The position numbers were made by a program, and so were the translations under genes. From contig NC_090290.1 in NCBI RefSeq assembly GCF_037392515.1, positions 32,571,753-32,635,752 on the forward strand: a stretch of 64,000 bases of DNA. Direction: 5' to 3'. Positions 1 through 64,000 of this stretch are shown in pieces (positions within the stretch are counted from its first letter, which is position 1; every line of letters begins with the position of its first letter). This DNA is from Haliotis asinina. Taxonomy: Eukaryota; Mollusca; Gastropoda; Lepetellida; Haliotidae. Below the pieces are notes generated by a model. That model was given only the letters and a program-made list of their open reading frames with translations. It was not told the DNA's origin and searched no databases.

Positions 1-1440
1 CTTATATCTCCCTTGGTGGATCGAACGTTTGCGGAGGAATTTGTTTAGAGATGTTTATCCCTTTTCACCACCTGTACGTAGACACGTCTCTGCACAGGAG
101 TGAGGGTGCTCACCTCCTTGATCACCAAGTGCCAGGGGAGTGGTCTCAAGCAGATCATGCTTGTCACATCAACATTCTAGAGCTTAGAGCTGAGGACAGT
201 GATCCTTTCCATCATTCATGGGCAAGACCTTCTACTAGCGACTTTCCTCATGATCCAGTCAGACAACACTGCAGTGGTGTGGCACATCATTTGGATGGGG
301 TCAATGGGGTCACCTCAACTTCTGGAATGGACACAACAGTTCCTCAACCTGGTGCACTCTCTCAAGAAAATGGTTCCAGCAAGCCATATTCCAGGAGTGA
401 AGAATGTCATTGTGGACTTGCGGTCAAGCCGTCCTTCTCTGACAGAGAGGAAGCTTCATCCAGAGGTGTTCAGGACCTTTTGCCTTCCATTGACGAGTCA
501 ATCAATCATCAGTAGCCTCAGTTTGTCTCCACTTCCGAACCAATTGGCTTGGGGTCAATTCCGTGGGAGGATCTCAAAGCTTACCCAGGGGATATCCCTA
601 CTTTCGGTCGCGCCCTTCATGCCAGCCAGAAGTTGGTTTGTAGATCTTCTGGAGCTTGCCGAATCCAATCCAGTTACACTTCCCTATTGTGAAAATTTAC
701 TGGTCTCTGCTCACGCTCCATCTTCATGTCTGGTGCATCTTCATCAGTCATTGACAGCTAAAGGATATTCTAAGCTTGTAGTTGCTACCATTACTACGGC
801 ACATAACACCTCCACCAGGTCTGGCTTCACTTTAGATGGTAGCAGAATACCTTCAGCATCTTAGAACCTCGAAGAAGCTTCAAGACTCTACAATATTGAC
901 TTTTGGCCATCCATACTACAGTTGTTGCATCGACTTCAAATTTGAAGATATCCACTGTCCCTGAACTCCAGTCTCTACTGAGGTCTTATAAGCTGGCCGA
1001 CCAGTCCCAGAAATTCTGACCTCCGGCTTGGGATCTTTCCATTATTCTTACTCACCTTACATCAGCAGATTATGAACCTCTGGAAGAGAAAGATTTTGAG
1101 CATTTCACCTTTAAGACCCCTTTTCTTTTAGCCCTGGTCACAGCTGCTGCAAAGGTTTTTCTTGGTTTGCGGTGGGATTTTCTTACCAAAAATCAATTAC
1201 TGGATCAGCTGGACTGTACCTTTATGATTCTACTGCTGCCTACATAGCAGCTTCTAAGGACTGCTGCAGGTTACGGAAGTGACTTTTCATCCCGCTGTTT
1301 GTTGCATCTACTTTGGAATTCTCTCGTACTCCCTTGGTGGATGCTCCCTATCCTGATGCGCATCACAGATTACAGAAAGTTCCAATATGAGAATGACAGA
1401 TACAGATTGTCACATGATCATCTGAGCATGCAGCATGAGC
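1..1440 (+). mobile_element. Decayed DIRS-like (tyrosine-recombinase) retroelement, RNase H to YR part
   Basis: The conceptual product is broken into several frames. Around 75-185 it reads as the RNase H start of DIRS-type elements (VDTSLHRSEGAHLLD, then WSQADHACHINILELRA). After a frameshift near 190-250 it continues with QSDNTAVVWHI and later IPGVKNVIVDLRS, the SDN and HIPG..N..AD..SR parts of the same domain. Around 640-860 a segment resembles the N-terminal SAM-like part of DIRS tyrosine recombinases (LTAKGYSKLVVATITTAHNTSTRSG). Around 1020-1200 the recombinase core PAWDLSIILTHL ... FKTPFLLALVTAA is visible. Stops and frameshifts make it a dead copy. Its RT domain would lie upstream of base 1. 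The family call rests on domain order RT/RH then YR and on motif memory; the exact clade is uncertain. Confidence 0.75.
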
Positions 1441-1790
1441 ATGGAGATGATTGACAGGTTCCGATGTCAGGGTGGGGACAGAGGTCGGGTGGTTAGAGGC
1501 CAGTTAAAGATTTGATTCAACTTAGCTCATAGCACATTACAATTTCACAGATTGTGTTGTTGTATAATGTTTGTGTTGTTGCAAGATGTTTGTGTTGTGT
1601 AATTCTTGCTTTTGGTGGTGTTTATATTCTGTCTCACAGTCCCTGAAGCACATTATTTTCCCTTCTGCCACGTTTTTTCTGCAGTGATTTTCTCTGATTT
1701 CTGTGGGTCTCCATTTCAATTAAAAAATGGGTTTGTTTGTTACTATCAAACCTTTATATATTCAGAGACCAAGTATTAGTCTATGGTGTT
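1441..1790. other. Non-coding spacer
   Basis: T-rich spacer between the DIRS relic and a minisatellite. It holds short GTTGTTGTATAATG-like repeats at 1555-1600 and nothing else I can support. Confidence 0.4.
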
Positions 1791-1794
1791 TATT

Positions 1795-2035
1795 TTGTTG
1801 TAGGATGTTTTGGTTTTGTATAATAATTTTGTAGGTGTATTTCTGTTGTAGGGTGTATTTCTGTTGTAGGTTTTTTTCTGTTGTAGGTGTTTTTCTGTTG
1901 TAGGGTGTATTTCTGTTGTAGGATGTTTTTCTGTTGTAGGATGTTTTTCTGTTGTAGGATGTTTTTCTGTTGTAGGTGTTTTTCTGTTGTAGGATGTTTT
2001 TCTGTTGTAGGTGTTTTTCTGTTGTAGGTGGGTTT
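1795..2035. repeat. Minisatellite, TTCTGTTGTAGG core
   Basis: About a dozen imperfect head-to-tail copies of a 16-19 bp unit built on TTTTTCTGTTGTAGG followed by ATG or TG. Unit length varies by a few bases. Apparent Asn/Thr/Lys-rich reading frames on the minus strand are only translations of this repeat. Confidence 0.9.
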
Positions 2036-2115
2036 TTTTTGGTTTTATGGTGCTTTGTTATTATGTTTGTTGTATCGCGTTCGTGTTGAATGTGATGGTG
2101 ATGTTTGTGGTGCAC

Positions 2116-2640
2116 GATGTTGATGTCTGAGTTATATGTGCTCCCAGATTAAGCATTGAAACTGAGTGTGTTCAAATTCAGTGTCTGGACAAATTATTGT
2201 TAACGCACAAGTACAAATCAAATTAAGTAAGTTGTAATTACCTCCAATCTGACTCTCAGCATTAAATGATGTTTCTGTAATCAGTTTACATGAAAACGGT
2301 GGTTTGATCCCTATAAGCCTAATGGCCAATTTGGGAGGTTTTATATTGCAGTAATAGGCTCACATGAGCTTGATTAACATTTATATTATGCGACTGCTTG
2401 GCACTAGCTCAGATTACTGTCATTTAGATGCATTTAATTCAGATGTTACTGAAGATTTGTATTTGGAGATTGACCATCTTGAAATAAACAGGTCAGGGAA
2501 GATTTTCACTTCATCAGCGTGGATAACTGGAAGAACAATATTAGTACCTCCACATAGGAATTAGGGTACAAAAGAACAATGCACCCTTATCTGTGTTTAA
2601 AGCCTGTGTCGTACCTTTCAGAAAGGTAGCTGAATGGACA
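2116..2640. other. Non-coding, no recognisable feature
   Basis: A 66-codon open frame at 2364-2564 has no similarity I can recognise and no convincing splice or start context. I see no repeat or element here. Confidence 0.3.
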
Positions 2641-2689
2641 ATCCCCAGGTGACACATAGATTTCCCTCAACCACACCCACACTGTCTCA

Positions 2690-2915
2690 CACCCACTTAC
2701 CAACACCTTCACTGACTCACACCATCTGACTCACACCTCACTGACCCACCCTCACTGACCCGCACCCTCACTGAGTCACACAATCACTGACTCACACGCT
2801 CACTGACTCACACCCTCACTGGACCACACCCTTGCTGACCCACACCCTCACTGACTCACATCTCACTGACCCACACCCTCACTCACTCACACCTTCACTT
2901 ACCCTCACCCTTCTT
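2690..2915. repeat. Degenerate satellite of CTCACTGACYCACACC units
   Basis: Roughly fourteen tandem copies of a 15-16 bp unit (CCCTCACTGACTCACA and variants), decaying at both ends. Confidence 0.9.
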
Positions 2916-2929
2916 ATAACTAACCAACA

Positions 2930-4600
2930 TGTCCCGGATTCACATGCTCAGAAATCCCAGGCTGTGCTGCCCATGTTGCTGCTATTTAGAGCCAGTCAAG
3001 ATGCTGTGTAACTTTGTTGACTAGAGTATGAAACATCTGGCTTGACCCATCCTGCATGTGGTAGACTGATTATCAAGTTGGCATTCCCAGGTGATCATCC
3101 ATCCATGTCCTGGATCTGACTGACCACCAGACTCTTTGTACATGCAAGCCCTTTTAAGAAATTCACTTGTTTAGTGACATCCCCATTTGAGATTTGCTAC
3201 TACAGGACCATCTTCACTGAAGCATTGACCAAGTTAATTGTCTCATATCTGCTGTCTTTGTTACATGTGGGCTGACTATTCTGGAATAGAACTGTATGAC
3301 ACAGTTGCAGTTCATACATGCAAATGCTTAGAATGGCTCCAAAGCTATATAAGGGTTTGTTTATGTATGAAATGCACCTGATTTAGTGTTGTTCAATAAA
3401 ACTATTTATGATTCTACCCAGGAAAATACATTTAGTACTTACCTCAATCGAATGCAAGTTTTGTCACTGAAATCTGGTAATCATATCAACTATATTTATA
3501 GGGGTATATCAATTTACCACAAAATATTCTTATTCTAGGTAACGCATGGGAAACTAGAGTATCATGACCAGACGGACTGGGTGGTCAGTGTCCTGGTTGA
3601 TTCCATGTTGTCATACCAAACGTCTTCGGGGGATGTACAAAAAGTTTTGAGTCTAAAATACTTCTGATGTATGCATGATAAAAATGACAGTATGATATGG
3701 AAGAGTGGCTTATATTGTGCACATAAATGTAATATTGACATGCGCATGTCACTAGTTTATGGTCATGTGATCACATGTACCCCTACAGAATGTCAGAGTT
3801 GGATAAGCCTGAGTACAGAGCAGTCATTATGGTTTTGGTCCTCCAGGGCCACCCGGTAAAGCACATTTAAGAGTGAATGACAGTAGTTTGAGTACTGAGT
3901 GCTATAGGATACTAGTACTGCTGTCAATGACTCTTCTATGGGCCCTTTTGATAGCCAGTTGTATTTCTCTCCAAGACTCCTGTACAAGTTGTTTTGGTGT
4001 AGATATATGGTGGTATGGTTATTGCATTAATCAACAAACACAGAAAGTGGACCTACAGCATGAGGGTTGATGGACAGTTGAAGTCATCAGCCTGAGATTC
4101 GTCATATATCTATTGACCAGGAGACTGTTTCGTGGAGAGTGATCACCTGATGACCAGCACTCCAGATTTGTGTCCATCAATTACCCAGGACAGCCGGACA
4201 AGACCACAGCATATGATTGATGAGGATCACAAGTGTCCACTGACCACAGAACCTATAGTTACTTCCGCCCATTCTTGTGGTCATTCCATTACTGATCATC
4301 CACACCAGATAATACTTAGCAAGACAGTGTTCAGAAGGTCAACTTAGGGTTGATGTATATAATCATGGTCTTCAACATGAAGAACATAATTGCCAGAGTT
4401 CCACTGATGCTGTTCCTTGTCACTGTTATCATTAAAGCATTTAGTGGCAACTGCCAAATGACGGAATTCTTTACAGCCCATGGGTTTCTGTAATAATGAA
4501 TATGCTGCAAGTTACCTACTTGTCCTCAACAGGTGAATTTGTTGCTATAACAACAGAATATGGGTATCTATTAAGTTCGGATCAGTTGGTTTCCAGATGG
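2930..4600. other. Non-coding stretch
   Basis: Short open frames only (for example 4132-4347, whose text repeats TGACCACCAG-like words). No splice-flanked coding segment, RNA gene or transposon domain recognised. Confidence 0.3.
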
Positions 4601-4610
4601 CATTGGGGTT

Positions 4611-4735
4611 GATGGGGTAGCCTAGTGGGTTCATTGGTTCGATTTTCCACATGGGCACAATGTGTGAAGTCCATTCTGGTGTCTGCGCATGATTTTCCCA
4701 GAATAAGTGAAAGTAAATCCCAACTCACTCATTCC
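4611..4735 (+). mobile_element. SINE, tRNA-derived (short form), diverged
   Basis: Starts GGGGTAGCCTAGTGGGTTC and has a B-box-like GGTTCGATTTTCC. It then reads CACATGGGCACAATGTGTGAAGTCC and ends in AACTCACTCATTCC. The central GATATTGCTGGAATATTGC part is mutated. Same family as the clearer minus-strand copy at 19,957-20,122. Confidence 0.75.
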
Positions 4736-5154
4736 AAATGGCATGCTTGTAGTTGCTGAGCATTATAGCAAGAGCCACTGTTGCAAGAAGTTTATTGCAA
4801 TTTTATTCACGGGAACTGAAAATCAATTTCTTACAGGTAGCTTTTGAATGTTGTATAGAGTCAGTACAACCCCATGGCAAGAGCCAGCCTTGGTCAGAGA
4901 ATTTAACCCTAGAGCCTAACATCTTTGTTTTCTATCTATTTTAACTAAAATTGTAAAACAATGATGCTCAGTTGCATTGCACAGTCTGAAACACTACAGG
5001 TGTTGCTTAATTAATTTTTATGTACAGAAGATGCACTACAGGTCTTTACATGGCATATAGAAGTAATTTGTACATACGAAAGAGAGTTGAATGGATGTCA
5101 CCTTGTTTACTATTGATGACGGAGGAAGGACATGCTACATAATATAGACGTTGA

Positions 5155-5179
5155 CATCACTCACTCACTCACTCACTCT
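5155..5179. repeat. (CACT)n microsatellite
   Basis: Five to six CACT units, probably the tail of an otherwise eroded SINE. Confidence 0.7.
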
Positions 5180-6300
5180 TAGCTACATGGTCCAATATTG
5201 ACTCAGTTACGGCTGTTTAATACACCATCATTGTCACTTGGCTACACTGTGTAGCAATGTCTCAGCTGATGTGTGTAGTTGATAAAGAAAATTAGTTCAG
5301 TCAGATTGTAAATATCTTGAATGGGTCAGCTATCTTTGATTGGCCTGTACCATAGAGTGTAGTCAAATAGGAAAATTATCAATGTCTTCCACAAAGTGTG
5401 TGAATCCCCGCGTCAGGTAATTACCCAGCATGTCTCAGTCGGGACTAAGTACATCCATCAGTTTTCTTCTCAAAAATTGCTTTTCAATATTCTGTCAGTT
5501 GCTAGCTGCAGCTGGTTGCCACTTGAGACAACAGAGACAAATTTCTTTACATCATTGTAAATGATGTGTAATGTGCATCTGTGAGAGTGAGAGATACAGG
5601 GTGCTAGGTTAGATCTTCAACAGAGGCTGGGGGTACATGATGTAAATCTAGATACGTATGAAGAAGTACAGATGTACCTTATGTATGTGAGTTTACATTT
5701 GTTTGTATGCTGTTTTAAACTTTGTACATATTTAGTTCATACACCGTGAAAGTTGTCAGCTTATGTCAGTGAGTCTTTCCTGTAAACTTTGTGTCTTGTC
5801 TTCGCCTTTTGTGAAACCAGAAGGCTCATGAAGGAGAAACAGTGCAAGGATGATCCTAGTATAATCTTGACTTGTAAGTATGAGATACCCCAATAACTTA
5901 ATGAGTCTAGTGACTGCAAGAGTTGTGTGCTCCCTAAGAAGTTGACCTTGATAATAACATGTGGTGTTGAGATTGACATCTAATAATCGAGGGGGAAAGT
6001 TGCCATCGCCTTGATGTACTAGTTGCCTGGACGTTTGCGCCATATAAATATCCTATTATAATGATAGTGGAGCATCAAGCAAGCTTGAATATAAACCCAG
6101 TGTTGCTGCATGTATGACTTAGTATTGTGCAGTCACTTATGGCAGCTGAGGCTGGTTTCAAGGCATCAATAGTGACGATCTGGTTATTGAAACTTGAAGT
6201 GAGTTGGTCACATCATCCAATCATGTGCATTTATGAAATGTGTCATGTTCTGTTTGAAACTTTATTTTCTTGGTTTCTTGTAGTCTGTTTTCTTTCAGAC
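5180..6300. other. Non-coding stretch
   Basis: A 95-codon minus-strand frame at 5756-6043 is open by chance as far as I can judge: no family motif and no splice context. Nothing else recognised. Confidence 0.3.
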
Positions 6301-6305
6301 AAGAC

Positions 6306-6565
6306 CTGTGAAGGTCCTGGAGTAGAATAGGCCTTCAGCAACCCATGCTTGTCATAAAAGGCGACTATGCTTGTCGTAAGAGGCGACTTACGAGATCGGG
6401 TGGTTAGACTCTCTGACTTGGTTGACATGTAATCGGTTCCCAGTTGCGCAAAATGATACTCATATTTTTGGTCACTGGATTGTGTGGCCCAGACGCGATT
6501 ATTTACAGATTGCCGCCATATAGCTGGAATATTGCTGAGTGCGGCGTATGACAAAGCTCACTCTT
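6306..6565 (+). mobile_element. SINE, long form
   Basis: Begins TGTGAAGGTCCTGGAGTAGAAT, contains CAACCCATGCTTGTCATAA and GGCGACTTACGAGATCGGGT, then TCACTGGATTGTGTGGCCCAGAC. It ends GCCATATAGCTGGAATATTG, CTGAGTGCGGCG and CTCACTC. Related copies lie at 21,085-21,245 and 26,861-27,088 (plus) and 33,030-33,270 (minus). Confidence 0.85.
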
Positions 6566-6895
6566 TCAAACAAGAAATAATACAGTATATAATGTTTCTG
6601 TCATTGTGTACACTGCTTAATTTCAAGTCACCATTTTATGACACCTGGTTCACCATTGGCCAAGCAATCCAAATTACAATGTTTAATGTGTGATGATATG
6701 ACAATACAGTAATTGTATCATGATACAAGGATCACCGTATGATAGGTTGATCAACTACTCCTGTGTCACTTCACATTCTACACAAGACCAAATGTTTTCC
6801 GTTAGGCTTACACAGTACCATTACATTGTCTTAAAAATAACCAATTCATTAACAGCCACTAAATGTATATATGTGCATGTTATGACCTTGACGCA

Positions 6896-8120
6896 ATAAG
6901 GCTGAGAGACACGTATGTGCGGCAAGTTAATTAGCTTCTCACATCAAGAGCCGAGTATGGGCGGTAATAAAAAACACTGCTTATTCAGCGAGAGCCACAC
7001 ATGGTCGTCACCAGAAAGCACCTCTCATTCAGCGAGAGACTCACATGTGCGTTAAACATTTTAAATTCGTACTATACATATTATTTCCATCAATTTAGCA
7101 GTACTTTCAATTTACAGTTACTTTCTGTGTTAATCAGAAGAACTATTAATGTGTTTTGATAACAATTGCTGGCAATGTCATGGGCTTATACAGGTAGATG
7201 AACACACGAGATGTTGTTACAGGAGGTAAGTGTTTGTTACTCGTCATTGGAAGTGAATACTAAAATACTATATTTGCACATTGATTGAATTAACAGGGAC
7301 AAGGTCACAAAACCTTCTTCTAAATTAAATCATTCATTCATTTGTTATAATAGTTTATATAATGAATCGAAGACATAAATAGCAATACTGTCTTACACCC
7401 ATGTTTGTATAGATTTCAAATAAACCAAGATACTAATTTAGACCTAACTCAATTGTGACTACTGATTTTAGATAATTCTAAAGTTGATAATAATACATAA
7501 TCAAATATGGAATATCGACTCATAATATATATATATACATAATATATATTACACATAAACCATACAAAGCTAACTGAAGCATTTTGCTCAAGCTGTTGAA
7601 AGTTTCATGTTGATTTGAAATGTGATTTTTCAATGCAATTTACATAAGCATTGTGTAAGAAACGTTTGTATTTGATCTCTGTAATTATCTTATCCAGTGT
7701 AATTATCACATGTATCAGATCCATTGTCAATAAAAGGAGGATAATATATCAGTTACGGAATTAATACGCTTGTGCATAATCATTAATCAGAGAAGATTAA
7801 TGAGATATTTGAACACTTCTTTCAACCTCGAAATAACAGCCTCTGGCAGAATGCATGTCCAGGTAAAGTTTTGTTCCATGACAAGTGTAAAACAAACTAA
7901 TGTGCATTGGACAGCCTTTAAAACAAAAAGCTGTTTTATGGGGTCACGCCCATTATCAATCTTCTGATCCTCATTCGCATTCAAAACAAATATGCATTCT
8001 TAATAAATTTTGTGGGGGAGATTCAACTGCAAGTGTATACATTATAATAAGGCAGTATTTTTTTTAATTCTATAATACATGTACTTGAATTATGATATTC
8101 ATTCATAACAATGTGCAGAT
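6896..8120 (+). repeat. Dispersed ~1.2-kb repeat, copy 1
   Basis: Aligns by eye along its whole length, with many substitutions and small indels, with 62,808-64,000 in the same orientation. Shared landmarks are CACGTATGTG, TTTTGATAACAATTGCT, TGTTGTTACAGGAGGTAAGT, CACATTGATTGAATTAA, GATAATATATCAGTTACGG and ACATGTACTTGAATTATGAT. No coding capacity seen; it carries a (TA)n stretch near 7527-7550. It may be a non-autonomous element or a piece of a larger one. Confidence 0.85.
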
Positions 8121-9670
8121 TATATTAAAATGTTCAGCAAGTCATTATGTTTGATGTACAAGTAGTGTGGTTGGATTGGGTTATCCGAGGTAATAATGAT
8201 CAGATTGTAGCACTTTGAGAGCTTTAAGGAAAAATAAACTCGCCAACGTGCTTGTTAATCCTTACGATTATTTATGTTCACGATCCGCAAACTTTTTCAT
8301 GATAGCTAGTGTTCATAAAGCCGAAATCCAGCATATCGATTGGTCAGTGATCTAGCCAATAATCAATCTGTATCCAAGCTGTCTAGTGACCAAACATGCT
8401 CTTCAGAAATTTAGCCCCCGCCCCATCACCTGTCATTTCCCATGTGGCACGTATCTCATGATACAATTGGTCATAGATAGCAAATCAGCCACTGTATTGA
8501 ACAGTTGAGATACAAAACGTCCTATTCGGGATCTTTGATGATGCCCCATCCCATGACCCTTTGTCTTATATATGTGCAAGGAATAGTATTTTACAATATG
8601 TATGCATGTATGTTCGTATGATAACATGAATTTTCTGCATTAAATCTAGATGAACCAAACTGTGAATCTGCTCCATGTAAGTCACAGACTAACTTATTAG
8701 TACTTACCTTAAAATATTCAGTATACACCAGCAATGTATCAGCGAAAACGCTTCTTTCACAGAAGATTATTAAGCATGTACGTAAATTCTTCTTTACTGC
8801 CATTGACATAGATGTTTTGAAAAATTTAACTTCATACAATGATATGAGAGGGGCAGTTTGTTTAAGTATATCTTACATTCAAACAATACAAACGTGTTAA
8901 GAAAATACATATGTACACGCCTCCAAAAGTCTACAAGAGAAAGTACAATAAAATTACATAAAATGTTACATATATTACATGTATTCACACCTGCTTTCTT
9001 TCAACATATATCTTTACAACGCAATTAAACAATTAAACAATCAGGACTTGCTCATATTACAAGACAGTTTCCTGTAATCTCTGAAACCTGCCAGGGACAT
9101 CAGGCATGAATAGCCCTAATTAGTCTCTCCACAGCCAGCCAGGCAATCAGCACGGGGTTCCAGGTGTTGAGAAGTGAAGAGACTCTCGATCTTAATGAGT
9201 TAAAGCCACAATAACAAAAACAAATTTTTTGCTAAGTTAACCAGTTCTCTTTCTGATTACAGGAAACTGAACATTCCATCCAGATATCAGCACCAAATGT
9301 CACCCAGTATATCTCAGCACACATTCAATATAAATCATTATGTTAAGAAAAGAAAACGACATTAAATGTTGAAATATACGGTTATTTTAATCACTGGCTG
9401 GATGTACATTTTAGAAACACAAAACACTTGCACTAAATCATCCAATGATACCTGTCAGATTATTCAGTGTGCATTAGATGTGCTATGAAACATACTTGTT
9501 ACACTGCAGAATCTGATTTCTGATTTGTGTAGTATAACCCTCACACAAGTGATATTGATGTAAAAACATAAATGGTATGCCATTTCTCTAGTATTGCCCA
9601 GTTAGCTGTAAATTGCAGAATCTGCAGGGTCTTGTTTACTTTTGTCCCTTGCAGTGTGCTATCTCCAAAT
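8121..9670. other. AT-rich non-coding stretch
   Basis: Only short chance frames. No exon, RNA gene or element recognised. Confidence 0.3.
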
Positions 9671-9682
9671 CCAGGTGATCCA

Positions 9683-10066
9683 AGCAGCAGGTGGCCGAGT
9701 GGGCTCTGAATGCAAGGACCCACTAATCATGAGTTTGAATCCCATCTGCACCTCAGTTATGCATGCTAGTCTTATATTCCTTTCTATGGATTGTACCTCA
9801 GTGACAGTTGATTATCATTTGTGTCAGATTATGGACTCAATTAGCTAAAAAGGTATTTGTTGGGATGAGATTTTTCCATGAATCCACTGAATTTCTCAGA
9901 TTTAATCGCATTAGGGTCATTCATCATACATGTTACATTGTTTCACTTAGTAAGACACACAAGACCCCCAGCTCATTTTCCTCTTTTTTTCTCACTCATA
10001 CCCATTGTGATCCCTGTATTTGAGCTGAGATACAAAGTCCAGCCAAACTCACTGATTCACTGTCTC
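9683..10066 (+). mobile_element. Diverged SINE-like segment with tRNA-like head
   Basis: GGTGGCCGAGTGG resembles a pol III A box and GAGTTTGAATCCC, about 45 bases on, resembles a B box. A weak SINE-like end with CCAAACTCACTGATTCACTG lies at 10,041-10,060. The middle does not match the other SINE copies, so the two ends may be unrelated. Confidence 0.35.
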
Positions 10067-10069
10067 ACA

Positions 10070-11360
10070 CTGAGCAGTTTCTTTATTGACAGTTCAATGG
10101 AAATGTCTTGGCTTATGGAAATTGAATTAGGTCAAGCACAGAAGTGATCATGAGTTTACTGAGTAGCAGGACCCCTGGTATTGGTATGATACAGGGGATT
10201 ATCTTTGTTCACAGACAGATCAACATTCTGGGATTCAACCTACAAAGATGTAGCACTCTCTCAGGGAACACAGTATTACTTGTTTTGTCAGGGGATGATT
10301 TCACACCGCAGGGAAAGAAATTAAATGTGGTCTCATTAGTTGTGTTATTTTCCCTGATGATCTACTTCTCCCAATGTTTCTCCATGATGAGCAATGACAG
10401 CGATGAAAGTAATTTGCTCAATACACTCCACCAGATCCAATTGCTGTCAGTCTGCTAGAATATAAGCTTTAGGCAGTGTGGTGTAAGTGGCTGGCCTGGT
10501 GGAATAGACTGTAACCATCTACTTTCCAGTGATCATTGATTCAGTGCCGAACATACAAGAATATATTCTGTAGGCTTCTTAAAGGGGCTGTTCAAATTAA
10601 TGGTGTTTGGTGATAACAGAGGTAATTACAGGAATAGGTGTGTTATTCTGATTTTATGAACCTGTGTCCATATTCTTATCTGGACTCATGTCCTCATCCT
10701 TCAGTAATGTCTGTATTCATCTTCTTTGATGGCAACAGACTAATAAAACAGATACTGCAGCAAAAAATGATTGTCCTTGAAGCTGATGGGGAAAAGGGGA
10801 AATGGTCAGTTATACATGATGTGGGTTGTTGTTTTATGTCAGTATTCTGCAATTTGTCCTTTACACTTTAAATGCTGCTCTAAGAATCATTCTTGTCTCT
10901 GTTGTGCTGTATGTTAGAAGTTGAAGTTTGAAGTAAATGAAACCTACCATGCATGGGTGTTGTAATGATACCATCAGTACATGTTCTAACAGGGATGTAG
11001 TAATCAGTCTGTCTATGCGTTCTCTCATTTTTGTGTGTCTGGCAGTAATCCTTCGTTGGTCTCTTTCATACTATCTTAAGCAAAATTCTTAAATTATGCT
11101 TTGCATACCAAAAGACCATGTTATCACCAGGGACTTAAGGTTATATTCTTTAAATGTATGATTCTTATGAATACTACCTCTAACACTTGATTACTTTTTT
11201 CCTAAATTTTGTCTTTGAATCCTTGTCTATGTTCAGCTTGAATAGAAAGTTTCCATGGTTTTGTGTTGTCTTTCTCCCAAGTGCTCCTCCTGGTGTTATG
11301 TTTATGTGCAGGAATTATCTCTCTAAACAAAAGCAAGGGAAACCTCAAATTATTTCCTTG
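10070..11360. other. Non-coding stretch
   Basis: Contains a 104-codon plus frame (10,144-10,458) without recognisable motifs. No transposon or exon seen. Confidence 0.3.
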
Positions 11361-11376
11361 GATACGATTCACTCAA

Positions 11377-11850
11377 CATGACATCCCACCTTTTTACTGA
11401 ACATCCCTCCCTTTACTCAACATCACATCCCTGGATGACTCTTTCACTCAACATGACATCCCACCTTTTTACTGAACATCCCTCCCTTTACTCAACATCA
11501 CATCCCTGGATGACTCTTTCACTCAACGTGACATCCCTCCCTTTCACTGATCATGACATTTCCATTCACTCAACATAACATTGTTTCCTTTTACTGAACA
11601 TAACATCACACTCTTTCACTGAGCATGACATCCCTCCCTTTCATTTAGCGTGACATTGCTTGTCACTGAACATGACAGCCTCCCTTTCACTGAACATAAC
11701 ATCCCTCCCTTTTATTCAGCGTGACGTTTCTTGTCACTGAACATGACAGAATTTCACTCAGCATGACACTCCACTCTTTCGCTGAATGTGACATCACTTG
11801 ACATCTATCGGGTGTTTTTAAACGTGACATCCCTTCCTTTCCCTGGATGT
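11377..11850. repeat. Minisatellite: 75-bp perfect duplication followed by ~28-bp degenerate units
   Basis: A 75-bp unit starting TGACATCCCACCTTTTTACT is present twice in succession (about 11,379-11,528). It then dissolves into shorter units built from CACTCAACATGACATCCCTCCCTTT up to about 11,850. The open frame across the first part simply repeats 25 residues twice. Confidence 0.9.
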
Positions 11851-11899
11851 GACTTTCCTCCATTTCGATGAAGATGACATCCGTCATGTTCACAGAACA

Positions 11900-13240
11900 G
11901 AAACATCAAAACGAGACCATTTGTCACAGCAACCATTTTGCAATTACCAAGGGATTTTTTGGCAAATGCTTCTTTTAGCGCCTTTGTTGAGACAATTTAA
12001 TTCGTTGACAGTTTTCTGCATCAGGGTCAAATTGAGATAAATGTGAAACTTAATGTATATTATACAACTTGATAGTGGCTTCATGTACGAGGCTGTCACA
12101 GGATTGATGGCAGTATTGCATGCCTGTCTGAAGCCATGTGAGATGGTTCTGGTTGCCTGATAACTTAGTTTTGTGTTGAACACATCCCACATGGGCAGAC
12201 ACAGCATATTCTTGTTCTTGGTATATAAGGATTGTACAAGACTGTAGTGTGGACTTGTCTAGGTGTACCCACCCTTTGATGTAGTTGCATTATAAAACTC
12301 TATTTCCAGGTCTGTCAGTCTTCATTGCGGCAATTATGTATGTTTTATGCCTTCCACACATGCACACACTGTCTATGACGGAAGCTGTTGCAGAGAATAG
12401 GGCTGCAACCATTCCACTGTGAGGCAAAACATATGACAGACATTTGGTTACAACTAAGTACTTTAAGTGAAGGATACAATAACAAGTTACGTGTTGATGT
12501 ATTATTCGTTATTTTCTGTGAAGGGCTACCTGTACTGTACTGTACTGTACTGATTATTTTACCAAATAGACAGTGTTATTCTGTCTATAACATGTGGGAT
12601 TCATAGTCCCTGTCAGACATCCATGTGCAGCCTGAATTTGTCTTGAAGGGTATATGGGTTTATTGCCTCTGGCAGACATTATTTATCTCCTACACAGGAA
12701 CTGTAGTGTTTTGTCGGGATCATGTGAACTAATCCAATCTCAAACAAGGTAAGAAGGTAAGAAAAACCAGTGGAACCATTGACAGATGAGACTAATGACT
12801 AAATTATTTTTTTAGGAAAAGATCGTCACTGCAAAAGAGCGTCATAAGTCATGCCCACGGAAGTTGTTTACGTCTGAGCATTTACAGCTTCTCGACAACA
12901 CCTCAGCACGGGTGGTCAAAGATGGATAATTATGAAAATGAAAACAGTAGAAACTGAAAAACAAAACTCACCAAGACGGGTGCTCCTTCCTGTGACCCTA
13001 TGTTTTGATGTGTGAGTTTCAGGACGCGACCAACAAATCACGGAACTGAGCCAAGAATTCTCCGAAGATGGCCGATCTTGTTTCAAGTATTACCGACATT
13101 GTTTCCGATAGGGACGTTGTGTTTATGTTATTGCCGCTAAACTTCTGATATCGCTGCAATTGTTTCATGAGTGGATTGCGTTTGTTTACATTTGAGATGC
13201 AATTCCTTCAAATTTGCCGTAATTCCTTCCATTACCTAGG
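11900..13240. other. Non-coding stretch
   Basis: Contains an ACTGT pentanucleotide run at 12,533-12,553. No gene or element recognised. Confidence 0.35.
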
Positions 13241-13244
13241 GGGG

Positions 13245-13960
13245 CCTGATGTTGGTGTCATCAGGGCGGGAGGTTTCACCTATATATGAATCGCCACATT
13301 CACAGTTGATCTTGTAAATAACTCCTTTTTGGGGCTGCATGCTGGAGGATGGGTTACGGCCATTGGCTTGGAGGATGGTCTTGATGGTTGGAGAGCCAGA
13401 GAAGATGGTGTCAGTGCCTGTTTGGTGTTTAAGGAGTCTGCTAATTTGATGGGAGGTCTTGCCAATGTAAGGAAGGGTAATTCTAATGTGGGTGGTTTCT
13501 TGCTTGGTCGGTTTGGGATTGTCCTAGAGCATGGTGGAGATGGTCCTCTTGACTAGGTTAGGTGGATTCTGGTTGAAGTTGGTAAAGACATGTTGTAAGT
13601 GACTGAGTTCCTGTTGTAGGTCATCGCTGCTGGAGCAAATATTCTTGCCGTGTCATGTCAGGGTTGAGATGACACCAGACTTGGTTTTAGGGGGGTGGTT
13701 GGAGTTGAAGTGGATGTACTGGTCAGCGTGGGTGACTGTGGTTTTGATCTTCTTGTTGCAGGGTCTCTGGATACATGGACATCTAGGAAAGGGAGTTTGT
13801 TGTCGTTTTTTGTGGCCCATGGACACATTAGCAGCCATTTAAGTAGACAATGGAGCTTTTGCATGGATGTTATCCTAATGCTCTTCTGTCTCCGTCTGAG
13901 TAACAGGAGATACAGATACCCGTGGAACTTACCCCCAGAACAGCTCCCCAAGGGTTCCTT
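13245..13960 (-). mobile_element. Penelope-like retroelement relic, end of RT and start of GIY-YIG region
   Basis: Read on the minus strand in shifting frames, 13,840-13,650 gives NDNKLPFLDVHVSRD followed by THADQYIHFNSNHPPKTKSGV. This matches the conserved block downstream of the Penelope RT palm (LPFLDV ... T.TDQYL.FNSHHP..HK..V). Near 13,330-13,265 it gives GVIYKINCECGDSYIG, the spacer leading into the GIY-YIG endonuclease. At least two frameshifts make it dead. It abuts a DIRS-like relic in the opposite orientation. Confidence 0.8.
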
Positions 13961-13989
13961 TCTACACTCATGGTCACTTTAAAGAATTG

Positions 13990-16230
13990 AAAACTTTAAG
14001 GAACTGGACACTGTGGCTCGTGCAGCCATTGATACTCTGTCTTATCCAAAATGGTTTTCCGCTGTAGTTTGTGCCTTGCTTCCTTCAGTGTTTCAAGATT
14101 TTACTGGGGTTAAGAAGGATACTTTGGTTTTCATGACTGCTCAGGAGGTGGTATTTGCAGTTTCACTCCTGGACATAGTACAGCTGATGCGATGGCCACT
14201 CAGGTTAATATTTTGGGATGCCTTATGGCTGGACTGCGCCAGATGTATCAAAGGAGGCTTTGTTTCAACAACCTTTGGAATATCAGAGCATATTTAGTGA
14301 CAGTGTCAACAAGCTGTTAAGGCTTGTGATGCTTTGACTGCAAGGAACTTGAATCAGTGGTTGGGTCGGCACTCATACTCCAGAGTAGAGGGAGGTCAGA
14401 TTCCATGCCAAGAAGAGGACCACGACTCAATCTACCTCAACTACGTCACGTTATATTCAGAATTTTCAAAGATCTTCGTTGTTCGGTGCCTCGGACTGCA
14501 GAAATTGTCTTGCATACAACTCTGTTACTAGAGGCTCAACTTCATCTCGGAATAGAGGTAGGGGAGGTAGGTCTTTTTGAGGATCAAGATCAATCTCCAA
14601 GAAATATTGACTCGGGTCTCACTGTACGGCATTCTCCTCCTTATGAATCTGAAACATCCCTTGATTTGAATTTGATTTTAGATTTTGTACACCCAGTGTC
14701 TCAGTTTCCAGTTGGGGGCAGATTGGCCTACTACTTGAACATTGGAGGTTATTATAATTGTCAGTCTTGAGCAGAGGATTCGTACTTCCCTACAGCAAGC
14801 AGCATCCAGTGACAAGTTTTTCAGAGGGTCTTCAGGTTTTGTTTGCAAGAGCAAACTTATCAGTACATCAGCCACTGGAGAAATGTGCATGATAATAGAC
14901 TTAAAAACTTTTAACAAGCTATTCTTGTTGAAACCTTCCAAGTTCAGGATGCAGGTTTCTGTTCAGGGTACTGCAATTCGGAATGTCACTGGCTCCGTGG
15001 CTTTTAATGAAAGTAATCTCCCCGATTTTAGCCTTTCTACATCAAAAGAAGATTGCAATTCACAGATACCTGGACAATTTTTTGGCAAGGCATATGGTGG
15101 CAGTGGTTCTCATGGGACAAACCAACTTTATCATCCATGTGTTTATGCATCTGGGATTAATAGTGCATCCTGTCAAGTCAGAGTTCATTCCCTCCAAGTG
15201 AATCAAGTTTCTAGGAACAATCTTGAATTCGGGGGTATGCCACATTTACAATTCTCAGGAACATTGGTCAGAAATCTCTACGAAGATAACCAGCCGTGTC
15301 AGTCTGCTCATGGATGTCCCTAATAGTATCTCTCACTTCAGTCCAGGATTTTTTTGTAAAAGGAAGGGTAAGATTGAGGATTCCACAGGTCTGGCTCAAC
15401 CAGTTTCAGTTCATCGGGAGATATTCTGGTGGACTGTGGGTATGAACATGTTACTGCGAGTCTCCCTATGTGTTCTGATGCCAGAGCTGACCCTCTATGT
15501 GATTGCCTCAAACTCAGACTGGGAAGCACACACAGGTATTTGGCAGACTGAAGGCATGTGGGGTCCATTAGAGGAGAATCTACGTATCAACTGTCTGGAG
15601 ATGTTTGCACAGCTAAAAGCACTCTATTGCTGGGTGTGTTGCTAACATGGGAAGAATCTCATGTTGGTGTTGGACAATTCCACACAGGGCTGTACCAAAT
15701 CTCAACAGCTACTCTGATCACTCAGGATCTTTTTCAAGGGGATGCCATAAAATGCTCTGTCAGGGTGAACCACATTCCAGGTCAAATAAATCTGTTTTCT
15801 GAGTTCTTTCCCCCGACAGGACACAGTAGTTTAAGCTGAAGGAAGACGCGTTCAAATTTAATAGGAGAGACTTGGGAAACGCCAAGTATAGATCTGCATA
15901 CCACCTCCAGCAACAATAGGCTTCCAACCTTTGTGAGCCCAGTGCCGGTTCCTTATCCTTTGACCTGGTCAGTTAATTCTCTCTCCATCTCGGCAGACAA
16001 AATGATAGCCTATGTGTTCCCTCCATTAGAGCTTGAGTTCTTCTAAAACTTCAACAGCATGACTGTCTGGTGTACACAGTTATTCGAGCATTGCCTGTGA
16101 GACCTTGGTACCCCACTCTACGACAGCTTCTGATAGACAGACCTCTATGTCTTCCGTTATGGCACAATCTGATCAGTCAGCCCAACAGATTTCACAAGAA
16201 TGTCAGTCAACTTGTGTTACATGTGTGGAA
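13990..16230 (+). mobile_element. Decayed DIRS-like retroelement: gag-like, RT, RNase H, linker
   Basis: From 13,990 a gag-like stretch (RAAIDTLSYPKWFSAVV) is followed at 14,760-14,960 by the RT fingers (SGFVCKSKLISTSA, MIIDLKTFN). At 15,050-15,200 comes the mutated YLDD box region (HRYLDNFLARH ... LGLIVHPVKSEFIPSK). RNase H follows at 15,540-15,800 (MWGPLEENLRINCLEMFAQL, then NHIPGQINLFSE). The linker toward the recombinase lies at 16,060-16,200 (ALPVRPWYPTLRQLLIDRP). Many frameshifts and stops are present and the recombinase core itself is missing. It duplicates the RNase H found at 1-500, so it is a separate copy. Confidence 0.8.
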
Positions 16231-16264
16231 GCTATCTCAAGTTCACTTGAGTTCACCAAGTCAG

Positions 16265-16640
16265 TCAGTCATTGTTGTGGTGTTGCAAGAAATCCATATA
16301 AACCCTTGCCATATAAGGGCGGGCATTGTCCTGTTGGAATGATAACCCAGGGCCATGACATCGTAGAAAGGAATTGCTATAGGTCAAAGAATCTGATCCC
16401 TGTAGCCCACACCAGTTAACAATCACCAAAGGAATGTTTTGGTGTGCTGTTACTCCACCCCAAATCATCACTGGAACCACCACCATCAAAGCATCTCACC
16501 AGTGCAGAAACGATGTTCTGGTGGCAGTGGAAATGTGCATTCACTTGTCATTGAGACGTTCCCCCACTGACCATCCCAATGGCTTTATGACATTGTTCAG
16601 ACATTAGCCTTGGCATGCTATGTGTTTCAATAACCGTTTA
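16265..16640 (-). mobile_element. Tc1/mariner transposase fragment
   Basis: The minus-strand product reads VMIWGGVTAHQNIPLVIV and then LSFQQDNARPYMARVYMDFL. These are the WGG and FQQDNARPHTA blocks of Tc1-like transposases, including the second catalytic Asp. The end with DLNPIE is absent and the frame upstream is broken, so this is a relic. A SINE-like or host boundary is not evident. Confidence 0.85.
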
Positions 16641-16649
16641 ATATTTTGA

Positions 16650-19600
16650 ACGATCGCAAGGGCAGGCAAAGTGACAGTTGGATACATGTCACTAATCTCA
16701 AAGTTTCAATCCTTATGTGTCTACACAGGTTTGATAAATTTACATTTTAAATTTTTGTGTGCACAGTTTCTTTATGTGCCTAGTATGGTATACATCAGCT
16801 TCCTTCATCTACCTCTAGATCAGACAGACAAGACATACGTGCCCTACACATGTATATTCAGTGTTTTTCAGCATTTAGACGTAATACATCGTAGAATGAG
16901 GACTATGACCATTTGCTTGACAACGATATTAGTATCTTTGTCGAAACGTCACACTCACTGAATGAAAAAAGTTGTAAATCCATAAATCATAGTCCTCATT
17001 CTTCTTCTACTCAGTTTCTAGAATGCCTACCAAAGATGTCGTAATACATCGTAGATTGATCATTTCATGCAAGACTTATGTAGACTCCAGATAGATCTAT
17101 CATCTACAACTACAAGATTGGTGAAGCAAGCAGTGAAAGATGGAGCCATGGACAATGAGACATCCTGGAACAAGGCAAAGATGTCTTGGGAGGAACCTCT
17201 ATATGCATGAGTATCACCTAACTGAGCACAAGATGGACAGAGGTTCTAACTTCCAGGCTATGGTTTATGACTTTGACTATATATATATATTGTGTTTGAC
17301 TATATACTAGCTGAGAGTAAGAATCTTAAGTTCTTTGTGTATATAAGATATGGTTAGATCCAAGTGATGGTTTCAACCAGAAGTGATGTCATGAAACAGG
17401 AAATGGAGTCATAACCTGAAGTGACATCACAAGGTGGCAACTGAGGACACTTTTCCTAACAGAGTGGTCCTAGAGATCAGTTCATAGAACTGGAAGTGAT
17501 GTCATAGAATCCAGAGGAGATTTTAGATTTACTGGTATTTTGTGATAAATCAGATAGAATCATTCTGGAAGTAAAGGGAACTATCTTAACGCAGGATAAG
17601 TTGTCAGAGACTATGTAAACATCATTACTTACAGATTCGGATTGTGATATTATCAGTTCTGTCAACCATACTTGCAAAGGAAGTTGGAAAACTCCCCATC
17701 ACTGGGAATGTATTCCCTCTCTCCTACTGACCATTCCGGAGATAATTCTATTTATCTCTGACTAAACCATTGGAGGTTTAGTCATCAGCTATCATTTAGT
17801 AGTATAGAGGGTATTATCTTCTAAGTGTAACCTTCCTTCCTTACTTGCGATACAGGCTACAATAATCCAGAAGGAAGGTTTACATTATAATTAGAAACAA
17901 TTACATGTATTGCTAGTAATTGTCATTAAACTTACCTCTGGATTATAGGGATATCGTCCCCGTGTTGTATCCTTCGAAGATTTCATATATGTATGTTGGT
18001 CTTTTTTGAGAAGAAATTTGAAGAGTTGTAGTTAAACAATATGGTCATGTCAGGATCAGGGGAGATAACTCAGGAATATGAGAGTCATGGCACTAGGAAT
18101 ATCTGTGACTTAGTGTTTAAAATTTCATATGTATCTGTGAAACAGCAGGACTAATCCAGAGGTAAGTTCACTAACAATGCATGGATTTGGTCCTATTACT
18201 TATCCCACTAGGTACCCACTTACTGCTTGGTGAACAGAAGCAATTTATGAACAACATCTGGCTTTCAAAAATTGCATCACCCGACGCCTGAGACGTGCCA
18301 GTTGTTATTTTGGGCAGTCAAATAATGGTATCTTACTTGTCTGTGGGTTACAAGATAATTTCTGCTTAGAGTTTCAAACTGCAAATAAACTTGGATTTCA
18401 TTTCATATGTGCTCAAAATGTAGCTATTAAATTTCACAATAATAATAAAGAAGAGTTATGTTTCTTTGCTATTTATCACTTCCCGATAAATAGTCCACTA
18501 AACATTATCATCAAATGCCATGTTGATTTATTCATTCATATTTACGTTATCATGATTATGCCATGAAAATCAGGACAAGTAGAAAATTTGTCAGGACAAG
18601 TTACTGTCTTAAAGTCACTTGCCAAGTGTGGGACCACTTATTTCACATTTGCCTCATTGTGGGGCAGGACAAAAATCATGGAAACTCTCAAGAGTCAAGC
18701 CACCAAATACAGTCCCCCATCCTAGGTCTGCCTGCAACCATCATTACTTAACTTCAACTGATTTGTGCCCAGGGCTCTTTTCATAGCACCTCACACCACC
18801 ACAGATAAACCTAATGTTCTGAAAGGAGCCTGTGTGAGTAAGAGACTCAGCATCCTACTTTGCAAATGTGATTTTCAGTTCTGATGTTTGATTAGCACCA
18901 ATTTATTATTGCATAGCTGTATACATATATATATATACACATTGATTTTGTGTGAAAAGGCTGAATGTTGTAAAGAGTTCAGTAGGAAAAGGAATATCTT
19001 TTTTTAACCAATCAGAATGAAGCCGTTTTCAGTGTCATCATGGTAGTGTGTATGGCTGTGTAATATAACCAGTTTACCGATACCAGTTCAGACATGTTCT
19101 TAATTTTTGTTCAAGTGTTTTGCAATGTTTTGGATCAGAACGTTTTAAATTTGGTTTTTAAGAGAGTGGAGAAACTAGGTCAAAACTAGTAACCACAGTC
19201 TTGATGTGTCCTTGTTTCATTTGTGCCAAATATTAGTATTTTTATCTTATCATGATTAAAGGTTTTTATTAACTCTTAATCAAGCTTGGTCATTTTATTG
19301 TGTTTTTGTTATATAAATCAAGCATTTACTCTATTGTAAGTAGGTTTTAGTTAAAAATAACCTTGCAATATATTGCAATCTGTATCGGAGTATAATAAGA
19401 AGAAAAAGAATATTCATATGGCACTGACTTCCACCACGCTAAGGCAATGTTCAAAGCGCTGACAAGTCACAGTTCATATGCACAAGATAATATATGGATT
19501 TAGGAAACATGTTGTTGAAACATATGTTTTCGCATCACAATTTATTGCAATATGAAAAATCTCTGCAATACCAACCCCTAGTTGCATGTCACATTATTTA

Positions 19601-19955
19601 GAAAATAGACAAGACATTAACATAGAAAACTCATTAACATAGAACAGACATGGCAACCCATATGATTTTATTGTATTCGTTATCACAAAATAAATAGCAT
19701 ATATGATAGCATAAAACTATACAACAAACCTTTCGAAAAATACATTAAATTAAGTTGCCAAATAGCACATGCACCATACACAATGAATTTTATACACACT
19801 GTGTTCAGCTATACATGTATGTGGGTACTTAAAACTGATTTAGGTGAGTTCATTGTTGTACAAAATCTGTATATTTTGTATTAAGTATCAAAATTCTTAT
19901 GAAAAGTTAAAGCTAATTTTGGTGTTTGTCACTGTTCATGATCAGTATTTCATCA
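16650..19955. other. Non-coding stretch with small inverted and simple repeats
   Basis: Holds a 16-bp inverted repeat AGAATGAGGACTATGA (16,893-16,908) with its complement near 16,988-17,003. GTAATACATCGTAGA is repeated at 16,880 and 17,040. (TA)n runs occur near 17,280 and 18,925, and GAAGTGATGTCAT words at 17,380-17,500. GTTTAGTC and CCTTCC hairpin-like pairs lie around 17,760-17,880. No exon of a known gene was recognised. Confidence 0.35.
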
Positions 19956-19956
19956 T

Positions 19957-20122
19957 GAGTGAATGAGTAAGTTTAGTTTTACGCCGCTTTTAGCAATATT
20001 CCAGCAATATCATGGCGGGGGACACCAGAAAATGGGCTTCATACATTGTACCCATGTGGGGAATTGAACCTGGGCCTCCGGCGTGATGAGCAAACGTTTT
20101 AACCACTAGGCTACCCCACCAC
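19957..20122 (-). mobile_element. SINE, tRNA-derived (short form), well preserved
   Basis: Plus-strand text from GTTTAGTTTTACGCCGCTTT through AGCAATATTCCAGCAATATC, GACACCAGAAAATGGGCTTC, CCCATGTGGGGAATTGAACC and AACCACTAGGCTACCCCACC. On the minus strand this is the canonical SINE: tRNA-like head with A and B boxes, then a body ending in TTTTACGCC and a GTGAATGAGT-type tail. It is the clearest member in the window. Confidence 0.92.
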
Positions 20123-20129
20123 CCTGTAA

Positions 20130-21080
20130 TTCATCTTGGTGTGTGGGAAACTGATCTAGGTCACAGATACTACTTCTCTAGGGAAGCCAAGGTAATGTGC
20201 CAAGAATATGAAAATTACAGTTATAGTATATAGTTATAGTTAGGACAATCATCAGATTTGGCACACCTAAAAGACGCTAACAGAGGTGTCTTATGAGCAT
20301 CCATTGCTTTAAGAAATGCACAGCGGATAACCAGAGAACAAGTGAGGCCATCAATATGGAGACATTGTCCATCAAGTGATGGAATTACCAAGACTTTCAC
20401 TGTCTTTATGTTCCTACTTGGAACTGTGGGATGCTTCCCTCAAAATTGTCATGACTTATTAGAGCGACAGGACATCCTGTGGATAATTACAGAATTGATT
20501 GATGATAAGGAGTCTGTGAGTGCCCAGCAGAGCTACTGAAACAAGAACCTCGTGTCTGAATCAGTGGGACATTATCTTCATTGCATTTTGATATCATGTC
20601 TCATTGGGGAAATCACTTTGTTCCTCTTGATGTGTATGAGAGTTCCAATTGTCAGGACGGGAGGTGGTGATTCAGTTAGGCTCTGTTCGTGAAAGTTAAG
20701 ACTGATTGACTTCAAGATGGAAGAGTCGTATGCTTTGTGTTAATAGATTTTGTTGGTGCCTTTGTTACAGAACCATCCTAACACACCCAGAATCTTGATT
20801 TCACTCAGGACAGCATCCTGCTATTTACAGTAGGGGTTGCAAATGGTGCCTCAAATCACCTGGGAGAAGGCTGCACTACGTTCCTCCAAAATGGGGCAGG
20901 GATGGGAAGATCTAATGTATAAAGCATTTGTACATCACACCGAAAACACCATAGATGCATATGCTTACCACCTTGCTCATTGTACATACTTCAAGATGTT
21001 GATGATTATTGTTATAGTTATTGTAAATGTGCCCTATTCAGACAACAACACACTTATGATACTCTTGTAAACATCCAGAA
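20130..21080. other. Non-coding stretch upstream of MLH1 exons
   Basis: If MLH1 exon 13 lies upstream of the window this is intronic. Open frames here (for example 20,342-20,539) do not match MLH1 or anything else I know. Confidence 0.3.
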
Positions 21081-21084
21081 TGAA

Positions 21085-21245
21085 TCTTAAGCAGCCCACG
21101 CTTGTTGTAGGTGGCAACTAACACATTAGTCAGTGATATTTTATCCCAGGTGTGTAGATCGGTGTCCATGCTATTGGTCACTGGATTGTCTGGTCCAGAC
21201 TCATTTATTTACAGACCAATGCCACATGGCTCAAATGTGGCTCAT
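21085..21245 (+). mobile_element. SINE, long form, diverged
   Basis: CAGCCCACGCTTGTTGTAGG, GGTCACTGGATTGTCTGGTC, CAGACTCATTTATTTACAGAC and GCCACATGGCT match the long SINE at 6306-6565. The 3' end is degraded. Confidence 0.7.
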
Positions 21246-21832
21246 ATCTATGTTTATCAAGAAACCAGGCAATACTGGCTACTAAAAGCACCCAAGGGAA
21301 ACATATGATTTGGTTTAAATGTGAAATTATACTTTGAAATGTGAAAGAAACTGAACGTTTTAGTGCTTTAACCACAATCGTTCTACACAGACTGTAACAG
21401 AGCTTTAGGTTGCTTATGTTATCAACAAACTGGGTTTCCGGGTCCAGACTTTACATAATGGTTATACAGCTTCAGTACCACTGATTGCAACACTGCCTAC
21501 AGTCTCTGTACCTCAAGTAGTCAATTCATTCCTGTACAATGTATATGCTTTGTCTGAAACTATCAGTGTCCGAGAAACCAGAAATGTTTGCCCATACGAC
21601 ACCAACTGTACTGTGATGTTGGGTGAACATTGCTCAAGTGGCATGCAACGATTCAGTGGTGTATAAGAAGCTAGCCAAATGTTTGGTTGTTCTCTAAAAC
21701 CATTGACCGTTGTTTATGGCCTCCTTTTAACAAGTATGAAAAACACACAGGTACTTCAATGTCTGAGCTTTGTGTCTCCAGTGTGAGGCCCTCTGAAAAG
21801 TGCCTGATGTGTTAAACACAGTTGTGTTATAG

Positions 21833-22049
21833 AGGTGAGAGCTACACTTCAAGGTACTGTCCCTCTTGTGATACAGGTGTGAGAGATATACTTCAGGATA
21901 CTTTCACTTTTGTGCTATAGGTGTGAGATATATGCTTCAGGATACTTTCACTTTTGTGTTACAGGTGTGAGAGATATACAGGATGTGTTCACTATTGTGT
22001 TACAGGTGTGAGAGATATACTTCAGGATACTTTCATTATTGTGTTACAG
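21833..22049 (+). repeat. Tandem array of MLH1 exon-14 acceptor copies
   Basis: Five head-to-tail units of 44, 44, 44, 41 and 44 bp begin at 21,833, 21,877, 21,921, 21,965 and 22,006. Each starts GTGTGAGAGATATACTTCAG (the first unit AGGTGAGAG) and ends TTGTGTTACAG or a close variant. They run directly into the true exon 14, which begins GTGTGAGAGACATACTCCAG after TTGTGTTACAG. Each unit is thus a degenerate copy of the first ~30 exon bases plus the preceding splice acceptor. Most units stay open in the exon frame. Confidence 0.92.
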
Positions 22050-22158
22050 GTGTGAGAGACATACTCCAGAGTATGACATTTGTGGGCTGTGTAAGTGAAG
22101 AGCATGCCCTGATTCAACACCAGACTAAACTCTACCTTGCTAACACCACCAAATTAAG
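22050..22158 (+). CDS. MLH1: MLH1 exon 14 equivalent
   Basis: 109 nt, phase 1 in and phase 2 out; acceptor TTGTGTTACAG, donor AAG|GTAGGT. Encodes [20 protein letters not shown] onward to NTTKL. The last of six similar acceptors is taken as the true one, because the reading continues into FVGC only here and the length equals the human exon. Confidence 0.95.
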
Positions 22159-25100
22159 GTAGGTTATCAAGTCATAACTCATAGGCTGATTCCCTTTTCA
22201 ACCACCAAAAAGAACCATGAATTATAATTGAATAACAAAGACTTCACAAAACATGGATTTAAAATATCACCATTCATCTTTGATATACAAAATGGAACTC
22301 TCTTCAATGTGTAATCATCCCTGTGTTTGCGAGGGTGGCCTCTGAAGCTGACGAAGACTTGGGAGGTCCACAAATATCAGACCCCAGGTCACTTCCCTGC
22401 ATGTGTGACGCCCATTTCTGGTGTCCCCATGCATGATATTGCTGGAATATTACTAAAAGTGGTGTAAAACCATACTCACTCACTCCCTTCCCTACACGTC
22501 AACATACAAAACAAGATTTTCGAGAGAAGTCATTAGGGAACTGTTTCAAATCTTAGATAGCTATTATTTGTTCCCTGGATCTCTGCTTCAGCCCACTCTC
22601 AATCACGGTCACAAGAGATGTAGACAAGCACACACACATACACATTGTGATGCTTTCACTTACTTCTAGTGTTCAATGTTCACATTCCAGCAAGGAACTA
22701 CTGTATCAGATACTGTTGGCAGACTTTGGCAACTTTGGCATTCTCAGGCTATCAGTAAGTAACCCATATATCAACTGTCTCACATAAGCTTCTGGGTCAA
22801 AGGAAAATTAATAATAGTTTATTTGATTGGCATTGTCTTGTGAAAATGTGTCACCATACATAGAATTATTATCACAAGTTATAGAAACAGCACAAAGTTT
22901 GATACAAAATTCTTACTGGTGATGGCATCTCAAAAAGTTATCTAAGAGTATGATCGTGGGGTCTGAAGGTATGATCACAGGGACTAGTGGTATGATTACA
23001 GGGTCTAAAGATGTGATAACGGCGTCTAAAGGTGTGATAACAGGGTCTATACGTGTTATCACAGGGTCCAAAGGTATCATCACAAGGTCTACTGGAATGA
23101 TCACAAGGTCGAAAGGTATAGTCCAAGGGTCCCTAGGTCCACAGCCATATCTAATGGAACAATCACAAGGTCTAAAGTATGATCACAGGGGCTAATGGTA
23201 TGATCAGATCAGTATGGAGAAGTAACACACCGAATGATCAGTCTTGAGCAAACAAGTTCAAAGTACGTCAAAGTCCCAGACATAACCAACCAAAACAGTT
23301 ACTTGAGTCACTGAGCATGATGGTTTGGGATATATGTGTGTGTTGATGATGTTTGAAAAAAAGGCAGAAAACACTAAAATGGGATTCATTGCCTTCACAA
23401 GTGTGACAGGGTTGCCAGTACACATTCTTATTTCTGATGCAGCTCTGTGTCATGTATCTAATTTGTTCATTTGTTCTGTATTTTTATGACACTGTGTATA
23501 AAGTAATAGTGCCGTGTACTGAAGCAAACCATTAAAAGTACCGTTGGGGAAGAACATCAGCAAACATTGAAGCTGTTGAGGACAGACAGGGGGACACTAA
23601 GAAGTTGTGACACAAGGTTCCAAACCCCTCATGACATGAGGAGCAAAGGAATACTGACTTTGACAAAAAGATAGAAATTCAGTTTATTCTTCACAAATGA
23701 CTAATTTTCCCCGAAAATATAAGCCTACGTTGCAGCCTGCTGTCATGGCTACTAGACCAGGGAGAGCTGACTAGCTTAATCCTGGCCTTGTGTTTCACAC
23801 CATTAGATTACAACCACACAGTCACTCACACTGGAGTACCTTTCAAGGGCAGAAATTTGATTTGTGATCAAAACCTCACTGAGACAGGATCAGATTTCTA
23901 TTAATTTGAATGAAGAGGTTGACTCATCCCTGGGATCCCCAATCATATATGTTACTCCGACTGAGGCTACTGACATGTGATCAGTGCTAAAATATGCCAC
24001 CAACCTTCATCCAGCAGCGTTGTACCAAACATGGATATTTTAGAACTTTAAACTCCTAGAGAACAGCCCTTCAAAATAGTAACAAGCCCAGTTGAGCCCT
24101 TGGATTTCAGTATCTGGGAGGAATGCATAAATTATCAGATATAGATCCCACCATTGAAAAAAGGCACCAGTTTACCAGACGAAAACATGAATCAGATCAT
24201 ATTTTCCATCAGCTGCTTCAATATTGCGGTTTAAGTCATTTTGAACTGTAATTGGTTGGTTGGTTGGTTGGTTGGTTTTGTCTCAGACCAGTAAACATTC
24301 TACAATGGTTGTTAATGTAGGCATTTTGAATATGCAAACTTTCATGATATTTAAAGGTTCCATTTTTTAAATGTCTGTTAGGAAATCACATGACGTCTTA
24401 GATGACAGAACTAGAACATATAGTGATAATTTCTTTTCCTGAAAACTGAAATCATCATCAATCTGCTTGAACAAGTTTTCAAGTAAGGTTGTTCACAAAC
24501 ACCCTCCCTTCATCAGGAACCTGCTCCTATCTACGACCTGGCCATGATGGCCTTGGACTCAGCAGAGAGTGGCTGGACAGAGGCAGATGGACCCAAGGAG
24601 GATCTGGCGCAATACATTGTTGACTTCCTCAAGACAAAGGCACCCATGTTGGAGGACTACTTCTCCCTAGAGGTGGACAAGGTGAGTGAGTAAGAACAGA
24701 CCCAGGACATCATACATTTCCTCAAGCCCAAGGCATCCATGTTGGAGACAAAGGTGAGGAGGTAAGAACAGGCCCAGTACCTCATGGACTTCCTCAAACC
24801 CAAGGCACCCATATTTGAGACAAGGTGAGTAGGTAAGAACACGCCCAGTGCCTCAAGCCCAGGGCATCCATGTTGGAGGACTACTTCTCCTTTGAGGTGG
24901 ACAAGGTACATGAGTATAGAAAAAGCCCAGTACATCATGCACTTCAAGACTGAGGCTCCCATGTTGGATGATAAGGTGAGTATGCAGGAACTACTGCACT
25001 TCCTCAAGCTCAAGGTACACATGTTAGAGTACTACTTCTCCCTAGGGGTGGACAAGGTGAGTAAGACCTGCCCCATTTGTGGACTTGCTCAAGATTAAGG

Positions 25101-28100
25101 TACTGAATGCACTTTCTTCAAGAGGGCAGTGGCTTTCCCTACAGATAGTTTCTCAACATTTATCTTTCTTGATACAGATTTTACCTTTCTGCATCAAAAC
25201 TATTCTGTGTTTTGACTAGAAGTAATGAAGTGTTTGTTTTGTTTCTAGTCTGGAAACCTGCTGACACTGCCAATGCTTCTAGATAACTACAACCCTGTAC
25301 TGGATGGACTGCCTCTCTATATTCTGCGGCTTGCAACAGAAGTATGCTTGAATCTTTGTCTTGGAAGTAGTACCACAAAGTTTGTATAACTATGACACTA
25401 CATAACAATTTGTGTTTGGGATTTCTCTTACTTGATAAGGAACATATTCTAGCACTTTTGTACACTTATCAAAGGGGTATGCAAAGTCTGTACTATAGCA
25501 GGTAAAGATTGTTTTCTCAATGAGGGGAAAGGACTTTTTCATTTATCTTATTCAGTGTGAAACTTTGAACTTGGTGAATGAATTTGCATTGGTTTTTTTT
25601 GTTTGTTTGTTTTTTTTTTTGGTTTTTTGGGGGTTTTTTGTTGTTTTTTGGGGGGGGTATTTTTGGTTTTTTTCTCTTTTTTTCTGCTTTTGGTGTTGAA
25701 GTTAATACTTTGCTCAAGAAGTTGCTCACTTATGCTCTCCTGTTTATTCATTTGGATTAGTAGGTATTTCCAAAAGTGGTAACATTTTATATATAAAATT
25801 TTATTCTGAATAGGCACAAGCAACAATACATATTACAGGCCCTTCCTGTTGCTTCCAGTCTGGTTCATGGTTCAGTGTGCAGCATGATAAATAGTGACAT
25901 GTAGAGACTGAATCAAGCTCAAACATCATCCCTGTGGGCCTTCATTCAAAAACAGTTGTTTGCTTTTGAATATGTGTATCTGGCATGATTTGTTGTGACT
26001 GTTGCAGGTAGGAAAACTGTATTGCCTACACATCACATTAACACAATGACATAATGCAAACAAAGTATATTTATGAGGCCTTGCATTATATTCCGTTTAC
26101 TTCAGGTTCTCATGACACTTTTAGCAATATTCCAGCAATATCATATGGGCCCGGTAATGATCAGTCAACCATGGACTTCAGTGGGAGATAACTATTGCAC
26201 TCAGATATTCTTGGCTGTGCCTTTAACACTGGTCTATAATTACTGTATCGTACTGCCATGCCTTGCCATGCCTTTACCACTAGTCTGTAATTGCTGTACC
26301 GTAGTGCCATGCCTTTACCATTAGTCTGTAATTACTGTACCATAGTACCATGCCTTTGCCACTAGTCTGTAATTACTGAACCATAGTGCCATGCCTTTAC
26401 CACTAGTCTGTAATTACTGTACCATAGTGCCATGCCTTTACCACTTGTCTGTAATTACTGTACCATAGTGCCATGCCTTTGCTAATGAGTGGTTTGAAAA
26501 AAGAAATGATTTCTAATGTAACTGTTCTTCAACATTTTGTCTTATACCATTAAAAATAATTAGAAGTATACCAACTGCTAATTCATTTATTTATAAACTA
26601 ATCAATTACGTACATTCTATAAACATACTGTCATCACATGTGTTAATTAAGTGATCCATTACAATCTGATGTATGTTCTTGTATTGTACAATTACAACAT
26701 GTGTACCCCAAACTAAGACATTCTGCTGACTTCTCTAGAACATGTGTATGTTGAATACATATTTTCTAATTTTGGAAGCAGTCTGGCCTTACTGTGCAAT
26801 GTCCTTTTGGTCTGTCATTCAACAGTAAATTACTGTACAAATCTACTTCCCTGCAGCAGTACCTGTGAAGGTCCAGGTTAGAATATTGGCCTTCAGTAAC
26901 CCATGTTTGTCATAAGAAGCGAGGGTGGTCAGGCTCACTGACTTAGTTGACACAGGACATTGTTTCCTAATTGCACATATCGATGCTCAAGCTGTTGATC
27001 ACTGAATTGTCTGGTCCAGACTCAATTATGTACAGACAGCTGCCATATAGCTGGAATATGGCTGAGAATGGTGTAAGACTAAACTAACACCATGCAGCAA
27101 CAAACCAGACATGAATAAAAGATGTTTGTTCACCATGACATGAAGGCAAATGTACTTTAAATCATCATCATCAGAAGAAGAAGACAATGAAGAGGAGAAG
27201 AAGCCATTGCATCATGAAGTGAAGTGTGTTGAACAGTCCAACTGACTCCTTCGCCTGGATGAAGTCGGCTGGTATCAAGTGTGAAACTGAGGGCTTCCTT
27301 TTCGCTACTCAGCACCAGTCACTTTCCACTCACAATTATCAGAATGTGATTCTTAATCAAAATATTAACATGAAATGTTAATTATGCAATGAATTTACAG
27401 AGACTGTCCAACACCTTGTCAGTGGATGCCCTTCCTTGGCACAAACAGCATATCTTTGAAGACATCATGGCATGGCTCTCTGCTTTTGTCTCCACGCCTG
27501 TGGTTTTAACCCCGAGGTTCATCCATGGTACAACCCTGAACATGTCCAGGGCGTCATGGAAAATGATGCTTTTAAAAACCTCTGGAATAGACCAATTTAC
27601 AGCCTAAGACGAATTCCAGCCAACAAAACTGATCTTGTCCTTTTTTGACAAAGCCAATGAAATTATTTATATCATTGAATTTTCTGTCCCTTTTGACAGC
27701 AATGTGATTGGCAAGATTTAGGAAAAGCATGATAAATATGCAGATCTTGCCTTTGAAATGTCTCACTCGCATCCCAAGTACATTGTCATCAGACTCCTGG
27801 TGTTCTCGTTGCCCTGGGTTTGGTACCTCCTGAACTCAGCAGAGTGTCCGGGTTCTCCACCGGGAGCACAGCCCTTCTGACAATCTGGGTAATGCAGAAG
27901 GCTGCAGTGTTGGGGAGCTTCCATATTCTCCGGAAAGTTCTTGGTGGGTTCGACTAGGCAGTGTTTCCTGGGAGAAGCCCCATTTGCTGTCTTGGCTGCG
28001 TGTAGGGGGTGCGAGGACCCTGAGCTAATGATGAGCCTTACTAGCCTGACTGTGCCAGTGTCAACCAAACCCTCTCTGCTGCATTTTTCATTTTTAATCT

Positions 28101-29827
28101 GTAAAACATAATAATAGTACAAATGTAATGATAATTGCATTTGTATAGTGCATCATTCGCTGGTAAATGCTCTGTGCGCTTATGATGGAAGGTGGCACTT
28201 GAACAGGTATGTTTTGTGGGGAGTCTTCAAAGATGTTAGTGAGTTCTGAGTTCAAGCAGTAGCACATTCCATTTCATTGCTGCAAGTTGGTTTTGATGTT
28301 TAGGACTGTCACAAGCATTTGGTTTTGTGATCTCAGTGAGCATAAGGGCTCATACAGGGGCAGTAACTCTGCAAGGAAGCCAGGGGCCATTCCGTTGAGA
28401 CACTTGTAAGTCATTACAATGGTTTTGCAGTCAATTCTTGTAGTGATTGGTAGCCACTGTAAATCTTTTAGTATTGGAGTAATGTGCTGAAGTCTAAAGT
28501 CTCTGATCAGAGTTTTGGATTGCTTGAAGGCGATGTAGCTGATCTTGGTTTGACATTGTTGAGAAGGCTTTTACAGTAGGACAATGACCAGAGATAGCAC
28601 AAGTTTTGAAGTAGTGTCAGCAGATAACTGGGGAGTTTGAGCAATGACCTGTGCTAATGATGTTGGAAATATGCTTGTCCATTTTCAGATTTTCATCGAG
28701 AATAACACCTAGATTTCTGGCCTTTGGAGTTAGGGTTATGGTAGTAGTTCCTATCTGGAAAGATGGCTTGTCTAGTTTGGAAAGTTTTGCTTTTGATCCA
28801 GTAAGCATGATTCTGTTTTAGTTTCCAAGTTCCTGTCGTAGGGAATGAAGAATAGATTTGATTGCCATCTGCATATTGATGTTAGTTGACTTCATGCTTG
28901 TCTGCTAATTTTCCTAGTGGTGTTGTGTACAGGGAGAACAGCAGTCTACAAATCGTACATATTTTATCAAATTTGGAATGTACTGTGTGCAGAATCTCAT
29001 CTTTATGGCTTCAGCCTCCCAATATTAATACTGTGAGTCCCATGGTCACAATAAAGCCAGTGGGGTAGACTAGTGGTTAAGCATTCGCTTTAAACCGAAG
29101 ACTCCAATGTGTGAAGCTCATTTTTGATGTTCCGAGCAGTGATGTTGCTGTAATGCTGCTAAAACTGGCGTAAAACCAAACTTGCTCACTCGAGCCAAGC
29201 AAGCCCTCTCTATATGCCATCTCTCTACTTCAGGTGAATTGGGAGGAGGAGAGGGAATGTTTTGACTCCTTTTGCCGAGAAACCAGCGAGTTCTACTGCA
29301 TCAAGAAGAGTCTGTTCTCAAGACCAAGCCAAGGGGAGGATTCACAGGTCGGTGTAATCTCCTCCTATGTAAGGGCAATATATCCTCGGGAATATAACTT
29401 GGAGCAGTGATGGCATCAGGGCAGAACAAGTTATACACCACCAGTTCCTCTCTGTATTTAAGACACCATGTATCAGGTATAAAATCAGGATCATAGTCAT
29501 TTTTCCAACAATTGTATTTTGTTGATAAATAACCTTTGCTGTGGTGTCGGATATTAACTTCAGGTTACAGTTTACATAAGGTTCTGAATGATTTGTTCTT
29601 TTTTTTAAAGTATTAATTCAAGTATGCTCTAAGTGTAAATGTTTTTTTTTTTCAAGGAAATACCAAAATCACAGTCCAAGGGAGATAATTGGCGGTGGAC
29701 GGTGGAACATGTCATATACCCAGCAGTTCGGACACAATTACTTCCCCCTAGACAGTTTGCAGAGGATGCCAGTTTATTGCAGCTTGCCAATCTGCCCGAC
29801 TTATACAAAGTGTTTGAGAGGTGTTGA
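22050..29827 (+). CDS. MLH1: MLH1, C-terminal six exons (partial gene, 5' part outside window)
   Basis: MLH1 is the MutL homologue of DNA mismatch repair, acting in the nucleus as a heterodimer with PMS2. The exons here encode the C-terminal dimerisation domain. Exons: 22050-22158, 22691-22754, 24517-24681, 25249-25341, 29234-29347 and 29657-29827, giving 237 codons plus TGA. All have AG/GT boundaries and join in frame. Recognisable blocks include [68 protein letters not shown] and the conserved C-terminus [12 protein letters not shown]. The lengths 109, 64, 165, 93 and 114 nt equal human exons 14-18 as I know them. Exons 1-13, with the N-terminal ATPase, are not seen in 1-22,049, so the gene enters from the left. 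Introns contain SINEs, two LINE relics and exon-derived tandem arrays. Confidence 0.97.
22400..22486 (+). mobile_element. SINE fragment (3' half) in MLH1 intron
   Basis: GCCCATTTCTGGTGTCCCCA, GATATTGCTGGAATATTACT, AAAAGTGGTGTAAAACCA and CTCACTCACTC match the short SINE body. The tRNA-like head is missing. Confidence 0.85.
22691..22754 (+). CDS. MLH1: MLH1 exon 15 equivalent
   Basis: 64 nt; acceptor CACATTCCAG, donor TCA|GTAAGT. Encodes (S)[21 protein letters not shown]. Confidence 0.96.
22950..23210. repeat. Minisatellite, ~24-bp GGTCTAAAGGTATGATCACA units
   Basis: About ten imperfect units in the MLH1 intron between exons 15 and 16. Frames on both strands stay open because the unit is a multiple of three; they are not genes. 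Confidence 0.9.
24250..24281. repeat. (TTGG)n microsatellite
   Basis: Six to seven TTGG units in the same intron. Confidence 0.9.
24517..24681 (+). CDS. MLH1: MLH1 exon 16 equivalent
   Basis: 165 nt, phase 0 on both sides; acceptor CTTCATCAG, donor GACAAG|GTGAGT. Encodes [20 protein letters not shown] and on to [12 protein letters not shown]. Copies of its last 45-70 nt follow in the intron. Confidence 0.97.
24706..25099 (+). repeat. Tandem array of MLH1 exon-16 3'-end copies with splice donors
   Basis: Units at 24706-24753, 24778-24824, 24849-24905, 24931-24975 and 24988-25056, plus a partial one ending near 25,098. Each copies part of the exon end ([20 protein letters not shown] region). 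Each is preceded by CAG and followed by GT (GTGAGG, GTGAGT, GTACAT, GTGAGT, GTGAGT), with a linker like GAGTAAGAACAGGCC. Four of the five full units have lengths divisible by three (48, 57, 45, 69; the other is 47) and read open in the exon frame. Confidence 0.92.
25249..25341 (+). CDS. MLH1: MLH1 exon 17 equivalent
   Basis: 93 nt, phase 0 on both sides; acceptor TTGTTTCTAG, donor GAA|GTATGC. Encodes [20 protein letters not shown] and [11 protein letters not shown]. Confidence 0.97.
25592..25692. repeat. Poly-T/poly-G low-complexity tract
   Basis: About 100 bases almost entirely T and G, with runs of up to 12 T and 8 G, in the MLH1 intron. Lys/Pro-rich or Phe-rich frames here are artefacts. 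Confidence 0.9.
26110..26150 (-). mobile_element. SINE fragment
   Basis: ACACTTTTAGCAATATTCCA and GCAATATCATATGGG match the minus-strand short SINE body only. Confidence 0.6.
26213..26485. repeat. Minisatellite, 41-bp unit
   Basis: About six and a half copies of a 41-bp unit containing GCCATGCCTTTACCACTAGT and CTGTAATTACTGTACCATAG. Divergence is highest at the left edge, lowest in the middle. Confidence 0.93.
26861..27088 (+). mobile_element. SINE, long form
   Basis: ACCTGTGAAGGTCCAGGTTA, CAGTAACCCATGTTTGTCAT, GAATTGTCTGGTCCAGACTC, GCCATATAGCTGGAATATGG and AGACTAAACTAAC. Same family as 6306-6565, with an internal deletion. Confidence 0.85.
27248..28075 (+). mobile_element. LINE reverse-transcriptase relic, C-terminal part and 3' end
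   Basis: The plus-strand product reads [20 protein letters not shown], then [20 protein letters not shown] (a Cys/His zinc-finger-like block). It continues with [18 protein letters not shown] and [20 protein letters not shown] before a TAG near 27,957. This order is typical of the C-terminal part of some animal non-LTR retrotransposon polyproteins. Stops and frameshifts are present. It lies in the intron between MLH1 exons 17 and 18. Confidence 0.75.
28130..28865 (-). mobile_element. LINE (CR1/Jockey-type) RT relic
   Basis: On the minus strand 28,808-28,617 encodes [20 protein letters not shown] followed by [15 protein letters not shown], the block after the RT YADD region (NLGV..D..L....HI). 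Downstream, shifted frames give [10 protein letters not shown] and text resembling LTYKCLNG.AP..L. Broken by frameshifts. Same MLH1 intron as the plus-strand LINE relic, in the opposite orientation. Confidence 0.75.
29055..29193 (+). mobile_element. SINE, short form
   Basis: GCCAGTGGGGTAGACTAGTG, GGTTAAGCATTCGCTTTAAA, AATGTGTGAAGCTCATTTTT and CTGGCGTAAAACCAAACTTG, then CTCACTC. It sits about 40 bases upstream of MLH1 exon 18. Confidence 0.85.
29234..29347 (+). CDS. MLH1: MLH1 exon 18 equivalent
   Basis: 114 nt, phase 0 on both sides; acceptor CTCTACTTCAG, donor CAG|GTCGGT. Encodes [20 protein letters not shown] and a variable tail to EDSQ. Confidence 0.96.
29657..29827 (+). CDS. MLH1: MLH1 last exon
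   Basis: 171 nt including TGA; acceptor TTTTTTTTTTTCAAG. Encodes [20 protein letters not shown] and ends KVFERC. The terminal FERC is the conserved MLH1 C-terminus that contributes to the PMS2 endonuclease site in eukaryotic MutLalpha. Confidence 0.97.
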
Positions 29828-30062
29828 ATTTATGACATTTCCAAAATGAAAACATGAACATAGTTTGGCTCATTTTGAAATTGTAAAGTGCAGGTGTGAG
29901 GACATTTTTTTTTTCAGCCACAGCAGTGTGATGAAAGGCAATAATGTTGAAAAACGACTATGATTAAGCCAGTGGTGCACACTCTATCACCACCCACACA
30001 GGGAGTTTGACAGTGACAATGCACTTGACCTGCACCAGGTTGGCCCTGTCTGCCTGTGTGAT

Positions 30063-30068
30063 AATAAA
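30063..30068 (+). terminator. Candidate MLH1 poly(A) signal AATAAA
   Basis: First AATAAA after the MLH1 stop (about 235 bases downstream), followed by GGGTTTGTTTTTTTT, a GU/U-rich downstream-element-like tract. Confidence 0.5.
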
Positions 30069-30289
30069 TGATGGGTTTGTTTTTTTTCAAACCAGTAGAG
30101 ATCATTTATTTGGTATTTGTTTCTTTTGGTGAATATTTAGCCTACAAAGGTTGAAACAGGTTGACAGATGCTTTATTTGAACCAATATCGGCTCACACAT
30201 GCATAATTAATTGAGTGAAGCCAGATGTCATTCTACTTTAGGCGTGCATATTACTGGCCTGAACGTTCAAATAGATTGACATGTACATG

Positions 30290-30438
30290 GGAGTGAGCAA
30301 GTAAAGAGTTTCACCACTTTCAGCAGTATCATGGCATGGCACACCAGAAATAGGCTTCACATGTTGTGGCCATGTAGGGAATTGGACCTTGGTCTTTGGT
30401 GTGACAAGTGAATGCCTTAACTACTAGGCTAACCAACT
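30290..30438 (-). mobile_element. SINE, short form
   Basis: Minus-strand copy: GTTTCACCACTTTCAGCAGT, ACACCAGAAATAGGCTTCAC, CATGTAGGGAATTGGACC and AACTACTAGGCTAACCAAC on the plus strand. Confidence 0.85.
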
Positions 30439-30449
30439 ATCATTCATCA

Positions 30450-31680
30450 GACAATAATTTTGTATGATTCAAATGTGTATTGTAACCTAATACGTTGAAT
30501 ACAGTGTACATACCGAGAAGAAAAAGTTAAATGCCAGCTTATTTCAGAACTAAGATGATAAGATAGGGAAATGTTAGTCATTTCTGTTTTCACTTTTCAA
30601 AAGAAGGTAACCTTTTTTAGGAAAACAAAATGCATGTTTTCCAAAAGGGCATGCATCATGTGGGAAGTAAAAGATAATTTCCACTATGGCTCTGTTTTTA
30701 AACTAAAAGCACTGAACCAAATTATGAAAGGAAATCCTTCAGAAAAAAGCTATGTGCCAACCTATATTTTAGCAAAATATACTGAGTGGTGCTTAACTTT
30801 TTATTCATGGTGTATTTAAAAAATGATCAGATGAAAATTCACAAGACAGTTCCACAGTAACTTGTAAGATTTACTGGCCCGACTGTTTTTTTATTAGCCA
30901 CTGCCCTGCTAGGCCATCTGTGGCTACTTCTCACACTGATTACAAGACAAATAGACATTTAATGATTTAAAAACTTCTTTAATCAGCCAGATTGCATGAA
31001 GCACATAATTATGAGTGAATTCAACATACCTTGGTTTTAACTTCTTTAAATAATTTATACATGTGTGTATGTATATACAACTAAACCTTACTGAACATCT
31101 CAAAGAAGTGTACATACACAGAGCTTCTGAGAACAATTATAATTATCACAACATTCATGTGTTCAAGGTCCACATGATGTCTGGAAGCTTAGTTTTCCAG
31201 ACCTGCCTACCCCACTTGCCTTCAAGATGTATTCATGGTGGCTTAAAAGTGCATTTTGAGGCATAAACGTGTACAATCTCATAAGGAATATAATATTGCT
31301 GAACTCCTCCCAGCATGTCTCCTGAATGCACAATGTTAATGTCTGCACAGCAATATGTACAACACACATTCTTTAGCGGATCTGCTTATTTTGGGGATGG
31401 AAATGTATTTCTGAAGAAACCTTTGACTGAAGGGTAATTTTTGGATTTTCAAGTCTGGGAGCATGTCCATGGCTTGGTTAGCAATGCTATTGCCATTCAT
31501 AAGCAATCAGAGAATATCAGTAGGACTTGGGTATGCATGTTGGCATTGATAAACAATATTGGAAGATCAGACAAGGACCTTCTCAATGATGGTCAATACT
31601 AAAAGTTGAACTATAGTTTGGAATGAAACTATTTTTTGATGAATATAGTTTGATTGCATACAATCTACAATGTATAATTG
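30450..31680. other. MLH1-SPC25 convergent intergenic region
   Basis: Between the 3' ends of MLH1 (plus) and SPC25 (minus). Only short chance frames; no other gene or element recognised. Confidence 0.4.
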
Positions 31681-31682
31681 TA

Positions 31683-31688
31683 TTTAAT
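31683..31688 (-). terminator. Candidate SPC25 poly(A) signal ATTAAA
   Basis: TTTAAT on the plus strand, about 120 bases past the SPC25 stop. It is a common variant hexamer; no canonical AATAAA is nearer. Confidence 0.35.
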
Positions 31689-31805
31689 GATAAAAAATCA
31701 TATGAAATATGCCAGGTAGGCAGGGCTGGATTTCCATCAAATAATGTTTTTGTGTGCCATACCCAGCTCCCTTTTACACCCATGGGAGTAAGTCTTTGTA
31801 TTTGC

Positions 31806-31930
31806 TCAGTTTTTTATAGTTGATTTGAAAGCTTTTCTTACAGCAATGACAAAAGATCGGAAGTTGTTTGTTGAGTTGAGCTTCTCCACCAAGACATCGA
31901 AGTTGTCCACCAATGGCTCACAGCCAGAAA
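31806..31930 (-). CDS. SPC25: SPC25 last coding exon
   Basis: 125 nt; acceptor TTTTGTGTTCCAG on the minus strand. Encodes VSGCEPLVDNFDVLVEKLNS then TNNFRSFVIAVRKAFKSTIK and N-stop. Confidence 0.95.
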
Positions 31931-34900
31931 CTGGAACACAAAACAATCACAACATCCTTAAAATTTTTGAATATGTATGAATCATGGTCAAAGCGTAAGG
32001 GTGAGTCTTGACCTACTGCATGGTAGCATCACAAATGTAAATTTTCAAGTCTTAAGGCAGACAATCCACATGCATTGTAACCACAATACCTCTTCAGTCT
32101 GCTCTAATATGAACAAACATACTGAGGACTAATACTGTAACCTTCTACCACCTGTCCACAACATCACTGATACAGAATCACTCTAATATTGGGCTGACAA
32201 CTTGAGTAAGATCTTGCTGCTTTTAGCAACATATTTGCCCCAAACAATACAGATTGATGCACATGCATGGCTCTAGTTGAGAATGATGAAGTCTGCCCAG
32301 ATTATTGAGGGAGACATCACCACCAATCCAGTTAGTTCTAGCACAGAATATCCTCAAGCCAAAAGATCCTGCACTTGGATATAGAAGCTAGTCAGTGGTG
32401 GATAAACTCACCTATGTACTGTCCCTGGTTAATCTGCACATAGAAGTAGAAGCGGGCATCTGGATCTTTGTCATCAACACAAGTGAACACCACCTGGAGA
32501 CGACCACCTGTCAAACGATAGAGCAGCTTTTCAGTATTTAAAAACTGCTGTTCTATGTATTGAGTATGGGTTCAAATATCTTTGCTTCTTCAGTGTATTA
32601 TATTTCGATTCTATTCTATGAGTAATTCTAATCTGTGAGAATTACCTGATGTTTTCTTGAACTTGAGTCCAAGTCTGTCTTGGAACATGGCAGCTGCTCT
32701 CTCCAGCTCAGTCAACTTATCAGATATAGCTTTCTCTTGAGCAGACAACACTGTAAATATTTTATATATAGTTAACAGTAGCAGTAGCAGTGGACATAGC
32801 TAGCCAAGTACTGGAACTTGTAAAAAGTTGCCAGAGTTTAGTGATGTTTATTACCCTTAAGATAAATTTGTTGAATTCTGATAGGTCAATACCAACCGTA
32901 TACCCCAGCAAATCTCTCATGTGACACACTACATGAGCTGTACAAATTACCTTCATCTTAGGTGGAATGTGGCTGCCAAATGACTGATCACTTTGAAGTT
33001 TTTAGTTGATGCATACAATTATGAGTATAGTGAATTTAGTTTTATGCCACACTCAGCAATATTCCAGCTATAAGGTGACGGTCTGTAAATAATCCAGTCT
33101 AGACCAGACAATCCACTGATCAACAGCATTAGCACCGATCTGCATAACTGGGAACTGATGACATGTCAACCAAGTGCACAAATCTGACCACCTGATCTCA
33201 TTAGTCGCCTCTTACGACAAGCATAGTCAGCTTTTATCGCAAGCAATGGGGTGATGAAGGCTTATTCTACAATTAGTGTAAACATGGTAATAAACTTGTT
33301 GCCATAATTTCCTTTTGTGTCAATAAATGTCTCCAAAACAAAATGTTTCTGTATTTCACTTGTCGTTCCCATCTTGAGTTATCTCCCTTTATGGAGACAT
33401 TTTCAGAAAGTGTTGGAAAACATTTATTAATGATATGCTCAATTTAAGCATCCTAAGGGTAATCAATTTATAATGTGGTGTTTATGAAGGGTGTATGGAC
33501 TGTAAGACCCTTGGAAAATCTAAATTTCCTGAGTCGCAGCCAAAGGATATATAGAATTTACTTGGTTCTTACAGTACCTTACACCCTTTCATAACACTGT
33601 GTAACTAATACTGTAACGCATACAGTATACCACAATGTATGTGAAGAGCTTCAATAGCTGACTTCCTCCAATCTTAAAGACTGGCCATATATCCTAACAA
33701 GGAACAGGAAGGGCATGGGAGACAATGGAATTAGGGCAGGGTGACTAATACATGACTTTTTCTTGGATAGTGTGTTGTTTGATTGGACATCTAATTATAA
33801 ATATAAAGTGTTTTGGCATTCATCACTTCATGCTTTTACATGGGAGTAGTAATATGACAAAAATTAGGGGAGAATCTAATTTCAGTGTATTGCTCATAAT
33901 ATCTCTTGAGTCTGTCCTAAATACCATGAAAATCTAATGGAGCATACCTCACATCCCAAGCCCATGACACTGTTCCTTGTTCATGTTACAGTTCATATGA
34001 AAAAAATTCTGAAAAATGGATAGAAACTTGCAGGTGTAACCAGCAATTAGAACACCTGATCAGTGGATCCTCACCAGACCAAGGACCACCAAGGCAGACA
34101 CCTGCAGGTGTAATCAGCAATTAGTACATCTGATCACTGGCACAACCAAGGGCAACACTTCTCCACAGAAATACAAGAAAGTCTTACACTGTTTCTCCCT
34201 GCTGATGTCTTCTCCTACACTTAATACCTCCTGTTCCATCAGTCTGTGTTGTTCAAGTCTTTCATCAGACTCCTCATTGAGGCGGTTGAGTTCAGTCTTC
34301 AACTCCTGTACTTTTGCTATGTGTTCGTTAAGAGCTGAAACATTCAAATAAGAAAATTTTCCATCATTTATGAATATAATCATTCCAGATTTAATTCCCC
34401 GCATGGGTACAATGTGTGAAGTCCATTTCTGGTGTCCCCCACCATGATATTGTTGGAATATTGCTTAAAAGTTTTGTAAAACTAAACCCACATGCCATCC
34501 TCGTTATCTCCAGGGTATAAATTTTATAAATTTATTACCTCCCTTGACTGTCTTTTGATCCAATCAGGTGTCTACGCTGGGAAGTTGAGCGAACCAATCA
34601 CAACTCACTTTCGTTTTTTGAATTATCTAACCGAGTATACTTGGCAACAGAAACCATGCAGAGGTTCTCTGGCAGAGGTAGAAGGCGTTCTTGCATATGT
34701 TGTTTTAAAGTTTCAGACCTGTCAATTTGTTTGTATGATTTCCCTAAAGTCTGGGACGCACTGCAAGCAAACCATCGCAGTTACCGCTACCTTTGTTGAC
34801 ACTGGCAAGCTCGGTTATAGCGGCGGCCTAGCTGATTGGCTACTGTGAGAAGGTGGAGCCAGCAAAGGGAGGTAATAAATTTATCGGGCAGAGCCGTAGA

Positions 34901-37900
34901 TGCGTCCAGGGTATAGTGGAGACTTATCGGAACGTATACCCTGGAGATATCGAGGATGCCCACATGCCAACTGGCTATGTTATCTTGAGAGAATACTATA
35001 TATATCCTATCTGGGAAGAAAAAGCAACAAATTGTTATTCACAGGCAACTATTAAAATTCTGTTGTGCTAATCAGAAAAATCTAAAACCAGAAAATGAAA
35101 TCATGTTAAGACCTGATCTGTCCTAACAGCTGCAACTAGTCATATCAAGTGCCATAGTTGTTAGCACCTGCAATTTACAGAGAAAGTGTAACCCAAAATT
35201 TAACATATATTGCATTTGACCATTTTCTGATGTTTGATGAGTTTATGAGATCTGCATGATCTGGTTTACAGACTACACACAGGTTTGTCACTGCTTGTAT
35301 CTGGTTGCTTACCCTTCTTGCTAACTTGACACTTATGTCTGAGATTGTTTAATTCATCCTCATGATCCTTCTTCTTCTCTGGAAATACGTAAAGAAGGAT
35401 TTGAGCTCACAACAAAAAACATGAACTACAGAAACTGCATTGTGATTTCAGTGGGAACAGATAAGTAACTTTCTGAATAAAATGAAAGTTTACCCTTATC
35501 CTGACTCATGTTTATTATGCTTATCTACACCCTCTGTGTGAAGATAGTGGAACACTTGAAATACCTTGAAGTTCTAACTGAAGCAGACATACAATACACT
35601 CACCCATCAAGAGCCTCCCTTTCCTGCCAATATGGTCATATGACCAGCCATCCTGGCCACACTCTCCTCATTTCAGTAGCCCAACTCAAGAATTACTGTG
35701 AATATAGCGCTGATAAGGGGTGGTTGGGAGGGCTTGGCATCACGAGTCAGGATAAGTATTAAATATCAGTCTTATTCAGAAAATTACATTGTTTTCCTGA
35801 TCATGACTCATGCTGATTATACTTCCAGAATCCGACGGACAGAAACAGTGGTGGGTCAGGCCACTCTAGATTCTGTTGACTTCCATATAAGTATATTCTG
35901 TACTTCCCCGTGGTCATGTTCTTCCAATATACATCTGTGCAATGGGAGGCGATCACATCCAGTCAAACTTGTCTTCTTTTGAAGCATTCGTTGACTGGAA
36001 CATGATATGTAGATATGATATATCAGCTGGCATCCCACTATAGTCCATTTTGAGTCAGAAACGGACCAATGAATTGCAACTTTTATCATTGTACAAAATT
36101 GCCACATAAATATAAATAGTACACGTTTATCATTTACAAATACCCAACAGCTTTCTTATATTTGAACATTTCTGGACTCCACCAAAAAAGTTGTTTAAGA
36201 AACTACAAGTATCATCATTGAAAACGCAAAAGTTTTTATCTGTCACAGCGGGGTGACACCACAGAAACGGAACATCCAGTCATGGCAGAGGACAATCTCA
36301 AAATCTATTTCGGGAGACCTGTTAGTTCCTTTTCTGACGTAGTGTCATAGTCACGACTTAAGGGATGACAAGTGGTGCCGCAGTTGCCTGTTGTACGCCA
36401 TACCAAGACCAGTAACCTTTTCAATGACGTTAGCTACCTTGTTGACACAGTTTTGCCAAGTTTCAGTCGTGATTTTGTTAAGGGATTCAATAACCAAAAC
36501 CTCTGTGTCACACAACCTAAAAGTTGTGTTTGATCTGGCAGCATCTCTTTTGACAATATCCCACATTATTTCAATGGGATTAAGGTCACAGGGATAGGGT
36601 GGAAATCGCCTAATATCATGACCCTTACTTTTTACGTAACTGTCAACTTTGTAGAAAGGTTCACCTTTGTGGGTTTTTATGATCTGAACCAATGCCATAC
36701 TGAATTGATTACAGCTATCATCTCTAGGTGGTTGATATGCTGAATGCATTCCTACTGTCATCTCGTTTAGGTGAGCACCCCGACCTTGTAGTAATGCATG
36801 TACTCAGGGATGGTTGTTGTAGACCAGCACTAGTAAATAGGTCCCTGCGGAGACATTTGATATGTGAGTCCACCATAGTAGATATGTAGTGGTAGAGGTG
36901 ACTTGTCTCATCATGCACTTGAATGCTGTCATCCAGGTTGAAGGCGTTGTGAAGTAGCCGCAGATATAGGTAAGTGACTATTGGTTTGGTGACACGAGTA
37001 AACAGCCATGGAGCCAAAAATATTCCAGATAGTAGAACCATCCATTGGTAGTGCTGACCGTTGAATAGGAAGTGCAGATATTTCCTGGGGTCCGGATGTC
37101 AGCTAGTTTGTCTTGTTGATCCCTGGCATACACAAAGATCGCTGGGTGTCTTGTGCGCGGTAGTGTTGCCTCTTGTGGGATCCTGTCGTAGGATGAGATC
37201 GTTGTTCAGAAGTCCCCAATTCCTCCAGTAGCAATGTACACATCAACCCACTCATCGAGGTTGTACACGAATGACAGGGGGTGGAAGGCTCCCGTTGTTC
37301 CAAATCTGAACTTCAGGGCTTTCCTCCTGTAGCACTCCTGGCAGTGTGTCCTGTTCCATGTGAGCACCTGTTTCCTCCAGTTGAGCGACAAAATGAGCCC
37401 TTGCTCAATGAACCCCCGAGAACTTTAACTTCTTGGAGTAACACTGAGAAGTCTGCTTGAAGACAGTAGTTAAAGTGTCGATCAACTTCATCATCATTAC
37501 TTCCTCAAGTCCCAAGTAACGGCTTGAGCAGCATCCTACCATTCTACCATTGGATACCTTGGATGCTGACCAGGGAGTTCTATACAAGGGTTTAGTAAAG
37601 CTGTCACCCCAAGATGACCCTGACAGTAGAGATTGTTGGCGAAATAAATTCAATCCTGCAGACATCGAGGGTAGATGCTCTGGAATGAATTGTTGATCCT
37701 TCTTCTAAGTCATAACTGCAGAGAGGATCATCCTTTCTTCATTCTCCAAGTTGTTGAACTTGGAGATGAGAGTCTCGTTGATAGTGGTTGTATTCAGCTG
37801 AGCCAGTCGCTAAGCCTTCACTTTGTAGGATCTACTGCGAGTCTCATTGATGAGCTTGTATGATGCGTCTACTTTGGGTGCTTTCATAAAGGGCACCTTA

Positions 37901-40900
37901 TCATGAAGTGAGAATCGACAAGCACTGAAGGCCAGGATGTGTTGTTACTGATACTTAGTCGCCGTGTGAAAGGCTGTAGACAAAGTTTCCAGGATGGTAG
38001 ATATCAGCTGAAACGTCAAAGGGTCAATTGTTACTCATCATACAGGTATGAGCCTCATTGGAGTCCTTCAATCTAGAGACAAAGTCCAAACTGTCATAAT
38101 CCTGATACAATCTCTGAGTCTGAGAAGAGGGCTTCCTTCAGTGATGGAGATCGATGATGACCATCTCTGTCCTTCTGCAAGTGGAGAACGATGTCCATGC
38201 AGCGGGTGTGAGCGTGGTCCTCCTGTCTACATGCATCCCTGGAACAACTACCATTCCGTGACTGCCTTCGCTCTTTTCTACATGTGTCTGTATCTGATGA
38301 AGATGTTACGCTCATTGAGAAGGATGATCTCATCACAGAAAGACTTTTCAGTGGAGTGTTGTTTCAGCACAGGTCTAGTAGTTGAACACTTAGTCTTTGA
38401 CAAAGACGCCTTCAACTTCTCAGGTTGAGATGATCACGATTCTGATGGCGTTCTGTTCTGAGATCTAGATGAAGACCCAATGGTATCTCGACCATGCTCC
38501 TGGAGTACGTCTGGTTGATCACAAAAATTACAAATGTCAGCTGTTAACAACATGCAGATACAAGACACAGAATCAACCAACTTAGACATGACTAGCGAGA
38601 GCCTATGCTGTTTGTCCTTCGCATGCCTTTGAGCAGAATATAAATATAGTGCAAATTCTGAATCAGCTAAATTCTTGCAAAGTTCACAGCAAACACTGGA
38701 AGAACAAACAGGTTTGCATGCGAAGGACAAACACTGAAACAGCATAGGCTCTCGCTAGTCATGTCGAAGTCATTGGTCATTGTCATTGTCATCAGGCAAT
38801 TAAGGAGAGAGTGGCAAGCATGGCTTGTTCATCTGCTTGAATTAGAAAGGGACTTTAGGGGATATCAAGTGTTCTATCTTCGCATAAAGGGAGGAGATAA
38901 GCATAATAAGCATCAGGAAAAGGAAAAATGTAAATCAGTAAGTATTGTCCTTGAACCATGCCAGAAATACTGGTATAATTGAGACAATCAGTGGCCTAAG
39001 AGAAATTCCCTTTAAGCATATTCTCTATTTGAAGCAATATGATTTATCATGTGATCTTGTTGCACTGATAGAGAATTGACACCATAGCAAAAGATAAAAG
39101 ATGATATATTCCATGTGAAAAGTCACAATGGTAACTATGGCAAGATTATGTTTTGTATCTTAAATCCTTTTCCTAAATTTGTTGGTTTGTTAACAGTAAT
39201 AACGTGTTCTGAAGGATACAAAGAGTCCTTGGACATCAACTTGGTTAGACTGATCACCTACTGCCAGCAAACACATCACAGGGTTCGCACATTTTTGTGA
39301 AAACAATTCTGTGATATTTGCAGAAAAGTAATGCTTTTCATACACACAACAATATATATCCTTGGATATTTTGATATCTTTAAACATATAGTACTGTGTC
39401 TGACATATGTCAATATCATAAATGTCCCATCCCCTTACAGCTGTCAATTTACTTCTCTCTCTAGTTTATATCAACATCATTATACCTTCCTGTTTCAATA
39501 CATAAGTTATGGGAATAGAACTGAAATCTAGACAAATATTTTGTATAAATGCAGGAATTTATTATTGAAGATAATATTTTAAAGTGAAAATGTCAATAAT
39601 ATGTTTATACAATCTACCCTCAGTAAAACTCATCCTTGATATCTCCAGGGCATACATTCCGATGAATCTCCACTATACCCTGGATGCATCTATGGCTCAG
39701 CCCAATGAATTTATTACCTCCCTTGGTTGGCTTTTTAGCCAATCAGGTGCCTACACAGGGAAGTTGAGTGCAGCAATCACAAATCACTTTCGCTTTTTGA
39801 ATTATCTAACTGATTAAATATGGCAACAGAAGCCATGCGGAAGTTTTCTGGAAGAGATGGAAGAGGTTCTTGCATATATGTTGTTAAAGTTTCAGACCTG
39901 TCAATTTGTGTGTATGATTTCCCCAAAATATCAGCCAAACCTTCACAGCTGTGACTCTTTGTTGACACTGGCAAGCTCAGTTGTAACAGTGGCTTAGCTG
40001 ACTGTCTACTGTGAGAATGCAGAGCCAGCAAAGGGAGGTAATAACATTATCAGGCTGACCCGTAGAGGCATCCAGGGTATAGTAAAGATTCATCAGAAAT
40101 TATGCCCTGGAGATACATGTATCAAGGATGACTTCCAATAAACTGGAAGCATGATCAGTGAGTCTTTGTTCAATGATAGGCAGACAAGATACATTCAAGA
40201 ACAAGAGTTCTCTGAATATACCTAACCTGAAAGGCCCATTTGTTTCCAACTTGTCATATATATATTCATAACACACACGTAGAATATAGTTATCAGTTCC
40301 TAGCAGCTTACTCCAGTACTTGATAATATTGAAGATATGTTGGCAGTGCAAGGATAACGACCAAGTTCGGTATATACTATACAACTACAAGTTGATTTTT
40401 GGATACCAAATCACTGCTTTCAATGATACAAATGTAATTTTTTTATATTTTCAACCTTAAGAGAGCCCCATAGCTGAGACACATAACACAAGACACTTCC
40501 AACACAGCACTCAAAAACAGACAACATTGTTGTATCGTGTGTTATCATTAACAGCACATGTGTCCTTTCTATCTCGATATTATAACAATTAACTACCAGG
40601 CTTCTCAGTAATCCATTTACAGTGTATGAAACGCCTTCAAAATGACAGGAGGCCCACGGGGCTGATAACTTAAAAATGTTGCCGGCCCAGTTAACATGCA
40701 ACCAGCTCTGTATAACTATAGGATTAAATAAAGGAAACTGGGATATGTAAACTTAAACATGTGCCAAAGCGAATTTAATAAAACCATGACTTGGTGGTCA
40801 CAGTTTATTCATTTAGTGTAACTGCCATCAAGAAAGAACATCATTATTTACTGGCTGAAAGCATTCACTAGACCAGTCACATTTAGTGTTAGATAAATGG

Positions 40901-41699
40901 GTAGGTTGGTCTGTGGAAGTTACAGTTTGATTGATAATGAACTATATAGACATCAACTAGTTACCACAACTGTAAATCCTTTTTGAAAAATTCCTGTTGT
41001 CAATGACATGGTCAAATATGTAGCCTTGGAAAATGTATTGGCACACAGGGACGGCTATAAAGTAAAGTTGTAAGCCCACCATGTATCCAGCAAGCAGCGG
41101 GCCACCAGGCAGACGCTATTTCATACACTGCCATTTACATCAGCATAAAAACTGATCTTGGTTTAAGAATTGACTCTGAAATCTCATAAAGTAAAGAAGT
41201 TAATAATATACGCATTGAGTGTAGTGTAACTAACCAGTTTCAGTGTCTGAAGTGATCATGTGATGTCATTTCATTGATGTCATTTCAGTAGTTAAACATC
41301 TTGAGACTGAAACACATACATTGAGCATAGGCTGCTTAAGCAATAACGCAGTCACATTGTCGATAATGTTTCGAACCATTTACAGAAACATGTCTTGCAT
41401 TTGATTTTGTATCAGGAATTCAAGTTAACCTGAAACACTTGACCATGAAGAAATTTCATTAGAGGATATGCTCTAAAACGCATAAAAATTTCACAAAATC
41501 CCACTTTAAATAGTTGGCATTGTACAAGTAATAAATCCCAGATAATTGACAAACCAAGTGAATCCTGAAGGAGTTTGTTGGAAGTTAGAGCAAGATCTTG
41601 TGTAAGCTGTCGTAGTTCATCTCCCGTCCAGTGGTTGAACTTCTCCCTGGCTTCCTGCAGCTTGGAACGAAACGTCTCTACTTCTTGCTGGTAATCCAT
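31806..41699 (-). CDS. SPC25: SPC25 kinetochore protein, complete coding region, six coding exons
   Basis: SPC25 is a subunit of the NDC80 complex, which anchors spindle microtubules to kinetochores. Its N-terminal part is coiled coil with SPC24/NDC80/NUF2 and its C-terminal part is an RWD domain. Coding exons in transcription order: 41699-41555, 35378-35313, 34334-34188, 32750-32646, 32507-32412 and 31930-31806, totalling 684 nt or 227 aa plus TGA (human protein 224 aa). All five introns are phase 1. Residues 1-150 are heptad-rich (EVETFRSKLQEAREKFNHW, VQELKTELNRLNEESDERL). The RWD part includes FQDRLGLKFKK, LQVVFTCVDDKDPDARFYFY and NNFRSFVIAVRKAF near the end, matching the vertebrate NNFSAFLANVRKAF region. 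Introns are large and transposon-filled. Confidence 0.95.
32412..32507 (-). CDS. SPC25: SPC25 coding exon 5
   Basis: 96 nt; acceptor TCGTTTGACAG, donor ATAG|GTGAGT. Encodes RLQVVFTCVDDKDPDARFYF and YVQINQGQYI, beta strands of the RWD fold. Confidence 0.95.
   Translation of the reverse strand: MVVSRWCSLVLMTKIQMPASTSMCRLTRDST
32646..32750 (-). CDS. SPC25: SPC25 coding exon 4
   Basis: 105 nt; acceptor AAATATTTACAG, donor TCAG|GTAATT. Encodes LSAQEKAISDKLTELERAAA and MFQDRLGLKFKKTS, the end of the coiled coil leading into the RWD domain. Confidence 0.95.
33030..33270 (-). mobile_element. SINE, long form, in SPC25 intron
   Basis: Plus-strand text TTTAGTTTTATGCCACACTC, AGCAATATTCCAGCTATAAG, CTAGACCAGACAATCCACTG, GTCGCCTCTTACGACAAGCA and GGCTTATTCTAC is the reverse complement of the long SINE at 6306-6565. 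Confidence 0.88.
34030..34140. repeat. Two-copy direct repeat in SPC25 intron
   Basis: TGCAGGTGTAACCAGCAATT ... ACACCTGATCAGTGG near 34,030-34,070 recurs about 72 bases later with three to four changes (34,102-34,140). Confidence 0.8.
34188..34334 (-). CDS. SPC25: SPC25 coding exon 3
   Basis: 147 nt; acceptor TTGAATGTTTCAG, donor CAGT|GTAAGA. Encodes LNEHIAKVQELKTELNRLNE and ERLEQHRLMEQEVLSVGEDI, pure coiled coil. A donor two bases earlier (CA|GTGTAA) would break the frame. Confidence 0.94.
34390..34491 (+). mobile_element. SINE fragment next to MITE
   Basis: TTTAATTCCCCGCATGGGTA, CAATGTGTGAAGTCCATTTC, CATGATATTGTTGGAATATT and TGTAAAACTAAACCCAC. The CTCACTC tail is missing and the MITE begins within five bases, suggesting insertion near the SINE end. 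Confidence 0.85.
34496..34958 (+). mobile_element. MITE family copy 1 (long TIRs, TCTCCAGGGTATA)
   Basis: Left end CATCCTCGTTATCTCCAGGG, right end CCCTGGAGATATCGAGGATG, inverted relative to each other. The right TIR continues through TATAGTGGAGACTTATCGG-like bases. The left TIR has an internal deletion and jumps to TTTATAAATTTATTACCTCCC. The internal part matches copy 2 at 39,631-40,130 in the same orientation, through CAATCAGGTGTCTACGCTGG, TTTTTTGAATTATCTAACC, TTCAGACCTGTCAATTTGT and GCCAGCAAAGGGAGGTAATA. No coding capacity. Confidence 0.9.
35313..35378 (-). CDS. SPC25: SPC25 coding exon 2
   Basis: 66 nt; acceptor ACGTATTTCCAG, donor AAGG|GTAAGC. Encodes KKKDHEDELNNLRHKCQVSK. Confidence 0.93.
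35400..36345. other. SPC25 intron, no recognisable element
   Basis: Two short direct repeats (ACTCATG...GATTATAC-type words near 35,505 and 35,805). No exon seen. Confidence 0.3.
36351..36840 (-). mobile_element. IS630/Tc1-mariner-type transposase relic, C-terminal part
   Basis: Minus-strand product contains KGHDIRRFPPYPCDLNPIEI followed by MWDIVKRDAARSNTTF and TTETWQNCVNKVANVIEKV. This is the DDE-superfamily C-terminal block with the catalytic Glu in NPIE. Upstream, in a shifted frame, LVYNNHP..HALLQGR corresponds to the mutated second-Asp block (VLDNAPYH). About 136 residues are continuously open, but the N-terminal half is missing, so the copy is dead. It lies in an SPC25 intron. Confidence 0.82.
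36840..38745 (-). mobile_element. DIRS-like retroelement relic, gag-like and RT parts
   Basis: Minus-strand frames at 37,120-36,850 give RKYLHFLFNGQHYQWMVLLS then GIFLAPWLFTRVTKPIVTYL and NLDDSI. This is the RT palm of DIRS-like elements (RKYLRFLF.G..YQ...L..GL..AP..FT...KP...YL ... YLDD). Toward 38,745 a Cys-rich gag-like frame begins (CELCKNLADSEFALYLYSAQ, ICNFCDQPDVLQ). Frames are interrupted. It is the third DIRS-like relic of the window, here in the SPC25 intron and abutting the IS630 relic. Confidence 0.72.
38583..38764. repeat. Inverted repeat, ~45-bp arms
   Basis: GACATGACTAGCGAGAGCCT followed by ATGCTGTTTGTCCTTCGCATGC at 38,586-38,627 is matched by its reverse complement at 38,715-38,764. 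The second arm carries 8 extra bases (CAGTGTTT-like) in the middle. The arms are otherwise essentially identical and enclose about 87 bases. It lies at the start of the gag-like part of the DIRS-like relic. Confidence 0.88.
38770..39625. other. SPC25 intron, nothing recognised
   Basis: AT-rich, short chance frames only. Confidence 0.3.
39631..40130 (+). mobile_element. MITE family copy 2 (long TIRs)
   Basis: Left end CATCCTTGATATCTCCAGGG, right end CCCTGGAGATACATGTATCAAGGATG. The TIRs extend about 65 bp inward (CTCCACTATACCCTGGATGC against GCATCCAGGGTATAGTAAAG). The right TIR has a short ACATGT insertion. Internal sequence matches copy 1 at 34,496-34,958. No coding capacity. Confidence 0.9.
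40140..41550. other. SPC25 first coding intron, nothing recognised
   Basis: No additional coding exon is needed: the exons on either side join in frame and the protein length already matches the family. Only chance frames are seen. Confidence 0.35.
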
Positions 41700-41737
41700 T
41701 GTGTTGTTCAGCTACTCGTCCACACTGCCTGGAACAT
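41555..41737 (-). CDS. SPC25: SPC25 first coding exon with 5'UTR and upstream ORF
   Basis: Exon 41737-41555; the coding part is 41699-41555 (48 codons plus one base). Acceptor TTCTCCCCTAG; donor CTTG|GTTTGT is unusually weak but required by the frame. The start is the ATG in CACAATGGATTACC. The exon itself begins with ATG, opening a 9-codon upstream ORF that ends in TGA eight bases before the true start. A further non-coding first exon must lie to the right; I could not place it. Confidence 0.92.
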
Positions 41738-41744
41738 CTAGGGG

Positions 41745-43250
41745 AGAAATGGCACATTAGTCCATAGGAAGTCTAGCTGATGCAGAATATTCTAATACCA
41801 TCATGTGTTATGAAACTGTCAGAAACTGTTTGGGCCATTATATTGTATTTTACAGACAACTACATACTCCAAGGTCAGCATAACAACTTACACAAGGAGT
41901 GCTCTATCAGAATGTAAACAGTTAAAATCATTTAATGGCAAGTCAACTGCACTACGGCACACACATTTAGATGATGAGGCTTTATTAGCAGTTATCAGAG
42001 TAGTCGACGTGGATGGAAGTCTTTCCATCTTCATAATCAATGACACATATCCCTGTTGCCAAACAGTGTAAAGCCAAGTGCCAAGCAAGGTTTTAATTCA
42101 CCTTGGGCATGGGGGTGACTTAATTTCTATCACTGCTTGTAGTTCCGCAGTGCATGATCCCATAGGCCACCATTTTAAAGGAGTTCATGGCACTGTACAC
42201 ATGTTGATTAAATTGTTGCCATTTGATAATGAGCAACACAAAATTATGTAGAAATTATGTGATTATGGGCAAGATAATTATGGAAATTCGGTCAAGTTGA
42301 AGAATACTTTTTGCATGGGTCTGTACCCTTGACTAAGAAATAATAAATATTTGCTTGAAGACAAATGTGGATATTCTGCATGTCTCTTCTCTTCTATTTG
42401 CAGTTAAGTGCCATTGTTGTTAACCACGACCCAAATGCTGTCCATTACAAAGCTTACAATGAGTAATGACAGTTTAGGTACGACTGTGTCATGGCCTTTA
42501 AAAATCACTAAAAGCAGTAAATATATAAATAGTTTGGCGAGTCGTTCAGTGTTCCTCCCATTCCCCCATCCCAAATAATAGTTCTTATAAACTAATACAT
42601 ACTAGAATTATTAACAACACCTAACAGAACATTTGCTAGAGGACTCACAAATATAACGAAATCTCTCAAAACTATGTACAGTATATAGAGTTGAACCATT
42701 TAGTATTACGTCTGTTAATCTGCGGAACAAAGAACATCGGAAAACAGGAGGGGCTCTTTCCTGCGGCTCAAGGTTGACTCATACGTTATATCCATACTAG
42801 AGGTAACTGCAACAGACTAACATGTTATTGCAGTGTTGCAGAAATTATTTTCATGAAATGAGTTCAGGATGGATTTTTGTAAAATTGGTAAGAGATCCGC
42901 TCGTATCCCCCACCTGAAATGTATTCAATTCGTTATGATTATTTCGAGGGGTTGGGGGTTAGGATTGGGGTAGGCTTTCAAAAAGAAAAGAACATCTAGA
43001 TTCTTAGGTTAAAAAGGGGGGTTACGAGCAGAAGTCCTTCCTGGAAAAGAACCTTATAAATGGAACTTTTCTATCATGTCAATGCCCCCTTGTGACCTGG
43101 TATTGTCACAGGAATAGATTCCATTACTTTAGTACAGGCATAGATATATTATGCTCACATTTTTTGTCAATTTTGACAGCCAACGACTTCGCACTTGAAA
43201 ATGGCGCTCCTGTATACCGGATGTACATAACCTATGACGTTTGCACAGGC
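41745..43250. other. Region upstream of SPC25, unassigned
   Basis: Should contain or precede the SPC25 promoter and non-coding exon. I see no clear TATA or CpG-type promoter, and no other gene. Confidence 0.3.
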
Positions 43251-43258
43251 TCCCAATT

Positions 43259-43331
43259 ATGCTGGGTCCCGTCTCGCATATCGAAAGCTTGCGCGCAAGA
43301 TGAATCGCGCAATGGAAGTCGGGGACCAGCT
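43259..43331. repeat. GC-rich hairpin element, copy 1
   Basis: GCTGGGTCCCGTCTCGCATA ... CGCGCAATGGAAGTCGGGGACCAGC. The ends are imperfect inverted repeats. A second copy with the same ends and similar middle lies at 61,111-61,166. Much more GC-rich than its surroundings. Confidence 0.7.
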
Positions 43332-43339
43332 TAGTGTCT

Positions 43340-43985
43340 GATACGGCAAAGGCTTTCGTGGACGTTTCTGACCAGGGTCTGTCGTATACTCCATACAGCG
43401 ATACTGCCGATGGACGTTGTACGAAGTTTAGGACGACATGATTCGTGCGGTCTTTCAAATCCTGTGTATCAGGCCGTACTCTCTGTTTGACTGAAAAGAA
43501 GCATTGTTGGATTTAATGTGAACACCTCATAGTCTGCCCGTCTATCCGTAATCATTTCGTTTTTGGAGCACAACTGGACACAACAATATTTTTCAACAGA
43601 AAATGTTTGACCAGGGACAATCTTCAACCTGTAACTGGAGTCTGAACATGTGAAATAAAAACCCAAAGTGGTGCCGGTTGGATTGTTTATTCGGTAAGGG
43701 AACCACCGGCCCTTATACACATAAGTGATGGAATGAAGTCAGAGTATAATTGTACAGAGATGTGAACACAAGATCAGCTGGAGACAAAATATTTCATACG
43801 TTTTTCATAACTGAAATATACATCTAGGAATGTTGTTTATAACGGTATTAATTTGAGAAGTGAATAGTAGAGCAAGCTTGTTTGCAGAAGGATATACATG
43901 ATGAATACGTGGTATGAGCGATGCTCTCAGACAGGGAGGCTATCTTTCCTGGAAAACCGCAGGGCAAGCCGTTTTCGCATTTATT
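43340..43985. other. Non-coding stretch
   Basis: No recognisable gene or element. Confidence 0.3.
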
Positions 43986-43987
43986 AA

Positions 43988-44360
43988 GAAGTAAAGATAT
44001 CTTCAATTGTTCCATTGTATTATATTTAAAGATATCAATAATGCTTTAAAGACATCAGAAGAGGATTGAAGATTTTTTTATTTCTCGTATCCAAAATAAA
44101 ATTACTGAATTATATTATCTCAAAATGTTACATAGAGACATCTAGAACATATTTCGTGACATCTCGAAATGTGTTTTAAGATGTCTATAAAACAAATACA
44201 ATCGTTGTGTACATACTTGTATTATAAGTTAACTGAAGATATCTTGAATTCTGTTTATTTCAGACACTGTCAATTAGAGATATATTTACGTCGATAATAG
44301 AAATCTTCAATTCTTGCTATTTACTGATATCTAAAACCAATGGTATCAGCAATAAATTTG
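43988..44360. repeat. Degenerate AAGATATC/AGATGTC-rich region
   Basis: Many copies of AAGATATCTTGAATT-, GACATCTCGAAATG- and TTAAAGATATC-like words at irregular spacing, as in old decayed satellites. No clear unit length. Confidence 0.5.
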
Positions 44361-44484
44361 AAGGTGTCTTCAAATCAATTATTGATATATGCAATACAAA
44401 TAAAGGAAGAATGGCAAACGAATTTATTTCAGCCCCAAAAAGCGCGGGAAACAATTTCAATATATTTTCAAATACCTTCTGCTA

Positions 44485-44510
44485 CATGTCCGGAAACTTC
44501 CGGTTCGGAA
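44485..44510. promoter_or_regulatory. Possible CpG-type promoter element with ETS-like sites
   Basis: CCGGAAACTTCCGGTTCGGAA contains two overlapping ETS-like CCGGAA/TTCCGG cores immediately upstream of ATGGCC. Local composition is GC-richer than the flanks. No transcript direction can be fixed; it could serve the short frame at 44,511 or a minus-strand transcript. Confidence 0.25.
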
Positions 44511-44654
44511 ATGGCCGGTAACCATGTACAACTCGCGCAGGAACTCGTCTCCACGGGAAACCAAGCAATTCGAAGATTTGAGGAGACTGAGAGCAGTGGA
44601 CATAAATTCAGCGTTTTCAGTGACGAATATGAATTGTGCAGTTTTATATTTTGA
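44511..44654 (+). CDS. Possible short ORF or first exon, unrecognised
   Basis: ATG in GGAAATGGCCGG opens 47 codons beginning MAGNHVQLAQELVSTGNQAI and ending with TGA at 44,654; ATTAAA follows within 30 bases. Codon content over the first 35 residues looks protein-like (acidic, helical) and the start sits behind a GC-rich ETS-like segment. I recognise no family, and it may be chance. Confidence 0.2.
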   Translation: MAGNHVQLAQELVSTGNQAIRRFEETESSGHKFSVFSDEYELCSFIF

Positions 44655-44699
44655 AATATGTACATATTTTTTAAATTAAAGTTTATGAAGATTATATTG

Positions 44700-46590
44700 A
44701 CTAGTGAGGTGGGTGACATTATTCCCATTACTTACTGTGTTTAATGATAAGAACATCTGTAAAAGCCTTATATATGTTCTGCTTACAACACTCCATAACC
44801 CAGCTCTCTGCCATTTCTTTTGTTTCACTAGCTGACCGAGCTGGTCACAGCGTAACTTCAATGTCCAGACTTTAAACTCACTTGCTGTTTTGTTCTTCTC
44901 AAGGAAGGATAAATTCTTAGGCATGGGACTTCAATGATGATGTAAGGTTGCTAGATACCTACAGTAAGTCTTTTTGTTTTTTGTATCAAAAGATTTTCAG
45001 TAATTTCTACACTGGGAATTCGGTGGCTTTGCTCCAGGGCTGTACTGCTTTGCACGTGGATGTATAGTAATTCTAACCTCAAAGGGGCAAGTCTGGATAA
45101 GCGGACAATACTGTTGTTTATTAATTTTTAGAAATTATCATATAAAGTATTATTTTTCACCATAGAGACAAGGCATTGGGTAGCTTGAAGCAGCGAAGTC
45201 TTAACGAACTAGCCACGGCCCACACCACACTAAATGTCTTTGGAACAATAATCATTTATTTCAAATATACGTCTTTGAAGGTTATGTAGACAAGGAGAAC
45301 CAGTTCTCAGTATAAAAGGACAGTACAGTGGATCACTAGAGGTAATGGGGAAGTGGGGTAGGGGTTGATGAACATATGTCTGCCATTGTAACAGTTTACT
45401 CATAAGTCAAGAATACTCAAAAATAGAAATGGTTCATATTTGTATAGAGGAAGCCTAAGTAAGTGCAGAAGTATGTAAATTAGGTCTGTGCTAAGACATT
45501 CTCATAACCAGGGAATATTACAGTTATCATTATATGAATGTTTTATTTCTTATGTAACAAAGCATTTGATTACATTAAGATACATGACACAATATCATTC
45601 ATGAACGGAATTTTTTATTAGTGAAGGCAAACGGTATGACTGATGCAATGTATAGTTGATCATGCTTTGTACCCCGAAGAAAAATAAATGAATATCATTG
45701 ACATTATACTTCCTATGCATTTCAAGCCCGCCTATCGATTTTATTTATCCACATCAGACATGTTTGACAGTATAGACTTTGTAAACATGACTTGTTATTC
45801 AGTGTCCTCAATGACAATGAACCTTACATGTAATTCCTCCCCGTGAGCACGAGTCAGTTGTTCCCTTATGATATTCTTCATCATAAACCCGGGATCCAAT
45901 TATTGCATTGCACACTGAACGTGGAGATGGAAATATATGTTTTGCGGGTTAGTTGTTGTTTTCCTTTGTTTAATCCTGAGACTGGTGTAAATGCGATGAC
46001 CATATCTCCTCGGAGCTTACGTCTTTTATTGAATGTCTATCCACACCCATAACACTTCCTGTAGGACCTGTCATGAACTGAAGCCGTCAGTGTGAGTGGA
46101 GGTAGATAAAAGTGTGAGAGAATGCAGGTTGGCACTGAACTGGAATAGTTAAAGGATAGATGTGGGCGAGAGATAACAGGAGTCCCGTCAACAAAATATA
46201 AACTTGAATAGTTTTTCTTGTTTGGTTTTCTGTTTTACCTACCAAGTAACACATTTACAAACACAAAACCACCTACCCATTCATGATTTATGTACTCTAT
46301 TTAGGTATTATTAAAGAGTCTCGCATAATGTATTCAAAACTATTACACTGTTTCTTAACTTTCCCTCACAAATAAGAAATTTCAAAAATTAAACACAACT
46401 GTCTGTAAATATATTTCATATGCAGTTAGGTACAATATAAGGTAGGAAATATGCGTATTAATGCAGGAAACATCTTCATGAAATGAAGTAAAAGTCATGA
46501 AGGATAGTTTAGTCTTAAACCAGGAACTGGTCTTATGTGCATGTGTTTGTACTTTTTTTCAAAATATTAAATCAACGTATTTTTGACACA
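44700..46590. other. Non-coding stretch
   Basis: An 82-codon minus frame at 44,676-44,924 has no recognisable motif. Nothing else seen. Confidence 0.3.
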
Positions 46591-46593
46591 GTT

Positions 46594-46620
46594 GTATACA
46601 CACACACACACAAACACACA

Positions 46621-46663
<43 letters not shown>
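46594..46663. repeat. (CA)n microsatellite
   Basis: About 35 CA dinucleotides interrupted by two AAACA steps. Confidence 0.97.
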
Positions 46664-46665
<2 letters not shown>

Positions 46666-46669
46666 TTAA

Positions 46670-47655
46670 ATCTGAGACAGTTCAGGGGTCAAAAACATGC
46701 CCAGGTGGGAGTCAGTTACTGCTTTGAATGTTAACAAAACACAAGCACATGCATGATACTGTATTATTACACTAGACGTAATGTCAGGAATATCACAACT
46801 GTTACACACATTTCAAACTGTTAACTTTCCTTAAAGAAATTCATTGCACAACAGTTCACATACAGAGAACAATTAGTATGCCTTTAAAAGATGTTATAAT
46901 GCATCCTGATTTGGGTGTTAAGAGTTGTCCCTAGACATCAGCTGAGAGGCTACACTTCTACTGTATGTTACCCAGTGTTTCACATCATTCTGACACACAT
47001 GTAACAGGTAACAGTGTGGTTACAGAAGTGTTCAAGCTTGTTTAAATTAATCCCAAAGTTTAATTTCTGGTGTGCATCAGTGGTGATATACTATTTTAAT
47101 ACTCTATAACAGAAATCCGACGTGTGAAAGTTAACTACCACATATCTTGATATGGGTCATTGGCTTTGATCTTGTTCGCGTAAAGGGGTGCTATCTTTCC
47201 GCGTCAGAATCCCAAGTCTTTCTACGTTCACTGCAAACCCAACTGCTTGAAATTGAAACCAAACTCATTTAGGTTTTTACACAGTTTTGACAATCAAAAC
47301 CAAAGCGAATCGAAACGTATCGCGTTGGATATATAACGTACAACTGTAATTAAAAGCAGCACGAATTGTAAAGGTTCACACATATACACTCATCATGAAT
47401 ATCTGTATTATGAACATTGCTGGTAAACTTTAGCAGAAAACACAAGCTTTGTACGAATTAACAGTTAGAGACATCTGATAACACAACATTCCTAGGTGAT
47501 AAATACTTTTAATAGACATCTTTAGAACATCTAAGCATGGAACGGAAAACAGCACCTTAATTCTCGTATATCTAATATGTACTGGAAACGTATTATCCTT
47601 TGCATGTGTATGATTATATATGATTTGTAAAACCTCCAGCACCGTCTTTCTTCGT
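46670..47655. other. Non-coding stretch
   Basis: Nothing recognised. Confidence 0.3.
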
Positions 47656-47663
47656 TTTCACAG

Positions 47664-47726
47664 CTGAAAGTATAAATCAATACACCAGTGCGGGATCTGT
47701 TCAAGTTACTGTTCATCTCGACCATG
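47664..47726 (+). CDS. Possible orphan exon
   Basis: A 63-nt segment with a strong acceptor (CTTTCTTCGTTTTCACAG) and near-consensus donor (ATG|GTAAGTAAG). It is open in one frame (ESINQYTSAGSVQVTVHLDH). Length is divisible by three (phase 1 to phase 1). No neighbouring exon or family was recognised, so this rests only on the splice signals. Confidence 0.25.
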
Positions 47727-47869
47727 GTAAGTAAGAAAATATCTTCCAGAGCATTCTCTATTACAATTCTCTTTACGCCAGCTGCTTACTGACTTGCTAA
47801 TCCGACATCGTACAAATTATCAAATGGTGGACCAGGCGTCTTATGAAACTATCAGTATGCCTTATGTCC

Positions 47870-48310
47870 AACTCTTTAATTCACTAGAATTATCACTCTA
47901 TCGTATGTATCATTCACAATAATTATTACGCTGACATATGTATTATGTCTATGTCATTCCCTAGAATTACAGCTACCAGGTGTATAGTTATATCATTCAC
48001 TGAAATTATCACGGTGGAAATGTATATAACTATAGCATTCACTATAATTATCACTCTACCATATGTAAAACGTGTGATATTTCACTAAAGTATCACTCAG
48101 ACATAAAGTCTGCCATATATGCAGTTATCGCATTCAAAAGAATTTACTCTGACATATGTGTCATGCCATTCACCAGAATTATCCATCTGCCATATGTGTA
48201 GTTATAGCATTCACTAGAATAATCATTTTACCAAATATATTTTTAGCATTCACTAGAATAATCTCCCTGACGAATGTAAATGTTATTACACACATTAGAA
48301 TGACCACTCT
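47870..48310. repeat. Degenerate minisatellite, CATTCACTAGAATTATCACT units
   Basis: Around ten copies of a 32-55 bp unit combining TTCACTAGAATTATCACTCT with ACCATATGTATAGTTATAGC, heavily diverged in length and sequence. It borders the Tc1 relic. Confidence 0.85.
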
Positions 48311-48317
48311 GCTGTCA

Positions 48318-48550
48318 TGGAATGTTTTGCCATGTTCTCTGTAACGCCTATTCACGGTCATCCAGAGTCTGGGGGTGAGCATGGGGGCTGTAAACACGAC
48401 TTCCAATAATGTCCCAAGCATGTTCAGTGGGATTAAGATCAGGTGGCCTTGCAGGCCAGTCTGTTTCTCAGGCATCATCATACACGGAGGGACAATATCA
48501 ATCATAAACATGAAGTTAGGACTCGCTTGTTGTACCAGAGGAATCATTAC
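48318..48550 (-). mobile_element. Tc1/mariner transposase fragment
   Basis: Minus strand 48,462-48,358 reads DWPARPPDLNPTEHAWDIIG then SRVYSPHAHPQTLDD, and continues past one stop with ALQRTWQNIP. This is the C-terminal DLNPIEH.WD block with the catalytic Glu. Upstream, a garbled block (PNFMFMIDIVPP) corresponds to F.DDNAPPH. Dead relic. Confidence 0.88.
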
Positions 48551-48559
48551 ATGTAGCTT

Positions 48560-51500
48560 TTATGTGTGAAATGTGGGTCGCGTTCGTGCCACACATTTCG
48601 AATGTGTTTTTTTCTGAGGGCGCTTGTGTTCGGGTGATGCTATCAATGTTATCAATGCTTTCGACTTTAGGACAAAATCCCTAGGACAAAACCCCCAAAC
48701 ATGTTTTAGCTTCTGGGTGATTGACTTCTTTTCATTGAATCAGTAATAAGGATTATAAGTGATATAGATTAACAGGCTTCATCAATTAACTTAGTATTTC
48801 GTATGTAAACATTATTAAGGGTGAAGCTTCATTATTTATTTCAAGAGAACTAAAAGTGTAATCAATCAACTTAGTATATAGATATGTAAACATTATTAAG
48901 TATTTCAACTCACTGTCACTATACAACTGGTATACATATATGCTCCATAAACTAAGCAAGCAGCAGCATTCTAGCATGGAGTTACTGAAGAAAACTAAAG
49001 GTGGTATATTTGAATAATACACAATCATTATTCATTTGGCGTTTTGGGGTTTTTGTCCTACATGATGGGCTTTTTGTCAACAGGGGATTTTGCATACATA
49101 GTCCAAGAGGAGAATCTCAAAAGGGACCTAGAAATAGGATTTCATAGCTTCCCCAGTACTGATTTGGTTACACTATTTTCAATTAGTATGATGTCTTGGG
49201 TTCATGAAAAAGGCCTGTAATACTCTCAGATTGTGGTATCAGTTTTCTTTAGCAGGCCAGTTTATGTGGTGGGGGTCTGTGAGCATTTTCATGACATTTG
49301 GTTTGCTGCCCAACAACATCTCAAGGTTAATCATAGATAGTTTTACTACTATCAATCTGATCACTTTCATTTTGACTGTTGTGTACTGCTAAAGGACTTA
49401 GAACTTTTTGACATATTTTTGCTTTCGAAAATAATCAAACTGGCAGCCATTTTTGCCGCCATCTCGGCAGTTAAATTTACATAAAAATTGACACCGAATG
49501 TGTCCATTTACATCCAATGTTGATACTTTTGATGTTTTTTTGACACTTTTCTCTTCTAGAGTGGTGGCGTGGACACCAAACAAGTAGTTTTTGTATGGTC
49601 ATGTCGTAGGAACATAATGTTTTACAGCTTGTTCTTTGAGACGGGAGATTTTAGCGATTCATTTTTCATGGAAATGTGTGGTGGTGATTTATTTATTGAA
49701 AGTTTACATTATTCTTGTAACTAGAATCAGTTGTTTTTGTTTCCTGTTTACATCTAGAGTGACAGCATGTTATATGGAATTATAACATATATTACCCAGA
49801 ATTCAAAATGGTTGCCAAGATGGCCGCCAGTGCAGTTTTACTACTTATCTACTTATACATAGCAGAGGACTAAGTTTGTACTGTTACGAGTGTAAACAAA
49901 CAATTCATTTGATGTCAAATGTTTTATATAATATCGAAAAAGAACAAAAATTCAATGGTATGGTTTATGAAAGCGTCATTTGCCTAAACTAGTTGATGAA
50001 ATAACATCATCCAAAGAAAACTATGCTTCAAGGCTCATAACTGCGTCTAAGCTCTAGTTGAACAAGGTCGGCGAAGCAGGGATACAGCTGCCCCCTATAA
50101 TATTTTTATAAGTTACTTTTTATGCATAAACGTATAATTGATACAACACTCTTTTAATGTTAATAATGCTCCCCTAATTGAGAAATGATAACTTCGATAC
50201 ATTCAGAAGCTTACAATTAACTCTCTTCTCTTTCTGTCATATCATATGCCACATCATGTCAGAATTTGAGTCATCTACAAGCCAAAGCTGTTCGGGCAAC
50301 AATCACAACAATCACCTGCCATAAGAGTCGGTCAAAGTAGGGGAGCGAATGAAACATGATCGTCAACGGCACAAGAAGTCAAGATTGTTCGTAAAAACAC
50401 ACCACTATCAAGACATTGGGACAAATCAGCAAGTCTTGTCTTGTCGCACATACGAACGAACGATGGGGTTCTGTTAGTCCGGCCATGCTAGATGTTGGTA
50501 GTCCCGAAGCACACCATGGTACATTTGTAGTTCTTAGGACGTTCTGACTTGTCTTAACAATAACTGTTAAAAAAGAGATTGGATGGAATAGAACGTGTAA
50601 TGATTATATAAATTACGATGCTCTCGTTTGATCATAATCAGTTGTCAGTATGTCTACCTCTTCTGTGCCCAATCCCCGGACAGTTGGTATTACGTATAGA
50701 CTGGGAAGAAATGCGCCTTCACCCCATGTGAACAAAGTTAATCAAACATGGGTGGGTGATTCTAATGAAATTGTAGGACTCATGATCATCAAGGCGGAGA
50801 TCCTGTGTCATTTGACGAAATGTTCCACAGCTGATGGCATCTCAGGTTAAAGCCAGTTTCTCACCAAAGAAGTTCTTTTTCGTTTCCTCCTTTCTTGCTA
50901 TACCAACCCATTGTACTCTTGTTCTGCTTCCAACAAAAATTGAAGGAAATAAGCATTCAGCATGTTGATAGTTGCAAATTTGTTCATGTTTCACAGGCAG
51001 AATTTTTTTATCCCAAATGGAGAACATGTTAAAAACACATGTCTGTATACCCTACCGTGTCATATCATAATGCACACAGTGTTGACATAGTAAGACCTGT
51101 GTGAGACCTACATAAACGCAGAACGGGTAGAACTTGATGAGAATCCATTTGCGCTCTTGCAGAACCGAGTAGAAATGTACTACAAACTTCTTAAGAACAA
51201 ATCATTTGGATTTGAGAATATTTGCCCGGAATACCAAAGTAACTAAGAACATAATGCGGTCGAGTTTCGTCTGTCTGCGAACGGAGCTGACCCGGTGGAA
51301 ACTGTACAAACGTATTGCAACTGATGTCCAACTATATTATGTCTGCACACATCCCCATTACGTATGAATTACGGCGATTCCGTTCGTCAGACGGCAATCT
51401 TGTTTAAGGTGTGTTATCACTTCGTACCATTTTAGAACATGTAGAACATTGGACAATGGGAATTGTCTTACTGAAGTCATCTGAAACTCACCAACTACAT

Positions 51501-52000
51501 TCACACAATTAGGTCACAATCAGGATTTTGTCGGTCATTATATCTTGTGGACAGTTTGAATATAAAACCGTCCCAAATCAAATCTTTCATTAACCTGACA
51601 GCGTCTTATTAACACCTTGTGGAAACAGGTCAAAACACTTCAATGTAATGTCAGAGAATGTTCCAGATTGTATACGCATACAACGCGGCCATCAAATCCC
51701 CACGTCCAGACTAAACTGAGTAAGTGAGTGAAGTGTTTTGACAATTAGTGTACGTTTGATCCTCCAAAATGTTAGTTTTAAAGCCATTCTCAAGGATTCT
51801 CACGTTTAGTGAAGTCCTATATTATTATGTCATCATTTTGTGCAGTTGATCCAGTCTACCGACTATGCCCTTCCCCGAAACAAGACACAAGAAAGGTCAT
51901 TAAAACATCGGAATTTCACAAGAATATCTTTAAATTTTAAGGGAATAAATCGGACTTTGATACAATTATATAAAACATGTATTAATTTATATGTTCTATT
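48560..52000. other. Non-coding stretch
   Basis: Contains a 27-bp segment (49,219-49,245) repeated in inverse orientation at 59,472-59,498. A short duplication of AACTTAGTAT...TATGTAAACATTATTAAG lies near 48,787 and 48,866. No gene recognised. Confidence 0.35.
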
Positions 52001-52004
52001 GTCT

Positions 52005-52175
52005 GCAACCAGATCTTAATACACGCATGGGCAATGTACGATTATTCAAAACCAGATTTAATCCATAAATGTACAATCTACGATCATTTAGATGCAAATC
52101 TGCATAAACAGATGTACAATCTACGGTTATGTAAAACCAGATCTAAATCCACAAATGTTTAACCTACAGTGCACG
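52005..52175. repeat. Minisatellite, ~45-55-bp ACCAGATCTTAATCCA... units
   Basis: Four imperfect copies of a unit containing AACCAGATCTAAATCCA and AAATGTACAATCTACGATTA. Confidence 0.8.
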
Positions 52176-52661
52176 ATGACTGGAAGATGCATCCACACTA
52201 TGACTTGTATCAACGTGATAGCTGATTCTGCAAAAGTACATGTACCTGAAAATGTAGCCAAGAGGTATTCTAAACACAGGCTAGTAAACATAACATCTTA
52301 TCATCTGGAAAAAATAGCTGACTAGGAGCAAGAATTAGCTCTGAAACGTGGTAAAAAGAACAAAAAAGAAGTACTGTTATCAATAAAAGGCGTCATGTGT
52401 TTAAAGTTATATTGTTGTTGTGTTTTTAGAATATCGCAAAACTGGGAGTATACCATATGTACTTTGCAAATCACCTAGATGTCAATATTGTAGTTTCAAA
52501 TGCATATTCCTTTAACGTAAAATTCATCCATATCGAGAGATTTAATTCATTCAAATCCGTGGATGTTGTGGTGTACCCATGTAATGCCGGTGGTGGTGCG
52601 CCACGTATTGGTGAATGTGATGGTGGTGTCTCATGTACATATATGGCGGTGTCCCATGTTG

Positions 52662-53131
52662 AGATGATTTCTCACTTTAAACAAAAGTAAACCAGACATA
52701 GTGAAATTAATATTTCGAATCCACGTAATTTTATCTTGTCAGTTGAAAATTTAAGTCTTAGAATTTTATTCAGCAAAGGATAAAAGTTGTTTACCAAACG
52801 ATCATAAATTGAAATCGTTATCACTGGTTCGCATTGCAAGGGGGTAAGCGCAGCAGTTTGAACTTTGAAACTAGAGCACTTGAGGCACGTGATGAGCGTT
52901 AACTTAGACCAACCCAAATTCTTCTCGGCGTTTTATTTAATGTGCATACCCCCTTGTAATACAAACAAAGAAAGTGATTTGAAATTATGATCGTTTGTTA
53001 AACAACTTTCATCCTAAGTTGAATACAATTCTGAGAATTAAATGTTCAGTTGGCAAGGTAAAATTATAAGAATTTGCGATCTTAATTTCACTTTATTCGA
53101 TTTACTCTTTTGTTTAAAGAGACATTCATCT
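52662..53131. mobile_element. Foldback/MITE-like element with ~190-bp imperfect TIRs
   Basis: The left arm from AGATGATTTCTCACTTTAAA through AAAAGTTGTTTACCAAACGATCATAA to about 52,850 is matched, inverted, by about 52,930-53,131 (TTATGATCGTTTGTTAAACAACTTT, CTCTTTTGTTTAAAGAGACA). By eye the arms are well conserved but imperfect, with a ~80-base spacer. No coding capacity. It ends about 360 bases before the large palindrome. Confidence 0.8.
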
Positions 53132-53483
53132 ATACGTTTTCACGGCAAACAGACTGTAATCGCAGAATGACACGAGTGAGTCACGAATGCGATGAGCAGG
53201 GAGAAGCACAGAGCAATTTACAACATTCCCACCTACGGACGACAGTTTGTTGTAATTCATTTGAATTGAATGATCCATACACCTGTCACTTTAACTTGTA
53301 ATTAACTTGTAATTTTAAATTTACAATGCGTCATACCTGTATTGTATTAGCAGTTGATTATGTTTTAATTATATCGTCTTACATAAATAAGTCTGTAATT
53401 AATTAAAGATTTTTTTGTTTAATTTTGTTTCAATAAAGAATATTATCAGGTCTTACTTGGCTCACGCTAAATCAGAAAACATG

Positions 53484-53489
53484 TCTCTG
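53484..53489. repeat. Left candidate target-site duplication TCTCTG
   Basis: TCTCTG immediately precedes AGTAGTATAGGG, the outer end of the palindrome. The same six bases occur at the other end (58,091-58,096). One base at each side overlaps the inverted-repeat match. Confidence 0.65.
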
Positions 53490-53572
53490 AGTAGTATAGG
53501 GAATGGTGAGAAAAACCGGTAGCGGGTACACTTTGCTCAGAAGCTTCGGAGTATAGCTAATTCTGCTACCAG

Positions 53573-53660
53573 CATATATATTCAACAAGACCCTTTCGAT
53601 AAGACCACTTTTCGGCTGCTCCCAATTACTCCCAATTATAGTGTATTCCCAATTAGAGCT
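53573..53660 (+). promoter_or_regulatory. Promoter region of outer gene, left arm, with three TCCCAATTA repeats
   Basis: CATATATATTC at 53,573-53,583 is TATA-like. TCCCAATTA occurs at 53,620-53,628, 53,630-53,638 and 53,647-53,655, directly before the first ATG. The spacing (10 then 17 bases) is suggestive of protein binding sites. Confidence 0.45.
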
Positions 53661-54848
53661 ATGCGGGTACATAGACATAGAAATATGCCAGGAACCAAGC
53701 TCTCGCGAGAAGCATATACCGAGATCCGATCGGGTCGTTTGTCCATTCGGGAAGCGAAGAGGAAGTATCACATATCGCAAGCTCGATACACACGAATCCG
53801 AGGTGGTATAGACAAGCCCACAACTCCCGATATATCCGAAGACTTGGAGGCCCTGCTGCAGAAGTGTCGCCCTATGTTGCTTTCCGACCGAGAGAAACAA
53901 ATCCTGGAGCAATCGGGACACACCTTCTACGAACACTACCAGATCCCCAAACAGTTTCTCGAACTCTACTTGCTGTGCTTTCGTCCACTAGTAGAAGCCG
54001 GCAAAATAGTTGATTTCGTCTACATCTGCCCACCCAACCAATTTCGACCCTCGGCGGGCAAACTCCGAATCATTCTCGCTGATAACTGCTATCCGGGCCC
54101 CAAGGACAGACACAACCGATGCACCGACTGCCTAGCCACTCTATCGGAACTGCCTGCTCTCTTCGGACCCGACAACTCTACGTGCAAGTGTGGTGCCACC
54201 GACCACTGCGTCGACAGCAAGAAATGCATTCTCTGGGAACAGAAAGCGATAGACTACACACCCCAGGAGCGACTTCCACTCGAGGTTCCAGAAGAGATCG
54301 AGGTTGGCAGCTGTTGTGTGAATATAGAGAACCTATACGACAACGCCTGCCTTTTCTGGAGCATAAAATACGCACTCCTCATCAACAAATTGATGGACTG
54401 TTGTACGTGTAAGGAGAAAGAGTCTTGTATCTTATGGCGGTTATCGGAGAAAGCAGAGGTACCACAGGGGCGGGGTAATATTTGGCATACCCCATTACCC
54501 GACTATGGTGGACCCAAGCATATGGAAGTAGCACCCCCTCCATGTAGCGAACACAAAAAAGCTGCGAACGTCCCAGAAGGAGTCTACTTATGCAAAAAGT
54601 TTGCTGTAGCGGGACACGAAGGGAAGAACCGGCTGTTATTGCTACTCGATCCCCCGACTGGGGAAACGATTCCAGTCTATGGCTACAAGATACGAGAAAC
54701 GATTCGGGCTGCCGGGGGAATAGAACGCCTACGGTTAGTGCGGGAACCGTTTCTATGCAAGCTCGGTAAAATCTGCTACTCACCTATATCAGAAAAGAAA
54801 GACGATAGAGAAATCGAATTACTGCTTCCAGACATTGGACGAGAATAG
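53661..54848 (+). CDS. Outer gene of palindrome, left arm: HTH-like plus Cys-rich protein, 395 aa
   Basis: Function unknown. Residues 14-48 (KLSREAYTEIRSGRLSIREA onward) look like a recombinase/homeodomain-like helix-turn-helix and resemble the N-terminus of the inner gene. Residues 143-189 and 218-256 are Cys-rich. Two parts end alike: C-K-C-x5-C-x5-C-ILW (175-192) and C-T-C-x5-C-ILW (248-259), plausibly zinc-binding. No membrane segment is seen. A second in-frame ATG at 53,685 (MPGTKLSR) aligns with the inner gene start (MPPRRDLS) and may be the real start, giving 387 aa. The frame is intact, and the right-arm copy differs by one synonymous base. Its 3' end faces the inner gene across a 138-bp gap. 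I cannot assign a family. Confidence 0.8.
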   Translation: MRVHRHRNMPGTKLSREAYTEIRSGRLSIREAKRKYHISQARYTRIRGGIDKPTTPDISEDLEALLQKCRPMLLSDREKQILEQSGHTFYEHYQIPKQFLELYLLCFRPLVEAGKIVDFVYICPPNQFRPSAGKLRIILADNCYPGPKDRHNRCTDCLATLSELPALFGPDNSTCKCGATDHCVDSKKCILWEQKAIDYTPQERLPLEVPEEIEVGSCCVNIENLYDNACLFWSIKYALLINKLMDCCTCKEKESCILWRLSEKAEVPQGRGNIWHTPLPDYGGPKHMEVAPPPCSEHKKAANVPEGVYLCKKFAVAGHEGKNRLLLLLDPPTGETIPVYGYKIRETIRAAGGIERLRLVREPFLCKLGKICYSPISEKKDDREIELLLPDIGRE

Positions 54849-54986
54849 GTCCGGCAGCTCGCCTAGTATTTTGGTAGATGCAGTCGTGGGCTTACAAAGG
54901 ACGAATACTTATCTAGGCTAGTTTTTCGTATTCCAACTGCTTTTCGTGGTACCCTACTACTTTTTTCCCTCAAAAAAAACAACACT
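54849..54986. other. Gap between convergent genes, left arm
   Basis: 138 bp between the 3' ends of the outer and inner genes. It contains CCCTACTACTTTTTTCCCTC and an A-run (CAAAAAAAACAAC). No AATAAA seen on either strand, so 3'-end signals must lie in the coding parts or be non-canonical. Identical in the right arm (56,595-56,732). Confidence 0.5.
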
Positions 54987-55652
54987 CTACTGCATAATGA
55001 AGGGATCCCCACGTTTCGTCTTGGGTGTTTCTACCTTCTCGGTCGGTGTGTGCACTGATTTGCTGTGCTTCCAGGTCTTGTAGACGACCTTCCAGAGAAA
55101 AACAGCGGCTAGCGAAAGGTAGGTCCACCTTTGGGCTGTTTCTAGTATCTGCCGCACCTTCTGAATATCCAGATGGGTCTCTTCTTGTTCCTCCTCAACG
55201 TTTTCTATTTCCTCTTCCTCATTGTCCTTATCCAGCATCGACAAGATGTCGACCAACAAATTCGTGGTTTGCTCCATATGAGCCGACAACGTATTCGTGG
55301 TTTGTTCCAAACGAGCCGACATCGCTGCAGTTTGCTTCACACTAGCCTCTAGCCTCCCCAAGCGGTTGTAGAAGTCCTGGATGGTGGACACAGTCGGCTC
55401 TGCAGCAGGCAATACGCTCTCGCTAGGGGGTAAGATGGCCGCAGGCAATACGCTGCCGGCAGACGTCTCACTAGCGGGAGCAGGCAATGCGTCTGTGCTG
55501 GTCGGAGGTTCTACAGCAGGCTCTCGCCATATGTCGTAGAGTCTTGTGGATCCAATACCGAAGCGCTTTTTGACCTCGCTTGCTGGGAGCACCCCTCGAA
55601 GGGAGCGTATTTCTTGGACCTTTTCCGAAGACAAATCTCTTCTTGGTGGCAT
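54987..55652 (-). CDS. Inner gene of palindrome, left arm: HTH-like, coiled-coil, membrane-segment protein, 221 aa
   Basis: Function unknown. Residues 7-43 (DLSSEKVQEIRSLRGVLPAS onward to RLYDIWRE) form a helix-turn-helix-like unit similar to residues 14-48 of the outer gene. Residues 45-88 are a Pro/Ala/Ser linker with repeated LPA. Residues 92-140 are helical with an 11-residue near-repeat (RLEQTTNTLSA / HMEQTTNLLVD), probably coiled coil. Residues 144-158 are almost all acidic. Residues 177-191 (TYLSLAAVFLWKVVY) are hydrophobic and could be a short membrane anchor, followed by a basic tail. This layout suggests a DNA-binding protein tethered to a membrane, which is inference. The start lies behind a TATA-like region in the palindrome centre. 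Confidence 0.78.
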   Translation of the reverse strand: MPPRRDLSSEKVQEIRSLRGVLPASEVKKRFGIGSTRLYDIWREPAVEPPTSTDALPAPASETSAGSVLPAAILPPSESVLPAAEPTVSTIQDFYNRLGRLEASVKQTAAMSARLEQTTNTLSAHMEQTTNLLVDILSMLDKDNEEEEIENVEEEQEETHLDIQKVRQILETAQRWTYLSLAAVFLWKVVYKTWKHSKSVHTPTEKVETPKTKRGDPFIMQ

Positions 55653-55740
55653 GGGGTGTTTTTCCTGGGAATATATATATATACCATACTTCCTACTTGT
55701 CTATATAGGAACCAATCCTCTCCCAGGAAACTTCTAATAA
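55653..55740 (-). promoter_or_regulatory. Left half of divergent central promoter
   Basis: Reading toward the inner gene: TTTCCTGGGA (complement of TCCCAGGAAA at 55,721-55,730), CCTATATAG (TATA-like), then TATATATATATA and TCCCAGGAAA (plus-strand TTTCCTGGGA at 55,661-55,670), then ATG. The two 10-bp motifs are exact inverted copies 50 bp apart, bracketing the TATA-like boxes. Confidence 0.55.
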
Positions 55741-55840
55741 TACTTAGCAATGCTTAGCAATGCTTAGTAATGCTTAGCAAATGCTTAGTATTATTAAGCA
55801 TTGCTAAGCATTACTAAGCATTGCTAAGCATTGCTAAGTA
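55741..55840. repeat. Central decamer array and palindrome centre
   Basis: Left of centre, TTAGCAATGC-type decamers run four times (ACTTAGCAATGCTTAGCAAT, GCTTAGTAATGCTTAGCAA). Right of centre the same 40 bp appears inverted (55,801-55,840). The 20 bases between (ATGCTTAGTATTATTAAGCA) are not a continuation of the large palindrome; a smaller TGCTTA/TAAGCA hairpin sits inside. The layout resembles an iteron cluster, as in replication origins or protein-binding control regions. Confidence 0.7.
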
Positions 55841-55928
55841 TTATTAGAAGTTTCCTGGGAGAGGATTGGTTCCTATATAGACAAGTAGGAAGTATGGTAT
55901 ATATATATATTCCCAGGAAAAACACCCC
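55841..55928 (+). promoter_or_regulatory. Right half of divergent central promoter
   Basis: Mirror of 55,653-55,740: TTTCCTGGGA (55,851-55,860), CCTATATAG (55,872-55,880), TATATATATATA ending near 55,910, TCCCAGGAAA (55,911-55,920), then ATG at 55,929. Confidence 0.55.
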
Positions 55929-56594
55929 ATGCCACCAAGAAGAGATTTGTCTTCGGAAAAGGTCCAAGAAATACGCTCCCTTCGAGGGGTGCTCCCAGCA
56001 AGCGAGGTCAAAAAGCGCTTCGGTATTGGATCCACAAGACTCTACGACATATGGCGAGAGCCTGCTGTAGAACCTCCGACCAGCACAGACGCATTGCCTG
56101 CTCCCGCTAGTGAGACGTCTGCCGGCAGCGTATTGCCTGCGGCCATCTTACCCCCTAGCGAGAGCGTATTGCCTGCTGCAGAGCCGACTGTGTCCACCAT
56201 CCAGGACTTCTACAACCGCTTGGGGAGGCTAGAGGCTAGTGTGAAGCAAACTGCAGCGATGTCGGCTCGTTTGGAACAAACCACGAATACGTTGTCGGCT
56301 CATATGGAGCAAACCACGAATTTGTTGGTCGACATCTTGTCGATGCTGGATAAGGACAATGAGGAAGAGGAAATAGAAAACGTTGAGGAGGAACAAGAAG
56401 AGACCCATCTGGATATTCAGAAGGTGCGGCAGATACTAGAAACAGCCCAAAGGTGGACCTACCTTTCGCTAGCCGCTGTTTTTCTCTGGAAGGTCGTCTA
56501 CAAGACCTGGAAGCACAGCAAATCAGTGCACACACCGACCGAGAAGGTAGAAACACCCAAGACGAAACGTGGGGATCCCTTCATTATGCAGTAG
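55929..56594 (+). CDS. Inner gene of palindrome, right arm, 221 aa
   Basis: Exact mirror copy of the 54,987-55,652 gene; the encoded protein is identical. Same HTH-like start, helical repeat, acidic stretch and hydrophobic segment. It is divergent from the left copy, with 276 bp between start codons. Confidence 0.78.
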   Translation: MPPRRDLSSEKVQEIRSLRGVLPASEVKKRFGIGSTRLYDIWREPAVEPPTSTDALPAPASETSAGSVLPAAILPPSESVLPAAEPTVSTIQDFYNRLGRLEASVKQTAAMSARLEQTTNTLSAHMEQTTNLLVDILSMLDKDNEEEEIENVEEEQEETHLDIQKVRQILETAQRWTYLSLAAVFLWKVVYKTWKHSKSVHTPTEKVETPKTKRGDPFIMQ

Positions 56595-56732
56595 AGTGTT
56601 GTTTTTTTTGAGGGAAAAAAGTAGTAGGGTACCACGAAAAGCAGTTGGAATACGAAAAACTAGCCTAGATAAGTATTCGTCCTTTGTAAGCCCACGACTG
56701 CATCTACCAAAATACTAGGCGAGCTGCCGGAC

Positions 56733-57920
56733 CTATTCTCGTCCAATGTCTGGAAGCAGTAATTCGATTTCTCTATCGTCTTTCTTTTCTGATATAGGTG
56801 AGTAGCAGATTTTACCGAGCTTGCATAGAAACGGTTCCCGCACTAACCGTAGGCGTTCTATTCCCCCGGCAGCCCGAATCGTTTCTCGTATCTTGTAGCC
56901 ATAGACTGGAATCGTTTCCCCAGTCGGGGGATCGAGTAGCAATAACAGCCGGTTCTTCCCTTCGTGTCCCGCTACAGCAAACTTTTTGCATAAGTAGACT
57001 CCTTCTGGGACGTTCGCAGCCTTTTTGTGTTCGCTACATGGAGGGGGTGCTACTTCCATATGCTTGGGTCCACCATAGTCGGGTAATGGGGTATGCCAAA
57101 TATTACCCCGCCCCTGTGGTACCTCTGCTTTCTCCGATAACCGCCATAAGATACAAGACTCTTTCTCCTTACACGTACAACAGTCCATCAATTTGTTGAT
57201 GAGGAGTGCGTATTTTATGCTCCAGAAAAGGCAGGCGTTGTCGTATAGGTTCTCTATATTCACACAACAGCTGCCAACCTCGATCTCTTCTGGAACCTCG
57301 AGTGGAAGTCGCTCCTGGGGTGTGTAGTCTATCGCTTTCTGTTCCCAGAGAATGCATTTCTTGCTGTCGACGCAGTGGTCGGTGGCACCACACTTGCACG
57401 TAGAGTTGTCGGGTCCGAAGAGAGCAGGCAGTTCCGATAGAGTGGCTAGGCAGTCGGTGCATCGGTTGTGTCTGTCCTTGGGGCCCGGATAGCAGTTATC
57501 AGCGAGAATGATTCGGAGTTTGCCCGCCGAGGGTCGAAATTGGTTGGGTGGGCAGATGTAGACGAAATCAACTATTTTGCCGGCTTCTACTAGTGGACGA
57601 AAGCACAGCAAGTAGAGTTCGAGAAACTGTTTGGGGATCTGGTAGTGTTCGTAGAAGGTGTGTCCCGATTGCTCCAGGATTTGTTTCTCTCGGTCGGAAA
57701 GCAACATAGGGCGACACTTCTGCAGCAGGGCCTCCAAGTCTTCGGATATATCGGGAGTTGTGGGCTTGTCTATACCACCTCGGATTCGTGTGTATCGAGC
57801 TTGCGATATGTGATACTTCCTCTTCGCTTCCCGAATGGACAAACGACCCGATCGGATCTCGGTATATGCTTCTCGCGAGAGCTTGGTTCCTGGCATATTT
57901 CTATGTCTATGTACCCGCAT
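56733..57920 (-). CDS. Outer gene of palindrome, right arm, 395 aa
   Basis: Mirror copy of 53,661-54,848; the protein is identical. The only base difference found (57,021) changes a Lys codon AAA to AAG near residue 300. The alternative start at residue 9 is also conserved (ATG at 57,896-57,894). Reads outward-in, converging on the right inner gene. Confidence 0.8.
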   Translation of the reverse strand: MRVHRHRNMPGTKLSREAYTEIRSGRLSIREAKRKYHISQARYTRIRGGIDKPTTPDISEDLEALLQKCRPMLLSDREKQILEQSGHTFYEHYQIPKQFLELYLLCFRPLVEAGKIVDFVYICPPNQFRPSAGKLRIILADNCYPGPKDRHNRCTDCLATLSELPALFGPDNSTCKCGATDHCVDSKKCILWEQKAIDYTPQERLPLEVPEEIEVGSCCVNIENLYDNACLFWSIKYALLINKLMDCCTCKEKESCILWRLSEKAEVPQGRGNIWHTPLPDYGGPKHMEVAPPPCSEHKKAANVPEGVYLCKKFAVAGHEGKNRLLLLLDPPTGETIPVYGYKIRETIRAAGGIERLRLVREPFLCKLGKICYSPISEKKDDREIELLLPDIGRE

Positions 57921-58008
57921 AGCTCTAATTGGGAATACACTATAATTGGGAGTAATTGGGAGCAGCCGAAAAGTGGTCTTATCGAAAGGGTCTTGTTGAA
58001 TATATATG
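57921..58008 (-). promoter_or_regulatory. Promoter region of outer gene, right arm
   Basis: Mirror of 53,573-53,660: TAATTGGGA at 57,926-57,934, 57,943-57,951 and 57,953-57,961, and a TATA-like GAATATATATG near 58,000. Confidence 0.45.
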
Positions 58009-58090
58009 CTGGTAGCAGAATTAGCTATACTCCGAAGCTTCTGAGCAAAGTGTACCCGCTACCGGTTTTTCTCACCATTCCCTATACTAC

Positions 58091-58096
58091 TCTCTG
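58091..58096. repeat. Right candidate target-site duplication TCTCTG
   Basis: Follows CCCTATACTAC at the right end of the palindrome; identical to 53,484-53,489. Confidence 0.65.
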
Positions 58097-58510
58097 TGCT
58101 AACATTTGTGATTGAGGTGTTTTCAATAGCTTTAACCCTTTGTTTCGGGTTCGTCGACTGGGATTAGGTTGTGTAAGGTGGCTGGTTTACCCTTTGTCGT
58201 TTCCAGCTGCACACTTTACGCGAGCGACAGAAGCCCGCTTTGACTCCGAGCACTGACTCAAACTGATGTGAAATATTCGTTCTGGGACAGAAAGTCTTGA
58301 AATCCTGTTGAGGTAGGACGACTTCAAGGACTCTTCGGAAGGGCGACAGAGGACCAGACAGGCAGGTGTTTCCAAATCTATTTGGAAAAAAATATGCGTC
58401 TTCATGAATATCTGTTTAATATACAGTGCACACTCATTCTCTGATAGTATATAGCCATTTAGGTATAGATGGGAAAGGTTGATACTGGTTTCTGCATGTA
58501 AACGAAGTTG

Positions 58511-58655
58511 TAGTGTAGCCTATTTGTTCAAGTGTTAGCACGCCATGTTCAGTACCAGTGTTCGAGTTCCCACTTAAATAGTATGCCTCACGCCCACTTC
58601 TCTGGCCCGTTATTGGAATATTGCCAAAGCGGCATTAAACCACACTTACTCACTG
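58511..58655 (+). mobile_element. SINE, short form
   Basis: GTAGCCTATTTGTTCAAGTG, GTGTTCGAGTTCCCACTTA, CACGCCCACTTCTCTGGCCC, TTATTGGAATATTGCCAAAG and CGGCATTAAACCACACTTAC, then CTCACTG. Confidence 0.82.
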
Positions 58656-58689
58656 TTATTAAACCAATCTATATACGTGAGAAATGTGA

Positions 58690-59190
58690 TTCCTGATGCT
58701 TATGCATGACTCATTTCTTTCAGACGCAGGAACCCTGGCACATTCTGGATTTGGTGTTGTGTCCCTCTAAACCCTTCCACCTGGACTTCGGTACACTGGC
58801 TTTTCGAGGAACCGATGGGATGAGCTTTTGTCTCATGGTGGCTCCATAGTACATCCGCTCTCCGCGTAGCCCCCCGCCGACTGTACATGGAGTAGGTTCG
58901 GTGCTAGGGCCTGACTGTACAGTCAGGATGTTTTTTTACAGCAACCCAGCTAGTTTAGGGTTGGCACACTCTGTGGCCCCAGTCTTTTCAGCACCCCCAG
59001 TAGACCCAATGCTGACTGCACTTGACTGGTAGATTAGGGGTTAGTGTAGATAGGGCCCCCTTCGTGCATGCCCTGTACGATGCTATCTATAGATAGTATA
59101 ACTTAGTCTTAACCCACCATTCCGTCCTTCAATAGGTAGTTCGAGACAAAGTAAGTCCCGGATGGTCACTTTGAGGATCAGTGTACTGGC
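58690..59190. other. Unassigned GC-richer segment, possibly a repeat
   Basis: More GC than its surroundings (CGCGTAGCCCCCCGCCGACTG, GGTTGGCACACTCTGTGGCC, GATAGGGCCCCCTTCGTGC). The minus-strand frame at 58,700-58,888 shows no recognised domain. The texture resembles the untranslated end of a retroelement, but I cannot prove it. Confidence 0.3.
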
Positions 59191-59283
59191 CGACTGCTGG
59201 TAAAGTATTTCAATATTTCAGTTTAAAATTTAGATTAATTTTTTCACGTCCCGACATATTTTGTTTTGCATTTAAATCTATGG

Positions 59284-59445
59284 GGATCGTCGAATAACCG
59301 AATGGTTAAAGCATTCGCTCATGACTCTCCAAACAACCCTAATTCTATTTCCCATATCTGAATTATGTGTGGAGCCTATATTTGTTGTTGCTCACCGTGA
59401 TATAGCTGGAATATTGCTAAAAGCGGTGTAAAAACAACACTCATG
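59284..59445 (+). mobile_element. SINE, short form
   Basis: CGAATAACCGAATGGTTAAA, GCATTCGCTCATGACTCTCC, TGTGTGGAGCCTATATTTGT, GTGATATAGCTGGAATATTG and CTAAAAGCGGTGTAAAAAC. Confidence 0.82.
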
Positions 59446-59449
59446 CAGT

Positions 59450-60390
59450 CATAATATGTGTGGGAAAAAAGAAACTGATACCACAATCTGAGAGTATTGT
59501 TAGCTGGTTGTGTGGGGTAACAAGTTTAGATCCTTAAATAGAATGTAGAATTCCGTAAGTCAATGATCAGTCAAGCAGATGTTTCAACCTTTATTCTGAG
59601 GTCAAGTGTGTTGATAAGAAATCACTGACCTCTTTATATAGCCGAAACATCACCGATCAATGTTGGAATTCTTCTGTGACTGACCGAAAAGGTACAATTA
59701 CGATTTTGATTGGTTGACCAAGATCAGATATTTTTACTATTGGTTCCTGATTGGACAAGCAGAAATGAATTTTTGGAGGGGCAGTCACGTGACCGTGACA
59801 GGATTATTACACCGGCTTCATTACGGTTTGTTTTACAAGTTCCTACAGCTGATCTCACCTTGCCGTGACAACAGTAGTTGGGGCTAATTAGACTGGATTT
59901 ATTACAGTTGTGGTCTGGATGTCTATACAGTGTGCCATTTAGACATTTACTGGTGCGATAAAAAATAGCTTGAGCTTTAAGCTTGACATGTTCATTGGCA
60001 TATGACCTGTTAATTATCCTTGCCAGGTGCGTTACATCAGTTTGAGCCATGACATGAAGGCGAATTAAAGTGACATTTCAGTATTAGCAAATCTTGAAAA
60101 TGAAGGTGAACTTTCAGGCAAGTATATACAAAATACATACATACAGAAAAATATACGTGGAAGATATATACAAAATACATACATATATAAAATATACGGA
60201 TATGAGGAATACAAAGACAAATCGTGCACTGTCACAGTATTACAGGCCTTTTCTTGAGCCCAAGACATCATGCTAACTGAAAATAGTGTCAAACTAAATC
60301 TGTACTGGGGAGGCTACGACATCAGATTTTTCAGCTGCCTCCTCCTGGACTATATGTGGATGTATTAAGTTCATAGAAAGAAGATGACAT
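59450..60390. other. Non-coding stretch
   Basis: Contains the inverse copy of a 27-bp segment at 59,472-59,498 (see 49,219-49,245). A duplicated ATATACAAAATACATACATA lies near 60,122-60,190. No gene recognised. Confidence 0.3.
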
Positions 60391-60399
60391 ATCCCCACC

Positions 60400-60935
60400 C
60401 CACATATCTGCCGAGTTTTTCTGAAAGATATTTAGAAGTTTTCGAGTTCTGCTCCGGAAACGAAGTCCATTTCTCCATTCTGAGACTAAATCCGAATCGT
60501 TTCAGTGGAAACCCAGAAAATGATAAATCACAAAAACCTGTAAATGGCAAAAGGTACCACTTTAGGTTATGATAGATATATCTACTAAGTTTTGCAGAAA
60601 AATATTAAACGGTTACTGAGTTATGCTCCGGAAACGAAGCCCATCCTTCTATTTCGAGAAGTCCGAAACGTTTCCATGGAAACCGAGAAAATAATAAATC
60701 ACAAAGCGTACCCCTCCCATTAAACTAAGACCAAATAAATATATAAATAAACAAATACATAAAAATGATAAAAATCTGTAATTAGCAAAAGGCACAACCA
60801 TAGGTTCAGTTTATTATATCTATCATTTTTTATTTAAAAATATTGAACGGTTTTTGAGTTATGCTCCGGAAACAAAATGATTACAGACGGACGGGCTGAC
60901 GGACGGACAGACAGACGAGGCGTCGAAATTATTCG
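60400..60935. repeat. Tandem ~200-bp unit repeat with GTTATGCTCCGGAAACGAA core
   Basis: Three diverged copies, with cores near 60,447 (TCTGCTCCGGAAACGAAGTC), 60,622 (TATGCTCCGGAAACGAAGCC) and 60,859 (TATGCTCCGGAAACAAAATG). Each is preceded by GAAAAATATTNAACGGTTNNTGAG-like text and associated with AAAATGATAAATCACAAA and GGCAAAAGGYACNAC. It ends in CAGACGGACGGGCTGACGGA, a GACGGACG simple repeat at 60,882-60,920. Confidence 0.8.
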
Positions 60936-61110
60936 CCCGCATTTCATGCCGGGGGATAATGAGTCACTTGCGTGATGTCGCTAGTGATTCTTTAGAACTG
61001 AAACGCTAGATAGCATTTGTTCACGACCGATTGCGGAGCTTCCGATTAATCTAGTCCTTACAGTCACATCGCTGCACTCTCCTACCCATAGGTCCATACC
61101 AGAAACTTAG

Positions 61111-61166
61111 GCTGGGCCCCGTCTCGCATATCATGAATTGACCCGCGCAAGGGGAGCCGGGAACCA
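61111..61166. repeat. GC-rich hairpin element, copy 2
   Basis: GGCTGGGCCCCGTCTCGCAT at the left and GGAGCCGGGAACCAGC at the right, with CGCGCAA in the middle, as in 43,259-43,331. It lies about 220 bases upstream of the RAB18 start codon. Confidence 0.65.
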
Positions 61167-61385
61167 GCATATGCCGAAGTGCGACATCTGCGCATAAGAT
61201 CTTCCAGTACGAGCCAATAAAAATGACTGTAACAAACTGGAACTACGGAACTGATGACGAATTGCTCATGTGGTATTGTTTACGCCATTTTCGTGATCTA
61301 TAGATGCGTTGTAATAAGAAGAACATTCTTTAAATTTAGGTCCATCTGCACAAGTTACCATTAGGGTTGATACCACGTTCCACTA

Positions 61386-61456
61386 ATGGACGAGCAAGAA
61401 ATCCTCACGACCTTAAAAATCCTGATTATAGGTGAAAGCGGAGTTGGAAAGTCAAG
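61386..61456 (+). CDS. RAB18: RAB18 first coding exon (rest outside or beyond recognition)
   Basis: RAB18 is a small GTPase of the Rab family acting at the ER and lipid droplets. The exon has 71 nt: 23 codons plus AG, encoding MDEQEILTTLKILIIGESGV and GKS, then donor AG|GTGAAA. This contains the P-loop GESGVGKS, and the start is close to vertebrate RAB18 (MDEDVLTTLKILIIGESGVGKS). The split codon AG| fits the second Ser of GKSS. The remaining exons, starting with LLLRF, were not seen up to 64,000, so the first intron is longer than 2.5 kb. The 5'UTR and promoter lie just upstream; no TATA is evident. Confidence 0.94.
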
Positions 61457-61459
61457 GTG

Positions 61460-62800
61460 AAATCTTTTGTTTTGATTTTGCCAGCTTGGCCAGTTACAGC
61501 TGTTTTGCGCATCAGTACAGAGACATGCATTTGCAGCACCTCTCTCCGTCTCGCGTGTCATTCTGGCTATGAGTATGAGATTCGAATCTTATTTATAGAT
61601 GCTTGTAGTGAATATTGAGTGTTGATGATATAAATGAAAAACCGTGTTTTCCTCAGGCTTATGTCAGGAGTGTATAGAACCTTGACAAGAACTACACTTG
61701 GCTTTCCAAAATGACAGTTAGAGATTTTACAGTTGGCTGAATTCAGAGTTCTTAAATGACATGAAACAGAATCAGATGTTTTTGGTAGAGGTGGAAAGCA
61801 GACAATTATACCATTATAATGCAGTTGCTGGAACAACAAAGTATAATCAAGGGCCAGCAATATGAAATAACAGAAAACACAAACAAACTCAGATCAGTTC
61901 TCATAAGAGTTGTGCATTATTATTCATTTTTGTTTTCTTTTTTGAAATACAAGACAACTTGGTAAATTGATATCATATCACTGGTTGACGGTTCTTAAAG
62001 GGGCAATGATGCGGAGTGAATAATGTTTCTTGCCAACGGTCTAATTACAAAGCCAAGCAGCAAATTGGTCAGCACCCACTCCCTTGACCATGACGGACAA
62101 AGGGACTGGGCTCCTGTCCACATTAGCAGAATTTCTTCACCCTAAATAGTGAGAAGGCCGGATGCCCATCACATGCTGTTATTTAAAAATATCCATGGAA
62201 TTTCTTATTTGATTGTAACAAAATATCCCAGCAGTGTAGTTTTCTTCTGATGCCTGGATGGTATAGTGACTGATCCAATTTGATCCTATTTCTGTGTTTT
62301 TTACCTCGATATTTAATCATGTCACATGAAAATATGATGTCTACATACACGTAGCAAGCTATTTGTTTCATATAAGTCCGAAAGATTGCAAAGCTTTATA
62401 TGTAGATAGTTTGAGGGTTGGCCCAGCTGTCATGGCAGACATCATACGTAAAGTTTGGTATTTACGACCCTGGTTTCTTTTCTACAATAATAAAAAGCAC
62501 ACAGTTGATTTATCTGAATTCACAAACTAGTAAAAATGACTCTGCCATTGGTAGAGACATCTGAAAATTTTCTTACGTAAAAAAAACCCCTATTTATACC
62601 CATTTACCCAAGTACACAGCAAATACCTATGTACATTTCTTATGTAACAACGAAGTTCCATTGGTATCCTCAAAACAGTTTCAGCCCAAAAGTGTTTCCA
62701 GGCTGCATGCGACACAGAGATTACATCTTCCTTGCTGTAACTCACGTTTGATGGTATAAACCTACATGTGTTATTTGTCATCATTCACTTGATGGTCAGT
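61460..62800 (+). other. RAB18 first intron, no feature recognised
   Basis: Chance frames only. Confidence 0.4.
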
Positions 62801-62807
62801 TAACTCA

Positions 62808-64000
62808 TTAAGGCCGAGAGCCACGTATGTGTGGCAAATTAATTATCTTCTCACAGCAAGAGCCGTGTATTGGGCGTTATGAAAATCACGCCTTATTGAA
62901 CAAGAGACTCGGATATGCGTTTTACATTTTAAATTCGTACTGTACCTATAATTTCAATCAATTTAGCTGTAATGATCAAAGATTAGCTTTTCTTACGAGA
63001 GAGGTTACTTTCTGTGTTAATCAGAAGAACTATTAATGTGTTTTGATAACAATTGCTTGCAATGTTGGGGGCTTATACAGGCAAATGAACACATGTCTGC
63101 GAGAAAGGGGATTGTGAGATGTTGTTACAGGAGGTAAGTGTTTGTTACTCGTCATTGGGAGTGAATACTAAGATACTATGTTTGCACATTGATTGAATTA
63201 ATCGTGACAAGGTTACTAAACCTTCTTCTAAGTTAAATCATTTATTCATTCGTTGTAAAAGTTCACATAATAGACATAATAGACATAAATATCAATACTG
63301 TATTACACCAATGTTCGTGTAGATTTGAAATAAACCAAGTTAGTAATTTAGACTTAATTAATTTGCGACTATTGATTTTTAAAGTTGATGATAATACATA
63401 ATCGAATATGAAGTGATAACTCTTGCATCAACTCATAATATACATATATAGTACACATAAACCATACAAAGGTAATTGGGGTATTTTGTTCAAGCTGTTT
63501 CATGCTGATTTGAAATGTGATTTTTCCATGCAGTTTACATAAGCATTGTGTGAGAAACGTTTGTATTTGATCTCTGTAATTATCCAGTGTAATGATCACG
63601 TGTATCAGATCCATCGTCAATAAAAGGACGATAATATATCAGTTACGGAATTGATGCATATAACCATTCAATCAGACAACACTAAATGAGATATATGAAA
63701 ACCTCTTTCAACCTCAAAATTACAGCCTATGGCCAAATGCATGGCCAGGTAAAGTTTTGTCCCGTGACAAGTGTAAAACAAACTTATGTGCTGTTACATC
63801 ATTGGACAACCTGTTTAGTGGAGTCACGCCCATTGTCAATCTTTTGAACCTCATTTGCTTTCAAAACAAATATCTTCATAAATATTTGGGGAGATTCAAC
63901 TACAAGTGTATACATCACAATAAATCAGCATTGCGTAACTTTTTTGAATTCTATAATACATGTACTTGAATTATGATATTTATTCGTAACAATGTGCAGA
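62808..64000 (+). repeat. Dispersed ~1.2-kb repeat, copy 2 (runs off window end)
   Basis: Same orientation and order of landmarks as 6896-8120 (CACGTATGTGTGGCAAATTA, GATAACAATTGCTTGCAATG, TTACAGGAGGTAAGTGTTTG, ATATATCAGTTACGGAATTG, ACATGTACTTGAATTATGAT). It has small insertions and deletions, for example an extra GCGAGAAAGGGGATTGTGAG near 63,098. It lies in the RAB18 intron. Confidence 0.85.

Follow-up and report, generated by a model that had tools for sequence, protein, structure and literature searches.

A family of palindromic, gene-bearing mobile elements in Haliotis asinina, probably satellites of Polintons

A near-perfect palindrome of 4.6 kb in the 64,000-nucleotide stretch of Haliotis asinina DNA analysed here (the window) is a young member of a mobile DNA family. 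The element consists solely of two inverted arms with its genes inside them, and this palindromic form is the regular one for the family. Sequence comparison suggests that it is probably a satellite of Polintons, self-complementary and with genes of its own, which is copied through a fold-back form and inserted in trans. If this is true, the element is a Polinton satellite with proteins of its own, and Polintons are regarded as lying near the origin of many DNA viruses of eukaryotes. A genome that consists of a single palindrome is remarkable as well: perfect palindromes of great length are generally considered unstable in chromosomes, yet here dozens of family copies are present, along with decayed relatives, some of which keep the same layout. 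Literature searches listed neither a Polinton satellite nor a gene-bearing transposon of palindromic form.

Architecture of the element

The element is 4,602 bp long (positions 53490..58091 of the window) and consists of a left arm on the + strand (53490..55780), an asymmetric centre of 20 nt (ATGCTTAGTATTATTAAGCA; 55781..55800) and a right arm on the - strand (55801..58091) that mirrors the left arm with one difference. The palindrome reported in a preliminary description of the window is genuine, with arms of 2,292 nt each (53489-55780 and 55801-58092) about the 20-nt centre, and so is the single arm difference, an A at 54560 that is a G in the mirror copy (at 57021); the two 395-aa translations are identical, so this change is silent. 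The bounds given in that description (53489..58092) hold for the palindrome but not for the element, because the outermost arm base pair belongs to the 5-bp target-site duplication CTCTG (left copy 53485..53489, right copy 58092..58096), and the element is therefore 53490-58091. Its terminal 17 bp (AGTAGTATAGGGAATGG; 53490..53506 on the + strand and 58075..58091, read on the - strand) are common to elements of ~14 kb in the same genome.

An array of ~10-bp repeats (AGCATTGCTA / AATGCTTAGC; 55746..55842) lies about the axis and includes a 7-nt loop, GTATTAT (ATAATAC on the - strand; 55788..55794), between TTA and TAA. This central ~100 bp is the only part of the element that Tandem Repeats Finder lists as tandem repeats, and the loop recurs in 13 of the 22 loci examined. 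All four reported frames are open: the 395-aa gene at 53661..54848 (+) and 56733..57920 (-), and the 221-aa gene at 54987..55652 (-) and 55929..56594 (+).

The family in the host genome

The palindrome is no lone oddity, since the search for other genomic copies that had been called for returned, within the same 1.14-Gb host genome, at least 44 loci with full-length 395-aa genes. These hold at least 83 full-length, stop-free rows of the gene on 15 contigs, and at least 36 of the loci carry exactly two 395-aa genes facing inward. Searches with the arm gave at least 76 matches (34 of 398 candidates scored) and those with the protein at least 108 (105 of 719 candidates scored). Where both arms are near full, family members measure 4.4-4.7 kb and have two inverted two-gene arms about a short centre. 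Target duplications were sought in 21 copies (20 fetched copies and that of the window), and with L025 left out, its right end being unread, all 20 copies with both ends read show an exact 5-bp duplication (19 different sequences). In L043, AATTC stands on both sides by eye if a third AGT at the left end is accepted, while the automatic scan alone gave none.

Decayed relatives were also found, with mirrored arms kept in three of the eight that were read. In the other five the second arm is not clear, and in one relic (L042) both genes lie on one strand; both observations are counterpoints to the satellite reading.

One template for both arms

The near-identity of the arms within copies, set against the differences between copies, can be read as a sequence record of the mode of copying. 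In the 15 copies with two near-full arms, the arms differ at 0-6 positions (mean 0.87 per 2,190 bp), and eight of these copies have no arm differences at all, whereas arms of different copies differ at 19.6 positions on average (range 3-34; 615 comparisons among 36 arms, six copies contributing one arm each). Private changes occur in both arms of a copy in 47 cases and in one arm in 12. Arms are thus near-equal within copies, copies differ, and private changes are mostly found in both arms, from which it follows, on the strength of the sequence pattern, that both arms of each copy descend from one template. The 46 both-arm changes that could be classified comprise 17 synonymous, 16 non-synonymous and 13 non-coding changes and no stop, with an excess of synonymous (p=0.007) and of non-coding changes (p=0.02); the sole stop among the classified private changes sits in the one-arm set (n=12). 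This pattern fits mutation and sieving before insertion.

Gene conversion between chromosomal inverted repeats might also keep arms identical, with no regeneration of the arms during the life cycle, although we consider this rather unlikely. It would account for the decayed copy L041, a counterpoint to arm regeneration in which the frames are broken in both arms and yet the arms are 98% alike over 1,356 nt (100% over 601 nt and 97-99% further out, the extreme ends having changed more). However, other old copies have drifted (arms 84% alike over 594 nt in L045 and 86% over 226 nt in L047), the asymmetric losses in L022, L027, L032, L037, L040 and L043 are all different from one another, and the both-arm changes, with their silent excess and lack of stops, are as expected after passage through active cycles.

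The two proteins and the question of autonomy

The module had been called unrecognised, and this description stands, as protein profile and sequence searches stayed at noise level. With both proteins as queries, the best Pfam match has an E-value of 0.015, without any polymerase, integrase or capsid family, and the best PHROGs match (E 0.0058, also noise) sets residues 101-171 of the 221-aa protein against a head scaffolding family. No match exceeded noise in the PDB (searched by sequence and by profile), in a pattern scan of IMG/VR, which detects close relatives only, in Rfam, or among phages and plasmids, where the 395-aa protein alone was the query. The 395-aa protein is Cys-rich as described, with 21 Cys counted, and comprises a helix-turn-helix (residues ~16-48), a Cys-rich middle and a beta-rich part (~314-367). 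Its predicted structures are of low quality (mean pLDDT 34.9 without an alignment and 49.5 with one), and only the helix-turn-helix and the C-terminal beta-rich part are fairly confident. The 221-aa protein resembles the 395-aa protein in its N-terminal part and holds an acidic stretch. It had been taken for a membrane-type protein, a reading that finds no support, as the best 19-residue Kyte-Doolittle mean is only 0.99 and there is no clear transmembrane helix.

The 395-aa gene is shown to be under purifying selection. Its segregating sites in 22 copies comprise 24 synonymous and 27 non-synonymous changes (p=0.0065); those of the 221-aa gene comprise 8 and 14, and the two genes pooled show a silent excess (p=0.007). 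No stop was seen in the 73 segregating changes, which is weak evidence (p=0.055).

The 395-aa Cys-rich helix-turn-helix protein could be a new kind of transposase or replication initiator, in which case the element would be autonomous, a counterpoint to the satellite reading, and its Polinton-like ends would have arisen by common descent or capture. Autonomy would suit a gene that is intact in all 83 full-length rows, the pooled silent excess and the relics, which indicate that the gene pair is old. It is nevertheless unlikely, and somewhat more so than gene conversion, given that no catalytic family was recognised by sequence and that the end variants and the 5-bp duplication are those of the ~14-kb elements.

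Relationship to Polintons

The ends of the element, AGTAGTATA(GGG/CAC)AATGG, recur on a large population of ~14-kb elements, and both the GGG and the CAC variants are common to the two. The motif AGTAGTATANNNAATGG occurs 1,514 times in the genome, compared with 18 times for a reversed control. In a set of 100 listed places, all on contig C1, 41 facing pairs lie within 25 kb, and 32 of these measure 13.3-15 kb. One such ~14-kb element (C1:683702-698052) has a 365-bp terminal inverted repeat (TIR), is flanked on each side by CCAGA (by eye) and carries sequence of a protein-primed-type DNA polymerase B (DNA_pol_B_2, 1.1e-9) and of a retrovirus-type integrase (rve, 1.6e-10). In ten further ~14-kb elements the duplication is exactly 5 bp in eight and 6 bp in one, and the remaining one has no exact duplication, with four of five letters matching by eye; overall, 9 of 11 have exact 5-bp duplications. 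The association of these ends with genes for polymerase and integrase depends on the one element at C1:683702-698052, because none of the scored polymerase matches on C1 (87 of 1,846 candidates scored) falls, by eye, inside the listed 14-kb intervals. The 2.7 kb beside a polymerase match on contig C16 (L050) holds no recognisable Polinton end.

The palindromes thus have, as a satellite should, their ends in common with a larger Polinton-type element of the same genome. They are like Polintons (Mavericks) in their inverted terminal repeats, in a short target duplication of fixed length, in the (AGT)2/(ACT)2 end motif, present in all 20 copies with both ends read, and in the terminal 17 bp, and unlike them in size (4.6 kb against ~14 kb) and in the palindromic layout of the whole. 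The available text of PMC8097293 gives (AGT)2//(ACT)2 as the commonest end motif of vertebrate Mavericks, ties it to jumping-back and reports a 6-bp target duplication. The 6-bp length is absent from the palindromes (5 bp in 20 of 20) and is a counterpoint to the satellite reading, though the ~14-kb elements of this genome mostly have 5 bp as well. Two further counterpoints are that just 17-19 bp are common to the element and its proposed helper and that a stop interrupts the polymerase frame of the one helper copy whose two ends were read.

Loss of the interior from a Polinton whose terminal repeats were very long would leave the identical terminal 17 bp and the 5-bp duplications. Such an origin is improbable, in that the likeness to the TIR of the ~14-kb elements ends after 17-19 bp, no Polinton gene is recognised in the palindrome, and the terminal 171 bp used as a query matched palindrome loci only (at least 40 matches; 40 of 89 candidates scored). 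Among the scored genome matches whose surroundings were seen, no Polinton was seen to have the 395-aa and 221-aa genes within its terminal repeats.

A possible mode of copying

Dependence on a Polinton helper and a hairpin step are the two parts of the satellite reading that we infer. Replication would be initiated at the AGTAGT ends by the Polinton polymerase and its terminal protein, with a jump back along the AGT repeat, and one strand would be displaced. Being self-complementary, this strand would fold into a 2.3-kb hairpin, closed by the loop at one end and carrying a normal duplex origin at the opposite one. Synthesis primed at this single origin end would pass round the loop and restore the 4.6-kb duplex, which the Polinton integrase would then insert with a 5-bp stagger. 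In the hairpin the arms would lie face to face, so that repair or copying back would remove mismatches and the arms would be identical after each cycle. Both of the element's own proteins, whose N-terminal parts are similar and helix-turn-helix-like, probably steer this cycle by binding to the terminal or central repeats, for example in recruiting the helper's replication proteins or in damping the helper. The record left in the arms also provides a means of testing protein-primed replication with jumping-back in Polintons.

Two origins had been suggested for the palindrome. The first, a linear mobile DNA, protein-primed or hairpin-ended, in its snap-back form, is borne out as regards the ends, which are those of ~14-kb elements, one of them with Polinton genes. 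It fails in that the palindrome does not represent a larger known genome in folded form, since it has just 17-19 terminal bp in common with those elements, its two proteins show no recognised family of polymerase, integrase or capsid, and the family regularly takes the palindromic form. The second, a transposon consisting of nothing but long inverted repeats with its genes inside, comes close, as judged by the family, its duplications and its inward gene pairs. A one-off copy-back by-product was rejected because the palindromic form is the regular one and the 7-nt loop is found again at other loci.

There is perhaps an even chance that the family represents a new class, namely a natural, fully self-complementary and persistent mobile genome, a gene-bearing satellite of protein-primed virus-like elements. 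Its hereditary unit would be the single 2.3-kb arm, and the hairpin of each cycle would rebuild both arms from one strand, correcting or re-copying each against its mirror image.

Comparison with other systems

An endogenous hairpin-ended virus of the parvovirus type is very improbable. Parvovirus genomes are similar in their 4.6-kb size and self-complementarity, and their hallmark is an SF3-helicase/HUH replication protein. However, neither this nor any other parvovirus replication or capsid family had a Pfam match in the palindrome proteins (sequence profiles only), and the element terminates in AGT repeats, next to which stands a regular 5-bp duplication. Large palindromes with near-perfect arms are a well-known type of artefact, but a hairpin chimera of assembly or amplification can be set aside as scarcely credible here, because the many copies, on 15 contigs, have flanks that differ on the two sides and matching 5-bp duplications wherever both ends were read, and the old palindromes have diverged arms.

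Non-autonomous DNA transposons and MITEs likewise have the ends of a larger element and many near-identical copies, whereas the palindrome has two genes of its own and is no deletion product of a larger element; its stop-free gene rows, and the lack of similarity past the terminal 17-19 bp, exclude such a derivative. Neither protein has a Pfam match to protein-primed DNA polymerase B or to a retrovirus-type integrase, nor does either of the two main frames per arm match capsid, protease or ATPase genes by sequence. Ginger2/TDD elements, in the available text of PMC2836005, have a retrovirus-type integrase, with 5-bp duplications in TDD-4/5, and Ginger ends follow TGTNR. As far as that text goes, the palindrome differs from them in its AGTAGT ends and in having no integrase gene.

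Insect foldback transposons are alike in that very long inverted repeats form most of the element; their arms are tandem-repeat arrays, whereas those of the palindrome carry two genes and Polinton-type ends, and no tandem-repeat arms of the foldback type were found with Tandem Repeats Finder. Transpovirons and other satellites are also small linear DNAs with their own genes, inverted ends and reliance on a larger virus-like element, and are unlike the palindrome in not being palindromic throughout and in having other genes and other hosts. Self-complementary AAV vectors and snap-back defective genomes of adenovirus fold into a hairpin duplex of half length; these are engineered or arise as by-products, whereas the palindrome is a persisting family with genes of its own.

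Anatomy of the palindrome

The palindrome consists of two arms, at 53489-55780 and 55801-58092 of the window, which show one difference per 2,292 positions and lie on either side of a 20-nt centre, with all four reading frames (a 395-aa and a 221-aa gene in each arm) open; in these respects the preliminary description was accurate. Its limits of 53489..58092 hold for the arms but not for the element, which runs from 53490 to 58091, because the outermost arm base pair belongs to a 5-bp target duplication (CTCTG) read in the sequence on both flanks of 53490-58091. The G+C content of the element is 48.8%, compared with 39.0% in the remaining window. At the axis, repeat counts vary among copies and are mirrored inside most of them. 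Of 22 loci, 13 share a loop, ATAATAC/GTATTAT, flanked by TTA and TAA, and seven of these 13 are gap-free palindromes around it out to their ends when up to three mismatches are allowed.

A family with Polinton-type ends

The search for further copies that had been proposed, covering the 1.143 Gb and 159 contigs of the same genome, revealed a family of palindromes, for which all counts are lower bounds. A one-arm query gave at least 76 matches (34 of 398 candidates scored) and the 395-aa protein at least 108 (105 of 719 scored), with a similar picture for the 221-aa protein (at least 170; 150 of 308 scored). By table count, the 395-aa gene is full length (1-395) and stop-free in at least 83 rows, corresponding to at least 44 loci on 15 contigs, with exactly two inward-facing genes at 36 loci, four in one cluster at C4:29.29 Mb and a single gene at seven, several of which also hold a partial partner. 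Full-length 221-aa rows among the matches listed are mostly stop-free (C6:65660641 has one stop), and other copies are partial. The region C4:29291818-29300713, with four arms in a row (orientation +, -, -, -) spaced by about 25 nt or less, is a possible concatemer. Paired 221-aa genes also occur at C15:25967243, C1:11599591 and C12:48166436, where the 395-aa query listed nothing; these are further copies, perhaps without the 395-aa gene or with that gene unscored.

Twenty loci and the window copy were examined in detail. An exact 5-bp duplication, of 19 different sequences, flanks all 20 of these 21 copies in which both ends were read; at the remaining locus, L025, a right end was looked for and none was recognised. 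The end sequence is AGTAGTATAGGGAATGG in 16 of the 20 copies and AGTAGTATACACAATGG in four. PMC8097293 names 5'-(AGT)2//(ACT)2-3' as the motif most often seen at the ends of vertebrate Mavericks, ties it to jumping-back in protein-primed replication, and reports 6-bp duplications. The palindrome at locus L043 (976-4937) carries (AGT)3 at its left end and (AGT)2 at its right, with AATTC outside both ends when read by eye (a scripted scan gave no duplication); an extra terminal triplet of this kind would be expected if a jumping-back start had slipped.

The same type of end is abundant in this genome. A count of the pattern AGTAGTATANNNAATGG gives 811 forward and 703 reverse occurrences, against 8 and 10 for a reversed-pattern control. 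The 100 places listed, all on contig C1, yield 41 facing pairs at distances of under 25 kb, with a median of 14,087 bp; 32 of these span 13.3-15 kb and two are palindromes of 4.6-4.7 kb. The carriers of this motif form a very large, apparently young population, in which the end variants GGG, TAC, CAC, AAT and AAC were seen. One such element, C1:683702-698052, has terminal repeats of 365 bp with one mismatch, CCAGA on both sides (by eye) and, at its right end, DNA_pol_B_2 (1.1e-9) and rve integrase (1.6e-10) matches, with one stop within the part of the polymerase frame that was read. Ten more pairs chosen from the listed places (GGG in six, TAC in three, CAC in one) show duplications that are exact at 5 bp in eight, 6 bp in one and inexact in one (AGTCT/AGCCT). 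Similarity between the palindromes and the ~14-kb elements stops after 17-19 bp, and the terminal 171 bp of the palindrome gave 40 matches, all at palindrome loci (40 of 89 candidates scored). Polymerase genes of the DNA_pol_B_2-bearing type gave at least 110 matches (87 of 1,846 candidates scored), mostly stop-free in the rows listed; by-eye comparison placed none of the scored C1 matches inside the listed 14-kb intervals. Two polymerase matches, at C35:202689 and C44:72763, sit in frames reported as open over 68,161 and 24,853 aa; these cannot be ordinary genes and perhaps represent stretches of withheld or repeated sequence. At C4:24289193-24307912, the distance between two palindrome ends is 18.7 kb, which would fit the insertion of a ~14-kb element into a palindrome.

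The most economical reading is that the palindrome is a satellite of Polintons. It has Polinton-type ends yet is not itself a Polinton, because the defining polymerase, integrase and capsid genes were not found in it. A Polinton polymerase would copy the element via a hairpin of its own self-complementary strand, and a Polinton integrase would insert it. The analysis establishes the anatomy, the sharing of ends, the duplications, the equality of the arms and the signs of selection; reliance on a helper, a hairpin stage and the part played by the two proteins are inferred. A literature search, mostly outside subscription journals, found neither a palindromic gene-bearing transposon nor a Polinton satellite described.

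Arm identity and selection

Two near-full arms were obtained from 15 of the 21 copies and a single arm from each of the other six. Within copies, the arms differ at 0 (eight copies), 1 (five), 2 (one) or 6 (one) of 2,190 sites, compared with a mean of 19.6 (range 3-34) between copies, and the nearest neighbour of each arm is its own partner in all 15 two-armed copies. Substitutions private to one such copy are found in both arms in 47 cases and in one arm in 12. Excluding one that falls in a reference gap, the 46 both-arm changes comprise 13 non-coding, 17 silent, 16 replacing and no stop, and the one-arm changes six silent, five replacing and one stop (silent excess, p=0.007, one-sided binomial; non-coding excess, p=0.02, Fisher). 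This pattern is consistent with changes being sieved before insertion, by which stage both arms already carried them. Across 22 copies, with a single arm taken from each, pN/pS is 0.50 for the 395-aa gene (24 silent and 27 replacing changes; p=0.0065) and 0.49 for the 221-aa gene (8 and 14), with p=0.007 for both genes together and no stops among 73 changes (p=0.055).

The encoded proteins

The two-gene module had been called unrecognised, and database searches bear this out: neither protein matched above noise in Pfam, PHROGs, PDB or IMG/VR, nor did the 395-aa protein against phages and plasmids. For the 395-aa protein, the better of the structure models reaches a mean pLDDT of 49.5 and is weak; its fairly confident parts are a helix-turn-helix (~16-48) and a beta-rich region (~314-367). 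The two proteins have an N-terminal part in common (35% over 52 residues in a two-sequence comparison uncorrected for composition), and decayed relatives have kept positions such as helix-turn-helix residues, TDC, DNs.ck and YggPk..eVa.Pp. Binding of DNA and of metal may be inferred. Immediately upstream of the 395-aa gene, TCCCAATTA occurs three times (window 53620-53655), and could be a binding site for a helix-turn-helix protein.

Damaged copies and old relatives

Six palindromes (L022, L027, L032, L037, L040 and L043) retain one full arm and both ends but have the other arm incomplete, the missing part being different in each, in a sample biased by a choice of loci that favoured copies with one full arm. 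Truncation at 167 aa affects one of the 221-aa genes at L024. Older relatives appear as at least 17 rows at 50-64% identity to the 395-aa protein, 16 with internal stops and one, at L042, stop-free. Eight such relic loci were read (L041, L042, L044-L049). The arms are 98% alike over 1,356 nt at L041, 84% over 594 at L045 and 86% over 226 at L047; L044 and L046 show one arm in which the two genes point towards each other, L046 adding an inverted repeat of 46 nt close to the axis; in L042 both genes share one strand, and at L048 and L049 only the 395-aa gene and no second arm was found. Near-matches to AGTAGTATAGGGA lie near the expected end at L041 and L046 (one change each) and L047 (three changes, a level that also arises by chance in these loci), and about 400-500 bp outside the start of the gene at L042 and L049 (one change each). 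The duplication at L041 reads CGCCC/CGCTC by eye. The relic arms and near-match ends therefore indicate that the mirrored layout is old and that arms diverge after insertion. L041 is the awkward case, as its frames are broken alike in both arms, so that it either moved while broken, helped in trans, or underwent arm conversion in the chromosome.

Just left of the palindrome, window 52667-53125 holds a 163-nt inverted repeat whose halves show 74% complementarity across a spacing of 133 nt, possibly a small, old transposon, and a DDE_3 (Tc1/mariner-type) transposase fragment lies at 36351-36803 on the minus strand (E 2.7e-6, slightly below the Pfam cut-off).
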